64,000 nt of DNA, taken from Ectocarpus siliculosus (Eukaryota > Sar > Phaeophyceae > Ectocarpales > Ectocarpaceae). Positions 1 to 64,000 of this stretch are shown one piece after another. The translations under genes and the position numbers were made by a program. Position 1 is the stretch's first letter. Each line of letters starts with the position of its first letter. A model generated the notes under the pieces. That model was not told where the DNA came from. It did no database searches and worked only from the letters and a program-made list of their open reading frames with translations. The stretch spans positions 3,278,381 to 3,342,380 of the forward strand of contig FN649748.1 in the NCBI GenBank assembly GCA_000310025.1, in the 5' to 3' direction.

Positions 1-725
1 CGATTTGGCGGAGGAAGGGGTTACAGGGGGCCTTCGAGCAAAGGGGGGTTTAAGCAAAAAGTGTATGTGACGTCCAACACCTTCAACTGCTACTCTTGAC
101 GTCAAAGTTTGAGTGAAAAAATCGGGCGAGCAAAGGGGTCGCTTCGTAGGGTACCCAAGAAATACACACTGCGATACTTTCTCATGTTTGAGCGATGGCT
201 TTGGTTCAAGCACGCCTGTGCGCACACCGCCTCTAACGTATGCATACCTGCCTCCGGTTTGTGGTTGATCGATCTTTTTGGGAACCCCCCGGTTTTCGTG
301 ACGAATTTCCTTCTCGAAGCGTCCGCGCTGCTGGCGTGGTGTTTGTGGTTACTGGTCGTCGTTGTGTGATCATCTCGACTGCTTGGAGTCACCTGCTCAG
401 CGTCACGGCTGCGGGTGCTAGAAGCCCTGGTGCCTGTTTTCACATCTCTCACCCTCTGTGTATATCGTGTGTATAGCCTTAGTCGGATGTGTTTTTTTTA
501 CGTTGCCCGTTTTTTTTCTCTGTCGTGGCGGCGTCAAGTTCGTCCTGTTTCATTCATCTGTTGTTTTTTAGCTTGATAACTGAAGCTGCGAAGGAAGTAT
601 GAAACAAAGCCTTGCCTGCTGTCCGCGCTCCGCCTTTTCCTTGGTTTTAGTTATCGCCTGTTCTGGATTCAACGGATCACTTGTGCTGCTGCCCGTTCTT
701 GACACTCTTGCCACAAACTCACGCC
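1..725. other. Upstream region of the kinase gene, no gene seen
   Basis: I see no exon here that I can support. Positions 480-660 are rich in T and G on the plus strand, as in the stretches that follow stop codons elsewhere in this window, so part of this could be the 3' untranslated region of a plus-strand gene lying to the left. The rest should hold the promoter and 5' untranslated region of the kinase gene, whose first ATG is at 726. No TATA box stands out. Confidence 0.4.
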
Positions 726-3700
726 ATGCCTGGTGTTGTCGTGTGTCTGCCGTGTGACTTGACTCCCAGTTTCACCGCTGACGATGCGAAGGATCTGTCG
801 GCTCTCTGCTCGCACATCAGCGTAGCCCTGGAAAACATCAAGCGCGCTGACGAAGCCGATGAGGTAAAAAAAAAATATGCCATACCGGATAAAGCACGGT
901 GGAATACACAGAGTGGTGTCTACGGGTGGTTGTCCTAGTATGGCGCCACCGTGTCCGTGCTGTGTCACCAGCTCGCGGTGGAGAGCACCGGCGGGCATTT
1001 GTACTGGATGCAGTTGGTGCCGTGCCGAAAAGGGCTCATGAGATGGGCGGCCACACTAGCAGTTGTCACACGGTTGTGTTTTTTTTTGTTCGTGAGTTTT
1101 TTTATGTATTGACTGTTTATTATAGGGATGGCAGGTGTATCCCGTAGGCGCTCGGATTCGTTGTTCGGTTCCCCGGAGTGCGTGGCATCCCGTTGCTCCG
1201 AAGCGTCTAGCCTGGCACGACATCGCTTTGCGCACACCCATCATACTACAGTCTCGACGCTTGTGTTTGTAGTAGACGCTGATAGCGAGCGTGTGGGGCT
1301 CTGTTTCCCCCTACGGGAGTATCTCGTCGTTTTCAAAATGTCGATTAGGTAGTGTTTGTTTGCCATGAAGCACCTGGGCTGCTTTAACTCCTGAGCGTTG
1401 CAGCACCGCAAAAAACTTGGCCTCGTGGAGACTTGTTTTTTGCACCCATGTTTAAGATCATTATTATTATTCCGTCGCATTTCTTCACTCCCACGCAATG
1501 AAGGGCTCAAGGCTGGTGGTTTCCCTCGCTTGAGTCGTTTTTCCTACCTCAATCGTGCTAAAGATTCAATGTGTGGCTCTTTAACTTGGTTTCGTTTTTT
1601 CCCACGGTGCGTCCATCATGCGTGCGGTTTCACTGCCGCTGTCCCAGGTGGATCTTCGCGAGACGATCTCGCTCATGCAGTCGTACGGAGGGGTGAAGCA
1701 GCACCCCTTTCCCCAGCATCGATCGAACAGCGCGCGAATCGCTCCCTGCGCCACCGGGAAAACCGCCGGCATTGGCGGCGGGGGCGGCGGCGTTATCGCG
1801 AAGGACGTAGTTCCGGGAAAATAGCACCCGTGCACGGATTTGTCTGTTATCTATGCCCAGTTGTGGGACAAAGACGCGCTTGTTATGAACGAAGTTTATG
1901 GATGTATGTATTGCATGGCTTTTGGCCGGCGACGTTCTATTTGTCGTTGCGGTTTTGTTGCAGCATGAATGTGTATTGTTCTTTGGATTCGATCGCTCGT
2001 GAAATTCGTCGTGCTTGTCGAGACCGTCAGATCTCTCTGTTCTATAGTGTAACGACCGTTGGCTAGTAACGATAGAAAAGTAGAATTCGATGTTTTGAAC
2101 GTATCGAAGTGAGTGTTTTCGTGCCACTTTTGCTGGAGACGTTGGTCAGCTGATCGACACAGCAGTCAATGATACTATGTGCCATTTTTTTCAAGACTCT
2201 CGAGCGTTTTGGGGGGCTTCAGTTTTCTGTTGCGACCAACCAATTACCGCACGCGATTCGGCGAAATTTGAAGACGACATGCGGTACCATTCATTTGTTT
2301 CATAGTTGGTCGATCTCCGGTTCCTTCTCAAACACCAAGCTTGTTTTTCTGCGATCGACGTTCTCGAAATTTCTCCAGTGGATTTCGAGCTGATGGAAGC
2401 ATAGCTGCTGGTGTAGTGTGTGATTCAAAAGTCTCGGTCGAATTTGTGATGAAATCACATCTCTTTTCGGTATTGTTGTTGTTGTCTTCATATGAAAAAC
2501 CGTTCCGGTCTCCGCTCAGTACCTTCTGATGTCCGCACTGACTGGTCCAACTGACGCTGACGCCTTCCGTTGTCACAAGCCAACTACATACCCCCAAAGA
2601 GGGTGGTATGCGGCATTTTATACCGGGTGTGAAGTATATCGAACGGCATCGAGCTAAACTGCCGGCACCAATCAGTAGATCCTTTCTGGCAGCTTGGCAT
2701 GCTAGCTTGGCAAGAGGACTGTGATGCAAGGCTTAGCCTTGCTGAAAGACATTATGACGGGCTTCTTGCGAACGGACTGGCGCTGTATAGCGCCCAACCG
2801 AGTTACCAAATTGGGTGGGACGGCGACACCACCAAATTCCTACGCTTCACCGCCCGTACGATGTTCACAACGACCAAGTACTCCATGTACGGAGTAGAAA
2901 AGAAGCTGGCAAACGGTGTTAGTGCAACGTAGTTCAACTGACTGAGCGGTGGAAGCTCTCATGCAAATCTCGCATCGAGAAGTTCAAATAGAAAAGTTCT
3001 GATCGAAAAGGGAAAGGGTGGCGTCCGCGAGGCATGACACAAACACACTCACGATGTTTTCGGAGTTTTCGAGCGGGCCAACCACGTGTGTGTCTGGCAT
3101 CGCCTACCCGAGACTATTATAGTGATAGAAGCCGGGTTGAGGGGTTCAATCCAAGTCGGCTTGGTTGGGGAATGGGGAACTTTGTAAATAATGCAGGTTT
3201 AATAAGACCGCTGAAACTCCTGTGCCCCGGAGTTGCAACGAACATGTGTCTGGCATCGCCCACCCGAGACTAGCGATAGAAGACGGGTTGAGGGGTTCAA
3301 TCCAAGTCAGCTTGGTTGGGGAATGGGGAACTTTGTAAGTAATGCAGGTCTGATAAGACCGCCGAAACTCCTGTGCCCCGGAGTTGCAACGAACATACGC
3401 TTCCCGATTCCGGAGGGTAACCACCCCGTCGAGATATCTCTTTGGAGGGGATGTCTTGAAACCATACAGTAAAGATTGAATGGCATCTGCTCGAAGTCGG
3501 CCTCTGTTTATCTCCACAACACAGTTTGAAATGCTGTGAAACGCGACCAGGATGCGGCTCATCCTCCTAATAACCCCCGCGCCCCCTCCGAACCGTAACT
3601 TACGAGATACGCCGCATATCTTTAGCCGGTGGGAGGTGGGAGGTGGGAGGTGGGAGTGTGTGGGGTGTGCATTTCAGCTTTCGACCTACTCCACCTGAGC

Positions 3701-6700
3701 GACTTCTGCCAGAGGCAGAGAGAAGGAGAGGGAGAGAAAGAGGGAGAGTGGGTGAGATACACGAAGACAGAAAGGGGCAGAAAGGCATCGAGAGCGATAC
3801 GGGGAGAGAGCAAGAGAGGTGAGCAGACGGAGAGAGACACGAGTCTACAGCAGTCTGCTGTACAGCTGGAGAGAGGGGGAGTTAACGCGAGAGACTCAGA
3901 GTGGGCCCGAGCGACAGAGAGAAGCGTACGGCAAGAGGCAGACGCAAGAGATCGACCGCGCTGAGGATCTCACCACCAGCTAACAGCAGTGGTTGGGTAG
4001 TGGCGGTCTGCTGTGGTCAACGTCGATTGAAGCCCGGTTTCGCCGGTACATCTAACTGTTCGTGTTTTTCCTGCGGCGCACACGTACAGAAAATCATGTC
4101 GTTACACGCCAACGAGGGAGTGCCTTCGCATGGGTGGGATTCCAACGGCAGCGGGCCTTCACGCGTCGACAGCCTAACGGTGAGCTTGAGAGCGGGATGG
4201 GTGACGCTGTCTTCCTCCTACGTTGGTCTACATGTGAACAGTCCTCCACGGACTACAGACTAACCTCCAAAACCCAACCACGCTGAGACTCTCGTAGTCT
4301 AGAATACAGAGCCAGAAAGGAAGTGACGAACCTGTGTAGATGACCGCGGCTACGCTTCACCCACCAACCCCGCCCCTGCGACAATGTATGAACACCTCAG
4401 CCGTGGGTAGGTATTTCACGTGTGTCAGCCCTTGGTTGTTTCTATAGTGTGACTGCTGTTGCCGAGGTCTTCAGATGGCGCGTGCCGTATTGTCTAACCG
4501 CTGCGCGGATATATATGTCAGCTGTTTAGCTGTATGTACGTACATGCATGTGGTTCACGTATATGTCATGTAACAAAGAAACACCAGTTGCCAGTTGGCC
4601 TCCTGCCGGAGAGCGTTATATGACTACGGGTAACCCCCACATGGACCCTCGACATTGATTGTGAAGTTTTGCACGGAGTTGCGTGCAGGAATTGCCTTGG
4701 TGACGGGCCGAGTGATGCAGCATTTCGTGTCACGGTAAATTATCAACAGTACGGGTGGAAATAGTATTTCTATCTCTCAAAACCAGTCTCCCTGGCTGGG
4801 CACACAGGAGAGACACACCACAGGCATCGCGGCCGCCCTCTCGCTTTTCCGGTGGTGGTCGGACGTGTATTGTTCTGACTGCGTAGATAGTTGACAATCA
4901 CATTTTCGTCCCCTTATGCATAGGTGACCGAGGATCAACTGGTGGCGGTGCGTCATGAGCAAAAGCACCGACAGCGGCTGGGCGAAGAAGTGTACCGCGA
5001 CTCGAAGAAGCTGGTTGCCACGGAGCTAGACCGCATGGCTCTGCTCATGTCCGAGATCTATGACCGCAGGGTAAGAGTTTGCGATCTGATCGCCAATTGT
5101 TGGTTGAGGCGGAGTGAAAATGACGGGGAGGTCACAGACAACCAGCTTCTGTACCTCGTTGTTGTCAATATTGTACACTACCCTCGGCGTGCCAAGAGTG
5201 CTGTGCTGTGACAGGGACAGAGCATTGTTTGGCGTGCTCGCTCGACGGCGTAATTTGACTTGTGCCGTTCATGTGTTTGTTGCGACAGACCTCCGAGAAG
5301 CGCCGCCTGAGGCACTTCCTGGGTCTAGCCATCGACCTGAACACCGCCGAGACAAATGTTCTGCAGGGAGCGGAGGTGGGTGCTGCACGTGGTGAACTAC
5401 TGTAGCCTCGAAGACCGAGCATGCAATTGAATAACGAGAAACGCGCAGCAGCCCCATGATTTATCGATTTTGCTGCCACTGTCTTGAGCGAAGCGGCCAT
5501 CATCCGCGTGCAGGCATTCCGTTCGCCTTGTAAGCACCCTTGACCTATCGCACACAACTGCTCGCTAGCTCCAAGTCACGTCTACAGTCACGTGGCCGTG
5601 CTCAACATGAGTGCGGTCATAATGGACTACACCAGACCCTCGCACACGACTGCATCAATACTATCCGTGCACCACTTGTTGCATGCCTACCGCCCGCCGT
5701 GGGGTTGACAATCCCCAACCGCACCCTGCCACACTGCTCGCCGGTTCCCGTTGACCAGGCACGCCCCGTGGTTGCTACTATGGAAGGCCTGGCAGGCCAG
5801 CTTGCGACGGTCGGGCCGGAACCTTTGTCAGTTGTCGACGAAACTAAGAACCAGATGTTCGACCTTAAGGCTCAGGAGTCAACCCTCCAAGACGTACTCC
5901 TAGGGCGCAACCGTGACCTCGAAGCGCAAGAATCCCAAGAAGAAGAGCAGAACCGATCTCTGGGGGGGAGGGCAGGTGCTTCTCTGGAATTTCAGAAGTC
6001 CCACCTTCTGCGGCGCATCAAGGTGCACCACAAGTTCATGGTGGACTTGCTGGGCTTCATGGACAAGAAGGAGGCGGTGGTGGGGCGCGCCGTACTTCGC
6101 TTGGAGGCCGCCCTAGCGACGTGCGATGTGAGTGTCTACCAAGGCAGTAGATAGGAGGATAGCGATACCAGTCTCTCGCTTCTCCCGAGGGGGCTCTGAA
6201 AAGGAGAGTGTATGAAACCACGTCGGGAGCCATCCTCGATTTTCGGGGACGGCTTTTCTCGGGCCATCGGAACGCCCATACCCTCCCCTGCCGAATTGAA
6301 ACTTCTCAAAACAAGCACTCGGCGACGCCACTCCCCCCCCCCCCCCCCCGCCCGGCATTCAACGGTAATGAACTATTCCACCTTTTGACTGGAAACAGGC
6401 ACGGGACAAGGTTATTTCGGCTGCAGACGAGAGAATGGCCAAGCACATATTAGAGCTAATAGATCGCGCACAAAACCAGGTGAGGGTACTACACCCGGGA
6501 AAAGTAGGTCGGCAGAAAGAATGCCTGTGTAACAATGGTGTTGCTGCCTCATACGCACAGAGAATACATGAGGTTCAACACCCTGTGTGATTTTCGGCGA
6601 TGGTGTCAACAAGATGGGGTTTCTTGTCACCTATTTTCCTCATTTGGCGTCTCGCGGTATTCCTGGCACATTCGACAGTGTTCGTCATCGTCGCCCCAAG

Positions 6701-9700
6701 AAACAACAGACTGCGGATGCGATGTTTCGAACATTCGAACACAAGGGTCGGTGATAGTGACTGACTATCTCATGCTCTTGTCAATGGAACCTCTGCTCGT
6801 CCAGGAACCAGCCCCAGCTCCGGTTGAAGCCCCCGCTAACTCCGTCACCACGGCGCTCAACAAGTGGGTCGAAGGAAGCTTCTTCGAACGGTTCGTGGCG
6901 CGCACCATGGCAAGAAACAACGTGGACGCCACCTTCTTGGCTACACGAGCTCTGTCGCCGGTGGATACGTGGTACGTGCTATCCACTTGCCTGGGACAAG
7001 GAACTTTCGGCGGCGTCTTCAAGATAGATGTCCTCACCCTGGGGGAGAGCTTCGCCATGAAGCTAATCAAGGAGGTAGGTGTGATACTTCCGTGTTGGCG
7101 CACTGGTTGCTCTTGATGGTAATCATGTGTGGCCATTGCAAAGCATCCGAAGAGCTGTCCCCCCTTTGTAGTTCTGCGTAATGTGATAATTCAAGTGCAC
7201 CCGGCCCCCTATCGGAGCTCCTTTGAAGTGGGCTTGGTACTGCTGCACCGTCCTGCTTGCTTCTGGCCCTCGTACCTCAGGGAGAGGGCGAGAATGCTCG
7301 AAGGCGGACGCGCAGGTCGCAAGAGTCCCTGCTTGGGGAGATGGTCATCTGTGTCTGGTGAGACACGCATGTCGCCGTCATGTTTGTTTTTGCAGAGTAG
7401 CGAAGACTTTGCAGAGTTAACGAATAGAGTACAACAAGGGCGGGGCGGTTGCAAGCACGTAGAGTCTGCGGTAGATGAACACCGTTGTAGGGTTTTGGTG
7501 TCTTGGGAGCGGGAGTGGTTGTGTTTCCACAGGCGTGTTACATTCTTCCTCCCAGTTCAGGCACCAAGTACACCGACTTATAGGCACGGCTCGAAACCAC
7601 GCACGCTGCGTACCGCTTTTATTGTCGATTCCGCGCGTGTTTCGATCAACCCACATTGTTCGCGTCGGTGCCCGCAGTATCGGATGTTTTGTGTGATTCC
7701 TCCAAACTACCGGCCTGATGCTTTCGTCCTTGGCTGTCAGTGTCCCGCCACACCCGAACGTCCTCCAAGCCGTCGGAGTGGATGACAGGGAGCTGGACTG
7801 CATGAAGATCGTCTACCACCTTGCAGAAGGCGATTTTAGCCGCTGCGCGTGGGGAAGCACAGAAGACAGCGCGGGGACGAAGATGCGGTGAGATGTCAAC
7901 TCACGTCATCAGTCTCGACCCATCGGCACCACATGAATCGGTTGGACAGTATTGCCGTTGGCTGACGGCCTACTTGTGATTTTTTTACCATTTTGCAGAG
8001 GTGAGTTGTGGAATTTGTCTCTGTACTGTGGTTTTGTCACAGGAAACATGCATGAATACGCTCCATGGTTGACACAATTTGGACCGTCGATATCCGAGGA
8101 CGTCATTTTTCACCCACCCAGGTGGATAATTGTTGATGTCGGGTCTCAATCCCTTTTCCCTGCCAGGACAACTCCGCACGGTGCATGCTGGCGAGGGTTT
8201 GCTATGTAAGGTGGCCGACGAGGATGTGTTTCTCATTCCACAGTTTGAAACTGGCAAGACTCTGAATCTGCATCGTTCTCCGCCCTAATCTGCCCATGTT
8301 AAGTACAATATAAACGTTTTTGACATGGCACCCAGGAGGGATCGTCCAATCAACTCACTTCGCTCTTCGGTTGTTTGCACACACCGGTGCCAAATCAGGG
8401 CCGATAATTAAGTCACCCCGGCGGGAACGTAGTAAAATTGCTTGACTCTTTGCTTTCAAGTGCATCCATGTGCAGCATCACGGACCCCGTACGCCTCTGA
8501 ATAATAACATCAGTTACGGTGTGTGTACCAAGGTCGTGCATGGCCAGCGGGCCCTGATCGGTTATTTTATCGTGATACATACTGAATGCAAGAACGCTGT
8601 ATTGCGTGAAGCGGAAATTGTTGGTATCGCGTCAAAGACGCCCGCAAAAACGTCGCAGCAGCAACAGCAACAAGAAATCTGACGTCCTGGTGGGAGGTTT
8701 TCCAGAATCAGTGCATCCCCGTGCGATCCCAGGGACCGTGAGGTGAAAATTCAACAATCGAACTGACTTCGTTGTTCATCTTGTCGCGATCTCCTGTGCT
8801 GAATCAGGTCACCGTGCCATCTGCGATACTCTGAAGCGAAACACATATATATTCCATGTACTTTCCTCCGCCACACCATGGGGGCTCAGCCATTCTGACT
8901 CATATCAATTAGCTTGAAGCGTTTTCGCCGACTGGTCTAATCCCCGGGGTATCAATCCTGCGGCCCCGTCACTGCTGCGAATCTATTCTGCCCCTGCAGG
9001 TATCTGAGCGAAGTCGCCATGGGTTTGACCCACCTTGCCAACCACGGCTATGTCCACAACGACATCAAGCCAGCGAATATCTTGCTGGTTGACTCCACGC
9101 AGGATGGGAACAAGACAACGCGTGCCGTACTAGCGGACTTTGGATGCGCGTTAGGTGACAACACCACTCTACATGTGTTAAGAAGAATTGCCCACGTGTG
9201 TGTGTTGGATGGCCTATTCCCTTCTTTCGGCAAATGCGCTATCAACCTGTTTTGGCCTTCGCCTCGCTCTGCTAAAAAAACTTTCAGCGTGCCCCTTCAC
9301 TGAGAGACACCGCCGCTACTACGTTGGTGTGGCCTCTTCTCACTCCCCTGTTTGAGGCCCTATATGTACGTTCAATCACCTCTCTAATCGTACTCCTTTC
9401 CCCGCTTCTGCCGGCCATGTGCTCAAAACAAATATTTTTTCCAAACACGACCACCACCGTCGTCGGCATCAGCCATCGGAGACGAACGTTTGGGAGAAGG
9501 CACCCTCGGGAGCAGGCCGCCGGAAGCGAGAAGCTCGGTTAGATGCCACCCGTCTGCGGAGGTTTTCTCCATGGCACACACCTGCCTAGTCACGTTCACC
9601 AAGAGGGGCCGGAAATATCATAATATGTTCGCAAGCGAGGTGCGCTCGACACTTGGCTACGACGGTGACAGGGATAGGTTTGCTTACAAATCACCGACAG

Positions 9701-12700
9701 GGAGGGTGAGGGTCCCTTTGACCCTGAATTTGGAATAGGTTCTCGAGGGGGTTGGAGGTTTTCTCGATCAGATGAATGACCACCTGTGACGAACTACTGT
9801 AGGCGGTACAATGTGCAATCGTTGGCTTCGATAATCGGGGGGACATCGGACTGCTACTGCTGTGCAGACATTAACACCGCCCCGGGCGCTTTAGTTTAGC
9901 ATGCCGTATGCTGATGGTCGAGGCCACGATACACCGCATCATCACCCCACCACGCCTCTGCTTCGTTGTAGTCTTCTCCACTGTCTGCACGGGAATCGCT
10001 CTTCTTCCAGCCCCTCAAGGACGTTTGGATGCCCTCTCAGTTACTACCTCCCTCTCAGCTGCCTCCCACGGATGCCCCTGTTCGTCCTTTTTCGTGTTTG
10101 TTCGTCTACTCTTGTGCGTGCAACACGACAGGAGCTAATAACGCGCTGCGACAGAAATTTCCTCGACAACATCGACGACGACCGTCGGTTCGACAAGTAC
10201 ATCGTGAGTCCAATTTCCACTATCCCCTAATGGTTGTGGCCGTGTTTTGAAAAAGCTTTCTATCCCTGGAACTAGGGTTAGTCTCGTTGTTCCTGTGTTC
10301 GTGTTTTCAAGCAAGATTGTGGCAAAACGCACCGAATCGAGAGCACGTTCGTGGCTTCCACCCCCTACCCCAACCCAACTCGTACCACAGCCATTTGTTG
10401 ACGGGAGGCGGGGACGTCTTGGTTGACGGGGGGCGGGGTAGAGGTGGAAGCACCAGTTTAGGAAGGCGTTTCCCAGGTTTGAGAGGGAGAATATTGAACC
10501 GGCTTCGGATGAGGGGAGTGTGATATCCCCGCTGCCACCCCCACTTCGCTGCGGCCGGGTACTTCTCGCTCGTGTTGTATGTGTCGATGGTCGGCTGTCC
10601 ACCCTTAAGAATGCGTCAGAGGCAGTGGGTATCACCGCTTAGACAAGGTCAATTGGACGGACTACCCGTGGTTTGGGAGAAACAACAGTAAGATCGATTT
10701 ATCACCGCCCGCCGCCAACGTACGTACTCTGACCGCAGGAGATAATCTCCCACCGGAACATGCTGGAGTCCTCTACACTCGAGATCTTGCTCAACCCAGA
10801 CCACCTCCTGGACGAGCTTCATGATGTGAAGCAGGAGGTGAGAGCGTCAAAACATGGTCATCGTCCTGGCCTTACCTTAGCTCGCTTAGATGGTTATGAT
10901 TCACACCGCATGCATGAGGCAAGGATAATGTACCTTTCTTCTTGTTGAGGCGATATTCTGGCAGCCGGTGTTCCCTCCCAAACGTCGCCTTTTTGCAGTT
11001 CTTGTTTCGACGATCAGCGTAGACCCGGGTTGTTCAGAGATTCACTCCAAACTGGGTTAGACGATGGGCATGGTCTGGAGCTCGTCGATACAGAAGCCTC
11101 ACAGTCCGATGACCACAGCTTTTCGCTGGCCGTGAGGAGACTCCCATGCGTCTACAACTGACAACACCTGAGCAGTGGACGACCGTTGACGCCGTTCCTC
11201 AGCTAATGGGGCGTTTACTTGTACATGCTGTTTGGGCGCCATGTCATGGGATCCACAACAGTTTTCAGTCTCACGTCAGCAGGACGAGGGGTGTGTGCAT
11301 GCTCCGGGTCTTGAACGGTCGCTTTCTCGGAGCGCCCTTGCCGGGGACTTCCCGCCCATACTCGTTATGTGAAGCCAATGAACCTCTGCAATGATAATTT
11401 CCTTTGCCCATGGAGGGCCTTTGTTCACATAAGCTATTGCTCACCCTCATGGGGCGCTCCTTGAACGGTGCACTAACGTTACGCGACGACTCACAAACTC
11501 CATGCTTTCGTGAACGATGTACCTTGACCGTCGTTTCTCCCTCTACCGTCGCCGCCACTACCCGATATTGATTCTGGTGTACGAACGAATCCAGTTCATC
11601 GAGATCGTACGAGCGGCCCTCCAACGTGATCCGACCCTCCGCCCTTCGCCAGCGGAGCTTGTCGAGTCCCTCACCAGCATGAGTATTCGCTTGCTCGAGA
11701 AGGAACTGGGGATCACACCGGTCTCCGCTGCTGCTACTGCCGCCGCCGCTGCCACTACAAACGCCGTTGCTGTAGCACCCGCCCCCCCCCAGATGGCACC
11801 ATCACTCGCTCAAGTACTGAGCGGTGAAGGTGGCGGCGACGGCGGGAGACCTATTGTGAGCGGCGGTGGGGGCAGTGGTGGTGGAAATGCTATGCTTCCG
11901 TTGAGCATGCAGGCAACGGGAGGGGACGCGGCGGCGGTAGGCCGGAAGGGTGCCGGCGGGTCTGCCGCCACGCCGTTGCCGAAAGATTCTGCTGGTGGAG
12001 CGACGGCAGCAGCGGTAGCAGCGGACGGCAGGGCAGGCGTGCTGCCGTCTTCGAACAACGTGCCTCGCTATTTCCCGGCCTTCAGTGGAGAAGTACGAGC
12101 AAGAGAGGAAAGGGTGCCCCGGGCGATTCAGGTCGGCAGTCAGCATGTGCCCCCCACGTACGACGGTCACCGTGGCCCGGGAGGTAGGGGGTTCGAGAAC
12201 CTCCAGCCAGCGGGACGCGGCGGCGGGGACGGCAATGCCGCGCGTGTCGGTGCATGTCCACAGGCCCCGCCACGCTGCCACCACCCTCAGCGGCAAGGAT
12301 GCGCACCGAGGGCTGCCGCTGCCCCACGCCACCGCCGGCACAACCACCACCACCAGCACCGCGGTGGTAACGAAGAGGCCGGTGTTGGCATCGGTGTGAG
12401 GCCAGACGGCCGCCGTTCCGCTGCCGCAGGCGGGATGGGAAACACCTACCGCCGCCCCCAGCACAACACTCCCCGGAAAGACATGAGCAGTGCGTTTGGT
12501 GGAACCGTCACTGTCGTCCCATCGCCGCCCTGCGTGCGCCCACCGCCGGGCTACGAACAGTACAACACACCGGGCTACGCACAACACAGCGCACCGGGCT
12601 ACGCACAACACAGCGCACCGGGCTACGCGGAATGCAACGCACCGGGCTACACGCAATGCAGCACAACGGGCTACCCGCAATACAATGCACCGGGCTACGG

Positions 12701-13154
12701 GCAATACAACGGACCGGGCTACGCGCAATGCAGCACACCGTCTGCGGTTCCCCCTCCGCCGCCGCCACAGTGGGGCGCGGGGGGACCGGTGGGTGGACCC
12801 CCGTTTTTCAACCGAGCTACGGCATCGCCGGTACCATCAGCACCATCACCCCCACCGCTATGGCAGCAGGCCGCATACGGTGCGCCGGTTAATGTTGGTG
12901 TTGGTGTTGGTGCTGGTATTGGTGGTGCTCCGACTTACTACGGCCACGCGGCGTACGCGAGGGTAGGAGCGGGGCAAGGGGTGGGTGGGGTGTGGGGCCA
13001 TTCTCCGGTGAGCGCTCAGATGCCCAACGCTAGGGTGCCGGCGGGGCATGCCGGAGGCTGGGCGGGGTATTCCTACGGCCCTGGGTACGGTGGGTACGGT
13101 GGGTGCGGTGCCACACCCCAGCCGCCATGCTTGGTGTGGGTGCCCTTCTCTTGA
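726..13154 (+). CDS. Protein kinase with helical N-terminus and Tyr/Pro/Gly-rich C-terminal tail (14 exons, about 1172 aa)
   Basis: Exons: 726-863, 1648-1806, 4924-5070, 5289-5375, 5759-6127, 6399-6479, 6805-7074, 7396-7463, 7741-7887, 9000-9154, 9473-9639, 10132-10203, 10739-10837, 11595-13154. Phases join throughout, giving 1173 codons. Residues 1 to about 390 are mostly charged and helical, with no recognised domain. The kinase domain follows. The Gly loop is LGQGTFGGVF and the ATP lysine lies in FAMKLIKE. HPNVL precedes beta-4. The catalytic loop is HNDIKPANILL, the metal site DFG, and PPE replaces APE. EVFSMA matches helix F, and QRDPTLRPSP matches subdomain XI. Lys, both Asp and Asn are present, so activity is likely. 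HND replaces HRD, which makes it a non-RD kinase. The last exon encodes a 519-aa tail, Ala/Gly/Pro-rich, with eight PGYxQ octapeptides. Substrate and subfamily are unknown. Exon 8 is the weakest: its donor (AGA|GTCTGC) was chosen to satisfy phase. The start is the first in-frame ATG. Confidence 0.85.
3091..3405. repeat. Tandem duplication of about 156 bp in kinase intron 2
   Basis: Two nearly identical copies start at about 3091 and 3247. Each begins TGTCTGGCATCGCC and runs to the phrase GGAGTTGCAACGAACAT. Each copy carries GGTTCAATCC, which fits a tRNA B-box, but I see no convincing A-box or cloverleaf. It may be a degraded SINE fragment or just an intronic duplication. Confidence 0.7.
12546..12737 (+). 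repeat. Eight 24-bp units coding the octapeptide PGYxQxxx in the kinase tail
   Basis: Exactly 192 nt, 8 x 24, in frame within the last kinase exon. Each unit codes Pro-Gly-Tyr-x-(Gln/Glu)-(Tyr/His/Cys)-(Asn/Ser)-(Ala/Thr/Gly), with one Thr-Gly-Tyr variant. No unit breaks the frame, so the array expands or contracts by whole octapeptides. Tyr/Gly/Gln-rich repeats of this kind are usually disordered and able to self-associate. Assigning that role here is inference. Confidence 0.9.
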
Positions 13155-14668
13155 CACGCGGCAGCGACTACTTTGCCCTTGATCGGGGTGTCCTGTACTT
13201 TGAACGCGGTGCAGGTTGACCTACCGTTTATTGCTTTCATATTCAGTGGTCTCGAGCACTTGGAGGGAGACGTATTTTGACATGAAACTGATGGTGACCG
13301 GCGTTGTTGGAGTCCCCTGCCGTACTACGTTGTTAGTAAAACGTCATTGGATGGAGGTGGCGGCGCCGGGTCACCTTGTATAGGTAACGATAAAAAACTT
13401 GCAGTTCTAAGATGGCCTATGTATTCGACCTCGAGAGGGACGTCGAGACAGCAAGATAATGAGAGTGAATATGTAGAGCGGTGTACCGGGAATATGTGTC
13501 GGTAATGAGTATTAGTATTCGGTAAAGCGTATCTCCTGTTGTTGCAAAGATAGGTAGGTGTATATATTCAGACCAGGCACACGCTGTCTCATAGAGTCGA
13601 GCCACAAACTGCATGCACCAGGTGTCACGGATTGCAAGGGTTAGGATGCAATGATATCAACCGAGAAGCTAAACAGCGCGTGTTGTTTGCGTTTGAAGAG
13701 TTTTTTTTCGTTGAGGGTGTTGCAGTTTGGGTGGGTTTAAGAGATGATTTTGTTTCTCTTGATGTTGAAAAACCCGTGGCTACCGAAGGTGTCTCTGGGG
13801 ATTGCCGCAACGTAGAACAATAACGAACGGACTGTGTTGTGATGGTGGAAGTGCTGGACGTGTGGTAATGCCGAAGACCGACCGCGTTGTGATCGAGACA
13901 AAAACAACCACACCAACAACAACACAACAACAACGCGTGCGTGCGTTTGACGTCCTTTCCAATCGGTCGCAACAACGGTGAAAGAAAGCAGCTCCCACAG
14001 CAAGAGGGAAACAAAGGACTGTCGGGAAAGGCCCTGCGACCCTTCGTTGTGCTAGCCCGGATCAGAGTGAGTGATAGATGCGAGAGTGACCGAAACGCGG
14101 CTGTGACAGCGGTTTAGGGAGTGACACGGCGGTGGTGCGACGTCAGAGCACGAGCGAGCACATTCCGCGAAGGATACAAAGGTATCCAACTCTGAGCTCT
14201 CTCCCTTCGCTCCAATCACCACAACCGTGCGCCAACGATGTTGAAACGGATACATACCAAATCTACTCCTCCCCTGTAGGCGAGGGACAGAGATCTGTTG
14301 TGTCACCTTGTGGCCCCTTGACGAAAAAAACGCTCGATATATCAAATGATATTGTTGTTTCGCCACTCCCTGACGCGTGTGTACTCTCTGCAATGACAAC
14401 CAGAGCGCTGCTGCCTTCTGCGAACAGACAAGCACGTACGCATCTCGCCCCCTTTCCGTACTCATCGCTGCTTCGAGAGAGACATGAGGTACAGGAAGGA
14501 CAGCAAGCTAAAAATACATGGATGTATGCAAAACCTCTTCCGATCCCAAACAATTAACCAACAAACCTTGTTGCTGTCGACGACGCCACTCACCACCGGA
14601 AGATAGACTACAGAAGGCTGCCGCCGTATTGTTCAAAGCGACACCACCTCTGAGCTGTTGTAACCAAA

Positions 14669-14748
<80 letters not shown>

Positions 14749-17700
14749 CACATGTGCTTCAAGCAACATCACGCAGTTGGCAAATTCCATTTTCTTGGAT
14801 TCAATCAAAACTGTGCCGGCGGAACTGCGCGTGCGCACATAAGGGGACCTGCGTGGAGACCACACTCCTAAAAATGAGGTTTATGTTCCGAAACTTGAGA
14901 TTCACTCCTCTGCCAATCCTTCTACCTTCAAGCGATGTCTGGTCAAAGAACAAAGCTAACACAACTAAATCAGACAAAAACTAGAAACAAACGTACGTGT
15001 AGGCATGTCACATACATACATACGCAGTCCATCGATTCATCCCGCAGTTTCCTCCTGTCCGCCTGTCAGACATGAAAACGACGACAGGGCGAGGCTGATC
15101 CAAAGTTTCACGGACAGTACAGCCGGACCGGACGAACAAATATGTTACAGTCCAAGAAATGAGACAACAGTAAAATGAATTCTACCGCGAACGACACGGG
15201 CTTCGTCCTGCAAAAAGAGGCAAACCAGATCGAACGACAGAAGGCCGTGCACGCCAACCTACGACGGCAGCAAAAAGTAAGCAAAACCGTTTCGTTCGGT
15301 GTTCATCCGGTTACGAATGATGGCCCTCAGGCCACCATGCCTTCCGAAATTCCTGGTTCACCCGCTCATCCGAAATTCTTGGTACATCCGCTCACCCAAT
15401 CCAACGACAGTAAGCATATCACTATCCGCCCACGTGCTTGTTTGGAGCAGGGGTGCGGGTGGGAGGGGGAAGGGGGGATCGCCTTCCGACAAAGTGCTGC
15501 CCCTTGTCCCCTCGTGCACGTCTCGCACGTAAAAAGACAACTAACTGATGCTGCTGCGTTCGTCGGACCTAAAGCATAACTGACAAAAAACTCCAACTAA
15601 CTGCACTATTATCAAAGCTACACTACACTATATCACGCTGCTATCACTATGAATATTTTTTTTATGTTCACAACCAACAAACCTACCTCGCGTTTTTGGT
15701 GCCTGCCATCAACGGTGTAATCTGTGAATAACCTCCCCACTCAAAAACCTACCTATTTAGTTACGACATGCCCCGTTTCGTTAGGGGGTGCCGGTGTAGA
15801 ACTAACCAAACAGAATGCCCGTGTTCAGACTGAGCTAAACAACCAAGAATGAATCCGGAAAGTGCACAAGATGAGCAACAAGCACACAAGAGGGTGTACG
15901 GCAAGGATCTGCCTACGAACGGTGGTCGAATTTCCGACTGGAAAATCTCCGTGCTGAAGGTCCTTGTTGGTTCCTTTCCCTTCCGTCGCTCCAAAAACAA
16001 GAAACTGCGACCCGACAACCAACACTTTACACGCCATACATAGCAAGCACCAGCCTTCCGTTCATCCATCCCTTCCTCGTTTGCCTTTTTAAGGGCACAG
16101 GTCAAAGTGGCCAACTACGCACGGCCGTTCAGCACCCGACTTTACCACTCGAATGTGTGGCATGGTGCTTATGCCCCAACAACGTGGCACGACCTACCCG
16201 ACGACGCCACCGCGTGGCCCCTTCCCGCCCCTTATCAACACAGGCACAAAGAAATGAAGAAGTGTGTTCGGCGCTGGGTGAACGATGGCCCGAAAAGAAG
16301 AACAACACCCAAAACCATCAAATCAAGTACAGTGGAATAGTCGGAGCGACCAGTGCACAAAAGTATACAATACCACAACATAGAGAATACACCCGTTTCC
16401 GAGCAGCAGCACCCACCTGCTGTAGCTATCTATCACCATATGGTGCTCTAATATCGCCCCCAAGTGACCTTGCACGCCACCATGTGAAAAGGTGAATATA
16501 ATATTTCCTAATGTCGACCAGCCCTTCTCCGCCTTCACTAAAATCGAAGCAAGGCAAGCAAGGCAAGCAACGCATTCAAATCACCAGACGGCCATCAGAA
16601 GCTGGTAATACCGCCTTTCGTTCTATGTCTACCCCCGATGGGTAATATCCCCATCGAAGCGCGCCACGCCAATCCTGCCCCGGGGGGCTCAACATAACAA
16701 ACGGCCTACCTATACTACAACAGGGCCAAATACCAATAAACACTGGCAACAATACGAGCATACAAGACAAGACGACAAGACACTTATCCTGGCAGAAAGG
16801 AAGGAAGACGACTGCCAATACCAAGCGCTCTTGATCTACCACATCTACCAAAGCTGAATCGACGGTGTTGAGACTGAATCAAGCGAATGAATGTTTCTTC
16901 CGGGGGGGGGTAGACTCGCGACAAGGGCAACCTGGGCACAACCAAAGGATCGACGAAGGAGGAACAAATCATAAAATGGCAACACATTCGCAACCCATGT
17001 CAAAGGACCAATCGGGCAACAACCGCATTGACAAAAGAAAAGACACACACCATCGGCGTCAATAAACACAACCACCCGCCTCCTGAACAAACATACAAGT
17101 AATATGTATATACGGCTAACACGTGCATATCAACACCTGATCCAACAGGAACCACGGTGATCTGTCAATACTGTACGATACTCTACTGCTTACGGAATGA
17201 CGCCGTACCGTGTGCCACAAACAACACTCTTTCGGGAAGGAACAAGACCACCACTGGGAAAGAGATATCTCAGTGGTGGACCCCTCGCCCGCCATTCCAA
17301 TCAAGCATCAACGAATGGGACGCCACGGCTTCTCGAAAACCGCAACATATTATGCGGGGACTTCGTTTTCCAAATGAGACCAACGTTCAATACACAAACA
17401 TATCCCCCGTCCAAAGATGGAAAAAATGTGAGGATTATCCACATGTTCAACAGAATCAATCCATCACGTTACGCCTTTTACAGGACGCTGCTATCGACCA
17501 CTTGCCCGATAAGCTCGATTCGGGCTTGCGACACACACGCTGCAGCACAGCACTGAACAACACGGACCTCGTCTCTCCAAGTACATGACCGTGCAGAAGG
17601 GTGCCGAATTTCTTCACAAAGACTACGCTAAATCGCCGACGTCGATAGGTGAATTCGCGGCGTTTTCTTCCCACATTGTTCCTAACCCCGCTTAGTGTAA

Positions 17701-18432
17701 TTTACCAATATGATCGATAATGCCAGCATTCCCCCCTTTTATGCAGTTCCTCAGTCATTGAAAAAAGAATGAGAGATTCACACAGAAAGAGACAAAAAGA
17801 TCAACATGTGCCTAGCGATACAACACACACAAGATGCGGGAAAAGGCCGCCAACACCACAAAGCAACCAACTCCCCGTCAACCACAACATCCCCTCGCAT
17901 CAACTAACCTCAACCAACAGCGGAACCAAGGTAGGTCGGCAAGGCCTAGACTATCCTAACCTAGCGTTGCAGTAACAACACGTGCACCAACATTCACTGC
18001 GGGCACTCAATGCCCACTCGACATGCCACCTAGCCTAAAAGGGAAGCACACAGAGTCGTTGTCTTCACTCAGCTTGCCCAGCGATGAGGCCTCCTCTGCA
18101 CCCTACGCGGCAAAGAGATTCAACCAATCTCACCACACACGGCACACACAGACACATGCGGAGGCCGCTCCGTCTCTCCCCATCCACCCACGTTTTTGAG
18201 TCTCGCGAGGCCAAACCGTGCTTCGGGGTCCACGCAGCTCAACGGCCGGTGTACTCGCGAGACTAGACGGCCCAAAAGACGTGACGCAGAGTAAGGGACA
18301 GACAAACCACGCCCATCAGTCAAAACACACACACACCGACAGGGAGCAAGAACAACGCTGGCCAATCAACTCCATCGGTCAGCACGCACGGACAGGGAGC
18401 AAGAACAACGCTGGCCAATTAAAATCGATCGG
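13155..18432. other. Convergent intergenic region: 3' untranslated regions of the kinase and of the gene ending at 18433
   Basis: No exon could be supported in this 5.3 kb. The first kilobase or so is T/G-rich on the plus strand, as expected for the 3' untranslated region of the kinase. From about 15.6 to 18.4 kb the plus strand is A/C-rich, so the minus strand is T/G-rich, as expected for the trailing region of the minus-strand gene ending at 18433. Open frames here (for example 15175-15579 and 17157-17588, plus) have no domain, low-complexity A/C-rich codons and no matching splice partners. Confidence 0.5.
14680..14748. repeat. (GA)n microsatellite preceded by (CG)n
   Basis: An almost pure GA tract of about 60 nt, directly preceded by an alternating CG run from about 14670. 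It lies in the convergent intergenic region. Confidence 0.95.
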
Positions 18433-18440
18433 TCAGCCGA
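18338..18440. repeat. Two-copy 53-bp tandem repeat at the end of the minus-strand gene
   Basis: GACAGGGAGCAAGAACAACG occurs at 18338 and 18391, each followed by CTGGCCAAT and then an ATCGGTCAGC-like end. The right copy overlaps the TGA stop (18433-18435) of the minus-strand gene, so the repeat covers the start of its 3' untranslated region. Confidence 0.8.
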
Positions 18441-18916
18441 AGAACGCGCCTCGGGTGAAACCCCTGACCCCCGGGGACTTCAAGGTGCGCCGGGAGGATT
18501 TCACAGTCGGGGTTTTGGAAGCTCTGTGGACAGGCGTTGTCTGGCTCCGGGAACTGGGGATGTACACCGACATGCTCCTGGCGAGGGGTGTCTTGCCCCG
18601 GCCATAGGCGGTGTTGTCCGAGGAGAGCAGCCTGTCCCTGGCGGTCCCCGCGTCCCTGCGTTAACGCCGACACGATAAAAATGTTACGGAAACGTTAGCC
18701 TTGATAGTGGTGGTACAAGTGGGGGACAACCTTGAGTTCGTGCCGCGGCTCACGTAGGTACACTCCAAGTGCAGCAGGTCCTACCGCACACCTACAGAGC
18801 AGCAGCACAGACTATGAAACATTCCTCCATAATATTCCTAGGGTTTAAAAAATGACAACGTACAAGTGGTCCTCATGTGTGGGACGCGAATCTTCAGGTT
18901 TGTTGCCGCTCTCTCC

Positions 18917-18958
<42 letters not shown>

Positions 18959-21900
18959 GTTTCTCACCTCTCAGCGGACATCCTCCTCCTCGTAACCGTC
19001 TTAGCCTTAGTCTTGACAGCGCTCCTGACTTCCGCCCTGGATCGAGACGAAGGCGTCCTCAGTCTCACCCCACTCGAAACCCCAGGCTTCAAGGCGAAGG
19101 GGTTGGTGGTGGTGGCGGCGGTCATGCTAGTGATCGTGGTGGCGCTGGTCCGTGGACTTGTCCGCGAAGACGACGAAGAAAAACCACTCGGCAGCGTGCC
19201 GAAAGTGGTTAGTTTGTGCATCGGGGAGGGGGCGCGTGGGGAGACAGCCTGCACAAGGAGAAGAGCGTCAACAGAAGAGAAGGCGTGGGAGGGAGAGGGG
19301 AAGGGGGGGGCATGACACAGCCATGCGGTGGACACGGGAAGGACACTCCTCTCAAGCACTTGCGAAGCAGTCAGTGTAAGTAGTGAAAGCAAGGGTATAT
19401 GCACAAACGAAATAGGGACAGGTTTAGGGGTAGTCTTCAGCTATCATAGCTCACCATACGCCTGGGCCTGCCCTGCTGCTCCTGCCGAAAGAAATCTAGC
19501 GCTGCCGAAAAGCGTTCCTGCATCGGAAAAAATGACAGAAAATAAAACGTTTGAAAGGGAAGAAAAACAGAACGTAAGAAGTGGCACGAAACTGACTGAC
19601 TGCTGATAACCCGGACATTAGGAGGGAAGCCACGGGAGAGCTGAGGGTGGGAATCAAGTGTGTGGGGTCCGCGTTTGTTTTCCCTCCAGTACGTGCCACC
19701 TCCAATGTCCGTATGGCACGTGTGTAGTAATTCTTCTTACTGTATGAGTGACCCCGGCTCGTGCGTCCAAAAAGATGCCGAACAGGTGTGAAAATTGATG
19801 TCCAGATCAGCGGAGCGGCGCTGACCGTATATGACACAAGATAACACACCCCCTGGACCGATTTTCAAAGCTCGATTACTCCACGACGAAGAGGATGCAT
19901 AAACGAAACAATACATTTTCGAAAACCTCTCGACGAGACGGTTCCAACGCCGCCGTTTTCGGCGCTGTGACTCTTCCTGCTGTTGAGAAATCGAGCTTTG
20001 AAAATCGGCCCAGGGGGTGTGTTATCTTGTGTCATATACGGTACGCACAACCTGGATATGTGGATTGCGTACACCGCAGCATCATGGCGATTGACGCAAA
20101 GGCCGCCTCTTTGTCGCTGCAGTACAATAGTCACCAAGAGTCACGATTGCACCCAACCCAGCCAGACAAGACGGCGTGGACTATTTCCCCTAGTAAAAAA
20201 CGCTTGCAAAGGGTTGGAAAACTGCAACCTCTGAGACTATCAGTTTGTTGTGACACGCACATCGAACCGGCCATTTCGGGTAGATTCTGGGCGACCAATC
20301 CGTGCCTATGCTGCATACACCGCGACGGTTTGGGACTATGTAAAAAATCCCATTCTTTCCACCCCTGTAGTACTACTATTCCAAAAACGCCTTTCTTTTT
20401 CGGTGGGTCGCGAGTGCACCTGTTCCACGCCCTTCTTCTGCGGAGGGCCGGCCACTTTAGCAGGCAGCCGCACCTCGTCTTGATCCTTGTAGGTGGTTTG
20501 TCCATCAGCTCCCTTGCCGGTTGCCTGCGATTTGTTCGAAATCAGCAAACGCCCAACCAGAACGCAGACACCACGTGCGTTGGCGACAATCAATGCCAAA
20601 CCAACCTTAAATCGCTGCAGTATGCATGAATTGTGTGACGAAACTCTTTTTCGGGGCAAGGGCTAACAAATGCCCAACAAGAACGCAAGCGTCAGGTGCG
20701 TTGGCGGCGATAAATGCGAAACCAAACTTATATCCCTGCTGCGTACATACATGGCGAAACTATTTCTCGGGGAGATGACTAGACAACGGAAACACTCACG
20801 TAAGCGCTGCTGTGGACAAACATGGCGACACTCTTTTTCAGGGAAAGGACTCGACAATGGCAACACTCACGTAATCCCTGCTGTGGACACATTCGACGAA
20901 ACTCTTTCAGGGAAAGGACTAAACTACGGCAACACTCACGCAATCCCTGCCGTGTTCATATACGTATGACGAAACTTTTTTCAGGGATAGGACTATTTTA
21001 AACACTAACACTCACGCAATCCCTGCTGTGTTCAGGTACATGTCTAAAATCTTTTTCAGGGAAAGAACTGTCGGACACCGACACTCACGCAAAGGTCGAC
21101 GGCCCCGAGGTCCAAGTTGTCAGCTGCCTCGAAGAGGTCATCATCGTCATCGTCATCATCATCCCCGTCGCCGTCGTTTCCACCGTCATCGTCGCTGTCT
21201 GGGATGCCTGAGAACGACACTGCGTGTTGCGCGTGCATCTCCGCTGTGTCCATGGTGCCTGCCGTACCCTGGCTCCCCTCCTCCCAGCTCACCTTGCGTG
21301 CGTAGAGAAAATCAAGAGGGTGTTTGGTTTTTCCCAAAAATTAGGCGTAAGTGTTTTTCTGCAGCAAGGATTGTGGATGCATGACTTTGGGCAACCGGCT
21401 TCCCTCTCGAGTACGGGGAGCAGGCGCCATTGAGGTCTGCCACGGCAAGGACATATGTAGCAGCACCTCCCGTAAAAAGTAAACTCGAACACATTTCACA
21501 AAGCCAATCGCACGCACCATTGAGGACCGACATGGCAATGACACGAGCAATAAGCAGCACCTCCCTCCCACAAAAAAACAACCACCGACAACACCACCAC
21601 GACAACAACAAAGCAACTTACTGCTTGTACCAACTTACCCTGCTAGGAAAGCCGGAACCGCCTTCGCCCCCTATCCCTAGCATGCGCGTTCCTGGAGACC
21701 TCAGGCCGCCGCTCGCGGGGGACTTTAGAGGGTTGATGCCACCGCTGTTCCCTCCGACACGCCTTCCGCCGGCCTCTTCGCCATCCGCAGACCAAGTCAG
21801 GGCGGGCGGTTTCGTTCTACCGCAGCTACTGCCGCTGCCTCCACCCTTGGCTACCGTCGTGGTCGTGCTCCTGAAAATGTTGGTACTCCTAGCCATGGTG

Positions 21901-21975
21901 CTCGTGCCACCGGAGGCAGAGACCTCCAAGTGGTCCGTGAACGACACCCGCTGTTGCTGGCGGTGCTGCTGGCGG

Positions 21976-22013
<38 letters not shown>

Positions 22014-22268
22014 CTCTTGACGGTGGTCCAGCACGAGGCGTTCGATGGCCGGGGACAGCTTGCACTCGTCCCCGATCACCACCGGCGCGGGCAACGACGA
22101 TAGATCAGACTCCTCCGAGGAGCAGCTGTCTCGCTCTCGTTTCATGCCCTGCTGCTGAACTCCGCCCGAGACGGTGCTGCAACGTGCACGAGCAAAGGGA
22201 TCGAGATCGTTGAGCCTTTGACAGCGTTGAAGGTTGAAGTTTACTTCTACTACTTTGAGTCGGTCCAT
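18433..22268 (-). CDS. Low-complexity regulatory-type protein with poly-Gln, poly-Asp and RVSF motif (4 exons, 445 aa)
   Basis: Exons on the minus strand: 22268-21639, 21292-21089, 19248-18968, 18655-18433. Phases 0, 0 and 2 join exactly to 446 codons ending TGA. I recognise no folded domain. Exon 1 holds an acidic Ser/Glu patch, a run of about 12 Gln (residues 86-97), His/Gln repeats and RVSF at residues 107-110. A second RVSW is created at the exon 1/2 junction (about 210-213). Exon 2 ends in an acidic Asp-rich stretch. Exons 3 and 4 are Ser/Thr/Pro/Arg-rich with many S/T-P and R-x-x-S sites and a basic tail. RVxF is the classic docking motif for protein phosphatase 1, so a PP1-binding or cell-cycle scaffold role is possible but unproven. 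The ATG at 22268 lies 400 bp after the stop of the next minus-strand gene. Intron 2 is unusual (see the repeat at 20545). Confidence 0.75.
18909..18954. repeat. (CT)n microsatellite just inside intron 3 of the 445-aa protein gene
   Basis: A CT tract on the plus strand, GA on the coding strand, starting 14 nt after the 5' splice site of exon 3 (GAGAG|GTGAGA, exon edge 18968). Confidence 0.9.
19824..20042. mobile_element. Palindromic MITE-like element, copy 1
   Basis: The left end begins ACCGTATATGACACAAGATA and the right end is its reverse complement. The two arms match over about 60 nt with few differences, so the 219-bp unit could fold into a long hairpin with a loop of roughly 100 nt. It lies in intron 2 of the minus-strand 445-aa gene. 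A related unit lies at 40287-40509. No target-site duplication is obvious, so the class of element is open. Confidence 0.75.
20545..21088. repeat. Composite intronic minisatellite with repeated splice-donor sequence
   Basis: There are two parts. First, two copies of a unit of about 122 bp start near 20545 and 20667 (CCCAACAAGAACGCAAGCG-type core). Second, five units of about 70-76 bp carry the phrase CACTCACG at 20793, 20864, 20933, 21009 and 21082. On the coding (minus) strand that phrase reads CGTGAGTG, a consensus 5' splice site. The last copy is the actual donor of exon 2 (TTTGC|GTGAGTGT, exon edge 21089). Most units also carry a CACAG or CAG just before this donor. Confidence 0.85.
21950..22016 (-). 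repeat. CAG repeat coding poly-Gln/His
   Basis: A CAG/CAC/CGG-rich stretch in exon 1 of the 445-aa protein gene codes a run of about 12 Gln followed by two His-Arg-Gln-Gln blocks. It is in frame on the minus strand, directly before the RVSF motif. Confidence 0.9.
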
Positions 22269-22668
22269 TGCTAGAGCCGTTCAATGTTCGATACAGCAGT
22301 GCCTCTCGCAGTTTCGAACCGACACAAGTCAGTCACGCGTGTTTGGTCACATCTACGAGGTACGAGGGGAAGGAATGATTTCAATCGCGCGAAATGAAAG
22401 TCGCAACACAGGTGCTCGAGTTCATCGTGTGTTTCATTGCCCACTCTGGGAAGGAAGCTGTATCAGATACGGCGCTTCCGCTTCGAATTGGGTAGATCTG
22501 GGAAAGCAAGAACAGGCGCACGCGCTACGTAGTGATTGAAAACCGCCAAACTCTCACTAACCTTCGGCACTGTCATCTGCACTCACGGGTCTGTTTCGGG
22601 TGCAAACGAACTGGGTGTGGGGTGATTTGATCAAGAGATAGAAGTGTCCCCTTAAAGATGGGCCGGCC
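22269..22668. other. 400-bp spacer between two minus-strand genes
   Basis: This must hold the 3' untranslated region of the 285-aa gene (stop at 22669) and the promoter and 5' untranslated region of the 445-aa gene (ATG at 22268). The space is short for this genome. I see no repeat and no obvious promoter motif in it. Confidence 0.5.
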
Positions 22669-25600
22669 TCACATGCTAGAAGTTTCTTCCGGAGTTTTGG
22701 ACTCGTCCGAAGGAGGAAAACCAGCCGCTTCCGGTGGCAGTTCCTCGGACAAGTATCCCACCGGGAGGTGCTGGTCAATGCTGGCGTTGTCGTCCAGCTT
22801 GGACAGCAGGCGTGAGATCTCCCTCTTCTTGCCCTCTTCCTGCTTGCCCTTGAGCTTCTTGAGGGTCTGCCGGGAAGAAGCGGCCGGTGCCGAGCGTCAA
22901 CCGAGATATCAAGCACAACGTCAGGCGGCCCCACACCAAGATGTTTGTCTTTATTGACTTTACAGTACCGACGGTCCACACCCCTCAGTCACGCCGGAGT
23001 CGTGCCTTAAGGTTTCGCATTCTCTTGCTGTTTGCCCAAGAAACATCGCTATTTGTACTCGTAGTAGGCTTGCACGATGCGGTACGATTGATGGTACATC
23101 AGATAGCACGTGGCAGGAATCAGGCCGGGTCAGAGCTTTCACGGCCGGTCAGAGCGTCCGGGAGGGGGGGCTCCCACGGTGTGGCCCCCCACGTAAGGGT
23201 TGCCAGCATTAACAACAAATAACTGGCTTTGGGCGGGTGGTAGCGTAGAGTAGGGCGCAGATGCAAGAGGGTCAAGAAGATGACGAACAACGCCGAGGAG
23301 ATTCAAACAGGAGACAGAAATTATCGTCCCACACACTCACACACCTGCATGACCTCTCTGGCGTTCTTTTCGGCTTCCACGATCGACGACTGCTGCAGGA
23401 ACTGTACCACGGACGCCCACCACTGCCGACCGATGCAGCAAGCACAGGACGGAAGGCGAGGTAAGAGGGTAGAGACGAAATGGATAGAAGACAGTGCACG
23501 GGGACGGCACCGTGATTCACATCCAAGGCGTTGAGGCAACTCAACGACGGTCACATTGCACAACAAGGAATGCGGCAATGATTGAGGTGAACGTCACGTA
23601 CATAGCAACCTATTCTCGATGTTATGCTACAGCAGTTCGGGAGGAGTGTCACGAGCAACGATTAATTGAACATGCGGGCGGGACGCACCTCTTCAAGGAA
23701 CTGGGCGAAGGAGTTGGTCCCCGGCTGCAGCTTGGAAGACGCGCGGACGGTCTTGCGGATGTCCTTGAGCATCTTGAGGATGCTGTCGGCGTACATCGGA
23801 ATCTTTGAGATCTCGCTTCGGTGCCTGCGAGAGACAACGAAAGAGGAAGCATGCAGCAACAATACCACCGGAAGACGGAACGGGGACAAACAAAAACCCA
23901 ACCAAAGGGCATGCCTCAAACTCCGCCTTTCAAGGTATATTTTTGGTATACATACATGACGCATTGATACGCCGGGCAGTAGTCGGTATGTTTAGACGAA
24001 ACGCATACCGTACTACTATTACAGAGGGGCTACCCGTTAGAGGCTCGAGACATCGTTCGTCTTCTTGGCCAGCATGCTCAAAGAGCGTTCTTTCTAAAAG
24101 TCAGCCGGAACGAGACCCAACACCAGCATGTCCTTCTTATCATCATCATCAACCTACAGAGGGTTCGGCGAAGGCCGAACGCTACGGGTAGCGCACGAGA
24201 CCGACACGATCCACAAGCACTTTCAATGCTGGGTACTCGCAACCATGACCTGACACTCACAGTGAGGTAGGTAGGCCGGCTGGAAATTGAATCGGCACAT
24301 GGCGTATATGATGTATCTAACGGTACCGCTCACGCTGGCAGGTATGGAGTGGAGACGTTTTCAGGTAGCATCGAGCATCCATATCTAGCTCTGCGATATT
24401 GGAGCAGAAAAAATCAATGCTGGTATAATCGAGGGATTACATAGACTATTCTCGAGGTCCATACACCAACGCCTGCATCAGCCTTGTAGTACTGGGCTCA
24501 CGAGGGACTGCGCCGGATTGCCATTACATGGAGGGGCAATCAACGACGTGAACATCTAGCGACGACCACCCCTCTTTAGTTCACAACGAATACAGCGGTG
24601 GTAATCAAAACTAAGACAATCTGGTCGTCAACTCCAACACCGACACCACCGACCGCGACCAAAACGTTCAAAACAAGCGGAACGACAACACAATATTCAA
24701 CACAACCGCATCCGCTGCTACGACAACCACTACTGCCGCACCTTGTTCCGGTTGCGGTGAAGGTAGACAAGACGCAACCACTTCACATCGTGCATTTAGG
24801 AAGATTACACGTTCGAAACCTACTTGAAGTATAAACATACCTTGTCGAGACGAACCGTCGAGAACGTTAAGAACACCACAACAACAACAGTAACACCTAC
24901 GTAAATCCAACCGAAAATCTCGCTCTCACCTCTTGTATTGCTCCATCAAGGAATCCGTGCTCTCGCTCTCGCCGGGGATAGCTCCGTCATCTGTGGCCAT
25001 TATGCTCTGCGCGGCGGCACACGCGCATGACAACAGCAGTTGGTTCCAAGGGTTTCGACTTCCAATAAAAGAGTCCGTGCCATTGCAGAGTCAGTCTAAA
25101 GCAGCACACCATGCGTCGCCTTCCGCTACAGCAAGAAAGCAAGCAACGCAACATGCATCGTCCCACCGGAGAGCAAAACCCGTTTGCGTTCTTTGCTTCA
25201 CTCTGCCCTGAAAGGGCGGGCCAAAAGGTGTGCGATCCATCTATCGATCGATATGTCACGCAGTACTTCAATTGCTAAAACCATCCACCCTTCCCGGCTT
25301 TGTCAGTCTCTTGATTGTGGAGCAATCGGCAGATAAAAGTTGATCGCACGCCTGGCTGTGGTGCGTTCATCCACATTTTTAAGGTACAGCAGTAATATCT
25401 TCTCTCCATCCCGCCCGTCTCTTTGCATGATTCCATGATTCACGCGCGAAGGTTTTGCCTTTTGCTTGAAGTAAAACGAAAAATGAAATACCCTCGTTCT
25501 TCTCAAAAAGGGGTTGCTTTGGGTCCCTTATGGTATTCTTAAGGGTACAGACACAAGGTGCGCGATGGTACATGTAGACTATCCTTACAGTTAGCGCCCG

Positions 25601-28374
25601 CAATTAAGAAACGCTTATTTCAGGTCCAGCCTCGAATTCTTATTGTGGGCTATAAACTCAGCGTATGTCGTTATGTTTCCTATATCATGTTTCTTATTTT
25701 TTCGTGCAGCCAAATCCTGCTGAATTTCTTAAGTCGGCAATTTCTTATTTCTCTGCTTTCCTCGCCTCCCGTACTCAACCCCGATTCTCACTACCGACGG
25801 CTGCACGTAAGGCCACTCCCTAGAAGCGAAATGTATTCAACGGCAACGTCTTGCTATCGCTACAAGGTCTTGTACGCCCCTCCTCATGAGTGAGGGCTGA
25901 AACTAAACAAATGCATGAACACCGCATGATGCCTCACCCGCACGCTGACATGCCAACAACGAAAATCAGAGCTTTAGCGCCAGCAGAGCAGAGCGCAGAG
26001 CCCGCAGGGGGCCGGAGGGGGCGCCGCAAAAAAAAACACTTCCCCCCTCGGCGTACCAACTAATAATATTGCACTATGGGAGGGGGGGGGGGGGGGTAGG
26101 GGGAGAGGGGGAAAGAGCGAGAGAGCTGTAGGGTTTGTTTCTTATTCGACACACTCCCCCGTAACCCCTCGTTTCTTATGTAGTAGGGCAGCGGTCGCTG
26201 CTGTGTTTCTTATTGAGATATTTCTTATTGTGTGACTCAGATTGAGCCATGTTTCTTAACCCTATTTTCTTATTTTTCGTGAAAAGTGAGCCTCAATTTC
26301 TTAACAAAATATTTCTTAATTGCGGGCGCCAACTGTATGCCTACGACCCCCGGATACACTATTATACTGTGTAGCGATAGACAAAATTCGGCATCTCCCC
26401 AGTGGGAAGAAACGAAAAAAGTCGAATCCAGTCTTGCACGTGCAATCTTGTGTATCGGAACTATTTACGACAAGGAGTACGTCTTAAAAATATTAATATT
26501 TTAACAACACCTGTATTCGTATCTTTGGAGTTTGTGAATTGTGGGCGCGGAAACTGGAAGTAATCAGAGTGTCTGCCACGGATGGTACCCAGCTAGTAGC
26601 CGTATCCGCCAGGGAGAGGAGGTGGAACATGGAAGGGAGGTCGGAACGACTGGCACGAATGGCAAGACAAGACTCCAACAACAACAACTACAGCAGTACA
26701 AGAACAGCTACATGGACTGCTACTGCGGGAGGTTGTTCCCCTGCTCCTCCCTGCCGTGAGCAATAGTCTAGCTTCGTGGAGGCCCAGGCCGGTTTGATTG
26801 CTCATCTACGATGCACCCACATACGGATCGACGGTTGGCCCATCCGCATTTATTTACATGCTTGCAGGCAAAAGTTGATCTTCAACCTTCACAAAGATAT
26901 TAATTTCGGAAGGGTGCAATATGTGACCCAGTAGAAGTGGAGGATGGGGGCCAGAGGGGCAGACGGCAGAGTCCAATGATGGGAGAAAAATAATAATAGT
27001 AAAAAAAAAATAGGCGAATGTGTTGATGTTGTATTCCCAAGTACATTATCATCATGCCCGACACCGCCGGAAAAAAAACGCGGCCTGTACCCTGTACCTT
27101 GTAGAAGGCCAGCGCGTGCAGCGCGATGGTCTTCCTCTCCTTGTCTTCAAACCTTAGCGTCCTTGCGGTCATGGACCCGATGGCATTGATTACGCTCTTC
27201 TTTTGCCTCTTCCATTCTAACCTCTTCTCGTCGTAGTCCTGAAGACAAAGGCAACAAACACGTCAACAGCAGTCGAAAACGTAAGAGACTCCACGAATCA
27301 CTCTTCATACAATACATCGATGTATTCATGATGCCATGAAGAAAGAGAGAACAATGCAGTCAGCAAAGAGGAAACGGAGGAAACGGAGCAACTGTTGTGT
27401 AGTACCCACGTACGAAGACGGGAGTGTTCGATGAGCTGCGTGGATAGATGAGCCAACGGGTACGGCTGCAGCAGTAGCAGGCAGCAAGCACGCCAGCCGA
27501 AAGGACCGCATGTGTGTGTGTTTCGCCTGCCTGCCGCTGTGATATTGACTCTTTTGACGCACAGTATTTCTTGCATCATCGCAGCGTTGGCACTGCTGCT
27601 GTTGGCATGTACCGCCGTCTGCTGTATCCATAGATGGGCATGCACGATACAAGCCCGCACACTTCTGTGAAGAGCAAGACCACATGAGGAGGTCCCGCCC
27701 CAACAAGACCTCTGCTGGTATGCATCACAGCCACCCAGCTGGGTGTTGCCAGCATTTTTTGAGGGCCTGCGGACCTCGCGTGTGATCGGTGTGGTGGGAC
27801 GCAAAGGCAGATCGGGTGAGGGAACGGGTATGTGTGGGTGGCTGGAGCCAGGGGGGGAAATGCGTCCCTTTGCCGAAAAGGATCAACGGCATCCAGACCG
27901 GGTGAGCGGGCGGGTTACGCACACTCCACAGGGCGCGGGTTTGCTCTTCGGGCACACATGTCGTTGCCCTACCTTGATGGGCTCAGTCTGCCTGTGCTGT
28001 CCCTGCGGCCTGGTGTGTCTACCGCCGTGTTCCTACCGCTGTAGCGGTCTTCTACTCTCTCTCTCTTTCTCTACCGAATTAATTGTATCTCGCGCGCTCT
28101 ACAGCAGCACATATGTACAGCAGCAGTACACTTTACTATATCTTGCCTGACGAAGCACCCGCGTAGAGGAGACCTTCCTCATCAGATCACCGTCTTCTTT
28201 TGCGCACAGGATCTCCAGGTAAGAGTTGGTGTCGGCCTCGAACCCGCTCTCGTCGATGATCCTCCTCTGCAGGAGACCCACCTCCTTGATGTATCTCACG
28301 AGGGAGCGAACCTGCGCGAGCTTGAAGGCGTCTGGCAACGAGCTCTCCTGGAGCTCTGCTATGCACTCCGACAT
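22669..28374 (-). CDS. Unrecognised helical protein (6 exons, 285 aa)
   Basis: Exons on the minus strand: 28374-28147, 27238-27098, 25006-24930, 23824-23689, 23422-23345, 22866-22669. They join in phase to 285 codons plus TGA. The protein is almost wholly charged and helical. It opens MSECIAELQESSLPDAFKLA. Exon 2 is Lys/Arg-rich (KRLEWKRQKK), exon 4 contains KMLKDIRKTVRASSKL, exon 5 contains VVQFLQQSSIVEAEKNA, and exon 6 contains LKKLKGKQEEGKKREI. No enzyme motif, membrane span or signal peptide is visible. Length and character would suit a BAR-like or other coiled-coil scaffold, but no signature proves this. Intron 1 uses a GC donor (CGTCAG|GCAAGA). A GT six bases upstream would put the next exon out of frame. 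An in-frame ATG at 28425 could extend the start by 17 residues. Further small exons in introns 1 and 2 cannot be excluded. Confidence 0.75.
25588..26335. mobile_element. 748-bp non-autonomous transposon flanked by TA (Tc1/mariner-like)
   Basis: The left end reads CAGTTAGCGCCCGCAATTAA. The right end is the inverted copy, about 24 nt long with one mismatch. Both ends are flanked by TA (25586-25587 and 26336-26337), as in Tc1/mariner insertions, whose repeats often begin CAGT. There is no transposase frame. The interior carries about ten copies of TTTCTTA, which matches the inner edge of the terminal repeat (TTAAGAAA). It lies in intron 2 of the 285-aa gene. Confidence 0.85.
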
Positions 28375-29049
28375 CGTGCCCCCTGTTGCTCCTCCAACCC
28401 GCATCGGTCCTCCGACCCGCAACATCGTCGCACGCTGTCTGCCGCTACAGGCTGGCTACCGCTTGCTGTGTGTTCTAGGGAGGACTGCCTTTCTCTCTCG
28501 CCCCCATCTCCCTGTTGCCGTTGGATGATTTACAGGTTCTCCGGAGATCTGTCTGTCGTGCGGTTTCATCGGCAGTATTTGTTTCTTTGGTTTTTTTAGA
28601 AAGTAGTGTGAGGGGTTGGGCGCGAGGCGCGAGGCACAGCATGCATGTTAGTTACGAAGCAGGTCTGAGTTTTAGCGTGTGGAAGACGATGGCGAAGTGA
28701 TGTAAGTCTGATGCGCCAACCAGGAGTCGTATCGTAGGTTTGATCTCTCACTAACGAGCTATCGAGTCGCGGACTTTGTACACTGAATCTGCAGGGGGAA
28801 ACCAAACCCAAGCTCGTTCTGCGGTCGACACTCCGTTGCTCTTCTTGGAGTCTACATTTATTGTTCCTCTGTGGCCCCAGCGACGGCCGAACATACAAGC
28901 CACACATTACATGCATACAACATGAAGATGTGAAAATGATGTGCAGAACAAACCTGACGTCTATGTTGATAGAGTGTAGATCAAACGGGATGAACGCGTA
29001 GTCTACACGCCGATTTTGTTTCTATATGAGCCTCGTCAACAGTTCTTAG

Positions 29050-29217
29050 ACACCCCCCATAGAAAGACTACCCATTCGAGATATACCCACAGTCGAACGG
29101 GATGTGGTGGAGTCTTTTCAGTGAGTGGAGGGAAACCGGCTGGGTACTGGACTTATTTCGAGTCTTTTTAAGTCTATACACTGATGATTTATACCAGTGA
29201 TGCCAGCTGGTGCTAGT
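29050..29217 (-). repeat. Dispersed repeat family 1, copy in minus orientation
   Basis: Contains GACTACCCATTCGAGATATA, CGAACGGGATGTGGTGGAGT and the end CCAGCTGGTGCTAG. The same sequence, inverted, is at 54783 and 55885, with shorter pieces elsewhere in the window. Confidence 0.85.
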
Positions 29218-29342
29218 CTAATAACCTTGGATCCAGGCTCAAGAAGCCTGCACAAGGCCTATTTCAGATTTTGTCGTTGTGCGGTTGCCACACAAAGTAC
29301 ATAAATAACGAGCCTCGGGTGAAAAAATGAGACATACATGAT

Positions 29343-30314
29343 GTGAGAAGTACTGTAATAGTCGGGGAGTTGGCACCGGGTGCGATCGTTTTTTTAAATG
29401 CTTTTTCCTCGGGTTTTTCATCGTACCCCGGTGCCATCTCTCCAACCGGTGCCATCTCTCCGACGCCGGTGCGGAAATAAATGCATTCATATCATTTCGT
29501 TTACAATTTTCAAGGCACCCCGGTGCGATCTCTCCGACCGGTGACATACCAATAAAATACACCTAGACAGACAGGTGTTGTATGCACGCACCCCGGTACC
29601 ATCTCCCCGACCGATACGATAGTATTGATACCAGTGTGGGCAACCCGCACACACGGTCTTCTTCACACGCTAGTTGACGTGCGTGTAGGTACCGTTGTTG
29701 CTGGTTGGAAGCACACCGGTAACGGCAACGCAGGCTGGTACGTTGCAGCTTTCTTCTATGCAGTGAGTGGTCTTGTGTTTGATGCGAGTTTGGCTATGGC
29801 GTGATAACAACAAACTGTGTCGTTTCCATCTGAGGTGGTACCAGTACACACGGTATCAATTGTTTGCTTCCGGCTTTCGTTTCGGTCTTCTTCTGCGGAT
29901 ACCAGTACGTACGCAGCAGTACGAACAGTTTCGGGTTGTGTAACGTGGGGTAGGGTGCGGCTTGTGTGTTGCGTGTTTGGTTGAGTGTACGGTTGGCAAC
30001 CTCCATACCAATCAATAAAATTAATACAACGGGCATCCCGCGTGAACCGCGACCATCCAATCGTACGTAAAGGAGTGGCTCTCCGCTGACACCGTTCCCA
30101 CACGTAAAAGGTACACACATGTGTCTCATTCCGGCAGCTGAAAAGGAGCTCAATCTTGGATTTCGGGGTCGGAGAGATCGCACTCGGTGTGATCTCACCG
30201 ACCCCGGTGCGTAAATCGAATTAAACGTTCTCGGGTTTTTTATCGCACCCCGGTGCCATCTCTCCGACCGGTGCCATCTCTCCGGCCGGTGCCATCTCTC
30301 CGACTATTACGGTA
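29343..30314 (+). repeat. Dispersed repeat family 2, copy A (with nested left piece)
   Basis: The core copy is 29516-30314. It carries the motif CGGTGCCATCTCTCCGAC in tandem at its right end and related copies at its left, plus an inverted copy (GTCGGAGAGAT) near 30168. The stretch 29343-29475 resembles the right end of the same unit, so two copies may be nested. It matches 53516-54239 in the same orientation. It has no coding domain. Confidence 0.85.
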
Positions 30315-31119
30315 GTCTACCTTTCTTATTTACATCTGCGGGGGGAAGAAAAAATAGAAAACATACGGCTGTACCGACACGACCGATCGCGACGTATTCT
30401 CACTACCTGCAACAAAGCTGTTTCAAAACATGCCAAGATAGTTCAAGCCATTGATCCATCCCGGTGCGAAGGAAACCTCACATCGCACATATGTACAGCC
30501 AGGTTTCCTGAGGATTCAATCGGGAAAGAAAAAACAAAAAAACGCGCAACCCAAAACCGGAACTTTGTGGAGGTGGGGGGTGGGCACCAAAAGCCAATCA
30601 ATGTGAATGTGCAGTGTCGCACGACACCAACTGAACTCTGGAACCTAGAGATCAAGTGGTGGACACTCACGTTCATTTGTCGGCAGCCCTCTAACGTAGA
30701 TATCAACTACCTCCTGAAACAGTCTAAACCCCACCTGCCGCCGGTCTGGCTCGACGTTTTTCGACAGGGGCAACTACTGGAGAAAAACATCGAGATATTT
30801 CTGAGAGCACCCAAAACGATATATCGAATGTAGCCAGCACTTCAAATCAGAGCAAACGTGTCATGATGCACGTAAGGGCCTACGGAGAAGATAAAGAGCG
30901 GAACGTGTATTGCGACGGTCAACAACAGAAAACGAATCGTGTGCACGTCGCAAAGGCCCGCAACGCGGTTTCTCGATTCCTTCCGTTTGTATTTCCATGG
31001 TCGGTCGTTGTCTCCAAGTTTTCCGCCCCGAGTCAGAGGTATGTGTCTCGATTGCTGGTCCCCGCGGACCCTTGGTTTGTCCACAAATGTCAACAATCGA
31101 ATGAAGACGCCATGCTATG

Positions 31120-34100
31120 TTATGAGGCGGGTGCTCCTCCCCGATCTTCCGGGCGGGGACAGAACAGGGGCGTCCCCGCTATTCTTACGCGAATCGGTTC
31201 CTCCCCTGTGCTGTCCTGGCAAACCCCGAACCCGGGGTAGGATGGGTACACCGCGATAACCTTAACGCATGGTAGTTGACGAAAGGATAGGCCGCAGGAG
31301 GCAAGAGAGGTGCAGACGGCAAGGGTAACGCGCCGGAGGCAAAGGGCGGTCGGTCAGGGAACAGGAGATTGGTTGACAAGAAGATAGGCAGCACTTTTCT
31401 ATCATATGGCGGAGTTAATGCTTCCTAGACTGCCGTGAGGGTGTGGCCGGTCGTAGAAACAAAGCCGGCCTGCGCAGTAGTGAATCCCTGTAAGCGGTGC
31501 CGAGACCAAATCCCTCGACACTTACCGGAAAACCGACGGGAGAGGAAGAATAAAGCTACACGTACACAAGCAGCCCTTCGGACTGGTGTCGATTTCGCAC
31601 CGCACGGCGTCGTACAACACACGCACGCATCCACCAAAGGGTACCACTATTTACGACACTTGCCATCAACAACAAAAAATGTTGACGAACCTCTTCTCCT
31701 TACCGCGTCGTGGTGGTCGCAGATTAAGGCCACTTCGTCCCTGCGGTGTAACGGCACCCCTTGCCCGCGAAGGAAATCCTTGAGCTTCGCGGGCCTATCG
31801 CGCCATGCTGGCCGAAAGCGATCTCCATCCTTTTTTCGCCTTCGAAAGGGCAAGATTATTGCAAATGGGGTGTCGCCATGGGCAAAGGGAGAGGCGTATG
31901 TACGGAGAGGAGGTCGCGAGAGACGGCAACACCAAGTCTTGCTGCTGCGTTTCGTCATGCCGGGACGGTGAAAAAATGTGCCAACACGAAAACCAAACGA
32001 AACATTAAATCACCGAACGGACACAACGGTCCGGTGCGAACAGTGAAAGTTCTCTACATGTCGCCAAGAGACAAGAGACATGAAGGACTCCGCCCAAGAA
32101 AAGGTGGTGCGCCATGTCGAAAGTGCTGAAGGATGAACGATGAAAACGCTCTGACGAAAGAAAGCAACGAACACACATAAGTTTTCCATTCTTCTTTCTG
32201 CCCACACTTTGGTGTGAAGATAAACAATCTACACCAACCTTATACACGGCCTGAGCTTGGTTCTCTCTCTCGCACCTCAACACACGCCCAGAACACCTCC
32301 ACGCTCACAAAACCGCCGCTCGCTCACCTGACGTGCAGCCGCGCCCCCGCAGCCACGTTGAAGAGCACCATCCCCGCTTCAGTCGCCCTTCCCTCCCCAT
32401 GGCCACTATCACCCTCTTCACCCAACCCAACGCTACCTCCCTCCCCCCAAGGGCTGACCACCATCTCCCACGGTGTGATGGCTGCATCCGTGGAGTGTCG
32501 CACTATGCCTTGCTCCGAGACTGTCCTGCCTTCGAGGCCCGATACCATGATTCCGCCGTCCGCAGGGCTCTGCTCTATGCGGAGCAAGTCGCCTGCGTGT
32601 TCGGGGAACGTTGCCCGAGCGCACGACACATAGATAGTGGGGGGGCCTCAGTATTGCCGGTTGAATATTGCCGGTGCCCGCTATAGTGCCGATGAAATTT
32701 CTCTACACAGACAGAACCCGCGGCAGTGCCGGTACCGGCACTACTCTGTGAGACGCCGTCAATAGTGCCGGTTTAGCCCCACTGAAAATTGAAAACCTCA
32801 ACACAGTGCCGCTTCGGCAGTTTTCACACCACACACACACACATCCGTAGCGAGAGAGGCACAAAAGTGTACCGTTGGAGCCCTATAGCTTCCGACGCAG
32901 AGGCACAAGATGCCGTGTGCTGCGGGTGATGAACTGTAACTGTCTCTTGTGCTTGTTTGTTGGTGTCTATTTACCCTACCCTCTGCCCGCGTGCTTGATT
33001 GTAGATCGAAGATGTTATAAATAGTACATTTTTATTGTTCAGGTCAAGAGGTGCTCCTTTACTTTGTGTGGGAACAAACTGCATGTGCTCCAGGTCAGCC
33101 AACTTTGTGCCTTCAGGAGGGCTTGTCAATTAGCTTGGTAGTGGGGGAAAGGTAGAGCGATACTTGTACATATCGCACCGTGCCACAACGTGCCACAACT
33201 TTGGAGTTCCAAGTCGTTGATTGCAGCAGAAATGGCAACCCGCAACGAAATACGTGCGTGCCGCGAAACATTTTTCTTCTGAGGCCCCTCGGTTTACTTC
33301 ACCAGCTCTCTAAGTGCCGGTTATAGTGCAGGTCCCTCTGAATAGTGCCGGTGTGCTGGTCTGGTCCATACCGGCACTACTGAGGGCCCCCCACCGTTGT
33401 ATGTAATGCGACGTGGGGGGTAGTAGGTCGGGTACCAGACAGGGCAATAACATGCAGTCGTCATGATCTACGACGCTCAGCTCTGTCGTTGTGGCAGAGC
33501 CCGCCCGTGGTCGAAATATGAAGACGTGTTTTGACACTATATTGTACCAAGAGGGGGAAGAACGGGGATGCGAATGATGGATGGGTCGACAGAAAATAAG
33601 ACAAACCTGTGCAATTGTTGTGACTGAGAGGTGAGCACGGCGGGGCGATGGGACGAGAAGCAAACTCTGAATAATATCTTGGGTTAGTGACCACGGGACG
33701 GCATGCTCAAATTGGGGCAAACACAGCGGTATAGGAGCAACACTTGATTTAGAAAGAAACGCAGGCAACGACGATGACCCCGATGTACGACATCAACATC
33801 ATTGTCAAGAAGAACAACAATGACGACCACGACGACGGCGACGATAACAATAGCAATAACCGACAGTGATTCCACACACAACTACACTTTCCCAGTAAGA
33901 ACAGCTACGAGAGATGTGCAACCTGCTACAACATGGGGGCGGCATGGGGCCAGTCCTAGCCAGCAGCCGCGAACGTTTCATCGCCCAGCGAAAAAAAAGA
34001 GACGCGGCAGAATTCCGCCTCGTCCTTCTGGAAAACCGCATGCAGGCCTTCACGCAGCCTCACCTACTCGACGCAAGTAGTAGCCACCTCCTAGTGAAAT

Positions 34101-37100
34101 CGACCACTTCCTGTCGCCCCCATCCACTTGCCGCATCAGGAGCCGCAGGTTTGCATAGGACAACGGCGAGTTGCCGGTATTTGCTGCGATACCATGTCCG
34201 AGACGGTGTCGCAGGAGCAGCAGTGGGACCACGAGCGAGGGGCGGTGGGGGGGGGCTTGAGTGCCGCGTTTGGTAGACGTAAAACGCGCCAAGAAGGATG
34301 AAAAGATTGTCGACGTGCTTTATACGCACGTTCTCAAGCAACCCATATTCTCAAGAAAGCTTTTCGGGTGGGTGTCTAGGATCGATCAAACAGTAGAGGT
34401 GCCACCAACCCTTGCGGGAAAACGCTCGGGAGACAACTTGGACGTTTCCGTTCGAAGGCAAAGACAGGCGCATGTCGCGCACCCTGGATACCGGTTGCTC
34501 GCGGGGGCACGCAACACCACGCACTACGTTTCACGTGCTGGGCATCATCTTGGCTTCCGGCCATCGAAGAGCTACGACACTGCCAAAGCCCGGGCCTTCG
34601 AAACTTGAAAACCAAACCACCGGCAATGGGCTATTGCGAGGCAACCGCAAATCAGGCGCGTACGTTCCGCGTTTGACCTGGATTTGCGTCGCCATCAACA
34701 CTTACTCGAGCTTTGACTAACCTCCTACCAAAGCTGAGATTTACTCGCGGAGCACATAGCGTGATCAAAGTCGGTGCTGCCGTGACTCGTTAGCTCACCC
34801 ACGATGAACCGATGCAGCAGCTCCTCTCTGACCAGCTCGGGCAAGTCAGACCCTGCCCACCCTTGCTCACTACCATCTCCTCCCGGCCCCTTCCTCAAGA
34901 ACGCCTGCAGCGGGAACTCCTCTCGCCTTATCCCCGACGGCGCCACGTCCCCGACCCCTCCGGATCGATCAACCGTTCCCCTGGTACCTGCTGATTGGTC
35001 AGCCCCTCCGACCTGGTCAGTCTCATCCCTACAACCCCCCGCTTCGTCGTCGAAACGGCACCCTGACAAGTGCGCCCTTTCCCAGCGCAACGCCTCCCGC
35101 TCTACCATCTGCCTAGCAAAGTGGCTTTGGCGGGAGAGCTCCTCGACGCGGGTGTCGAGGGCCTTGGTCCCGCCCGCGAGCTCCCGCAGGAGAGGGATCA
35201 ACTGGAGCCTGCAACGGGACGGCCGGGAACAGATAGCGCCCGCGCTCAAAAACCTCTATTATGGTGTTGACTGAGGCTGGGGTTCGTAGTTCCTCGTTTG
35301 GGCCATAAATGGTCGCTACAGCAGTGGCGGCTACGGTTTAAGAGAGGGTCGCGACAAGCCAGTATTTCTCTCTTAAAAAATCCGTTCTTGTCTCTTAAAA
35401 ACCGTACTGTGAAATGTACGTATTTCTCATGGTCGTGACAAGCCAGTTTGACTCTCTTAAATCCGTGATTTCTCTTAATAGTCTCTCTAAAAACCGTAGC
35501 CGCCACTGCACATAGGTTTTGGTGATGGGGTTCTTCACCGGGCTCATAAACGGTGCTCACGTTCCTATGTGCGGTATAATGTTGAGCATAAAGTTCTTGG
35601 GTGTCACGTTCTCAACCAAGTACGGGCGCTACATATCTGTAACGGGATTGCACGCAAAATAGCTTTGCGAGAAACGCGGGGGGTACGAGCGTAGGGTCGT
35701 CATGTCATACGGTTCTCCGCTAAAGAAAAGGGACAAGCCGTGGCGTGTGAAAAGCGCAGGAAGCGGTGAGCAAGCACAAGGATTGGTGGGGCAGACGGGG
35801 TGGAACGTACGGGAATACAAGTGAAGAGCAGTTCGGAGCGTGAGAAAAGCTTGGCGGGGATGGCGGGGGGGGGCGGGGGGGAGAATTTGCTTTCCGAAGG
35901 AGAAAGCTTCTGTCACAAGACAGACAGAGAGGAGAGTGAGAAACGCGCTGTCGAAAGAGCTGCGCGCGCTACGGAGAACAAGGGCGGTGATGGCACACTG
36001 GGGACGGGCGCAAAGATACTTGTGCGACGTTCTATTCACTACAAACGAACGAAGACCTCGTTGAAGTCTGCGGACGCAATAGCGACGCTGCCACACGTGC
36101 CACAGGAAAACGAGAAAGTTGGGTGCAGACAAGGGGGTCGGTCCTGCAACAGGACAGCTGGCCGAAGTCAGCACGACAAGCGAAGCAACGCCGAGCAAAA
36201 GACGCAAGAAACACGCAACCTTGGCCTACTCAATGACAACGACGACAACATCAACATGGGCGGAAAAAACGAGCCAACAGCATCAGAGACGCACGCACAG
36301 CAACACGATGTATACACAATAGAGGCAACAGCAGTGTCTACCCGCTGTCGGATCAACAGGTGTCTGCCTTCTCACCGAACGCGATTCCTGGCGTACTTCG
36401 CCACCTGGTTGCTCCCGTCTTCTCTCCAGGCATGCCTCCCCCGGACCAAAAAGTCCAAGAGTTCCGTTTTGTGGGCCCCCAGCAACGGCCGCACAAAAGG
36501 ATCCGAGTGCCACGCCATGCCCTACGCAGTCGCAAGTCGTACATATCGAAGTCAAGTGTCAGATATTGAACACGTGTAGTATTTGGTCGGGGGATTCGGT
36601 GGACGCCCAGGCCGACAGAAAGAGGAAGAACCCGCCGCGCTACGGATGTTGCCTGTGCGCAAAAGCATAGGCACAGCCTCCCGAGACAATCTGCCCTAGG
36701 CGACGAGACGATTCCGGTCTACCGCTGTACAGTCAGGGAGTACCTGTAGGAGACAGATGGAAGAAAATTCGCTTGCTATGGTGAACTACTCCCAAAGACG
36801 CGTTTTCGTACCGTGCCGAACAACATTCTTGCGCAGGAATTCACGAAAAAAATTGGAATTTCCGCCCCCGAGACCCAATAGTAGGTCCAGTTGTGATGGT
36901 TTGATCAGAACAATTTTTCCGCCATCTTCCCCTCCGAACACGCTACGTGCCCTGCACCAACGCGGAGTCAATACTCTGGGAGAAACAATTGTTCTTCCCC
37001 CGCTGCAGACGGACGCAAACATCACTAAGTCCTAGCCGCGGCCAGCCGGAAGATGAAAGGCGAAAGCGGACCGCGATTGAGGCGTGCGAAATACCCGCGG

Positions 37101-40100
37101 GGGAGAGATCCAATGGGCAATGGGTTAACCCTTTTGAGTCTTCAGGCGTTCTCACTGATCATTGATTGATCATTTGCAAATGCCGGTGTAGTGGCAAGTC
37201 GTGGAGTTGCCGCCCTGCAGCCCTTCGCGCCGTGTATTGGCAAGTCCATAGGTAGGTGTGTCTAGATTATTAGCACCCGCGCTAACCGGCTGACCAATGA
37301 AGAGACGTCAGTGACAGCGGGTAATATCAAGGTCTCGGGAATGGGAATGGGGCCAATCAATGCCAAATCATGAATCTCTCAATGTATGCACATGTCAATG
37401 AACGCGTGTGTGCATACAGTACATACATACATACATATGTGTTCTTTCGCAGCACCACACATACACTCGCCCGAACGTAGGAAGCCACTGCTGCAAAGAG
37501 CAGAGGACAGCCAAAGGGAGGGGTATTGCAGTCCCTGCCGAAGCCCAGATATCGAGGATATCGTGGTTCCCAACAATTTGAAAATCGTTCCCAAGATCCA
37601 GCAGTCATTGTGTCAACAGCTACAACGAACGCTACAACAACACTATTACTACTGCTGTAGACGAGTAAAACATATCAGCAACACATCCACACTCGTAGCG
37701 CCACACATACCACCCTCGCCCGAACCTAGGAAACCACGAGGTACAGGTGTGTGCTGGTGGATGTGCTTGTTGTTTGAAAAACACAGGAGCTCTAGAGAGT
37801 TGGCAGGGCACATTTCGGGGGGGGACAGAGAACAGAGAAGTACAGAAGTACAAATACCAGCTATGGGTCTTCACTGATCATTTTGCCCTCTCTGGACTGA
37901 TCATTTACAATATACCGAAAATAGACTAGTTGAGGCAGCTAGACGACTGATCATTTCAAAGGCTACACAGCTAACCTGCCCTACTGACCGCAGCGCGACC
38001 ACCCACCAACCCTTCTACGACCCTGTCTGTGGCCACCACCCTGTCGCCGGCTTCTCTCATGGCCTACAGGTGGAGATAGCTGTTGCGTGTGCAGAAGTAC
38101 ACTGGTGTCTTTCTCTGCACTTCTCTCTCTCCCGCTCGCTCTCGCTCTCATTTTTTTTTTTGGCGCAAAAAAAAAAATCTGACAGTCCAGCCTAGACCCA
38201 AAGGGGTTAAGCGCTGGGCGTTGATGTGCCGGCAAAAATGTAGGGGTTTCGAGCATTCTGTTTGGTATTGGATTGGATTTTGTTTGGTTCTGGTTTTAGG
38301 GTCAGCGAACGTTGTGTTGGTGCTGGATTTTGGTTTGGTTTTGGGGTCGGCTTTGGGGATTTGCAGGACGAGGACTGTTTTTCTTGAGGGTTCGACCGAA
38401 TGAGCTTTGTTCGTTGGTTCCATGGTTCTGACCCCAAAACTTTCTAAAAGCAGGGGGGTGGATCTCCCGAAGAAGGCGGGTTGTTGTTCTTCAGAAGGAA
38501 TTGTTTCTCTAACCGAACGATTAGTTGTTACGTAGAGTGAAGAAAAAATCAAGCATTCGCGGATAACCTGCGGAAATGATCTTGACAATGAACGAATATT
38601 TGGCATGATATTGCTTGATCAGAAATGTGAGGGTAGCATTCATGCCTAGGAGCGTTTTACCTGCGTACACTGGGCATTTTTGTAGTCCTGTTTTTGGGGG
38701 GCGGTTTGGGAGAATGTTTTCGACTGGATTGCTGGAACACGCCATGTGGTGATGCGGTTTGGCATCCATGTAGAGAGAGTTTGTCGGCACTACCGCACGG
38801 GGTATCGCCGCGACTAGAGGTAGTGGTAGAGGTTGTCGGCAATACCGCACGGCGTATCGCCGCGATTGAATAGATTTTGACGGCGCGATTAGTACCGCAT
38901 CACCGCATGGTGTGTTCCAACAGTCCAAACAAAAACAAAAAACGGATCATCACGCGCCTGAACGGGCCTACGACCCCAGTAAGCGGCGGCGTGCAGCTGA
39001 TGATGGCGCTGCTTCAGGGCTTGGATCGTGCAGGACGGAGGCCCTCGCCATGGGTAGCCTCTTCCTCTGGTTGGGGGTTGTCAGCCGTGCGGGCCGCTGC
39101 TGATCTGTGGTAATAATCTCTGGCTGACAATATTCCTAGTCGTCCTCCACAAAGTCGTTGAACGCTAGCGTGTTAGGCAAACCATGGAGGCCAAATCTTA
39201 AGCCTGTGTGTGTGTGTAGGGAGGCATCCCGGCCAGTTAGGGCCGAGATGGGAATGTCTTGTACTAGAGGGTAGTGAAGACCGAGGAGTCCCGCCACGAG
39301 AGTGAGTGCATCGCCACATCCATGTGTTACGCAATTCAGCTCACTAATCGAATCTCCGAGAAGTCGAAGTAGAATATCCCTGTTCTCTCAACTACATTCT
39401 CCGTAGGTCAATGCCCCATATTCAACCATCATACAGTATGAGTATGTCGAACAGCAAGCACTCAACTTCCAAACCATCACTGATGCCATGTTTGCGAACA
39501 TCCCGAAACTTTATGGTTTGGGGAACAGGCGCGTTGAAGAGATTGCAGCCCCTCGCCGGTCTCTGAAGCATCGGCGCACCTGAATGTTGGTGATATGCGC
39601 CCCCCGGAGGGCCTTGAGCAAGACCGTCTCGGTCTGATCATCCTTGTGGTGGGCCGTCGCGATCACCCCCCTCCCACCTCGCCCTGCCCCCGCCTCGGTC
39701 ATGCTCTTGGCGAGGATGTCTTTGGCTTCGGCACGCCTCCATCGCCTCGCCCTCTCCTGCATACCCGACCCTGGTCCGCCCGTGCCCCCCTCTTCCGGTC
39801 CTGCAGATTCAACGAAAAACATATATCCGTACGAGAAAGAACGTTCGGCAAAAAAAAATAACGTTAGGTACGAAAATAGAACAAGCGACCTCTAGTCAGA
39901 AGCACCTTTGCCCCCCTCTTCCGATCCTGCAGGTTAAAATAAAACCAAGCATCGGCATATGTGAAATAACAAGCGACCTTGAGTCAATACTTTTCTGAAA
40001 CTTTCGTTCCCGTTGGCCTCAGAAAATTTAAGGTGGGACGAAGATGCGGGTCCATTACCCGACCCCCATTGTTCGGTGTGCCAAGAACTTACACTACAGA

Positions 40101-41602
40101 TAACACCAGCGACCACCCGGCCTTTGATGGGCCCGTGGCAGATTTCCCCCCTGTCACATCCCGCCCATTTCTTTCGAGAAACCCACCACACCGCGAAACT
40201 CGTGCTTGCCCTCTTGCCGTGCGACTATCCGCCCGCGTGTCTAGAACAAGGAAGAGAAGAGGGGTATGCACAATGTGCTCCTTCAGTATCCTGGGTGACA
40301 CAAGAAGTCGCACCCCCTTGACCGATCTTCAAGGGTCGACTGCTCCACAGCAGAACGAGCGGCGGTGCCGAAACGGCGGCGTTGGCACCGTCTCGTCGAG
40401 AACAGTTAAAAAAACGTATCGTTTGATGAGAAAAATTCCCTCTTCGTTGTGGAGTAGTCGAGTTGTGAAAATCGGTCCGGGAGGTGTGATGTCTCCTGTC
40501 ACGTACGGTACTCGTACCTTTCCAGCGCCTAACGTGCAAGGGCACCCGGAGGCTGTCTGCCATTTTCACCACCAAGTCTTGGTCGGCGTCTGAGTCTTTT
40601 CCCCGAAGACCGTGGTTGAAATGCGCCGCTTCTACCCGGAGGGGCGGCTGGAAGGTCTTCGCGGCTCGTTCAAGGGCGAGGAGGAGAGCAACGGAGTCGC
40701 TTCCGCCGCTGACAAGCACAAGAACCTGAGGTCATCGTCGCCCCGAGGCGTGTCGAGCAACGGGAGCCGGGGGGAAAGGTGCAGGCACTGTCGTACCTTT
40801 GTCGTGCCCTACATGCAGGAACGCCGTATTTTAAAGTCCGAAGTGTGACCGCGGGACTGCTAGCTATGTAGCGAGGATGGCTACCTGAAAGAAGCAAACC
40901 GGAGCTTGGAGCTGGTTTGGTTCGCGATCTGGGCACTTGTCCATCACAGGATGGATTCAACGCTACTATGTCCCCGATAAAACCCAATACTGAAACACGA
41001 GCAATGACAAGGATCCCCACGCCGTTTCGTCCAATCACACACACGGAACGAAAAACACGCACCAAATCGCCACCGCACACGGTGCAGCGCTGTTCCAGAG
41101 CCGAAGCTACTCGCTCCACCAACGGCTCTATCTCCAAACCGACGGCCATCGAAGTACTGAGGTCTTCTCCATCGTCTTCTTTGCCGACAAACTTTCCTTC
41201 CGCTCGTGCCTTGTCTCTGGTCGTAACAGTAGCGCCGGCAGTGCTAGTTTCCCTCGCTTCTTCTTGTGCCTCGCAGCCGCTGGTGTTGCTGCTCCTGCTG
41301 CTGCTTCTGCGGCTGCTTGAGCAGCGCATGCCGTCGCTAAAGCATCCACCGCTGTAGCGGACAGCGGCGGTTGTCGCCGATTGCACGTGTCGATACCAGG
41401 GAGACTCTGTTGCGCACAGCCCGCCACTCGATGATCGCCAAGCGGTTGTAGCAACTGATGCGGGGGGTTCTAGCGCGGGTGGGCAGAAAGATGATAAGCC
41501 TAGGGCGATGGTACTGGAGCTCCGGCGTGGTGCTTGACGTGGCCGCTGCCGGCCACCCCAAAACGCCGGTGACGATAGGGGTTGCTGCAGGGTGTTGACC
41601 AT
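31120..41602 (-). CDS. tilS: tRNA(Ile)-lysidine synthase, nuclear-encoded (9 exons, 707 aa)
   Basis: TilS uses ATP and lysine to convert C34 of the CAU-anticodon tRNA-Ile to lysidine, so that it reads AUA. Exons: 41602-41081, 40725-40518, 39800-39580, 36521-36376, 35208-34799, 34183-34064, 32592-32328, 31794-31704, 31260-31120. All phases agree (708 codons with TAA). The PP-loop is LVSGGSDSVALL. Next come FNHGLRG and ATAHHKDDQTETVLLKALRG, GMAW..FVRPLL, WREDGSNQ..YARNRVR, LQLIPLLREL, then C-terminal-domain signatures LKDFLRGQGVPLHRRDEVAL and VIAVYP. About 170 Ser/Arg/Pro-rich residues precede the PP-loop, as in an organelle-targeting leader. The protein is longer than bacterial TilS (430-480 aa) because of this leader and of low-complexity inserts in exons 5 and 7. 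Many algal plastid genomes carry their own tilS, so mitochondria are the likelier site (inference). The start is the first in-frame ATG. Confidence 0.93.
32637..33394. mobile_element. 758-bp terminal-inverted-repeat element in tilS intron 6
   Basis: The left end, GTGGGGGGGCCTCAGTATTG, and the right end, read inverted, GTGGGGGGCCCTCAGTAGTG, both continue into CCGG. AGTGCCGG recurs near both ends. There is no transposase frame. Its left end is only 44 bp from the 3' splice site of tilS exon 7 (edge 32592). No clear target-site duplication is visible. Confidence 0.75.
35322..35508. mobile_element. CAGTGGCGG MITE, copy 1, in tilS intron 4
   Basis: Starts CAGTGGCGGCTACGGTTTAA and ends with the inverted form CCGTAGCCGCCACTG. 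It contains repeated CGACAAGCCAGT and TCTCTTAA blocks. A second copy is at 42925-43103 in the opposite orientation. 187 bp, non-coding. Confidence 0.85.
37267..37308 (+). repeat. Short dispersed repeat shared with 58520-58565
   Basis: ATTATTAGCA followed by CGCGCTAACCGGCTGACCAA and AGACGT is found here in tilS intron 3 and again in NOL6 intron 2. About 42 bp are nearly identical. It is probably a fragment of an interspersed element. Confidence 0.65.
38781..38880. repeat. Two-copy tandem repeat of 52 bp in tilS intron 3
   Basis: TTGTCGGCACTACCGCACGG at 38781 and TTGTCGGCAATACCGCACGG at 38833, each followed by GTATCGCCGCGA. A weaker third piece follows near 38878. Confidence 0.8.
39783..39987. 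repeat. Tandem duplication spanning the tilS exon 3 acceptor, with a decoy acceptor
   Basis: CCCCCCTCTTCC(G)TCCTGCAG occurs at about 39785-39806 (the true acceptor, CTGCAG|GACCGG on the minus strand) and again at 39911-39932 (CTGCAG|GATCGG). Both copies end in an ACAAGCGACC(T) block. Splicing to the upstream copy would read into an in-frame stop after about a dozen codons, so it is a decoy. Confidence 0.75.
40287..40509. mobile_element. Palindromic MITE-like element, copy 2, in tilS intron 2
   Basis: Arms related to those at 19824-20042: GTGACACAAGAAGTCGCACC on the left and an imperfect reverse complement ending GTCACGTACGGT on the right. The arms are more diverged than in copy 1. Its right end lies 9 nt inside the intron from the 5' splice site of tilS exon 2 (edge 40518). 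Confidence 0.7.
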
Positions 41603-42924
41603 GAAGCACGGCCGGTGGTGGATGCAGCGCCCGGCGAGGGCGACCGGGTAGGCCTTCCGTTGCGATAAGAAGGAGAAGTTGATACACAACAAGGCGACCG
41701 AGGTATAAGGGTGAGCGATGTCGCCTGCCGTCCGCGAGCTACTGTTAGGCAACGGTTGATGCAACTTGCCATACAATACACTCCTGTTGTTGGGCAGCTG
41801 TAGCTGCTGGTACGGCTGGTGGAGAGGAAGAGAGATTCCAACAAGCCAAGAGATATCTGGGTACACAACAGTAAGAGTCGAGTCCAGTATCCAGCATAGT
41901 TTCCCTCAATCTTCACAGTATATGTATGCTTCAACACACCCCCTTGAGAATTTGGCAGTCCTCTCGTGGAGGCTGTACAGTCTACTGCTTGCACCAGGCG
42001 TTTTTGGGCACCAACAACCTAGTTTTGATAGCTGGCGAGTCGGCCTACTTACAGTGGAAAGGTCAGTGCACAAGCAAGTCAGGTTTCCCCCGCGAGACAA
42101 ACGATGAGAGGCTCCGAAAACGCTCCAGCACTTTGACACGCCTGGTGTTCACAAGTTACTTCCCGACTAACAACTCAAGAAGACACCACCACCAATTCCG
42201 CCGCATTTTGTTTGTTTGGTGCTTGGTGTTTTGACCGCGTTATTTGTGCTCAGGAACTTGTCAGCAATATCACGCACACAACCCACAGAGAGTATAGGCA
42301 ATGATACATGCCGAACTGCAACAATCAATTGCCAGAAATCGGCGCGTTTTGCGGACGAACCAAGCCAAGCGATAAATTCATTAAATTCAAAGTTCAAAGC
42401 TGTCCAACAGGCCAACAGGAGACAGCAGTCTGTACGTCTGTCCTGCTGTAGCCTCGATGGACTACAGCAGTACCCGCGATCTACATGTCTCACCTCTTTT
42501 CCTGCGACCGCCACAACCCATGCCATCAACACCAACACTTGCACGTACGTGTACAGGACCGCACTTGTCGATGGAGTGGTTGGCGCTGCTTCCATACCGG
42601 AGCAAAGGTCGTGCGTTTGTTGTGTGTGCACGATCCACGACCCGTGTGTCTGTCGCTTGGTGAAGCTAGCGGGGGTGCTTTCAACAGTCCCGCGTTGGTC
42701 CCGCCGCATATGTAACGAACCAGCTGGTCAAACACATCGCTCGACCGCCCTTGACCTGCAAGCCTGCGAGTTTGGCAGTCTTTCTGTGTGTGTATTTATT
42801 TTTCCTTAATGGTATTCTAATGAGGGGGAAATCCAGAGGGGATGGAAACGGGTGCCTGATACTTTACCTCGCATCTGCGGTTGTTACAATTTTTTCCACC
42901 TCGAGCTCCAAATAGTGTTGTGTA

Positions 42925-43103
42925 CAGTAGTGGCGGCTACGAGACTTTTAAAGAGAAAAAGTACCGATTTAAGAGAGAGTCAAACTGGCTTGTCACGACC
43001 ATGAGAAATAAACACATTTCACAATACGGTTAAGGGAGAAAACCAGATTTAAGAGAGAAATACTGGCTTGTCACGACCCTCTCTTAAACCGTAGCCGCCA
43101 TTG
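42925..43103. mobile_element. CAGTGGCGG MITE, copy 2, with TA target duplication
   Basis: Starts CAGTAGTGGCGGCTACG, ends CCGTAGCCGCCATTG, and is flanked by TA on both sides (42923-42924 and 43104-43105). Its interior matches 35322-35508 in inverted orientation, including CTGGCTTGTCACGACC twice. Confidence 0.85.
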
Positions 43104-43619
43104 TATCAGGAAATTAACCATCCATCCATCCATGTGTCAACGCCGAGAATGAACATTATTTTCTTCAGTTCGAACCACATGCAATGCATGCATGCTTTGA
43201 TAACTGTGGGGTGAAGGTGCCGTAGCCAGTAGCCAGTAGGTCGCACGTAGTGTTCTTTTCTCGGGAGACGGGCAGGAGGCGGGGAAAGAGGCGAATAGTA
43301 GGTCGCAGGCCGTGGGTCGCGAAGTAATATATATAGTCTATGTCCGTTGTTTTCATCAGAGAGCGAGCGGTATAGAGAGAGTCAGAGGTGGGTTGCTGTG
43401 GGGGAGAAGAAGTAGTGCGTTTTGCGTCTTCTTGTTCTTTCTCGTCGTTCAGATGAAAAAATGCAGATTTCACGCGTCATCCTCTTCTCTTTGATTCCCT
43501 TTGTGATCCATCTCCCTGTTGAGTCTTTGGCGAGCCTGATTATCACAGCATCGGGTAGCAGTAACGCCGTCATGTGCGTGCGTGGTCCTGCAATCGTGAG
43601 GGGGGGTACTGAATGATGA

Positions 43620-43935
43620 TCATCGGTTCATATACCCCAAATATATATACACCCCTTAAGTCTAGTCTATATACATACATACATACCCAGACATATCAGA
43701 CATCACCTAGAATATATACCCCAACATATACCAACATATATACCCCATAGCATCAATATCCGAACCTGTTCTGAAAATTCCTCAAATAAAAAGAATATAT
43801 ATATATATATATATCAGGAAATATCCATATATATATATATATATATATGTTTCCAGCGGAGCAGCTGGGAGGGTACATATATATCAATATTCATTCATAT
43901 ATATACATACATACATACCCCCTCTAAATTTCCTG
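43620..43935. repeat. AT-rich microsatellite block
   Basis: Dense (AT)n runs at about 43794-43812 and 43829-43848, mixed with CATA repeats (ACATACATACATACCC at both ends of the block). It is non-coding. Confidence 0.9.
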
Positions 43936-46020
43936 ATACACAATAATAGCTCCAATATAGTGGGTCCGTCCATTGGTGCATGGATATTTGTTTTCATGTT
44001 GTCATGGGTTCCAACACAACGCCCAGAGAGCTCGCGAAGGCACTACTGCTGTAAGTAGTTGAGAGGGGTCACACTTCGTTTAAGCCGTGGAGACTGCGAT
44101 TTGAGAGAGAGGGGGGGCGGTTGACGGTTGATTAAGAGAAGAACCAGCCGGTTCATTGCGGGACCAAATGTGTACTCTCCACACCTACCTCCTGTTGGAT
44201 CGCGAGGGATCCGTGCATTCAAATCCTGAAACATTAGCTTTGCGTGGTAGTAAATAGAGGTTATTTACCTTGCTCACCGAAACTCTCAGCTCCATTCCAT
44301 TTGCACTCTGGTCTACGTGCCACATAACCCTGGTCGTATCCGGTGCGCCCCCCCCACGTTTTGGCGCCCTTTGACGCCCGACGCTCCCCCTACGCTCCTA
44401 CCACTATATATACTCCTCCTCCTACTACTACTGCTGCTGTCATCGCTCGTCACGTTGCGGTAGGCTGCGGTAGACCTGTTGTTCAATGTTGCGTTCCCCC
44501 CTCCCCAGTACTAGGAGCAGCAGTAAGCAGCCGTCCGTCGCGTCAGGGTTTAGCTTTACCCCAACAGAGAGAAATGCTGATGCATTCAGGCCTGCCTGTT
44601 TTGGGAGCGGAGGCAAGTACAAAGTAGGCTGTACAATAAGCTACAGCAGCAGCCAGTACACAGCGATTCTGGAGTATTTATTCATACATCATCATCTGGT
44701 ATTTTTTCTCAGCCAGGTTTACAGAATAATCGCCAATCTTGGCACCTAGCAGGCAGAATGAATGTGGAAAAATGCTCTTGCGTTGTTTGGATCTATCTTT
44801 GTCGGTCGGTTCCACCGGTTAAATCAGTGTCGTCGCGCTGAACAGCAAATAATAAGTGCCTTGGGGGGTGTCCATGTTGCTAACGTGAAAACATCCGCAC
44901 TCTTCGACCGAGTGATTATTTATGTAGACTTATCAAAAGTCATTGCCACGCATGCATGATGTGGTATCGAGACCACCACGCACGCACGTGGTGCGCACGG
45001 ATTGAACATCGACATCACCACGATCGGTTGATGCCAGCACAATTCGTCAAGAACGGAAAAAAATTGTTCGTGCAGTGAGTGTCTCGTGCGACTTTGTGTC
45101 TACTCCAGCTCCTGCTGTTGTAGTACCAGGAAGCTGTTGGTGCTACAATCAAGTTAACAAAGATTCCCGATCAAGAAACTTTTTTTTTTTTTTTCGAACG
45201 GCGATTCTAGGAAGACGCTCAAACTCTTCATTAACCGAATATTGTACATGGTGCTGCGGTGTAGACATCCTCGAACACTATGCTAGGCAGTGCAACACAG
45301 ACAACAACCGTTCACGTACGGGCTGCTCACTAACATTATGTGTGCTACCATTGCTCGCAAAACGTGCGAGTGCGGTGTACCGCACTCATGCCGATAAAAA
45401 GCGCGCGGGATGCGGATGTCACACATACCAAAACGGCTTGAACCGACAGGAACACAAACAGATCTGAAAAGGTGCGCGGAAAGAGGTGACTATCTTTCAT
45501 TTCCAAGGGCAACCTTCCTTCATTTCCAAGGGCAATCTGAGACTAAAAACATCACCGCGAAAAGTGAAACCAATCAGCACACACATTCATTCGTGTTTGG
45601 CATTCGGCCAGCCGCTCACGTGTATGTCTCTGTTACTGCTCTCGATCAGTCACAAACCTCTAGACTGCACATAAGCTAGCTCTACAACGGGTCGTGGATA
45701 CCCATTCCATCATACCGAAGCTACGCCGACAACCCCCCACCAGAGCAAGCTTGAAGAGCCTCCTTCAACAAGATGACGAGACCAATCCAATTTCCACATG
45801 TGCGCGTGCCTGCCCCGCGCACGACCGTACATATGCATACCAGGCAGATAGGAGCAATGGTCGTGGGATACCCTATATTATGACCAGTATTAACAACACA
45901 AGATTCGCGGCCATTTGAAAAAAAAAGCGTAGCACGCGCTGCCTCCCTCTCCGCCTAACGCAATGAGTGGAATCCTGCTGGTTGAACCAATGTGACTACA
46001 CATGTTTCTACGACACAGAA

Positions 46021-46186
46021 AAAAAAAAAACATGTACTAGGCTAAAAGTTGGACACAGCAAATGCAAACGCAAAAAAAAAACATCTACCAGGCTAAAAGT
46101 TGGACACAGCAAATGCAAAAAAAAACGCGTTTGTCTGTCGACAAAAAAAAAGTAATACCAGGCTAAAGTTGGACACAACAAAATGC
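46021..46186. repeat. Three-copy minisatellite
   Basis: GCTAAAAGTTGGACACAGCA at 46041 and 46092, with a slightly diverged third copy at 46162. The copies are separated by poly-A runs. Confidence 0.85.
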
Positions 46187-47939
46187 TACAAGCAAAAAAT
46201 ATGTCTCACCCTTTGTCTCCTAGGCGTGCTGTGAAGACGGGACTGAAAAATGAGAGACGCACTCGATAGTTTAGAAAAACATTAAACATTAAACCCAACG
46301 ACCATTCGCAAACACTCGACAATTAAAAGAGAGACAGACTGCTGTGTGGGGGATGCACGAGGAGATATTCCTCCTGTACAACAGAACTCAATGCGCTTTC
46401 TCGCCACAGGAACACTAGCAAGGGTGCCTCCGCCAAGAACAACGGCCTCAACGGCAGTCAATTCATTCAGGATTGATCAATTTTCGACAGCAAAAACACT
46501 ACGACCCAGACAAACCCGACCCGACCCCACCCCACCCCACCCACCGTTCAACACTAAACCTACCACAGGCAACCACATACTATACTACCAACGACACGCC
46601 GCGATCACGTTGGCATGTACGTGTCTTGCGACCGCCTGATGCCCTTGCGCGCGCGCCGTGCATGCGGGAGCTGCTACCCACTGTACCTAGCTCCGCACGA
46701 TTAAAACTCATACCCCCACCTCCCAAAAGATCCACACGCGAAAAACCGTGTGGAGAATCCATTAAAACTCGGGGTAATACAACACAGTTTGTCCCTCGAA
46801 TGTAGGGGCATGTCAAAGGGGGCACAGATACAGACGCGCAGCTCGCAGGGGCACGGCCCGACGAACGTGCTACAGAGGCAGGCTTCATCTCACCCTTGTG
46901 TAGGGGAGCAACCCGGCCCAGTCAACATTCTTTCTAGTCTACCCCTAATAACGCAACAGCAGTGCTTGCTCATCATCGCTGCATAGGCACCGCGGTGAGA
47001 CATCAACCCGTCCGTATGTTACAGCAACACCTTTGTGGAATTAATGTGGTACCCGACAACCCCTCTCGCCCTCGAACAAAGCTTTTATCAGCGAAGGCCG
47101 CCCACGCTTTAAGGGCGCAGGGTACAAGATAAGAGGGAGGCAGTCAAGCTTGCCGACAACACGTAGGCACAGACGTGGTGCTCGTGTTTCGTGAGCACAC
47201 CCATTAATGGCACCAAACCGCAGTTCCTCCAGGAATATGACACGAGAATAGAGAGAGAGAGAGTAATGAGACGAGAAATCTACTAGCGCACGGGCTGCCA
47301 TCACAATATGAACAACTACAGCATCGACAACCGACGGACAAGAACATCAACATATCAACAGAGGCAGGCGAGCAAAGAGAGTAAACGGCACATGCGAATG
47401 AATCTCCCCCCTGGAGGTGGGCCATAGCGGCCCCTCCGCTCTGCCCCGTGTGGTGTGGTTACTTTCTAAGTTACAACAAGATTACATCGACAGTTTGAGC
47501 TACAGGCAAACAACCTCGCCAGCAAAGACGATCGTCAACAGCCACAGCAACATCAAAATGGCACCACCGAAAGGCCTTGCAAGAGTAAACGGCACCGACA
47601 CCGCCAGGTGCATTGCTACCGGCAATGGGCATGGACGGTGACGGCGACCCTTATCAACAGCGACCCCCTCCGGCCTCTTGGCGTTTATCACACCGCCCGC
47701 TGCTGCTGCTGCTGCTGCTGCTGCTCTCGCTGCCGCAGCCCTCAACCGCGACTCGATACACCCCCAAGTCTACCATCGCCGCCGCCTGCGCGCGCAGACA
47801 AGAAAAGTTCAGCGCGCACGACGTGACGTGCAGGTCGTCAGCCAACACAACGAAACACATGAAACAGCAGTCTCGCACGCGTAGGGGGTACTATTGCATG
47901 CAGAACAAAGTCATGGTCAAGCACGTCAACCGCGTATCT

Positions 47940-50900
47940 CTACACGAACCCGGCCTGACCTGCTCGTTCATCCTTGCTCCCAGTCCTTCCCGACTCTCCA
48001 TTACCCACGCCGCTCCTCGACTTGCTACGCGACCGCAGCGCGCCCATCACCCCCCCCGAGCCACCCCCCGGTCCTCCTCTATCGCGCCGCTCTCGATGAT
48101 TTCGGCCGCCAGAAGACGACTTCCTCGCCCCTTCCCCGCTCCCGCGCCCCATGCCCTCGTCGGCCATCGGCACCGTTATGCTCATCGGCTCGGCACGCAA
48201 GGGCGCGTGTTCAACCGGCCGCAGCGCGGTCTGCTGCAGTCCGGGCATGGACGACGACGACGACGAAAGGCCCTTAACGCTGTCGGAGGCGGGGCTGTTC
48301 ATCGCCAGGGTCCCGTCATTGCCCCCCCCCCCTCGGTGCTGCGCGTGTACGCCGTCTCCCGAGGCAGAGCGGGGGAGGTTGGTGCCCACGTTGTTGGCGG
48401 AGCTCGCGCTGCCAGAGGCTGCGATGCTCCGTGCGCCGCTGCCGCCGCTACCGCCTGCAGCGGCAACGCTGCCACCGCGAGATTCATAGGCCTTCATTCC
48501 GGCAGCACCGGTCCCTGCTGTTGCTGCTGCTTCTGCTGCTGCTGCTGTCTCAGAGCCCGAGGACTCTGCGCTGCGTGCCGTCGCTTCCGGCGTGGCTGTC
48601 CCGCTTGCCCTGCTGCGGAATTTCAAACAGAGAGCATACGGCGTAGCGGTCTGCTTGATGCAATATACTACGGTACGCGTGGACTAGGCGTAGCATACTT
48701 CTCGCTTTAGCAACCCTTGGTTTGCTGATGGATGAGACCGCCGCGTGCGATGGGTATTTGATCGGGTCCTAAACATATAGCGCGTGCGACTGGCGCTGTT
48801 GTGCAGTGCTAAGCAGCTCACAATGAACACTCGAGTACTGTACCGCGCGGCACCGGGTAGCACCCCGAAGACCGGGTACAGTATCTCCCTCGTAAACCGA
48901 AGCAAGACAGCAAACCAAAGGGCCTGTGCTATAAAGCGGGCACGCAATCGTCATGTTCCATGCTAGATTACCAAACAAGACGCACTTTGCAAAACGTGGC
49001 GAACAAAACAACCGAACACCTTGGAACACCAGGCGACAAACAAAAAAACAAGCCGCCTTCCAATGCACAGCAGAGGGCATACTATGAAAACTCTCACCCA
49101 TGCCGCGCTCTGCCACACTTCATGAAACGGCTCACTCGCCGAAACCACCCGCCGCCGCCGCCGCCGCCGCCGCCTCCACCACCGCCATCGGCCGCCTTGC
49201 CGCTGCCGACCTCGTTCGACACCGGAGTAGCAACAACACGGTCGTCGCCTGATTGGCGACTGTGTCCGGGCGCCATGGTAGGCTCTTCTGCTGTCGGTGG
49301 CACCGCTACCGCCGAGAGTTGCTGCTTCGCGGCACCACCGCCGCAACACCAGGCCGAGGGCTGTTTCGGGATGTAGCTCTTGAGCAATTTTTGCATCGGG
49401 ACATCACCCTGAGAACAAACGCGCAGCAGGGAGGGTGACGACGAGAGGGCTAATGAGCGGTGGCGGGGGAGGTGGCCGTGAATTGCACGCGACGACCAGA
49501 CACGAGCAGCAGCAGTATCTGCACAGAGCAGCTGACACCCATGTTGAGGGAGAAAAATCACAGCCAAGGGAACCAACTGCTACTGCTCTTGAACAAGAGC
49601 AGAAAACACGCCGTTACCGTTCTCCCAGCTGGCGATCGTGTACATATGGAAGGCACCCTGCTTTAGGCAGGTACACCCCTGTCCTATCCTCCTTTCCTGA
49701 GACGGGTGTGTTACGGGAAACGCAAACATCAACGACTAAAGCGGCCTGAACGTTACAGCTCTTGTCTGATCTAGCACAACCCTGGATCTCAGAAAAACAC
49801 ACAGAAGTGACACATACGGACGGTGCAGCGGTAGCCGCAGTCTTACAAGTTCTTTCGCGAACACCACCGCCGTCTTCCCCTCAGCATCCGTGGCCGAGCA
49901 CAACTCAGCGGGGGAAGGGACCGGCCCGTCCACTCCCTCCTCATCCTCAGTGCAGCCTTCCGACCACTCCAGGATTGCTTCCGCCACCTGCAGTGAAACG
50001 TCACGATAACCATTGAAAATACCCGCGGCAAGAAGGCGGGCGCGGAATCAAAAATAAGCACGCCTTGATGACAGGTAGGCCAGAGGACAAGCGTATTACT
50101 GTGTTCCTGCACTGCACAACAAAATTAACTAGCAAAACGTATCAGCCACAGGTCGCTGGGCATTTCTCGGTGATCATCTCATGGCGTGAAATACTGTTCT
50201 GACAGTCAGCCCAACGCTCACAATTTAGCAAAATACAAAATGCCATCCCACCAAATGCCCTGCGTACCACGGACCATGCTCTTCGCTGATTTGTGTACCA
50301 CTGTGTATACGTGTAAGGGTTGGTTGCCCACGACATCTGCGGGTTCCGCATGCTTCACCGCTGCCGCCAACAAAAGCTCACCGAATGCCATCGTTGCTGC
50401 ACAGCGCACATGAGAGGATTCATGCCGCTCACGGTCTTGCTTCGTAGATCGCCCCCCCTTTCCAAAAGCAGCTAAGAACAAAGGGCAATCGCACCGGACA
50501 TGAGCGAGACAAAGTTGCATGACGGGGAGGGGGACAAGCGGTAGGCTGTTGGAAGTTGTCTCTGTGACGGACCCTTGCGCATACAAACAACACTCACCCT
50601 CGCCTTGCACGACCTTTCCGTCAGGGTTGTGCAAAAAGCCCATCCATCTATTTTTTATAAGCCCAAACAGCCTCAAGCACGTATGTGCGCGGCAAACGAC
50701 GCCCCCCGCACCGATTTGACCGGACACAAAACACCAGAGCCCTACCTATCCCTGCCACTACGTCCCAAGCTTCGAGCAGAGTGTGTGTCCATCTTGGAGG
50801 GGTATGGGGGGACTCATGAAAACGCATGCCGTAGTCGTTGGACCATTGACCTCGCATCCCCACAATGCCGGGACGGAGCGATACGCCGGGTTTTCGCCGG

Positions 50901-51738
50901 CCCACGCGACGCTTAACAAAGATGAGCCAGGAAAGCTGGTCATCAATCATCCTTGCGTTTTCTTTGGGGGAGTTATTCTCGCGGCGTTTGCCCGGCCATG
51001 GTGAACACAGCATCACCCGCACCTGAGTAGCGTCAAGGTGACCGCTGATGGCCGCCCAGTGCAATGGCGTTCGAAGGCATCTGTCCGCGGTGTTTACGGG
51101 AGCTCCTGCTTGTAGGAGGTAAATGATGATACCCACATGATTCGCGCCGGCGGCCCTGCGCATGAAAACCGCAGAAGCATCGGCATGCCAACAGAAATTG
51201 CCAGGGGTGGGCGAGAGAGATTCGCAAAAGTGAGGTCAACTACTTCGAAGTATTAGCTAACATCCACCAACATGGGCCAAGTCGTCGAGGGAGTGGAGGT
51301 GACCTGAAGGTACCAGAGTAAGGAGCCAGAGAGAGACACACGTGATACGTTTCATGTTTTTGAGAAAATATGCACACCATCACAGAAAGACTACCCGCTC
51401 GAGATAACACCACAGCAGTCGGAGGATATGTGTTACAGTCGACAGCTGTGAGAGTGTGAGAAAAACCGGTTGACTTGTGCCACGACGACAACGACAAGAG
51501 TGTCGTTTACTTTCCCGGCAAACATGAGGGGGGTACAGTAGCATGTTATATTCGGCACCACTCCGCGCTTCATTCATGAATCGATGGACCATGAACTACC
51601 ACAAACAATGCCAATAGATGGTCTCCACACGGTCGAAAGCTCTCAAATACCTGTGTAGGGCAGTTCGGTCCTGCGCGCCTTTCTGGTTGACGTTGACCTC
51701 TCCGGTTTCCACAAGTTGCCGTACGCTCTGGATATCCC
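47940..51738 (-). CDS. Ankyrin-repeat protein with Gly/Ser-rich tail (5 exons seen, about 448 aa, 5' end missing)
   Basis: Exons on the minus strand: 51738-51651, 51155-51023, 49987-49847, 49408-49098, 48612-47940 (TAG). Phases 2, 0, 0 and 2 join exactly. The first about 130 residues are ankyrin repeats: DIQSVRQLVETG, then RTALHRAAGANHVG with a YLLQAGAPVN turn, RTPLHWAAISGHLD, and a degenerate ATDAEGKTAVVFAKELGD. Ankyrin repeats bind other proteins; the partner is unknown. Exon 4 carries a long acidic insert inside a repeat (EWSEGCTEDEEGVDG). Exon 5 has 13 Gly in a row, then WFRRVSRFMK. The last exon is Ala/Gly/Ser-rich and ends basic. Exon 2 enters in phase 1, so at least one more exon lies upstream. 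An ATG at 52865 (MELVRRGLKKANIFAI) looks plausible, but its donor phase does not fit. The region between is damaged by an assembly fault (51858-52620). Confidence 0.8.
49147..49192 (-). repeat. GGC repeat coding poly-Gly
   Basis: A GGC/GGT/GGA run on the minus strand in exon 5 of the ankyrin gene, coding 13 Gly. Confidence 0.9.
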
Positions 51739-51857
51739 CTATCATACAAACCCGTTAACCAGCACGACGCAAATACCGAGGTCGGGGGCGAAAACAGCGG
51801 CGGCAGCAGCCCGATCGGCGACAGGAGCATGAGCACAAGTAGAGAAGGAGGGACGAC

Positions 51858-52620
51858 ACCAGGGGGGGGGGGGGGGGGGGGGGGGGGGGGAAGCCGGCCC
51901 CAAAAAAAAATTGCTTCCGGGCCCCAGGGGGGGGGCAGGGGGTTTAACCCCCAAAAAAGCGGGGGAAAAAACCCAGGGAAAAAAAATTTTTTTTTCAAAA
52001 AACCGATGGCCTACCCCTTTCCCTTTAATGAACTTTGACTTGTATTTGGGAGGGGGAATTGAGGAAACCCCCCCAAGGGGAAAAAAATTTCCCTTTTTCC
52101 TTCCCCTTTCTAAAACCCCCTTTGGGGGCTACAAAAAAACCAAATTTGTCCCAGGGCCCCTAAAAAAGTTTAAATGTCTATTNNNNNNNNNNNNNNNNNN
52201 NNNNNNNNNNNNNNNNNNNNNNNNNNNNNNNNNNNNNNNNNNNNNNNNNNNNNNNNNNNNNNNNNNNNNNNNNNNNNNNNNNGATTTTTTTATTTGGGCA
52301 CCCCCCCGCGTTTTTTTTTGAAAGGGGGGGCCCGAGAATCCCCCCAAAAACGGCCAAAGGGTGGTCCCCCCCGGGGGAAAAGTTTCCAAAACCCGGGGGG
52401 GGGGGGGTTGGGCCGGGGCCCCTTTTGGGGGGGGGGGGCCCCCCCCGGTTTCCCAAAGTTCCCGTCCCCCTGGGATTTCCCCCTTGAAAAAAACCGTTTA
52501 CCCGCCGGGGCCAAAAACCGGGGGGGGGGGGGGAAAAACGGGGGGGGGGCCCCCCCTTGGGGCCGGGGGGGCGGGCCCCAAGTGGGGAGGGGGGGGCCCC
52601 CCCGGGGGGGGGGGGGGGGG
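51858..52620. other. Artefactual assembly segment (low-quality sequence around a gap)
   Basis: The stretch opens with a long G homopolymer and consists of smeared homopolymers on both sides of a 100-N gap. Left of the gap, 51908-52182 is a degraded copy of 52646-52930 (AATTGCTTCC then CAGGG and TACTTATACTTGTA-like phrases in the same order). Right of the gap, about 52350-52560 is a degraded copy of 51600-51780 (CCGGTTTCCCAAAGTTCCCG against CCGGTTTCCACAAGTTGCCG). Genes should not be called here. Confidence 0.9.
52183..52282. other. 100-N assembly gap
   Basis: Exactly 100 undetermined bases, the usual size for a gap of unknown length. Confidence 0.99.
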
Positions 52621-53515
52621 GGGGCGTGGGGTGATGCTGGCTCGATACGACAATTGCTTCCTGCGCCAGTGGGGGGGTCAGGAGCTGTAACGCCCAAACA
52701 AGCAGGGCAAAAATCCGAGGCAAATAAAATCTTTCTATCAATAGAGCGATGTCGTAACCCTTTGCCTTTGATGTACTTATACTTGTAGTTGCTAAGGCAA
52801 GCTGAGGAAACCACCACGATGGCAAAAATATTCGCCTTCTTCAGTCCCCTTCGTACAAGCTCCATTGGATGCTACGAAAGACGCAAATCTGTCGCAGGTC
52901 CCGTAAAAAAGTCGATATGTCGATCTCCACGAAACCTACACGGCCTCGCCATCCGTGGTTGTATTGGACCTGTACTCTGAAGTGCTACATTTACGTGAGT
53001 TTTGGATATATTGAGGTGCAAGGCAACAAATACACAACATCTTCCATGTCAAGGAAACCTCTGGCCGGTGTTCATCCCGTCAACTTGCAGCGCCCATCAC
53101 TTTACGAGCGGATGCCGGGCACACTTTCTTGCACTTCTGGCGGTGAGGGCCGTTCCTCTCAAATATTAGACGTCCGTCGACCCGTCGCTCTACCTACCAC
53201 GCCTCACCCCTCCGAGCTTGCGCGCTGTTTTCTGGTACGTCCTTGCGTTGAGCACGCAGCTTTCTCGAGTTATTTATAGCGCGTCCGCGGCAGTTATACA
53301 TATACTGAATCGAGAGAGTCTTTCTTCTCAGTCTCTTTCTCGCAGCACTAGGATATGATCCCCGCTCAATCAGTCTTAACCCCCTCTACTCTCTACACAA
53401 CACGTCTTGGAGGAAATCATCGGGCATTAATGTGAAGACAACAACAACAACAACAATGTGCGTGAGTATGTGCGTCAGCCTCGGGTCCGGTCATGTCATC
53501 GTCAAGAAGGTGTTG

Positions 53516-54239
53516 CACCCCGGTGTGATCTCTCCGACTGGTGCGATCCCCGATGAAATGCACACAGGTGTTGTATGCACGCACCCCGGTGCCATCTCCC
53601 CGACCGTTGCCACAGTATTGATTGGTACCAGTGCAGGTACCCACGCACGCACACAGTCTTCTGCACACACGCGCATGTATATGAGCCCGTAAAAAGGCGG
53701 CGAAATACACATACAAAATACAAAATACCCCGAGAAAAGCGGCGAAATAGCGCATCTGAGTTCGTACCAGTACACACGGTATCAATTCGTTCCCGCTTTC
53801 GATTCGGTCTTCTTCTACGGATACCAGTACGTACGCAGAAGTACAATAGCTTCGGGTTGTGTAAGGTGGGGTAGGGTGCGGCTTGTACGTTGTCTACTTG
53901 GTTGAGTGTACGGTTGGCAACTTCCATACCAAAAAAAAATGAAAACAACTGGCATCCCGCGTGAACCGCGACCATCCAATCGTACGTAAAGGAGTGGCGC
54001 TCCACTGACTCCGTCCCCACGTGAAAAAAGGTACGCACGAGTATCTAATTCCGGCAGCTGAAAAGGAGTTCAATCTTGGATTTGGGGGTCGGAGAGATCA
54101 CACCGGGTGCGATCTCACCGACCCCGGTGCGTGAATCGAATTAAATGTTTCTTCTCGGGGGGGGTTTCGCGCCCCGGTGCCGTCTCTCCGACCGGTGCCA
54201 TCTCTCCGGCCCGTGACAACTCTCCGACTCATACGGTAT
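53516..54239 (+). repeat. Dispersed repeat family 2, copy B
   Basis: Matches 29516-30314 along its length in the same orientation. Shared phrases include GCATCCCGCGTGAACCGCGA, TCCAATCGTACGTAAAGGAG and CCGGCAGCTGAAAAGGAG. It ends in the same tandem CCATCTCTCCG motifs. Part of the middle differs (a local insertion with GGCGAAATA repeats near 53700-53755). Confidence 0.88.
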
Positions 54240-54782
54240 ATTCTAACACGCGCCGAATGCGCCGCACGAACATTTCAGCAGGAAACCCTGACCAACCAGA
54301 TGCCGAGCGGTCGTTTGCTGCCCTTCTCGTACTACAGCCGCAGCAAATATTAACTTTCGAAGTTTCGCGATATTTCGCACATTTGGGCTTGTTCGCATTT
54401 GGCAAAAAGTTGCTTTTCTGTCAGCAACTTTGGGGCCATGAATCAACACCGTGCTGCCGGATACTGGCAGACTTCACTGCTTTTTATATGTAATCCCCAA
54501 ACCCATGAACAATAAAATCAAACACCCCATACATTATATATGTACTCCCCAAACCTAAAACCAATTAAATAAATGAACACACCCATATATTGGATATATT
54601 GTTAGTTGCGGTTTTGTTGAAAAATAAAATCGGAAGCACATGGTCGCCGCTTTCCTACAAAATTCTGGTAAATTCTAAATTCTTGCGAAACTGAAACAAC
54701 ATGAAACAGGAATTTACGTATGCATACAGCAGTAGATACCAGGATCCAAGCAAGGTACCAAGAGGTACCAAGATATTCCAAC

Positions 54783-54990
54783 AGGTATAAATCATCAGTG
54801 TATAGACTTAAAAGACTCGAAATAAGTCCAGTACCCAGCCGGAAGACTCCACTCACTGAAAAGACTCCACCACATCCCGTTCGACTGCTGTGGGTATATC
54901 TCGAATGGGAACTCTTTCTGTGTGTGTTTTTATTATTCCTTAATGACTACCCATTCGAGATATACCCACATTTGTGTGTATTTATTATTC
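54783..54990 (+). repeat. Dispersed repeat family 1, plus copy with an inverted fragment
   Basis: GGTATAAATCATCAGTGTAT through CTGTGGGTATATCTCGAATG and TTATTATTCCTTAATG, followed at 54945-54970 by an inverted piece (GACTACCCATTCGAGATATA). It suggests insertion of one copy beside another. Confidence 0.85.
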
Positions 54991-55157
54991 CTTAATACAG
55001 ATGCCTATGTGCGCATAGCAGCCACTGGCTTTGAGGACACCGTCCTCCTTCTGGATCTATGGAATCCGGAATCTAGAACATGCTGTTTCCTTGTTGTTCA
55101 TGCACTGGCATCATCTTGGGTCGTGCACATGTGCATATCATTCCTCCCCGTCCAGTA

Positions 55158-55254
55158 AATTAAGGAATAATAAATACACACACAGAAAGACTACCCATTC
55201 GAGATTTATTTCCCCACAGCAGTCGAACGGGATGTGGTGGAGTCTTTTCAGTGG
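55158..55254 (-). repeat. Dispersed repeat family 1, truncated minus copy
   Basis: TTAAGGAATAATAAATACAC, the CATTCGAGAT phrase and CGAACGGGATGTGGTGGAGT are in inverted order relative to 54783. The other half is missing. Confidence 0.85.
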
Positions 55255-55884
55255 ATAAATAATCCGTGGGCTCGAATGTTTGGAAATCACGTCATCGACA
55301 AGCGGTGACTTTCGTCAGTTCCGGAAAAACACCCACGGTTGATAGCATAGGTTGGCATTCATCGTCGCCCTTGGCGTAAAGCTTGCTCTCTAGGCAAAAA
55401 ACACGCAATACCGACGTATGAACGCATCTTCTGCTGCAATTGGCTCTGTGCCGCGCGGGTGGTGCGCGCAGCGCCCGCTGCTGATGCAACAGCAGCGTCC
55501 CTCATCTCTCGGAGGGCAAATGACCAAACAACTATTGGCAGCAGTAATATGTACCAACAATTTGCAAATTTAAAAAAACGGCGGGAAACACCTGCTGTCC
55601 GTCAAATTAAAAAATCTGTAGATTTGAAAAACGAGTGATGTAGGGCTGGTGATGTACTGCTGTAGACTTCGTTCCACCTTCCATGATTTTTACAATATTG
55701 TTCCTAATATGTTTAACAAACCAGCAAGCTGTCAATAGACACTGCGCCGTGTCCCCTGTGAAGGTTCCATTTTACAATACACGACATGACGGAGGGATTC
55801 TCCCCGATATTTTGTCGTTGACCCAGTAGAGAACTACAGGGGATGTATTGTAAAATGTAAGATACCTATACAGATGTTTTTGTA

Positions 55885-56070
55885 CTTAGCACCAGCTGGC
55901 ATCACTGGTATAAATCATCAGTGTATAGACTTCAAAAGACTCGAAATAAGTCCAGTACCCAGCCGGTTTCCCTCCACTCACTGAAAAGACTCCACCACAT
56001 CCCGTTCGACTGCTGTGGGTATATCTCGAATGGGAAGTCTTTCTGTGTGTGTTTTTATTATTCCTTAATG
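55885..56070 (+). repeat. Dispersed repeat family 1, most complete plus copy
   Basis: Runs from AGCACCAGCTGGCATCACTG to TTTTTATTATTCCTTAATG, about 186 bp. It matches the whole of 29050-29217 inverted. It has no coding capacity, and I see no terminal inverted repeats. Confidence 0.85.
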
Positions 56071-57262
56071 TACCACCACGGAGTAGCAAACAACAAACAG
56101 CCACGCTTACGGACCAACGAAGAGCTCGCTCGATCAAGGAATAAATGAACAAATAAGCAGGACATAAATAAGAGCACATGGTTATGAGTGGTTAGGTTGT
56201 CGCAGGGGGCTAAGTAATACCCACCGTTACCTCTTTCGTGTTTCGCGCCAACGCATGTAGGCACCTCGCCTGATGCGCGTTCGCGGGAGACGATATTTGG
56301 CCCGTGCGCACATGTATACCCGAAATGATTCAATCGGAGACGACATAGGCTCGCTGTGTCGGGGCCAAGAGCCAGAATTTCCCGTATTTCTTTGTCTCGG
56401 TGTGTATGTGTGTGTGTGTGTGTAGATAGGGTCTCCCCGTTTCTCCCACAGAGGTTGAACATTCTCCGTTGGGTGCGAGGTGTACTGAATCCACCTCTCC
56501 GGAAGATGCCACGTACTCGTGCGGGTGGAGACGTCAATGGATGGTGGTCGTGTGGTATCAGAACAAGTCTCGGCCACCACACTTGAACACGTTCGGAAGA
56601 CGAAAATGTCCAGCGGTGGTACAAAATTTCATACCATATACAGGCCACGACTACGTCTTGCTCGCGCGCCGAGCGTTTCCATGTCAAAGAGGTGGCCGTA
56701 GCGAGTGGTGAATGCGCACAGGGCACAGCATTATGCCCATCACTATTGGGTACGTTCATCAAGCGCTTACCTTTGTGGGCAGACTTATGGAGCTCCGTGT
56801 CCAGCGGCATCGATCACGTCGCAGCTTGCCAGGAGCAGGCTCTTTCGAGGGGAGCCGATCACCGACACGCTCTCGGGGGGCGAGATGTGGTACCCGGCGC
56901 ACTGCAGTCCCCTACCACTGCAGCCTCCTGACCCCCGCCGTACAAAATCGTGCCTCTTTCGCCCAGCTATGACTGCTGCTGTGTGCTCTGGACAGACAGA
57001 GTACGACCTACTGATGCTCCCGAAACAGCCAGTAGCAGCAAGTGCACGGGGTCCTACCCCACGCCTAGCATGTGGTACCTAATATATCTCGTCTGTGTGC
57101 CCCCTCGCTCTCTGTCTCTGTGCGTGCGCAGACTTGCTGTGAACGCTCCCCACTCTGTGCCTTGCTTGCAGCCTGCGGGTATCATCGAGGATAACCCTTA
57201 GAGTACGTGGAACAACCTGCCGTCTTGTTGCAGCGGCGGCGGCTACGGGCGTGGACATAAAC

Positions 57263-60200
57263 ATGGATGCGGCTGCTATTGAACAGATGGGCAGCGGAAC
57301 GCAGAGCGATGACGATGACATGATGTCGTCGGGTGGTAGAGGGGTCGATGGCGACGACACCGCTTCCTGGGACGGAGGAGAAGGACGTGATTTCGGAGAC
57401 GAAGGTACCACAACAGCTCCACGCTAAGCTGTAAGCTACGAAATTGTTGTGGGTGGCGAGCAATGTCGTTGTGTGTTGTGGGCGGGACTCGCTGCGGTTG
57501 CTGCCTATTGTCGACACCGGCTCTTTTTTTCGCGGCCCAGAGCCGCCGTCTCCATCACCATCCTCATCGTTGGGGCGGAGGGAGAGAGGGAGAGCAGCAG
57601 TACAGCCAAACGTAGAGGCGCTGTGGTTTCGGATGTCGCCTAAGTTATGACGATGTGGGCATTAAACCGGCAATGGTGTAGCGTTTGTGTGTAGTGCAGC
57701 AGTTATGCGTGAGGGAAACACCAACATTTCACAGCCTCGCCGTGTCCGGGCGGACACAGCTTGAAATCCCGTGTATTGGCGCGGCGATCAAGCACACCGC
57801 CAGGTAGCGCCATCCTCGCTCTGGCATGCGGAGGACGAGCGCAACCTCTGCCCACCGGTGCACCTTCCTCAGAGCCTGGGCACTGATGCCACTGAATCGA
57901 CGTTTTGCTCTCCCGTCTACTATCATACGGACGTGGAAATGTAAATATTGTCGGTCCTCTGCTGCGAGAACAACCGCGATCGTCCCTGCGCCTTGTCACG
58001 GCGCTGCCATTCTGAACCAATCAATCATTTGCGTCCAACGTTGCCTTGTGGAACAGACGAGGAGCACGGCACCGCAGGCAACGGCAGACGTGGGGGCGAC
58101 GCTGACGGCGGCGAAGGCGATGGGGCACCCCCGCAGAAGAGGGCGCGGGACGCCAAGTACGCGATCCCCACCATGGAGGAGGCGTCCCTGTTGAGGGAGA
58201 CAGAGGGGAAGCTGTTCGAGGGCAACCTCTTGAGGCTGGAGGTGGAGGAGCTGCTGGGAGAGGTCAGGCTGGATCACGGCAAGAAGAGCGTCAAGGCGTT
58301 GGAGGTGAGGGAGGCGATTGGGTTGTAGTATGTCGCACAACAGAAGTGCTTGTTCGCCTTCCGTGCGGTCGTCGTCCAGAGGCTGTGGACTGAGTTGCTG
58401 ATGTCGGGACAAACATCCCCGCGTCGTGCTGCTTGTTTGCCCCAGCCCGTGTATGGGGTCTATTTGCCAAGCAGCGATTGCTATAGAAGAACGCGTACGG
58501 GTGCGTGTGTGTGTGTTTAATTATTAGCATCGAACGCGCTAACCGGCTGACCAATGAAAAGACGTGAGTCTCAGTGCGGGTGAAAACCAAGAACACTTCT
58601 AAATGCCATTAACTGGGACCCAGTGAGGGGGCGGCATGGAGACTAACCTATTCTCCGCATCATAGAAAGAAAGCGTGTGTGTGTGTTGTTTCTCCCGGCA
58701 TTGCGTACACCCAATTTTTGATCTATGCCTGCTCTTGCTTCGCGAAACGCCAGAAATGGCTCCACGTGCTGAAGGACACTCTGGAAGACCTACCACCTGC
58801 CACGGTGACGGAGGAATCGCTAAGGCTGGCGGGCATTCGGCTCGCCAACCACGTCCCTGGAAAGCCCGTATCGCTGGAATTCCAGCCCCCCGAGGTGATT
58901 CATGCCAACGTGTTGTTTATTTAGTAGGTTACATTTCTGTGCAACAGTTGGGTAGCAAATAAGGGTTAGGGTTTAGGATGCTACTCATACAGTTTCCAAG
59001 GTTGTATTTTCTCAATGTTTGCGGTCAAGACACGCAGATAGCTGTATCTCGTGATGGACACACTTGCCCGCAGCCCGTTTGCTTGTGTCGTTTCCTGACT
59101 CGGCAGACGCACAGTTTTCAGAACTACACAACCGATACCACCCCCCTTTTGCCGGTCGGTAATAACGTTGACATTGTACATTCCGCGACCACGACGACGA
59201 CTTGCCATGGCGTGGCGTGACATGGTACCTTGCAGGCGGATGGCTTCGACGTCGCCGGGAGTTTCTTGCTCCGTTCTCTGGCCAAGCCGAGCTTAAACGT
59301 CGACCTAGCTCTGCGCATGCCTTCGGAGTGCATCGTGTCGAGAGACTCGCTGAACCACCGGTACTTGGACAAGAGGGCTCTTTACGCAGGACACGTTGCG
59401 AAGACGGCGATGGACGCTGCGGGGTCGTTGGGCAAGCTAGTCGACAAAGTGGAGGTACAGCATGAGGACGTAGGCGAGGGCGAGAGGAATTTTACGAGCT
59501 GTTCTACGACGATGATACCACATTGTTTCTATTGGGATCGAGAGGAATGGGAATACCGACAGCTCTACTTAGCTTCGAGCTCTGCGCGCGGCCGTGACCG
59601 TGCGTTTTGTCTTGCTGCTTCGGGACACTTGCCGTCGGGCCTGGAGCTATCCTGGCCAGAGAGCACAGCCAGGCTTCGACCAATCAATTCATGCGGAACG
59701 CGCCCAAAGTGTTGTCGACTTTGCAGCTTTCGAATTCTTGATCTTTGCTCCCGTGCCTCCGCAAAACACGTCGTGGGCCGCCTAACTCTTAAGTTGTAAT
59801 GGCCACGACCCCCTGTCTCTCTCCTCTGAAGTCGACCACCCCCCCTTTGGTACTCTCGTGTTGCTGACTTGCGACGCAGCTGTCGTACTTGAAGGGAGAC
59901 CCTAGGAAGCCGGTTGTGCTGCTGTACCCTTCTCTGAGCGTGTCGAAGAAGGGCAGTAAGAGCAGGGTCAAGCTAAAGGTCAAGCCGGGCACGGGGTTTG
60001 TGGTCCGGCTGTTGCCGTGCTGCGCGCGGAACGCCATGGTGCCCGCTAGGCTTGCTCCCGGGAGGAACAACGTCAGGACCAGGTCAGATAATTTTGCTCT
60101 GCAGAAGCGTATGTGGGTGTCTTGCAGCACGTGTGTAGGGTGTTTTGTGTGTACGTTCACGCCCTCGAAAAAAAATTGGTTCTTGTGTGCTTCCTGACTC

Positions 60201-62785
60201 CAGGGGGGGGGTGTTGGTTGGGGATGCAAGCAGGTCGTGTTGCATCGAGCAGAACACGGGCAGGCGCAACATCGTGTTGGCATCCAAATTCAACAAGGTG
60301 TTTTTTTTTTTTTTTTCGTTTTGTGTTGGCGATGGTTTCACGCGGGTCCTGAAAAGCGTGCGGACTCCGTTCCGTAGACGGCGGCCTCAAAGCTGTGATC
60401 GTGACACAGCAATTATCTTTCCGTCTGTCGCCGACGCTGCCTGTGTGCTTGCAGGGCGGCACTCGCAGAACTCGCGAGCATGGAAGGCGGAGACGCAGTA
60501 GGAGGCGGGGGGGGGGAAGAGCTGGTGTCGTCCCTGTCTGCGACGCCGCACTACAACAGCGCCATCCTGGAGGACATGTGCATGACGGAGCACCTCGCCG
60601 CCCTGCACGGCATCTGCGGGGACTCTGAGGCGTTTCGCGATGCCATTATCCTCGGAAAGGTAGAGATCACCACTACACTACGCTGCACCACTCTACACAT
60701 TCCAATACAACAGTAGTGGTGGGGGAGGTGGTTTAGTGACCCCCTGTTTAACGACCTGCCCTGTATGGCGACCAGAGAAAAGTGTGGCACCACTGCACCC
60801 CGACTAGTAGTCCCTATGCCGGCAGTAACGACCTGCCCTGAACAGCGACCATATCTCCTCCTGGTACTACTACATCTTAGGAGCCGCTGAACCTGACCTA
60901 CCACTCTACTCTACTCTACGTACGATTTGCTTACGGCAGTTTCTCGTTCTGTCCAGGCAGGTGGCGAAAAGGGGTGCCTGACACTGTTTTTCATGAATAG
61001 GTTTCGACTGACTTTCCCAATTTGTTTTTGACGACGGGTAGGTTTTTCTTGGACCATTTCCCACAATCACAAACCCCGCTGTTGCAGTGGAATGCGTGCA
61101 TGGATTGTGTCCTTTCTCCCCTTGGTGCCGGCGAGCCCATGCCGCATTGGAGGTGATGGTGTTTGAGCTGTGGTACAATGGGCCGTTCCCGTATTTGCTG
61201 TGGTTCACCAGATCCGTCCCTTTGGCGAACGAACAGGTGTGGCTCGGCCAGCACGGCATGAGGACGTCCCACGACTCCATGGGCAGCTACGAGTGGTCCA
61301 TGTTGCTGCTGCACCTCTCACAGACAAGGAGAGTAAACGCGCGGATGGCCGCCTTGAGCATGTTTCAGGTGGTGCTCAAGTTCATCGCTGACGGCGAGCT
61401 GTCAAGGTCAGACGAGAGCAGACACGCAAGAGCGATAGCACGACAGACACGGCGATACGATGCTGCTGTGCAACACGCCTACTTGATGTTTGTGGCTGTC
61501 GGCGCACATTGCACCCAAAACACGCCTCTTAGGGGGCGATGTTCGACAACACACAAGTGTTTTCCTACCTTACCGTTATTGTTGGGGGGAATTAGGATAA
61601 CGGAGAGACAGAGCGTGGGGGCTGACCCGTGATGCGGCTGTGTGGTGGTGTGTCCGGCGGCGTATGTTTCTCTGTTGACCACACCAATGCCGATCTGACC
61701 CATTTTGTGGGACAAATAATCGATAAACCCGTCCTTTAATGTCTCAGAAAATGCGACAAGCTCTAGTTTGTGTCCCCCACCCAATGCGTTCTCTTGAGTA
61801 CACTCCCCTTCGCCGCGGATCATCACGCCTCATCGTGTGTTCCTTGTCATGCCCTTGCCGTTGCCTTTGTTGGCAGCAAGTGTCTCACGGTGGACGTGTC
61901 GACCGGCGGACCCGACGAGCAATCGCAAAGACGAGGATTGACTCTGGAGGAAGAGAAGACTTTCAAGGACGCCTTTGCTGCCGTCATGGTCGACACCTCG
62001 CTTGGCTTCAACGTGCTCGGTGCGTGGAAGCGGCCAGCACCCCTGTGTCGTTGTCGGTGTCGAGAGGCTTGGTTGATGCCGGCACGTATCGCTGTAGTCG
62101 TTGCGTTCTTGTGTTGGGCGAGCAGCGCACATGTGGGGGAGGTCAGTGCTGCGCATGCAATACACTCGAAGACGCTGTTTGTGGTGTATTGTGTGTTGTG
62201 TTGGATACCACTGGGGCTGCTTGTGCACGTGACCCCGACTTGCTTGCAAGTACTTTTTAAGACGTTCCACGACTCCTTGTTCCGGTTGACTCTTCAACTC
62301 CGTAACTGCTGTCGAAGCGCATGTTCACTCACGCGCGATGCACACGCCTTTTTTTTTGTTGGTCTCCGCGGTGTGGCCGTGTCTCGTGCACCGATGGTGT
62401 GTAGCGTTCTGTTTTTGATCTGATGCTTTTCGTCGTCTCTTTTCACATCAAACCGACCCCGACCCCCCCACCCATCCTCTCGAGGAAGCGTGGTCAATGG
62501 TCTAACAACTAAGGCATGCGAGAACATGAGGACGCCCCCGTCCCGTCCCCCATCCCCCACCCTCGTTTCTCACGAAAAAACGCCTCCTTTGCATTTGCAG
62601 CGCGGTTGAGCTCGTCCGCTGTTGCGGAGTTGGAGATGACCGCCAAGGCGTCGATTGCGGTGCTCCAGGGCAGACCGGGGGCCGCGTTCCGGCGGCTTCT
62701 GATGACGCGCACCACCCTGTGGAGGAAGTGTGACGCGTTTGTGCAGGTGAGCCAACAAGAGAGACAGAGACAGACAGACAGACCG

Positions 62786-62839
<54 letters not shown>

Positions 62840-63694
62840 GCACGTACAGAGACAGATACAGAGACAGGCGTTGTCTTGGCGATGTCCTCTGTAGTGGAGC
62901 GTGCGGAGGGCCAATTCTTTTGAACTATCGCAACATTCTGCTGTGCACAGCTGTAGCTGGTGTATGATCGGGGGCACTCGTTGTTGTTGAACTGAAGTCA
63001 CTTTGTTGTCCTCCCGCCACTTGGCACGAGTGATGAGGGTTTTATTTCATCGGACAATCGTCGGCGTTTATCGTGTGTCACCACTACCATCACCACCGCC
63101 TCCATCGTCAACAACCGTCCGCATCACTTGTATGACAGGACCCATCACCAAAATGGTATATACGACTTGCTATTCAAGCAATAGACTAGTCTCGAAACGT
63201 GTGCCCCCTTTTGTGCGTCGTTGTATTTTAGGGTGGCGTGTGTTTTTTTGCGATCGGTTCGTCTCGCGTTCCTGTACGTAAACACCATGTACACTCGTTG
63301 TTGCTAGCTCCCGCTCCTCCGCCATGTCATTATTTTCCATGGCAACGCATGCCCTTGGTGTCGCCCCCCCCCCCCCAAGTCCCTGCTTAGTCCATGCTAG
63401 AGGCCATGACAAAAGTTCTCACCCTCTCTCGTGCATACCGAATCGAATGAACCGTCCAGGTTCCGCTTGTCTCAGCCGATGCCGACAACGGGAAGCGATG
63501 GAAGGAGGCAGCGGCCACAGGCACCGACATGGAGAAGCTAAGAGGGGAGGAAGAAGAGGGTTTGCTCGACAGGCCGCTGTGGCGCCACGTGTCCGACAGG
63601 GTTACGGGTATCTTGAGGGAGGGGCTCGGGGACCGGTGCGTGTTGGCGAGGCCCCTGTGCGGGGTGGCTGGGGAAGCGGCTCACGACTTTCAAG
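57263..63694 (+). CDS. NOL6: Nrap protein / nucleolar protein 6 (Utp22 family), N-terminal part, continues past the window
   Basis: NOL6/Utp22 belongs to the nucleolar small-subunit processome that processes pre-18S rRNA. Exons: 57263-57404, 58057-58304, 58754-58894, 59236-59454, 59880-60082, 60455-60659, 61237-61406, 61877-62019, 62601-62746, 63460-63694. All phases join. Family signatures appear in order: an acidic start; YAIPTMEEASLLRETEGKLF with EELLGEVRL; KWLHVLKDTLEDLP; ADGFDVAGSFLL with VDLALRMPSE and RDSLNHRYLDKRALYAGHVA (nucleotidyltransferase-like core); VVLLYPSLSV; TPHYNSAILEDM; VWLGQHGM; FAAVMVDTSLGFNVLG; and exon 10 with VTGILREGLGDRCVLARPL. The family is normally about 1000-1200 aa, so roughly half is here. 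A tiny exon at 63929-63953 is possible but weak. The start ATG follows AAC and gives an Asp-rich N-terminus, as in homologues. Confidence 0.92.
58520..58565 (+). repeat. Short dispersed repeat shared with 37267-37308
   Basis: ATTATTAGCATCGAACGCGC then TAACCGGCTGACCAATGAA, in NOL6 intron 2. It matches the copy in tilS intron 3. Confidence 0.65.
62796..62834. repeat. (CA)n-(GA)n microsatellite in NOL6 intron 9
   Basis: A CA run and then a GA run, starting about 40-50 nt after the exon 9 donor (edge 62746). The preceding bases are CAGA repeats. Confidence 0.9.
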
Positions 63695-64000
63695 GTGAGA
63701 AAACAGACCACATATACTGTGTTCTTCTTTTGGCGTCGTCATCGTCTTTCAAGTTCCGGCTCCTCGTTGTTCCGTGTGTCGTGCTTTTTGGGGGGCAATT
63801 TTTTTCGCGGGTGGGTGAGCGTGTGGGTGGGTTGTAGATGAAGTGTTGTGTTTTGCGAGGGTTAACTGGTGATCACCTTGAGCCTATCGCGTGCTCATTT
63901 CTTGTGGTCTTTGTCTTGCTTCGGACAGCTCAGCCAGCTGGACTGTCATCACACGTGCGCCGTTGCTGCTGAACCACACAATAGGCGCTCCGTAGTTCGA

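Follow-up and report, generated by a model that had tools for sequence, protein, structure and literature searches.

Structure of the TilS gene

The window, that is the whole stretch of 64,000 nucleotides of Ectocarpus siliculosus DNA that was analysed, carries a nuclear TilS gene on its minus strand, with nine exons that extend from 41602 to 31120 and join in phase into one open frame closed by a TAA stop (Table 1). All eight introns are of the GT-AG type and measure between 337 and 3058 nt. When the acceptor at 32592 is used for exon 7, the frame is kept over 2187 nt (728 codons plus the stop), with neither an internal stop nor a frameshift. The earlier note had proposed a complete nuclear gene of nine exons, and this proposal is confirmed by the GT-AG introns, the in-phase join and the presence of both TilS domains above their cut-offs; the six motif groups that it quoted were all found, on the minus strand and in separate small frames. 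The mean lengths are 243 nt for the exons and 1037 nt for the introns, in a window with a GC content of 0.531. In the genome comparison of PMC6507550, the column that we take as Ectocarpus gives a GC content of 53.6%, exons averaging 242 nt, introns averaging 704 nt and 6.98 introns per gene; for Saccharina japonica the GC content is 48.7%, with 4.63 introns per gene and a mean intron of 1203 nt. Searches with Rfam (at gathering thresholds) and ARAGORN found nothing within the window.

Table 1. Exons of the TilS gene and two of its introns, in window coordinates. E values are those of single pieces against the profile of bacterial TilS.
Feature	Position	Strand	Description
Exon 1	41063..41602	-	First in-frame ATG at 41602; leader of ~155 aa, then start of the TilS core (LVERVASALEQ)
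Exon 2	40518..40725	-	PP-loop SGGSDS, AAHFNHGLRG; top of 1973 six-frame pieces, E 4.2e-22
Exon 3	39580..39800	-	ATAHHKDDQTETVLLKALRG; E 1.2e-10
Exon 4	36376..36521	-	GMAW..FVRPLL, WREDGSNQ, RNRVR; E 5.3e-15
Exon 5	34799..35208	-	LQLIPLLREL helical linker, low-complexity insertion and LPELVREELLHRFI; E 0.37 alone; phase-compatible GT-AG ends
Exon 6	34064..34183	-	ANTGNSPLSYANLRLLMRQV..LGGGYYLRR; top of 172 local candidates; alternative longer acceptor 34255
Exon 7	32328..32592	-	Linker, followed by the first part of the C-terminal domain (GARLHVR); possible acceptors 32592, 32529 and 32520
Exon 8	31704..31839	-	TilS C-terminal domain KKDGDRFRP..GVPLHRRDEVALICD; E 7.3e-6 alone; TIGR02433, PF11734
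Exon 9	31120..31260	-	VIAVYP and C-terminal tail; TAA stop 31122-31120; in the joined protein, PF11734 is matched up to residue 701
Intron 3	36522..39579	-	3058 nt, longest
Intron 4	35209..36375	-	1167 nt; contains a dispersed repeat, inverted copy at 42974-43103

Support for the exons and choice of splice sites

A profile was built from 74 bacterial TilS (82 open reading frames extracted from 86 loci, minus those shorter than 390 aa and the duplicate L086) and used for an unguided search of the 1973 six-frame pieces of the window. The first five ranks were occupied by exons 2, 4, 3, 8 and 5 (E values of 4e-22, 5e-15, 1e-10, 7e-6 and 0.37, respectively), all lying on the minus strand in the order of the profile, and the best piece elsewhere in the window reached an E value of 0.65. 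Exons 2, 3, 4 and 8 are thus individually significant and exon 5 is not; exons 1, 6, 7 and 9 do not appear among the best 25 pieces. Since the five best of the 1973 pieces are colinear exons of the same strand, the exon set is not a product of chance.

Exons 6 and 7 were compared with alternative exons. The modelled exon 6 has the highest score among 172 local GT-AG, phase-compatible candidates, itself included, and its longer form gives a protein of 752 aa but scores 4.8 bits below the short one. The donor of exon 7 (32328) is clear, whereas its acceptor is ambiguous, the three possible sites lying within 0.6 bits of each other; 3 of 26 local candidates reach the score of the model, namely the model itself and two that share its donor but start from another acceptor. 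The length of 707 aa given in the earlier note corresponds to the acceptor at 32529, which shortens the exon by 63 nt, while the one at 32592 leads to 728 aa and that at 32520 to 704 aa. Decoys were also drawn from the whole minus strand, with stop-containing rows dropped (89 when both exons were replaced, 0 for exon 6 and 31 for exon 7), and the model score was reached by 9 of 911, 13 of 1000 and 18 of 969 of them, respectively. We think that these high-scoring decoys are probably explained by a pool including the other exons of the gene itself; the local candidates (172 and 26, model exons counted) are the cleaner test.

Family membership and conserved residues

The joined protein exceeds the curated cut-offs of the N-domain model of TilS (TIGR02432, 131.1 bits versus 93.6) and of the C-domain model (TIGR02433, 27.4 versus 20.2), as well as those of Pfam ATP_bind_3 (PF01171, 124.6 versus 27) and TilS_C (PF11734, 37.7 versus 22). 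The earlier note had named the lack of a C-terminal hit as grounds for giving up the assignment, and this domain was matched by both of its models. Because related PP-loop enzyme models score far below their own cut-offs (TtcA, 20.5 bits versus 272; TtuA, 12.7 versus 450), the protein is closer to TilS than to either of them. The full-length E. coli-type model PRK10660 (NF007942) gives 72.3 bits, under its cut-off of 606. By these scores the predicted protein is a TilS, but one placed outside the E. coli-type (PRK10660) subfamily. A search of the PDB returned only three matches at E <=0.01, labelled tRNA(Ile)-lysidine synthase (3a2k), mesJ (1ni5) and AQ_1887/tRNA(Ile)-lysidine synthase (1wy5), which we take to be the TilS of Geobacillus, E. 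coli and Aquifex.

With these bacterial enzymes the protein shares the PP-loop SGGSDS, the motifs HH.DDQ.ET, RPLL, D.SN and RN.VR and, according to the family models, the C-terminal domain; it differs from them by the eight introns of its gene, an N-terminal extension of ~155 residues and low-complexity insertions in the linker. A set of 38 columns shows at least 90% conservation across the 74 bacterial TilS, and the protein is identical at 32 of them, including the SGG.DS, HH.DD and ET residues; the catalytic motifs are intact. Each of the 74 sequences itself has 32-38 of these columns, which places the protein at the lower edge of the range. Six strongly conserved positions are changed, and two of them are glycines of the loop following ALRG, where RGAHITN stands in place of the glycine-rich RGtGlkG of the bacterial enzymes.

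N-terminal leader

The match to the TilS profile begins at residue 161 of the joined protein, and the leader that precedes it has no homology support in the comparison with bacterial TilS. It is rich in Ser, with Arg, and has no acidic residue within its first 44 positions. The bipartite targeting signal of complex plastids is expected to have a hydrophobic core, and no such core was seen: among 12-residue stretches beginning at one of the first 35 positions, the highest Kyte-Doolittle mean is 1.32. The GC content at the three codon positions is 0.555, 0.677 and 0.587 in the leader, compared with 0.679, 0.500 and 0.713 in the body of the gene. The case for the leader as an import signal, suggested in the earlier note, is weak: the Ser-rich composition and the absence of early acidic residues agree with it, but the hydrophobic core is missing and the codon-position GC differs from that of the rest of the gene. 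Other in-frame ATGs are present in exon 1 at 41329 and 41149; the true N-terminus is uncertain, and an upstream exon could contribute a signal peptide.

Proposed function in the organelles

With the gene structure, the family membership and the conserved catalytic motifs observed above, the sequence very probably encodes a functional nuclear TilS whose product would be imported into an organelle, where it would make lysidine for AUA decoding. The protein would be synthesised in the cytosol and, once imported, would activate C34 of tRNA-Ile(CAU) at the expense of ATP and couple lysine to it, the resulting lysidine-bearing tRNA reading AUA as isoleucine and not AUG as methionine; this reaction is predicted by analogy with the known family. 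The gene is real and, as an expected housekeeping gene, is no surprise.

Which organelle is served can be said with less certainty. In the accessible part of a survey of 72 red-lineage plastids, Ectocarpus and Saccharina among them, tilS (ycf62) is described as specific to Rhodophyta, and the paper on the plastid genomes of Ectocarpus and Fucus uses neither name in its main text. A plastid copy alongside the nuclear gene is accordingly unlikely, and the additional tilS in the plastid or ongoing gene transfer envisaged in the earlier note finds no support in that survey. No statement of a trnI(CAU) in a brown-algal plastid was found in the literature passages. For the mitochondria, the passages list three trnM(cau), one trnI(gau) and no trnI(uau) in Scytosiphon, and the annotation of one slot varies between species, some having it as trnM-2 and others as trnI. 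A mitochondrial trnI(uau) is named in one Sargassum paper, which speaks against lysidine being required in all brown-algal mitochondria. Because a plastid tilS is unlikely and some brown-algal mitochondria have extra CAU tRNAs, service to the plastid, the mitochondrion or both is the plain reading. The enzyme would serve the plastid, whose genome in brown algae appears to be without tilS, and probably the mitochondrion as well. As the plastid genomes of brown algae appear to be without the gene while CAU tRNAs remain in the organelles, a nuclear enzyme would have to supply lysidine, and the gene would fill a gap in the organelle translation of its brown-algal host.

The protein could also be confined to the mitochondrion, the plastid being served by another enzyme or by a second nuclear copy. 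This is possible, though we consider it unlikely: a Ser-rich leader with Arg, free of acidic residues before position 45 and of the hydrophobic core of a bipartite signal, argues for it together with the extra CAU tRNAs reported for some mitochondria, but the plastid genome is apparently devoid of tilS in the sources available, and an upstream exon could supply the signal peptide given the uncertain N-terminus. Returning to a TilS that serves the organelles at large, we advance only as a doubtful extension that a single nuclear enzyme, dual-targeted to plastid and mitochondrion, might be the only AUA-decoding enzyme of the brown alga, that it might have replaced a plastid tilS lost at the red-algal plastid takeover, and that the RGAHITN loop might be adapted to two tRNA-Ile(CAU) substrates. 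The gene offers a test case for the dual targeting of a tRNA-modifying enzyme; dual targeting of aminoacyl-tRNA synthetases is reported for diatoms and cryptophytes in the consulted part of PMC4494062.

Nuclear TilS has already been reported from plants, Chlamydomonas and apicomplexans in the excerpts consulted, and the remark of the earlier note that it is uncommon outside algae and plants needs the addition of the apicomplexans. No title on a brown-algal nuclear tilS stands among the open-access literature matches listed. The TilS of Plasmodium falciparum (PF3D7_0411200) resembles the protein described here in its nuclear gene, a comparably long N-terminal extension (180 aa) and its organelle use, but its import into the apicoplast was shown experimentally, according to PMC12069591, whereas an organelle location of the algal protein is a prediction. 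Arabidopsis RSY3, likewise nuclear and from a plant expected to use TilS in both mitochondria and plastids, and Chlamydomonas Cre13.g572800, nuclear with a predicted chloroplast location, are likened to it by their published descriptions. The plastid tilS (ycf62) of red and some green algae belongs, by name and as far as the sources describe it, to the same family, but the gene of the window is nuclear and spliced.

Integrity and origin of the gene

The tree comprised the protein and 55 of 128 fetched loci, with no cyanobacterial, plastid or known alphaproteobacterial TilS among its rows. The protein lies in no starred group and on a long branch (1.82 changes per column). This branch, the weakly conserved linker, the six changes at otherwise conserved positions and the unusual composition of the leader are what a decayed copy or an unspliced relic might display. 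Such a pseudogene is nevertheless very improbable in view of 728 codons free of stops and frameshifts, intact catalytic motifs, eight usable splice pairs and a third-position GC content of 0.713 in the body of the gene against 0.506-0.561 in the introns.

A recent bacterial gene transfer or a bacterial contamination of the assembly is hardly credible: TilS is a bacterial enzyme and the matches are bacterial or from viral contigs, only such collections having been searched, but the gene has eight introns, because of which contamination is rejected, its identity to any of the 55 tree rows is at most 32% over 298 columns, no starred group holds it, its best single segments, at 40% identity across the greater part of the N-domain and 43% in a short stretch, are ordinary for the domain, and a eukaryotic Nrap domain lies within the same window.

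An unstarred fork (SH-aLRT of 88) joins the protein to five rows, namely contigs of Gemmatimonadota, Bacillota and Verrucomicrobiota, a Nocardia plasmid record and the viral contig L127; the rows are mixed and the fork was not accepted as kinship. In the viral contigs, a 24-base piece of a dispersed repeat had no exact match and the protein used as sole query had none either. A small alignment used as query detected 12 TilS-like loci there, six of which were placed in the tree: besides L127, the five others group with a Vibrio plasmid sequence.

Family assignment and gene structure

When the nine exons are joined, both TilS domains match above the curated cut-offs of NCBIfam and Pfam, in support of a complete tRNA(Ile)-lysidine synthase that includes the C-terminal domain. 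Only three PDB matches were obtained at E ≤0.01, all of them TilS chains, among them 1ni5 (mesJ), which we take to be TilS. The E. coli-type full-length model PRK10660 gave 72 bits, below its cut-off of 606. In an unguided search, made without any exon choice, a profile of 74 bacterial TilS was compared with 1973 six-frame pieces of the window (20 aa or longer). The top five were, by rank, exons 2, 4, 3, 8 and 5; all lie on the same strand, and their order along it is that of the profile. The first four were each significant alone (E 4e-22 to 7e-6); exon 5 was not (E 0.37, the next-ranked piece, outside the gene, being at 0.65), and exons 1, 6, 7 and 9 were not among the best 25 pieces. With the same profile the full nine-exon join reached 253 bits.

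Coordinates of the tilS exons and of other features in the window
Feature	Strand	Positions	TilS profile positions
Exon 1	minus	41602-41063	
Exon 2	minus	40725-40518	23-98
Exon 3	minus	39800-39580	101-152
Exon 4	minus	36521-36376	154-202
Exon 5	minus	35208-34799	200-244
Exon 6	minus	34183-34064	
Exon 7	minus	32592-32328	
Exon 8	minus	31839-31704	383-426
Exon 9	minus	31260-31120	
Dispersed repeat (intron 4)		35322-35457	
Inverted copy, upstream of tilS		42974-43103	
Ankyrin-repeat frame	minus	50651-51235	
Nrap domain 1 frame	plus	59221-59796	
Gap and homopolymer-rich stretch		52183-52640	
CCGGTGCCATCTCTCCGA-like units		29408-30304; 54174-54228	

The TilS motifs named in the earlier note lie in separate minus-strand frames within 41602-31120. 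With exon ends set at canonical splice sites, the eight introns are all GT-AG and measure 337 to 3058 nt, the junction phases (0, 1, 0, 2, 1, 1, 2, 0) are consistent throughout, and the joined frame of 2187 nt encodes 728 residues with a sole, terminal stop. The agreement in phase claimed earlier stands. The claimed 707 aa matches an exon 7 acceptor at 32529, 63 nt from the one at 32592 that gives 728 aa; the profile scores (253.2 bits for 32592, 253.7 for 32529, 253.8 for 32520) do not separate them. The exon 6 model has the top score among 172 local candidates, itself counted, and for exon 7 three of 26, the model included, equal or exceed the model score, all sharing its donor. The window GC (0.531), the exon mean (243 nt) and the intron number are close to the values in the column of PMC6507550 taken as Ectocarpus (53.6%, 242 nt and 6.98 introns per gene); the intron mean of 1037 nt exceeds the 704 nt of that column and stays below the 1203 nt of Saccharina japonica. 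Together with the Nrap domain and ankyrin repeats elsewhere in the window, these values are compatible with a brown alga, though short of proof. The observation of a tilS gene is sound and the gene itself is ordinary; the core of the earlier interpretation holds, its extensions being graded unproven or unlikely.

Conserved residues and relationships

The protein retains 32 of 38 near-invariant positions, as few as any of the 74 bacterial TilS, which keep 32-38. Two of the six departures are glycines of the loop after ALRG, at least 96% conserved among these 74, the segment across exons 3 and 4 reading RGAHITNIQGM against RGtGlkGLaGM in the bacterial profile. In the known family, C2 of C34 is activated by ATP and then attacked by lysine (PMC12069591); by analogy, the protein would catalyze the same activation and lysine addition.

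In a tree of 56 rows, made of the protein and 55 bacterial or viral-contig loci, the protein lies on a long branch outside every starred group, with at most 32% identity to any row (over 298 columns), so that no bacterial relative can be named as closest. An unstarred fork (88) unites it with five mixed rows, one of them a viral contig. The gene joins the nuclear organelle TilS already reported in plants (PMC13308715), Chlamydomonas (as a prediction, PMC8877259) and apicomplexans (PMC12069591); pedinophytes had no nuclear candidate for mitochondria (PMC12574857).

Organellar context and leader

The plastid reports below apply to this gene provided that its host is a brown alga. PMC4810238, whose sample includes Ectocarpus and Saccharina, terms tilS (ycf62) specific to Rhodophyta plastids, which implies, without spelling it out, that ochrophyte plastids lack it; the main text of PMC2765969 names neither tilS nor ycf62, and PMC8763093, on secondary plastid endosymbiosis, counts 18 tilS losses over its phylogeny. 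No passage placing trnI(CAU) in a brown-algal plastid was found in the literature consulted; PMC11528492, on an ochrophyte, lists lysidinylated Ile-tRNA(cau) among the organellar tRNAs to distinguish during annotation. For the Scytosiphon mitochondrion, trnM(cau) is listed three times and trnI(gau) once (PMC7510613), and one conserved brown-algal mitochondrial slot is annotated as trnM-2 in some species and as trnI in others (PMC9202911, PMC11354929). The trnI(uau) implied for most Sargassum species studied (PMC11354929) argues against a universal need for mitochondrial lysidine.

The leader of about 155 residues (27 Ser, 18 Arg+Lys, 14 Asp+Glu) has no acidic residue before 45, no hydrophobic signal-peptide core and no homology support. 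Its codon-position GC is unlike that of the body, the second position being highest, which could reflect a Ser/Ala/Arg/Pro-rich transit peptide or untranslated sequence. Upstream of the first ATG, the frame is open over 41603-41902 (up to 41905), without ATG, and its codon-position GC (0.52, 0.44, 0.69 over 41902-41603) is body-like and coding-like, so an upstream exon may exist; shorter forms could start at the in-frame ATGs 41329 and 41149. Import into an organelle, suggested in the earlier note, is thus likely on biological grounds rather than from the leader sequence.

Other features of the window

The dispersed repeat and its inverted copy share two blocks 93-96% alike; a 24-base piece had no exact match in viral contigs. 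An exon-like frame matches domain 1 of Nrap, a eukaryotic nucleolar protein (E 1.5e-9), and another frame carries ankyrin repeats (E 3.3e-8). A gap of 100 bases and the roughly 350 homopolymer-rich bases after it are likely poor-quality assembly, making frames within this stretch unreliable. Units resembling CCGGTGCCATCTCTCCGA have copies in at least two places and may belong to a mobile or low-complexity element.
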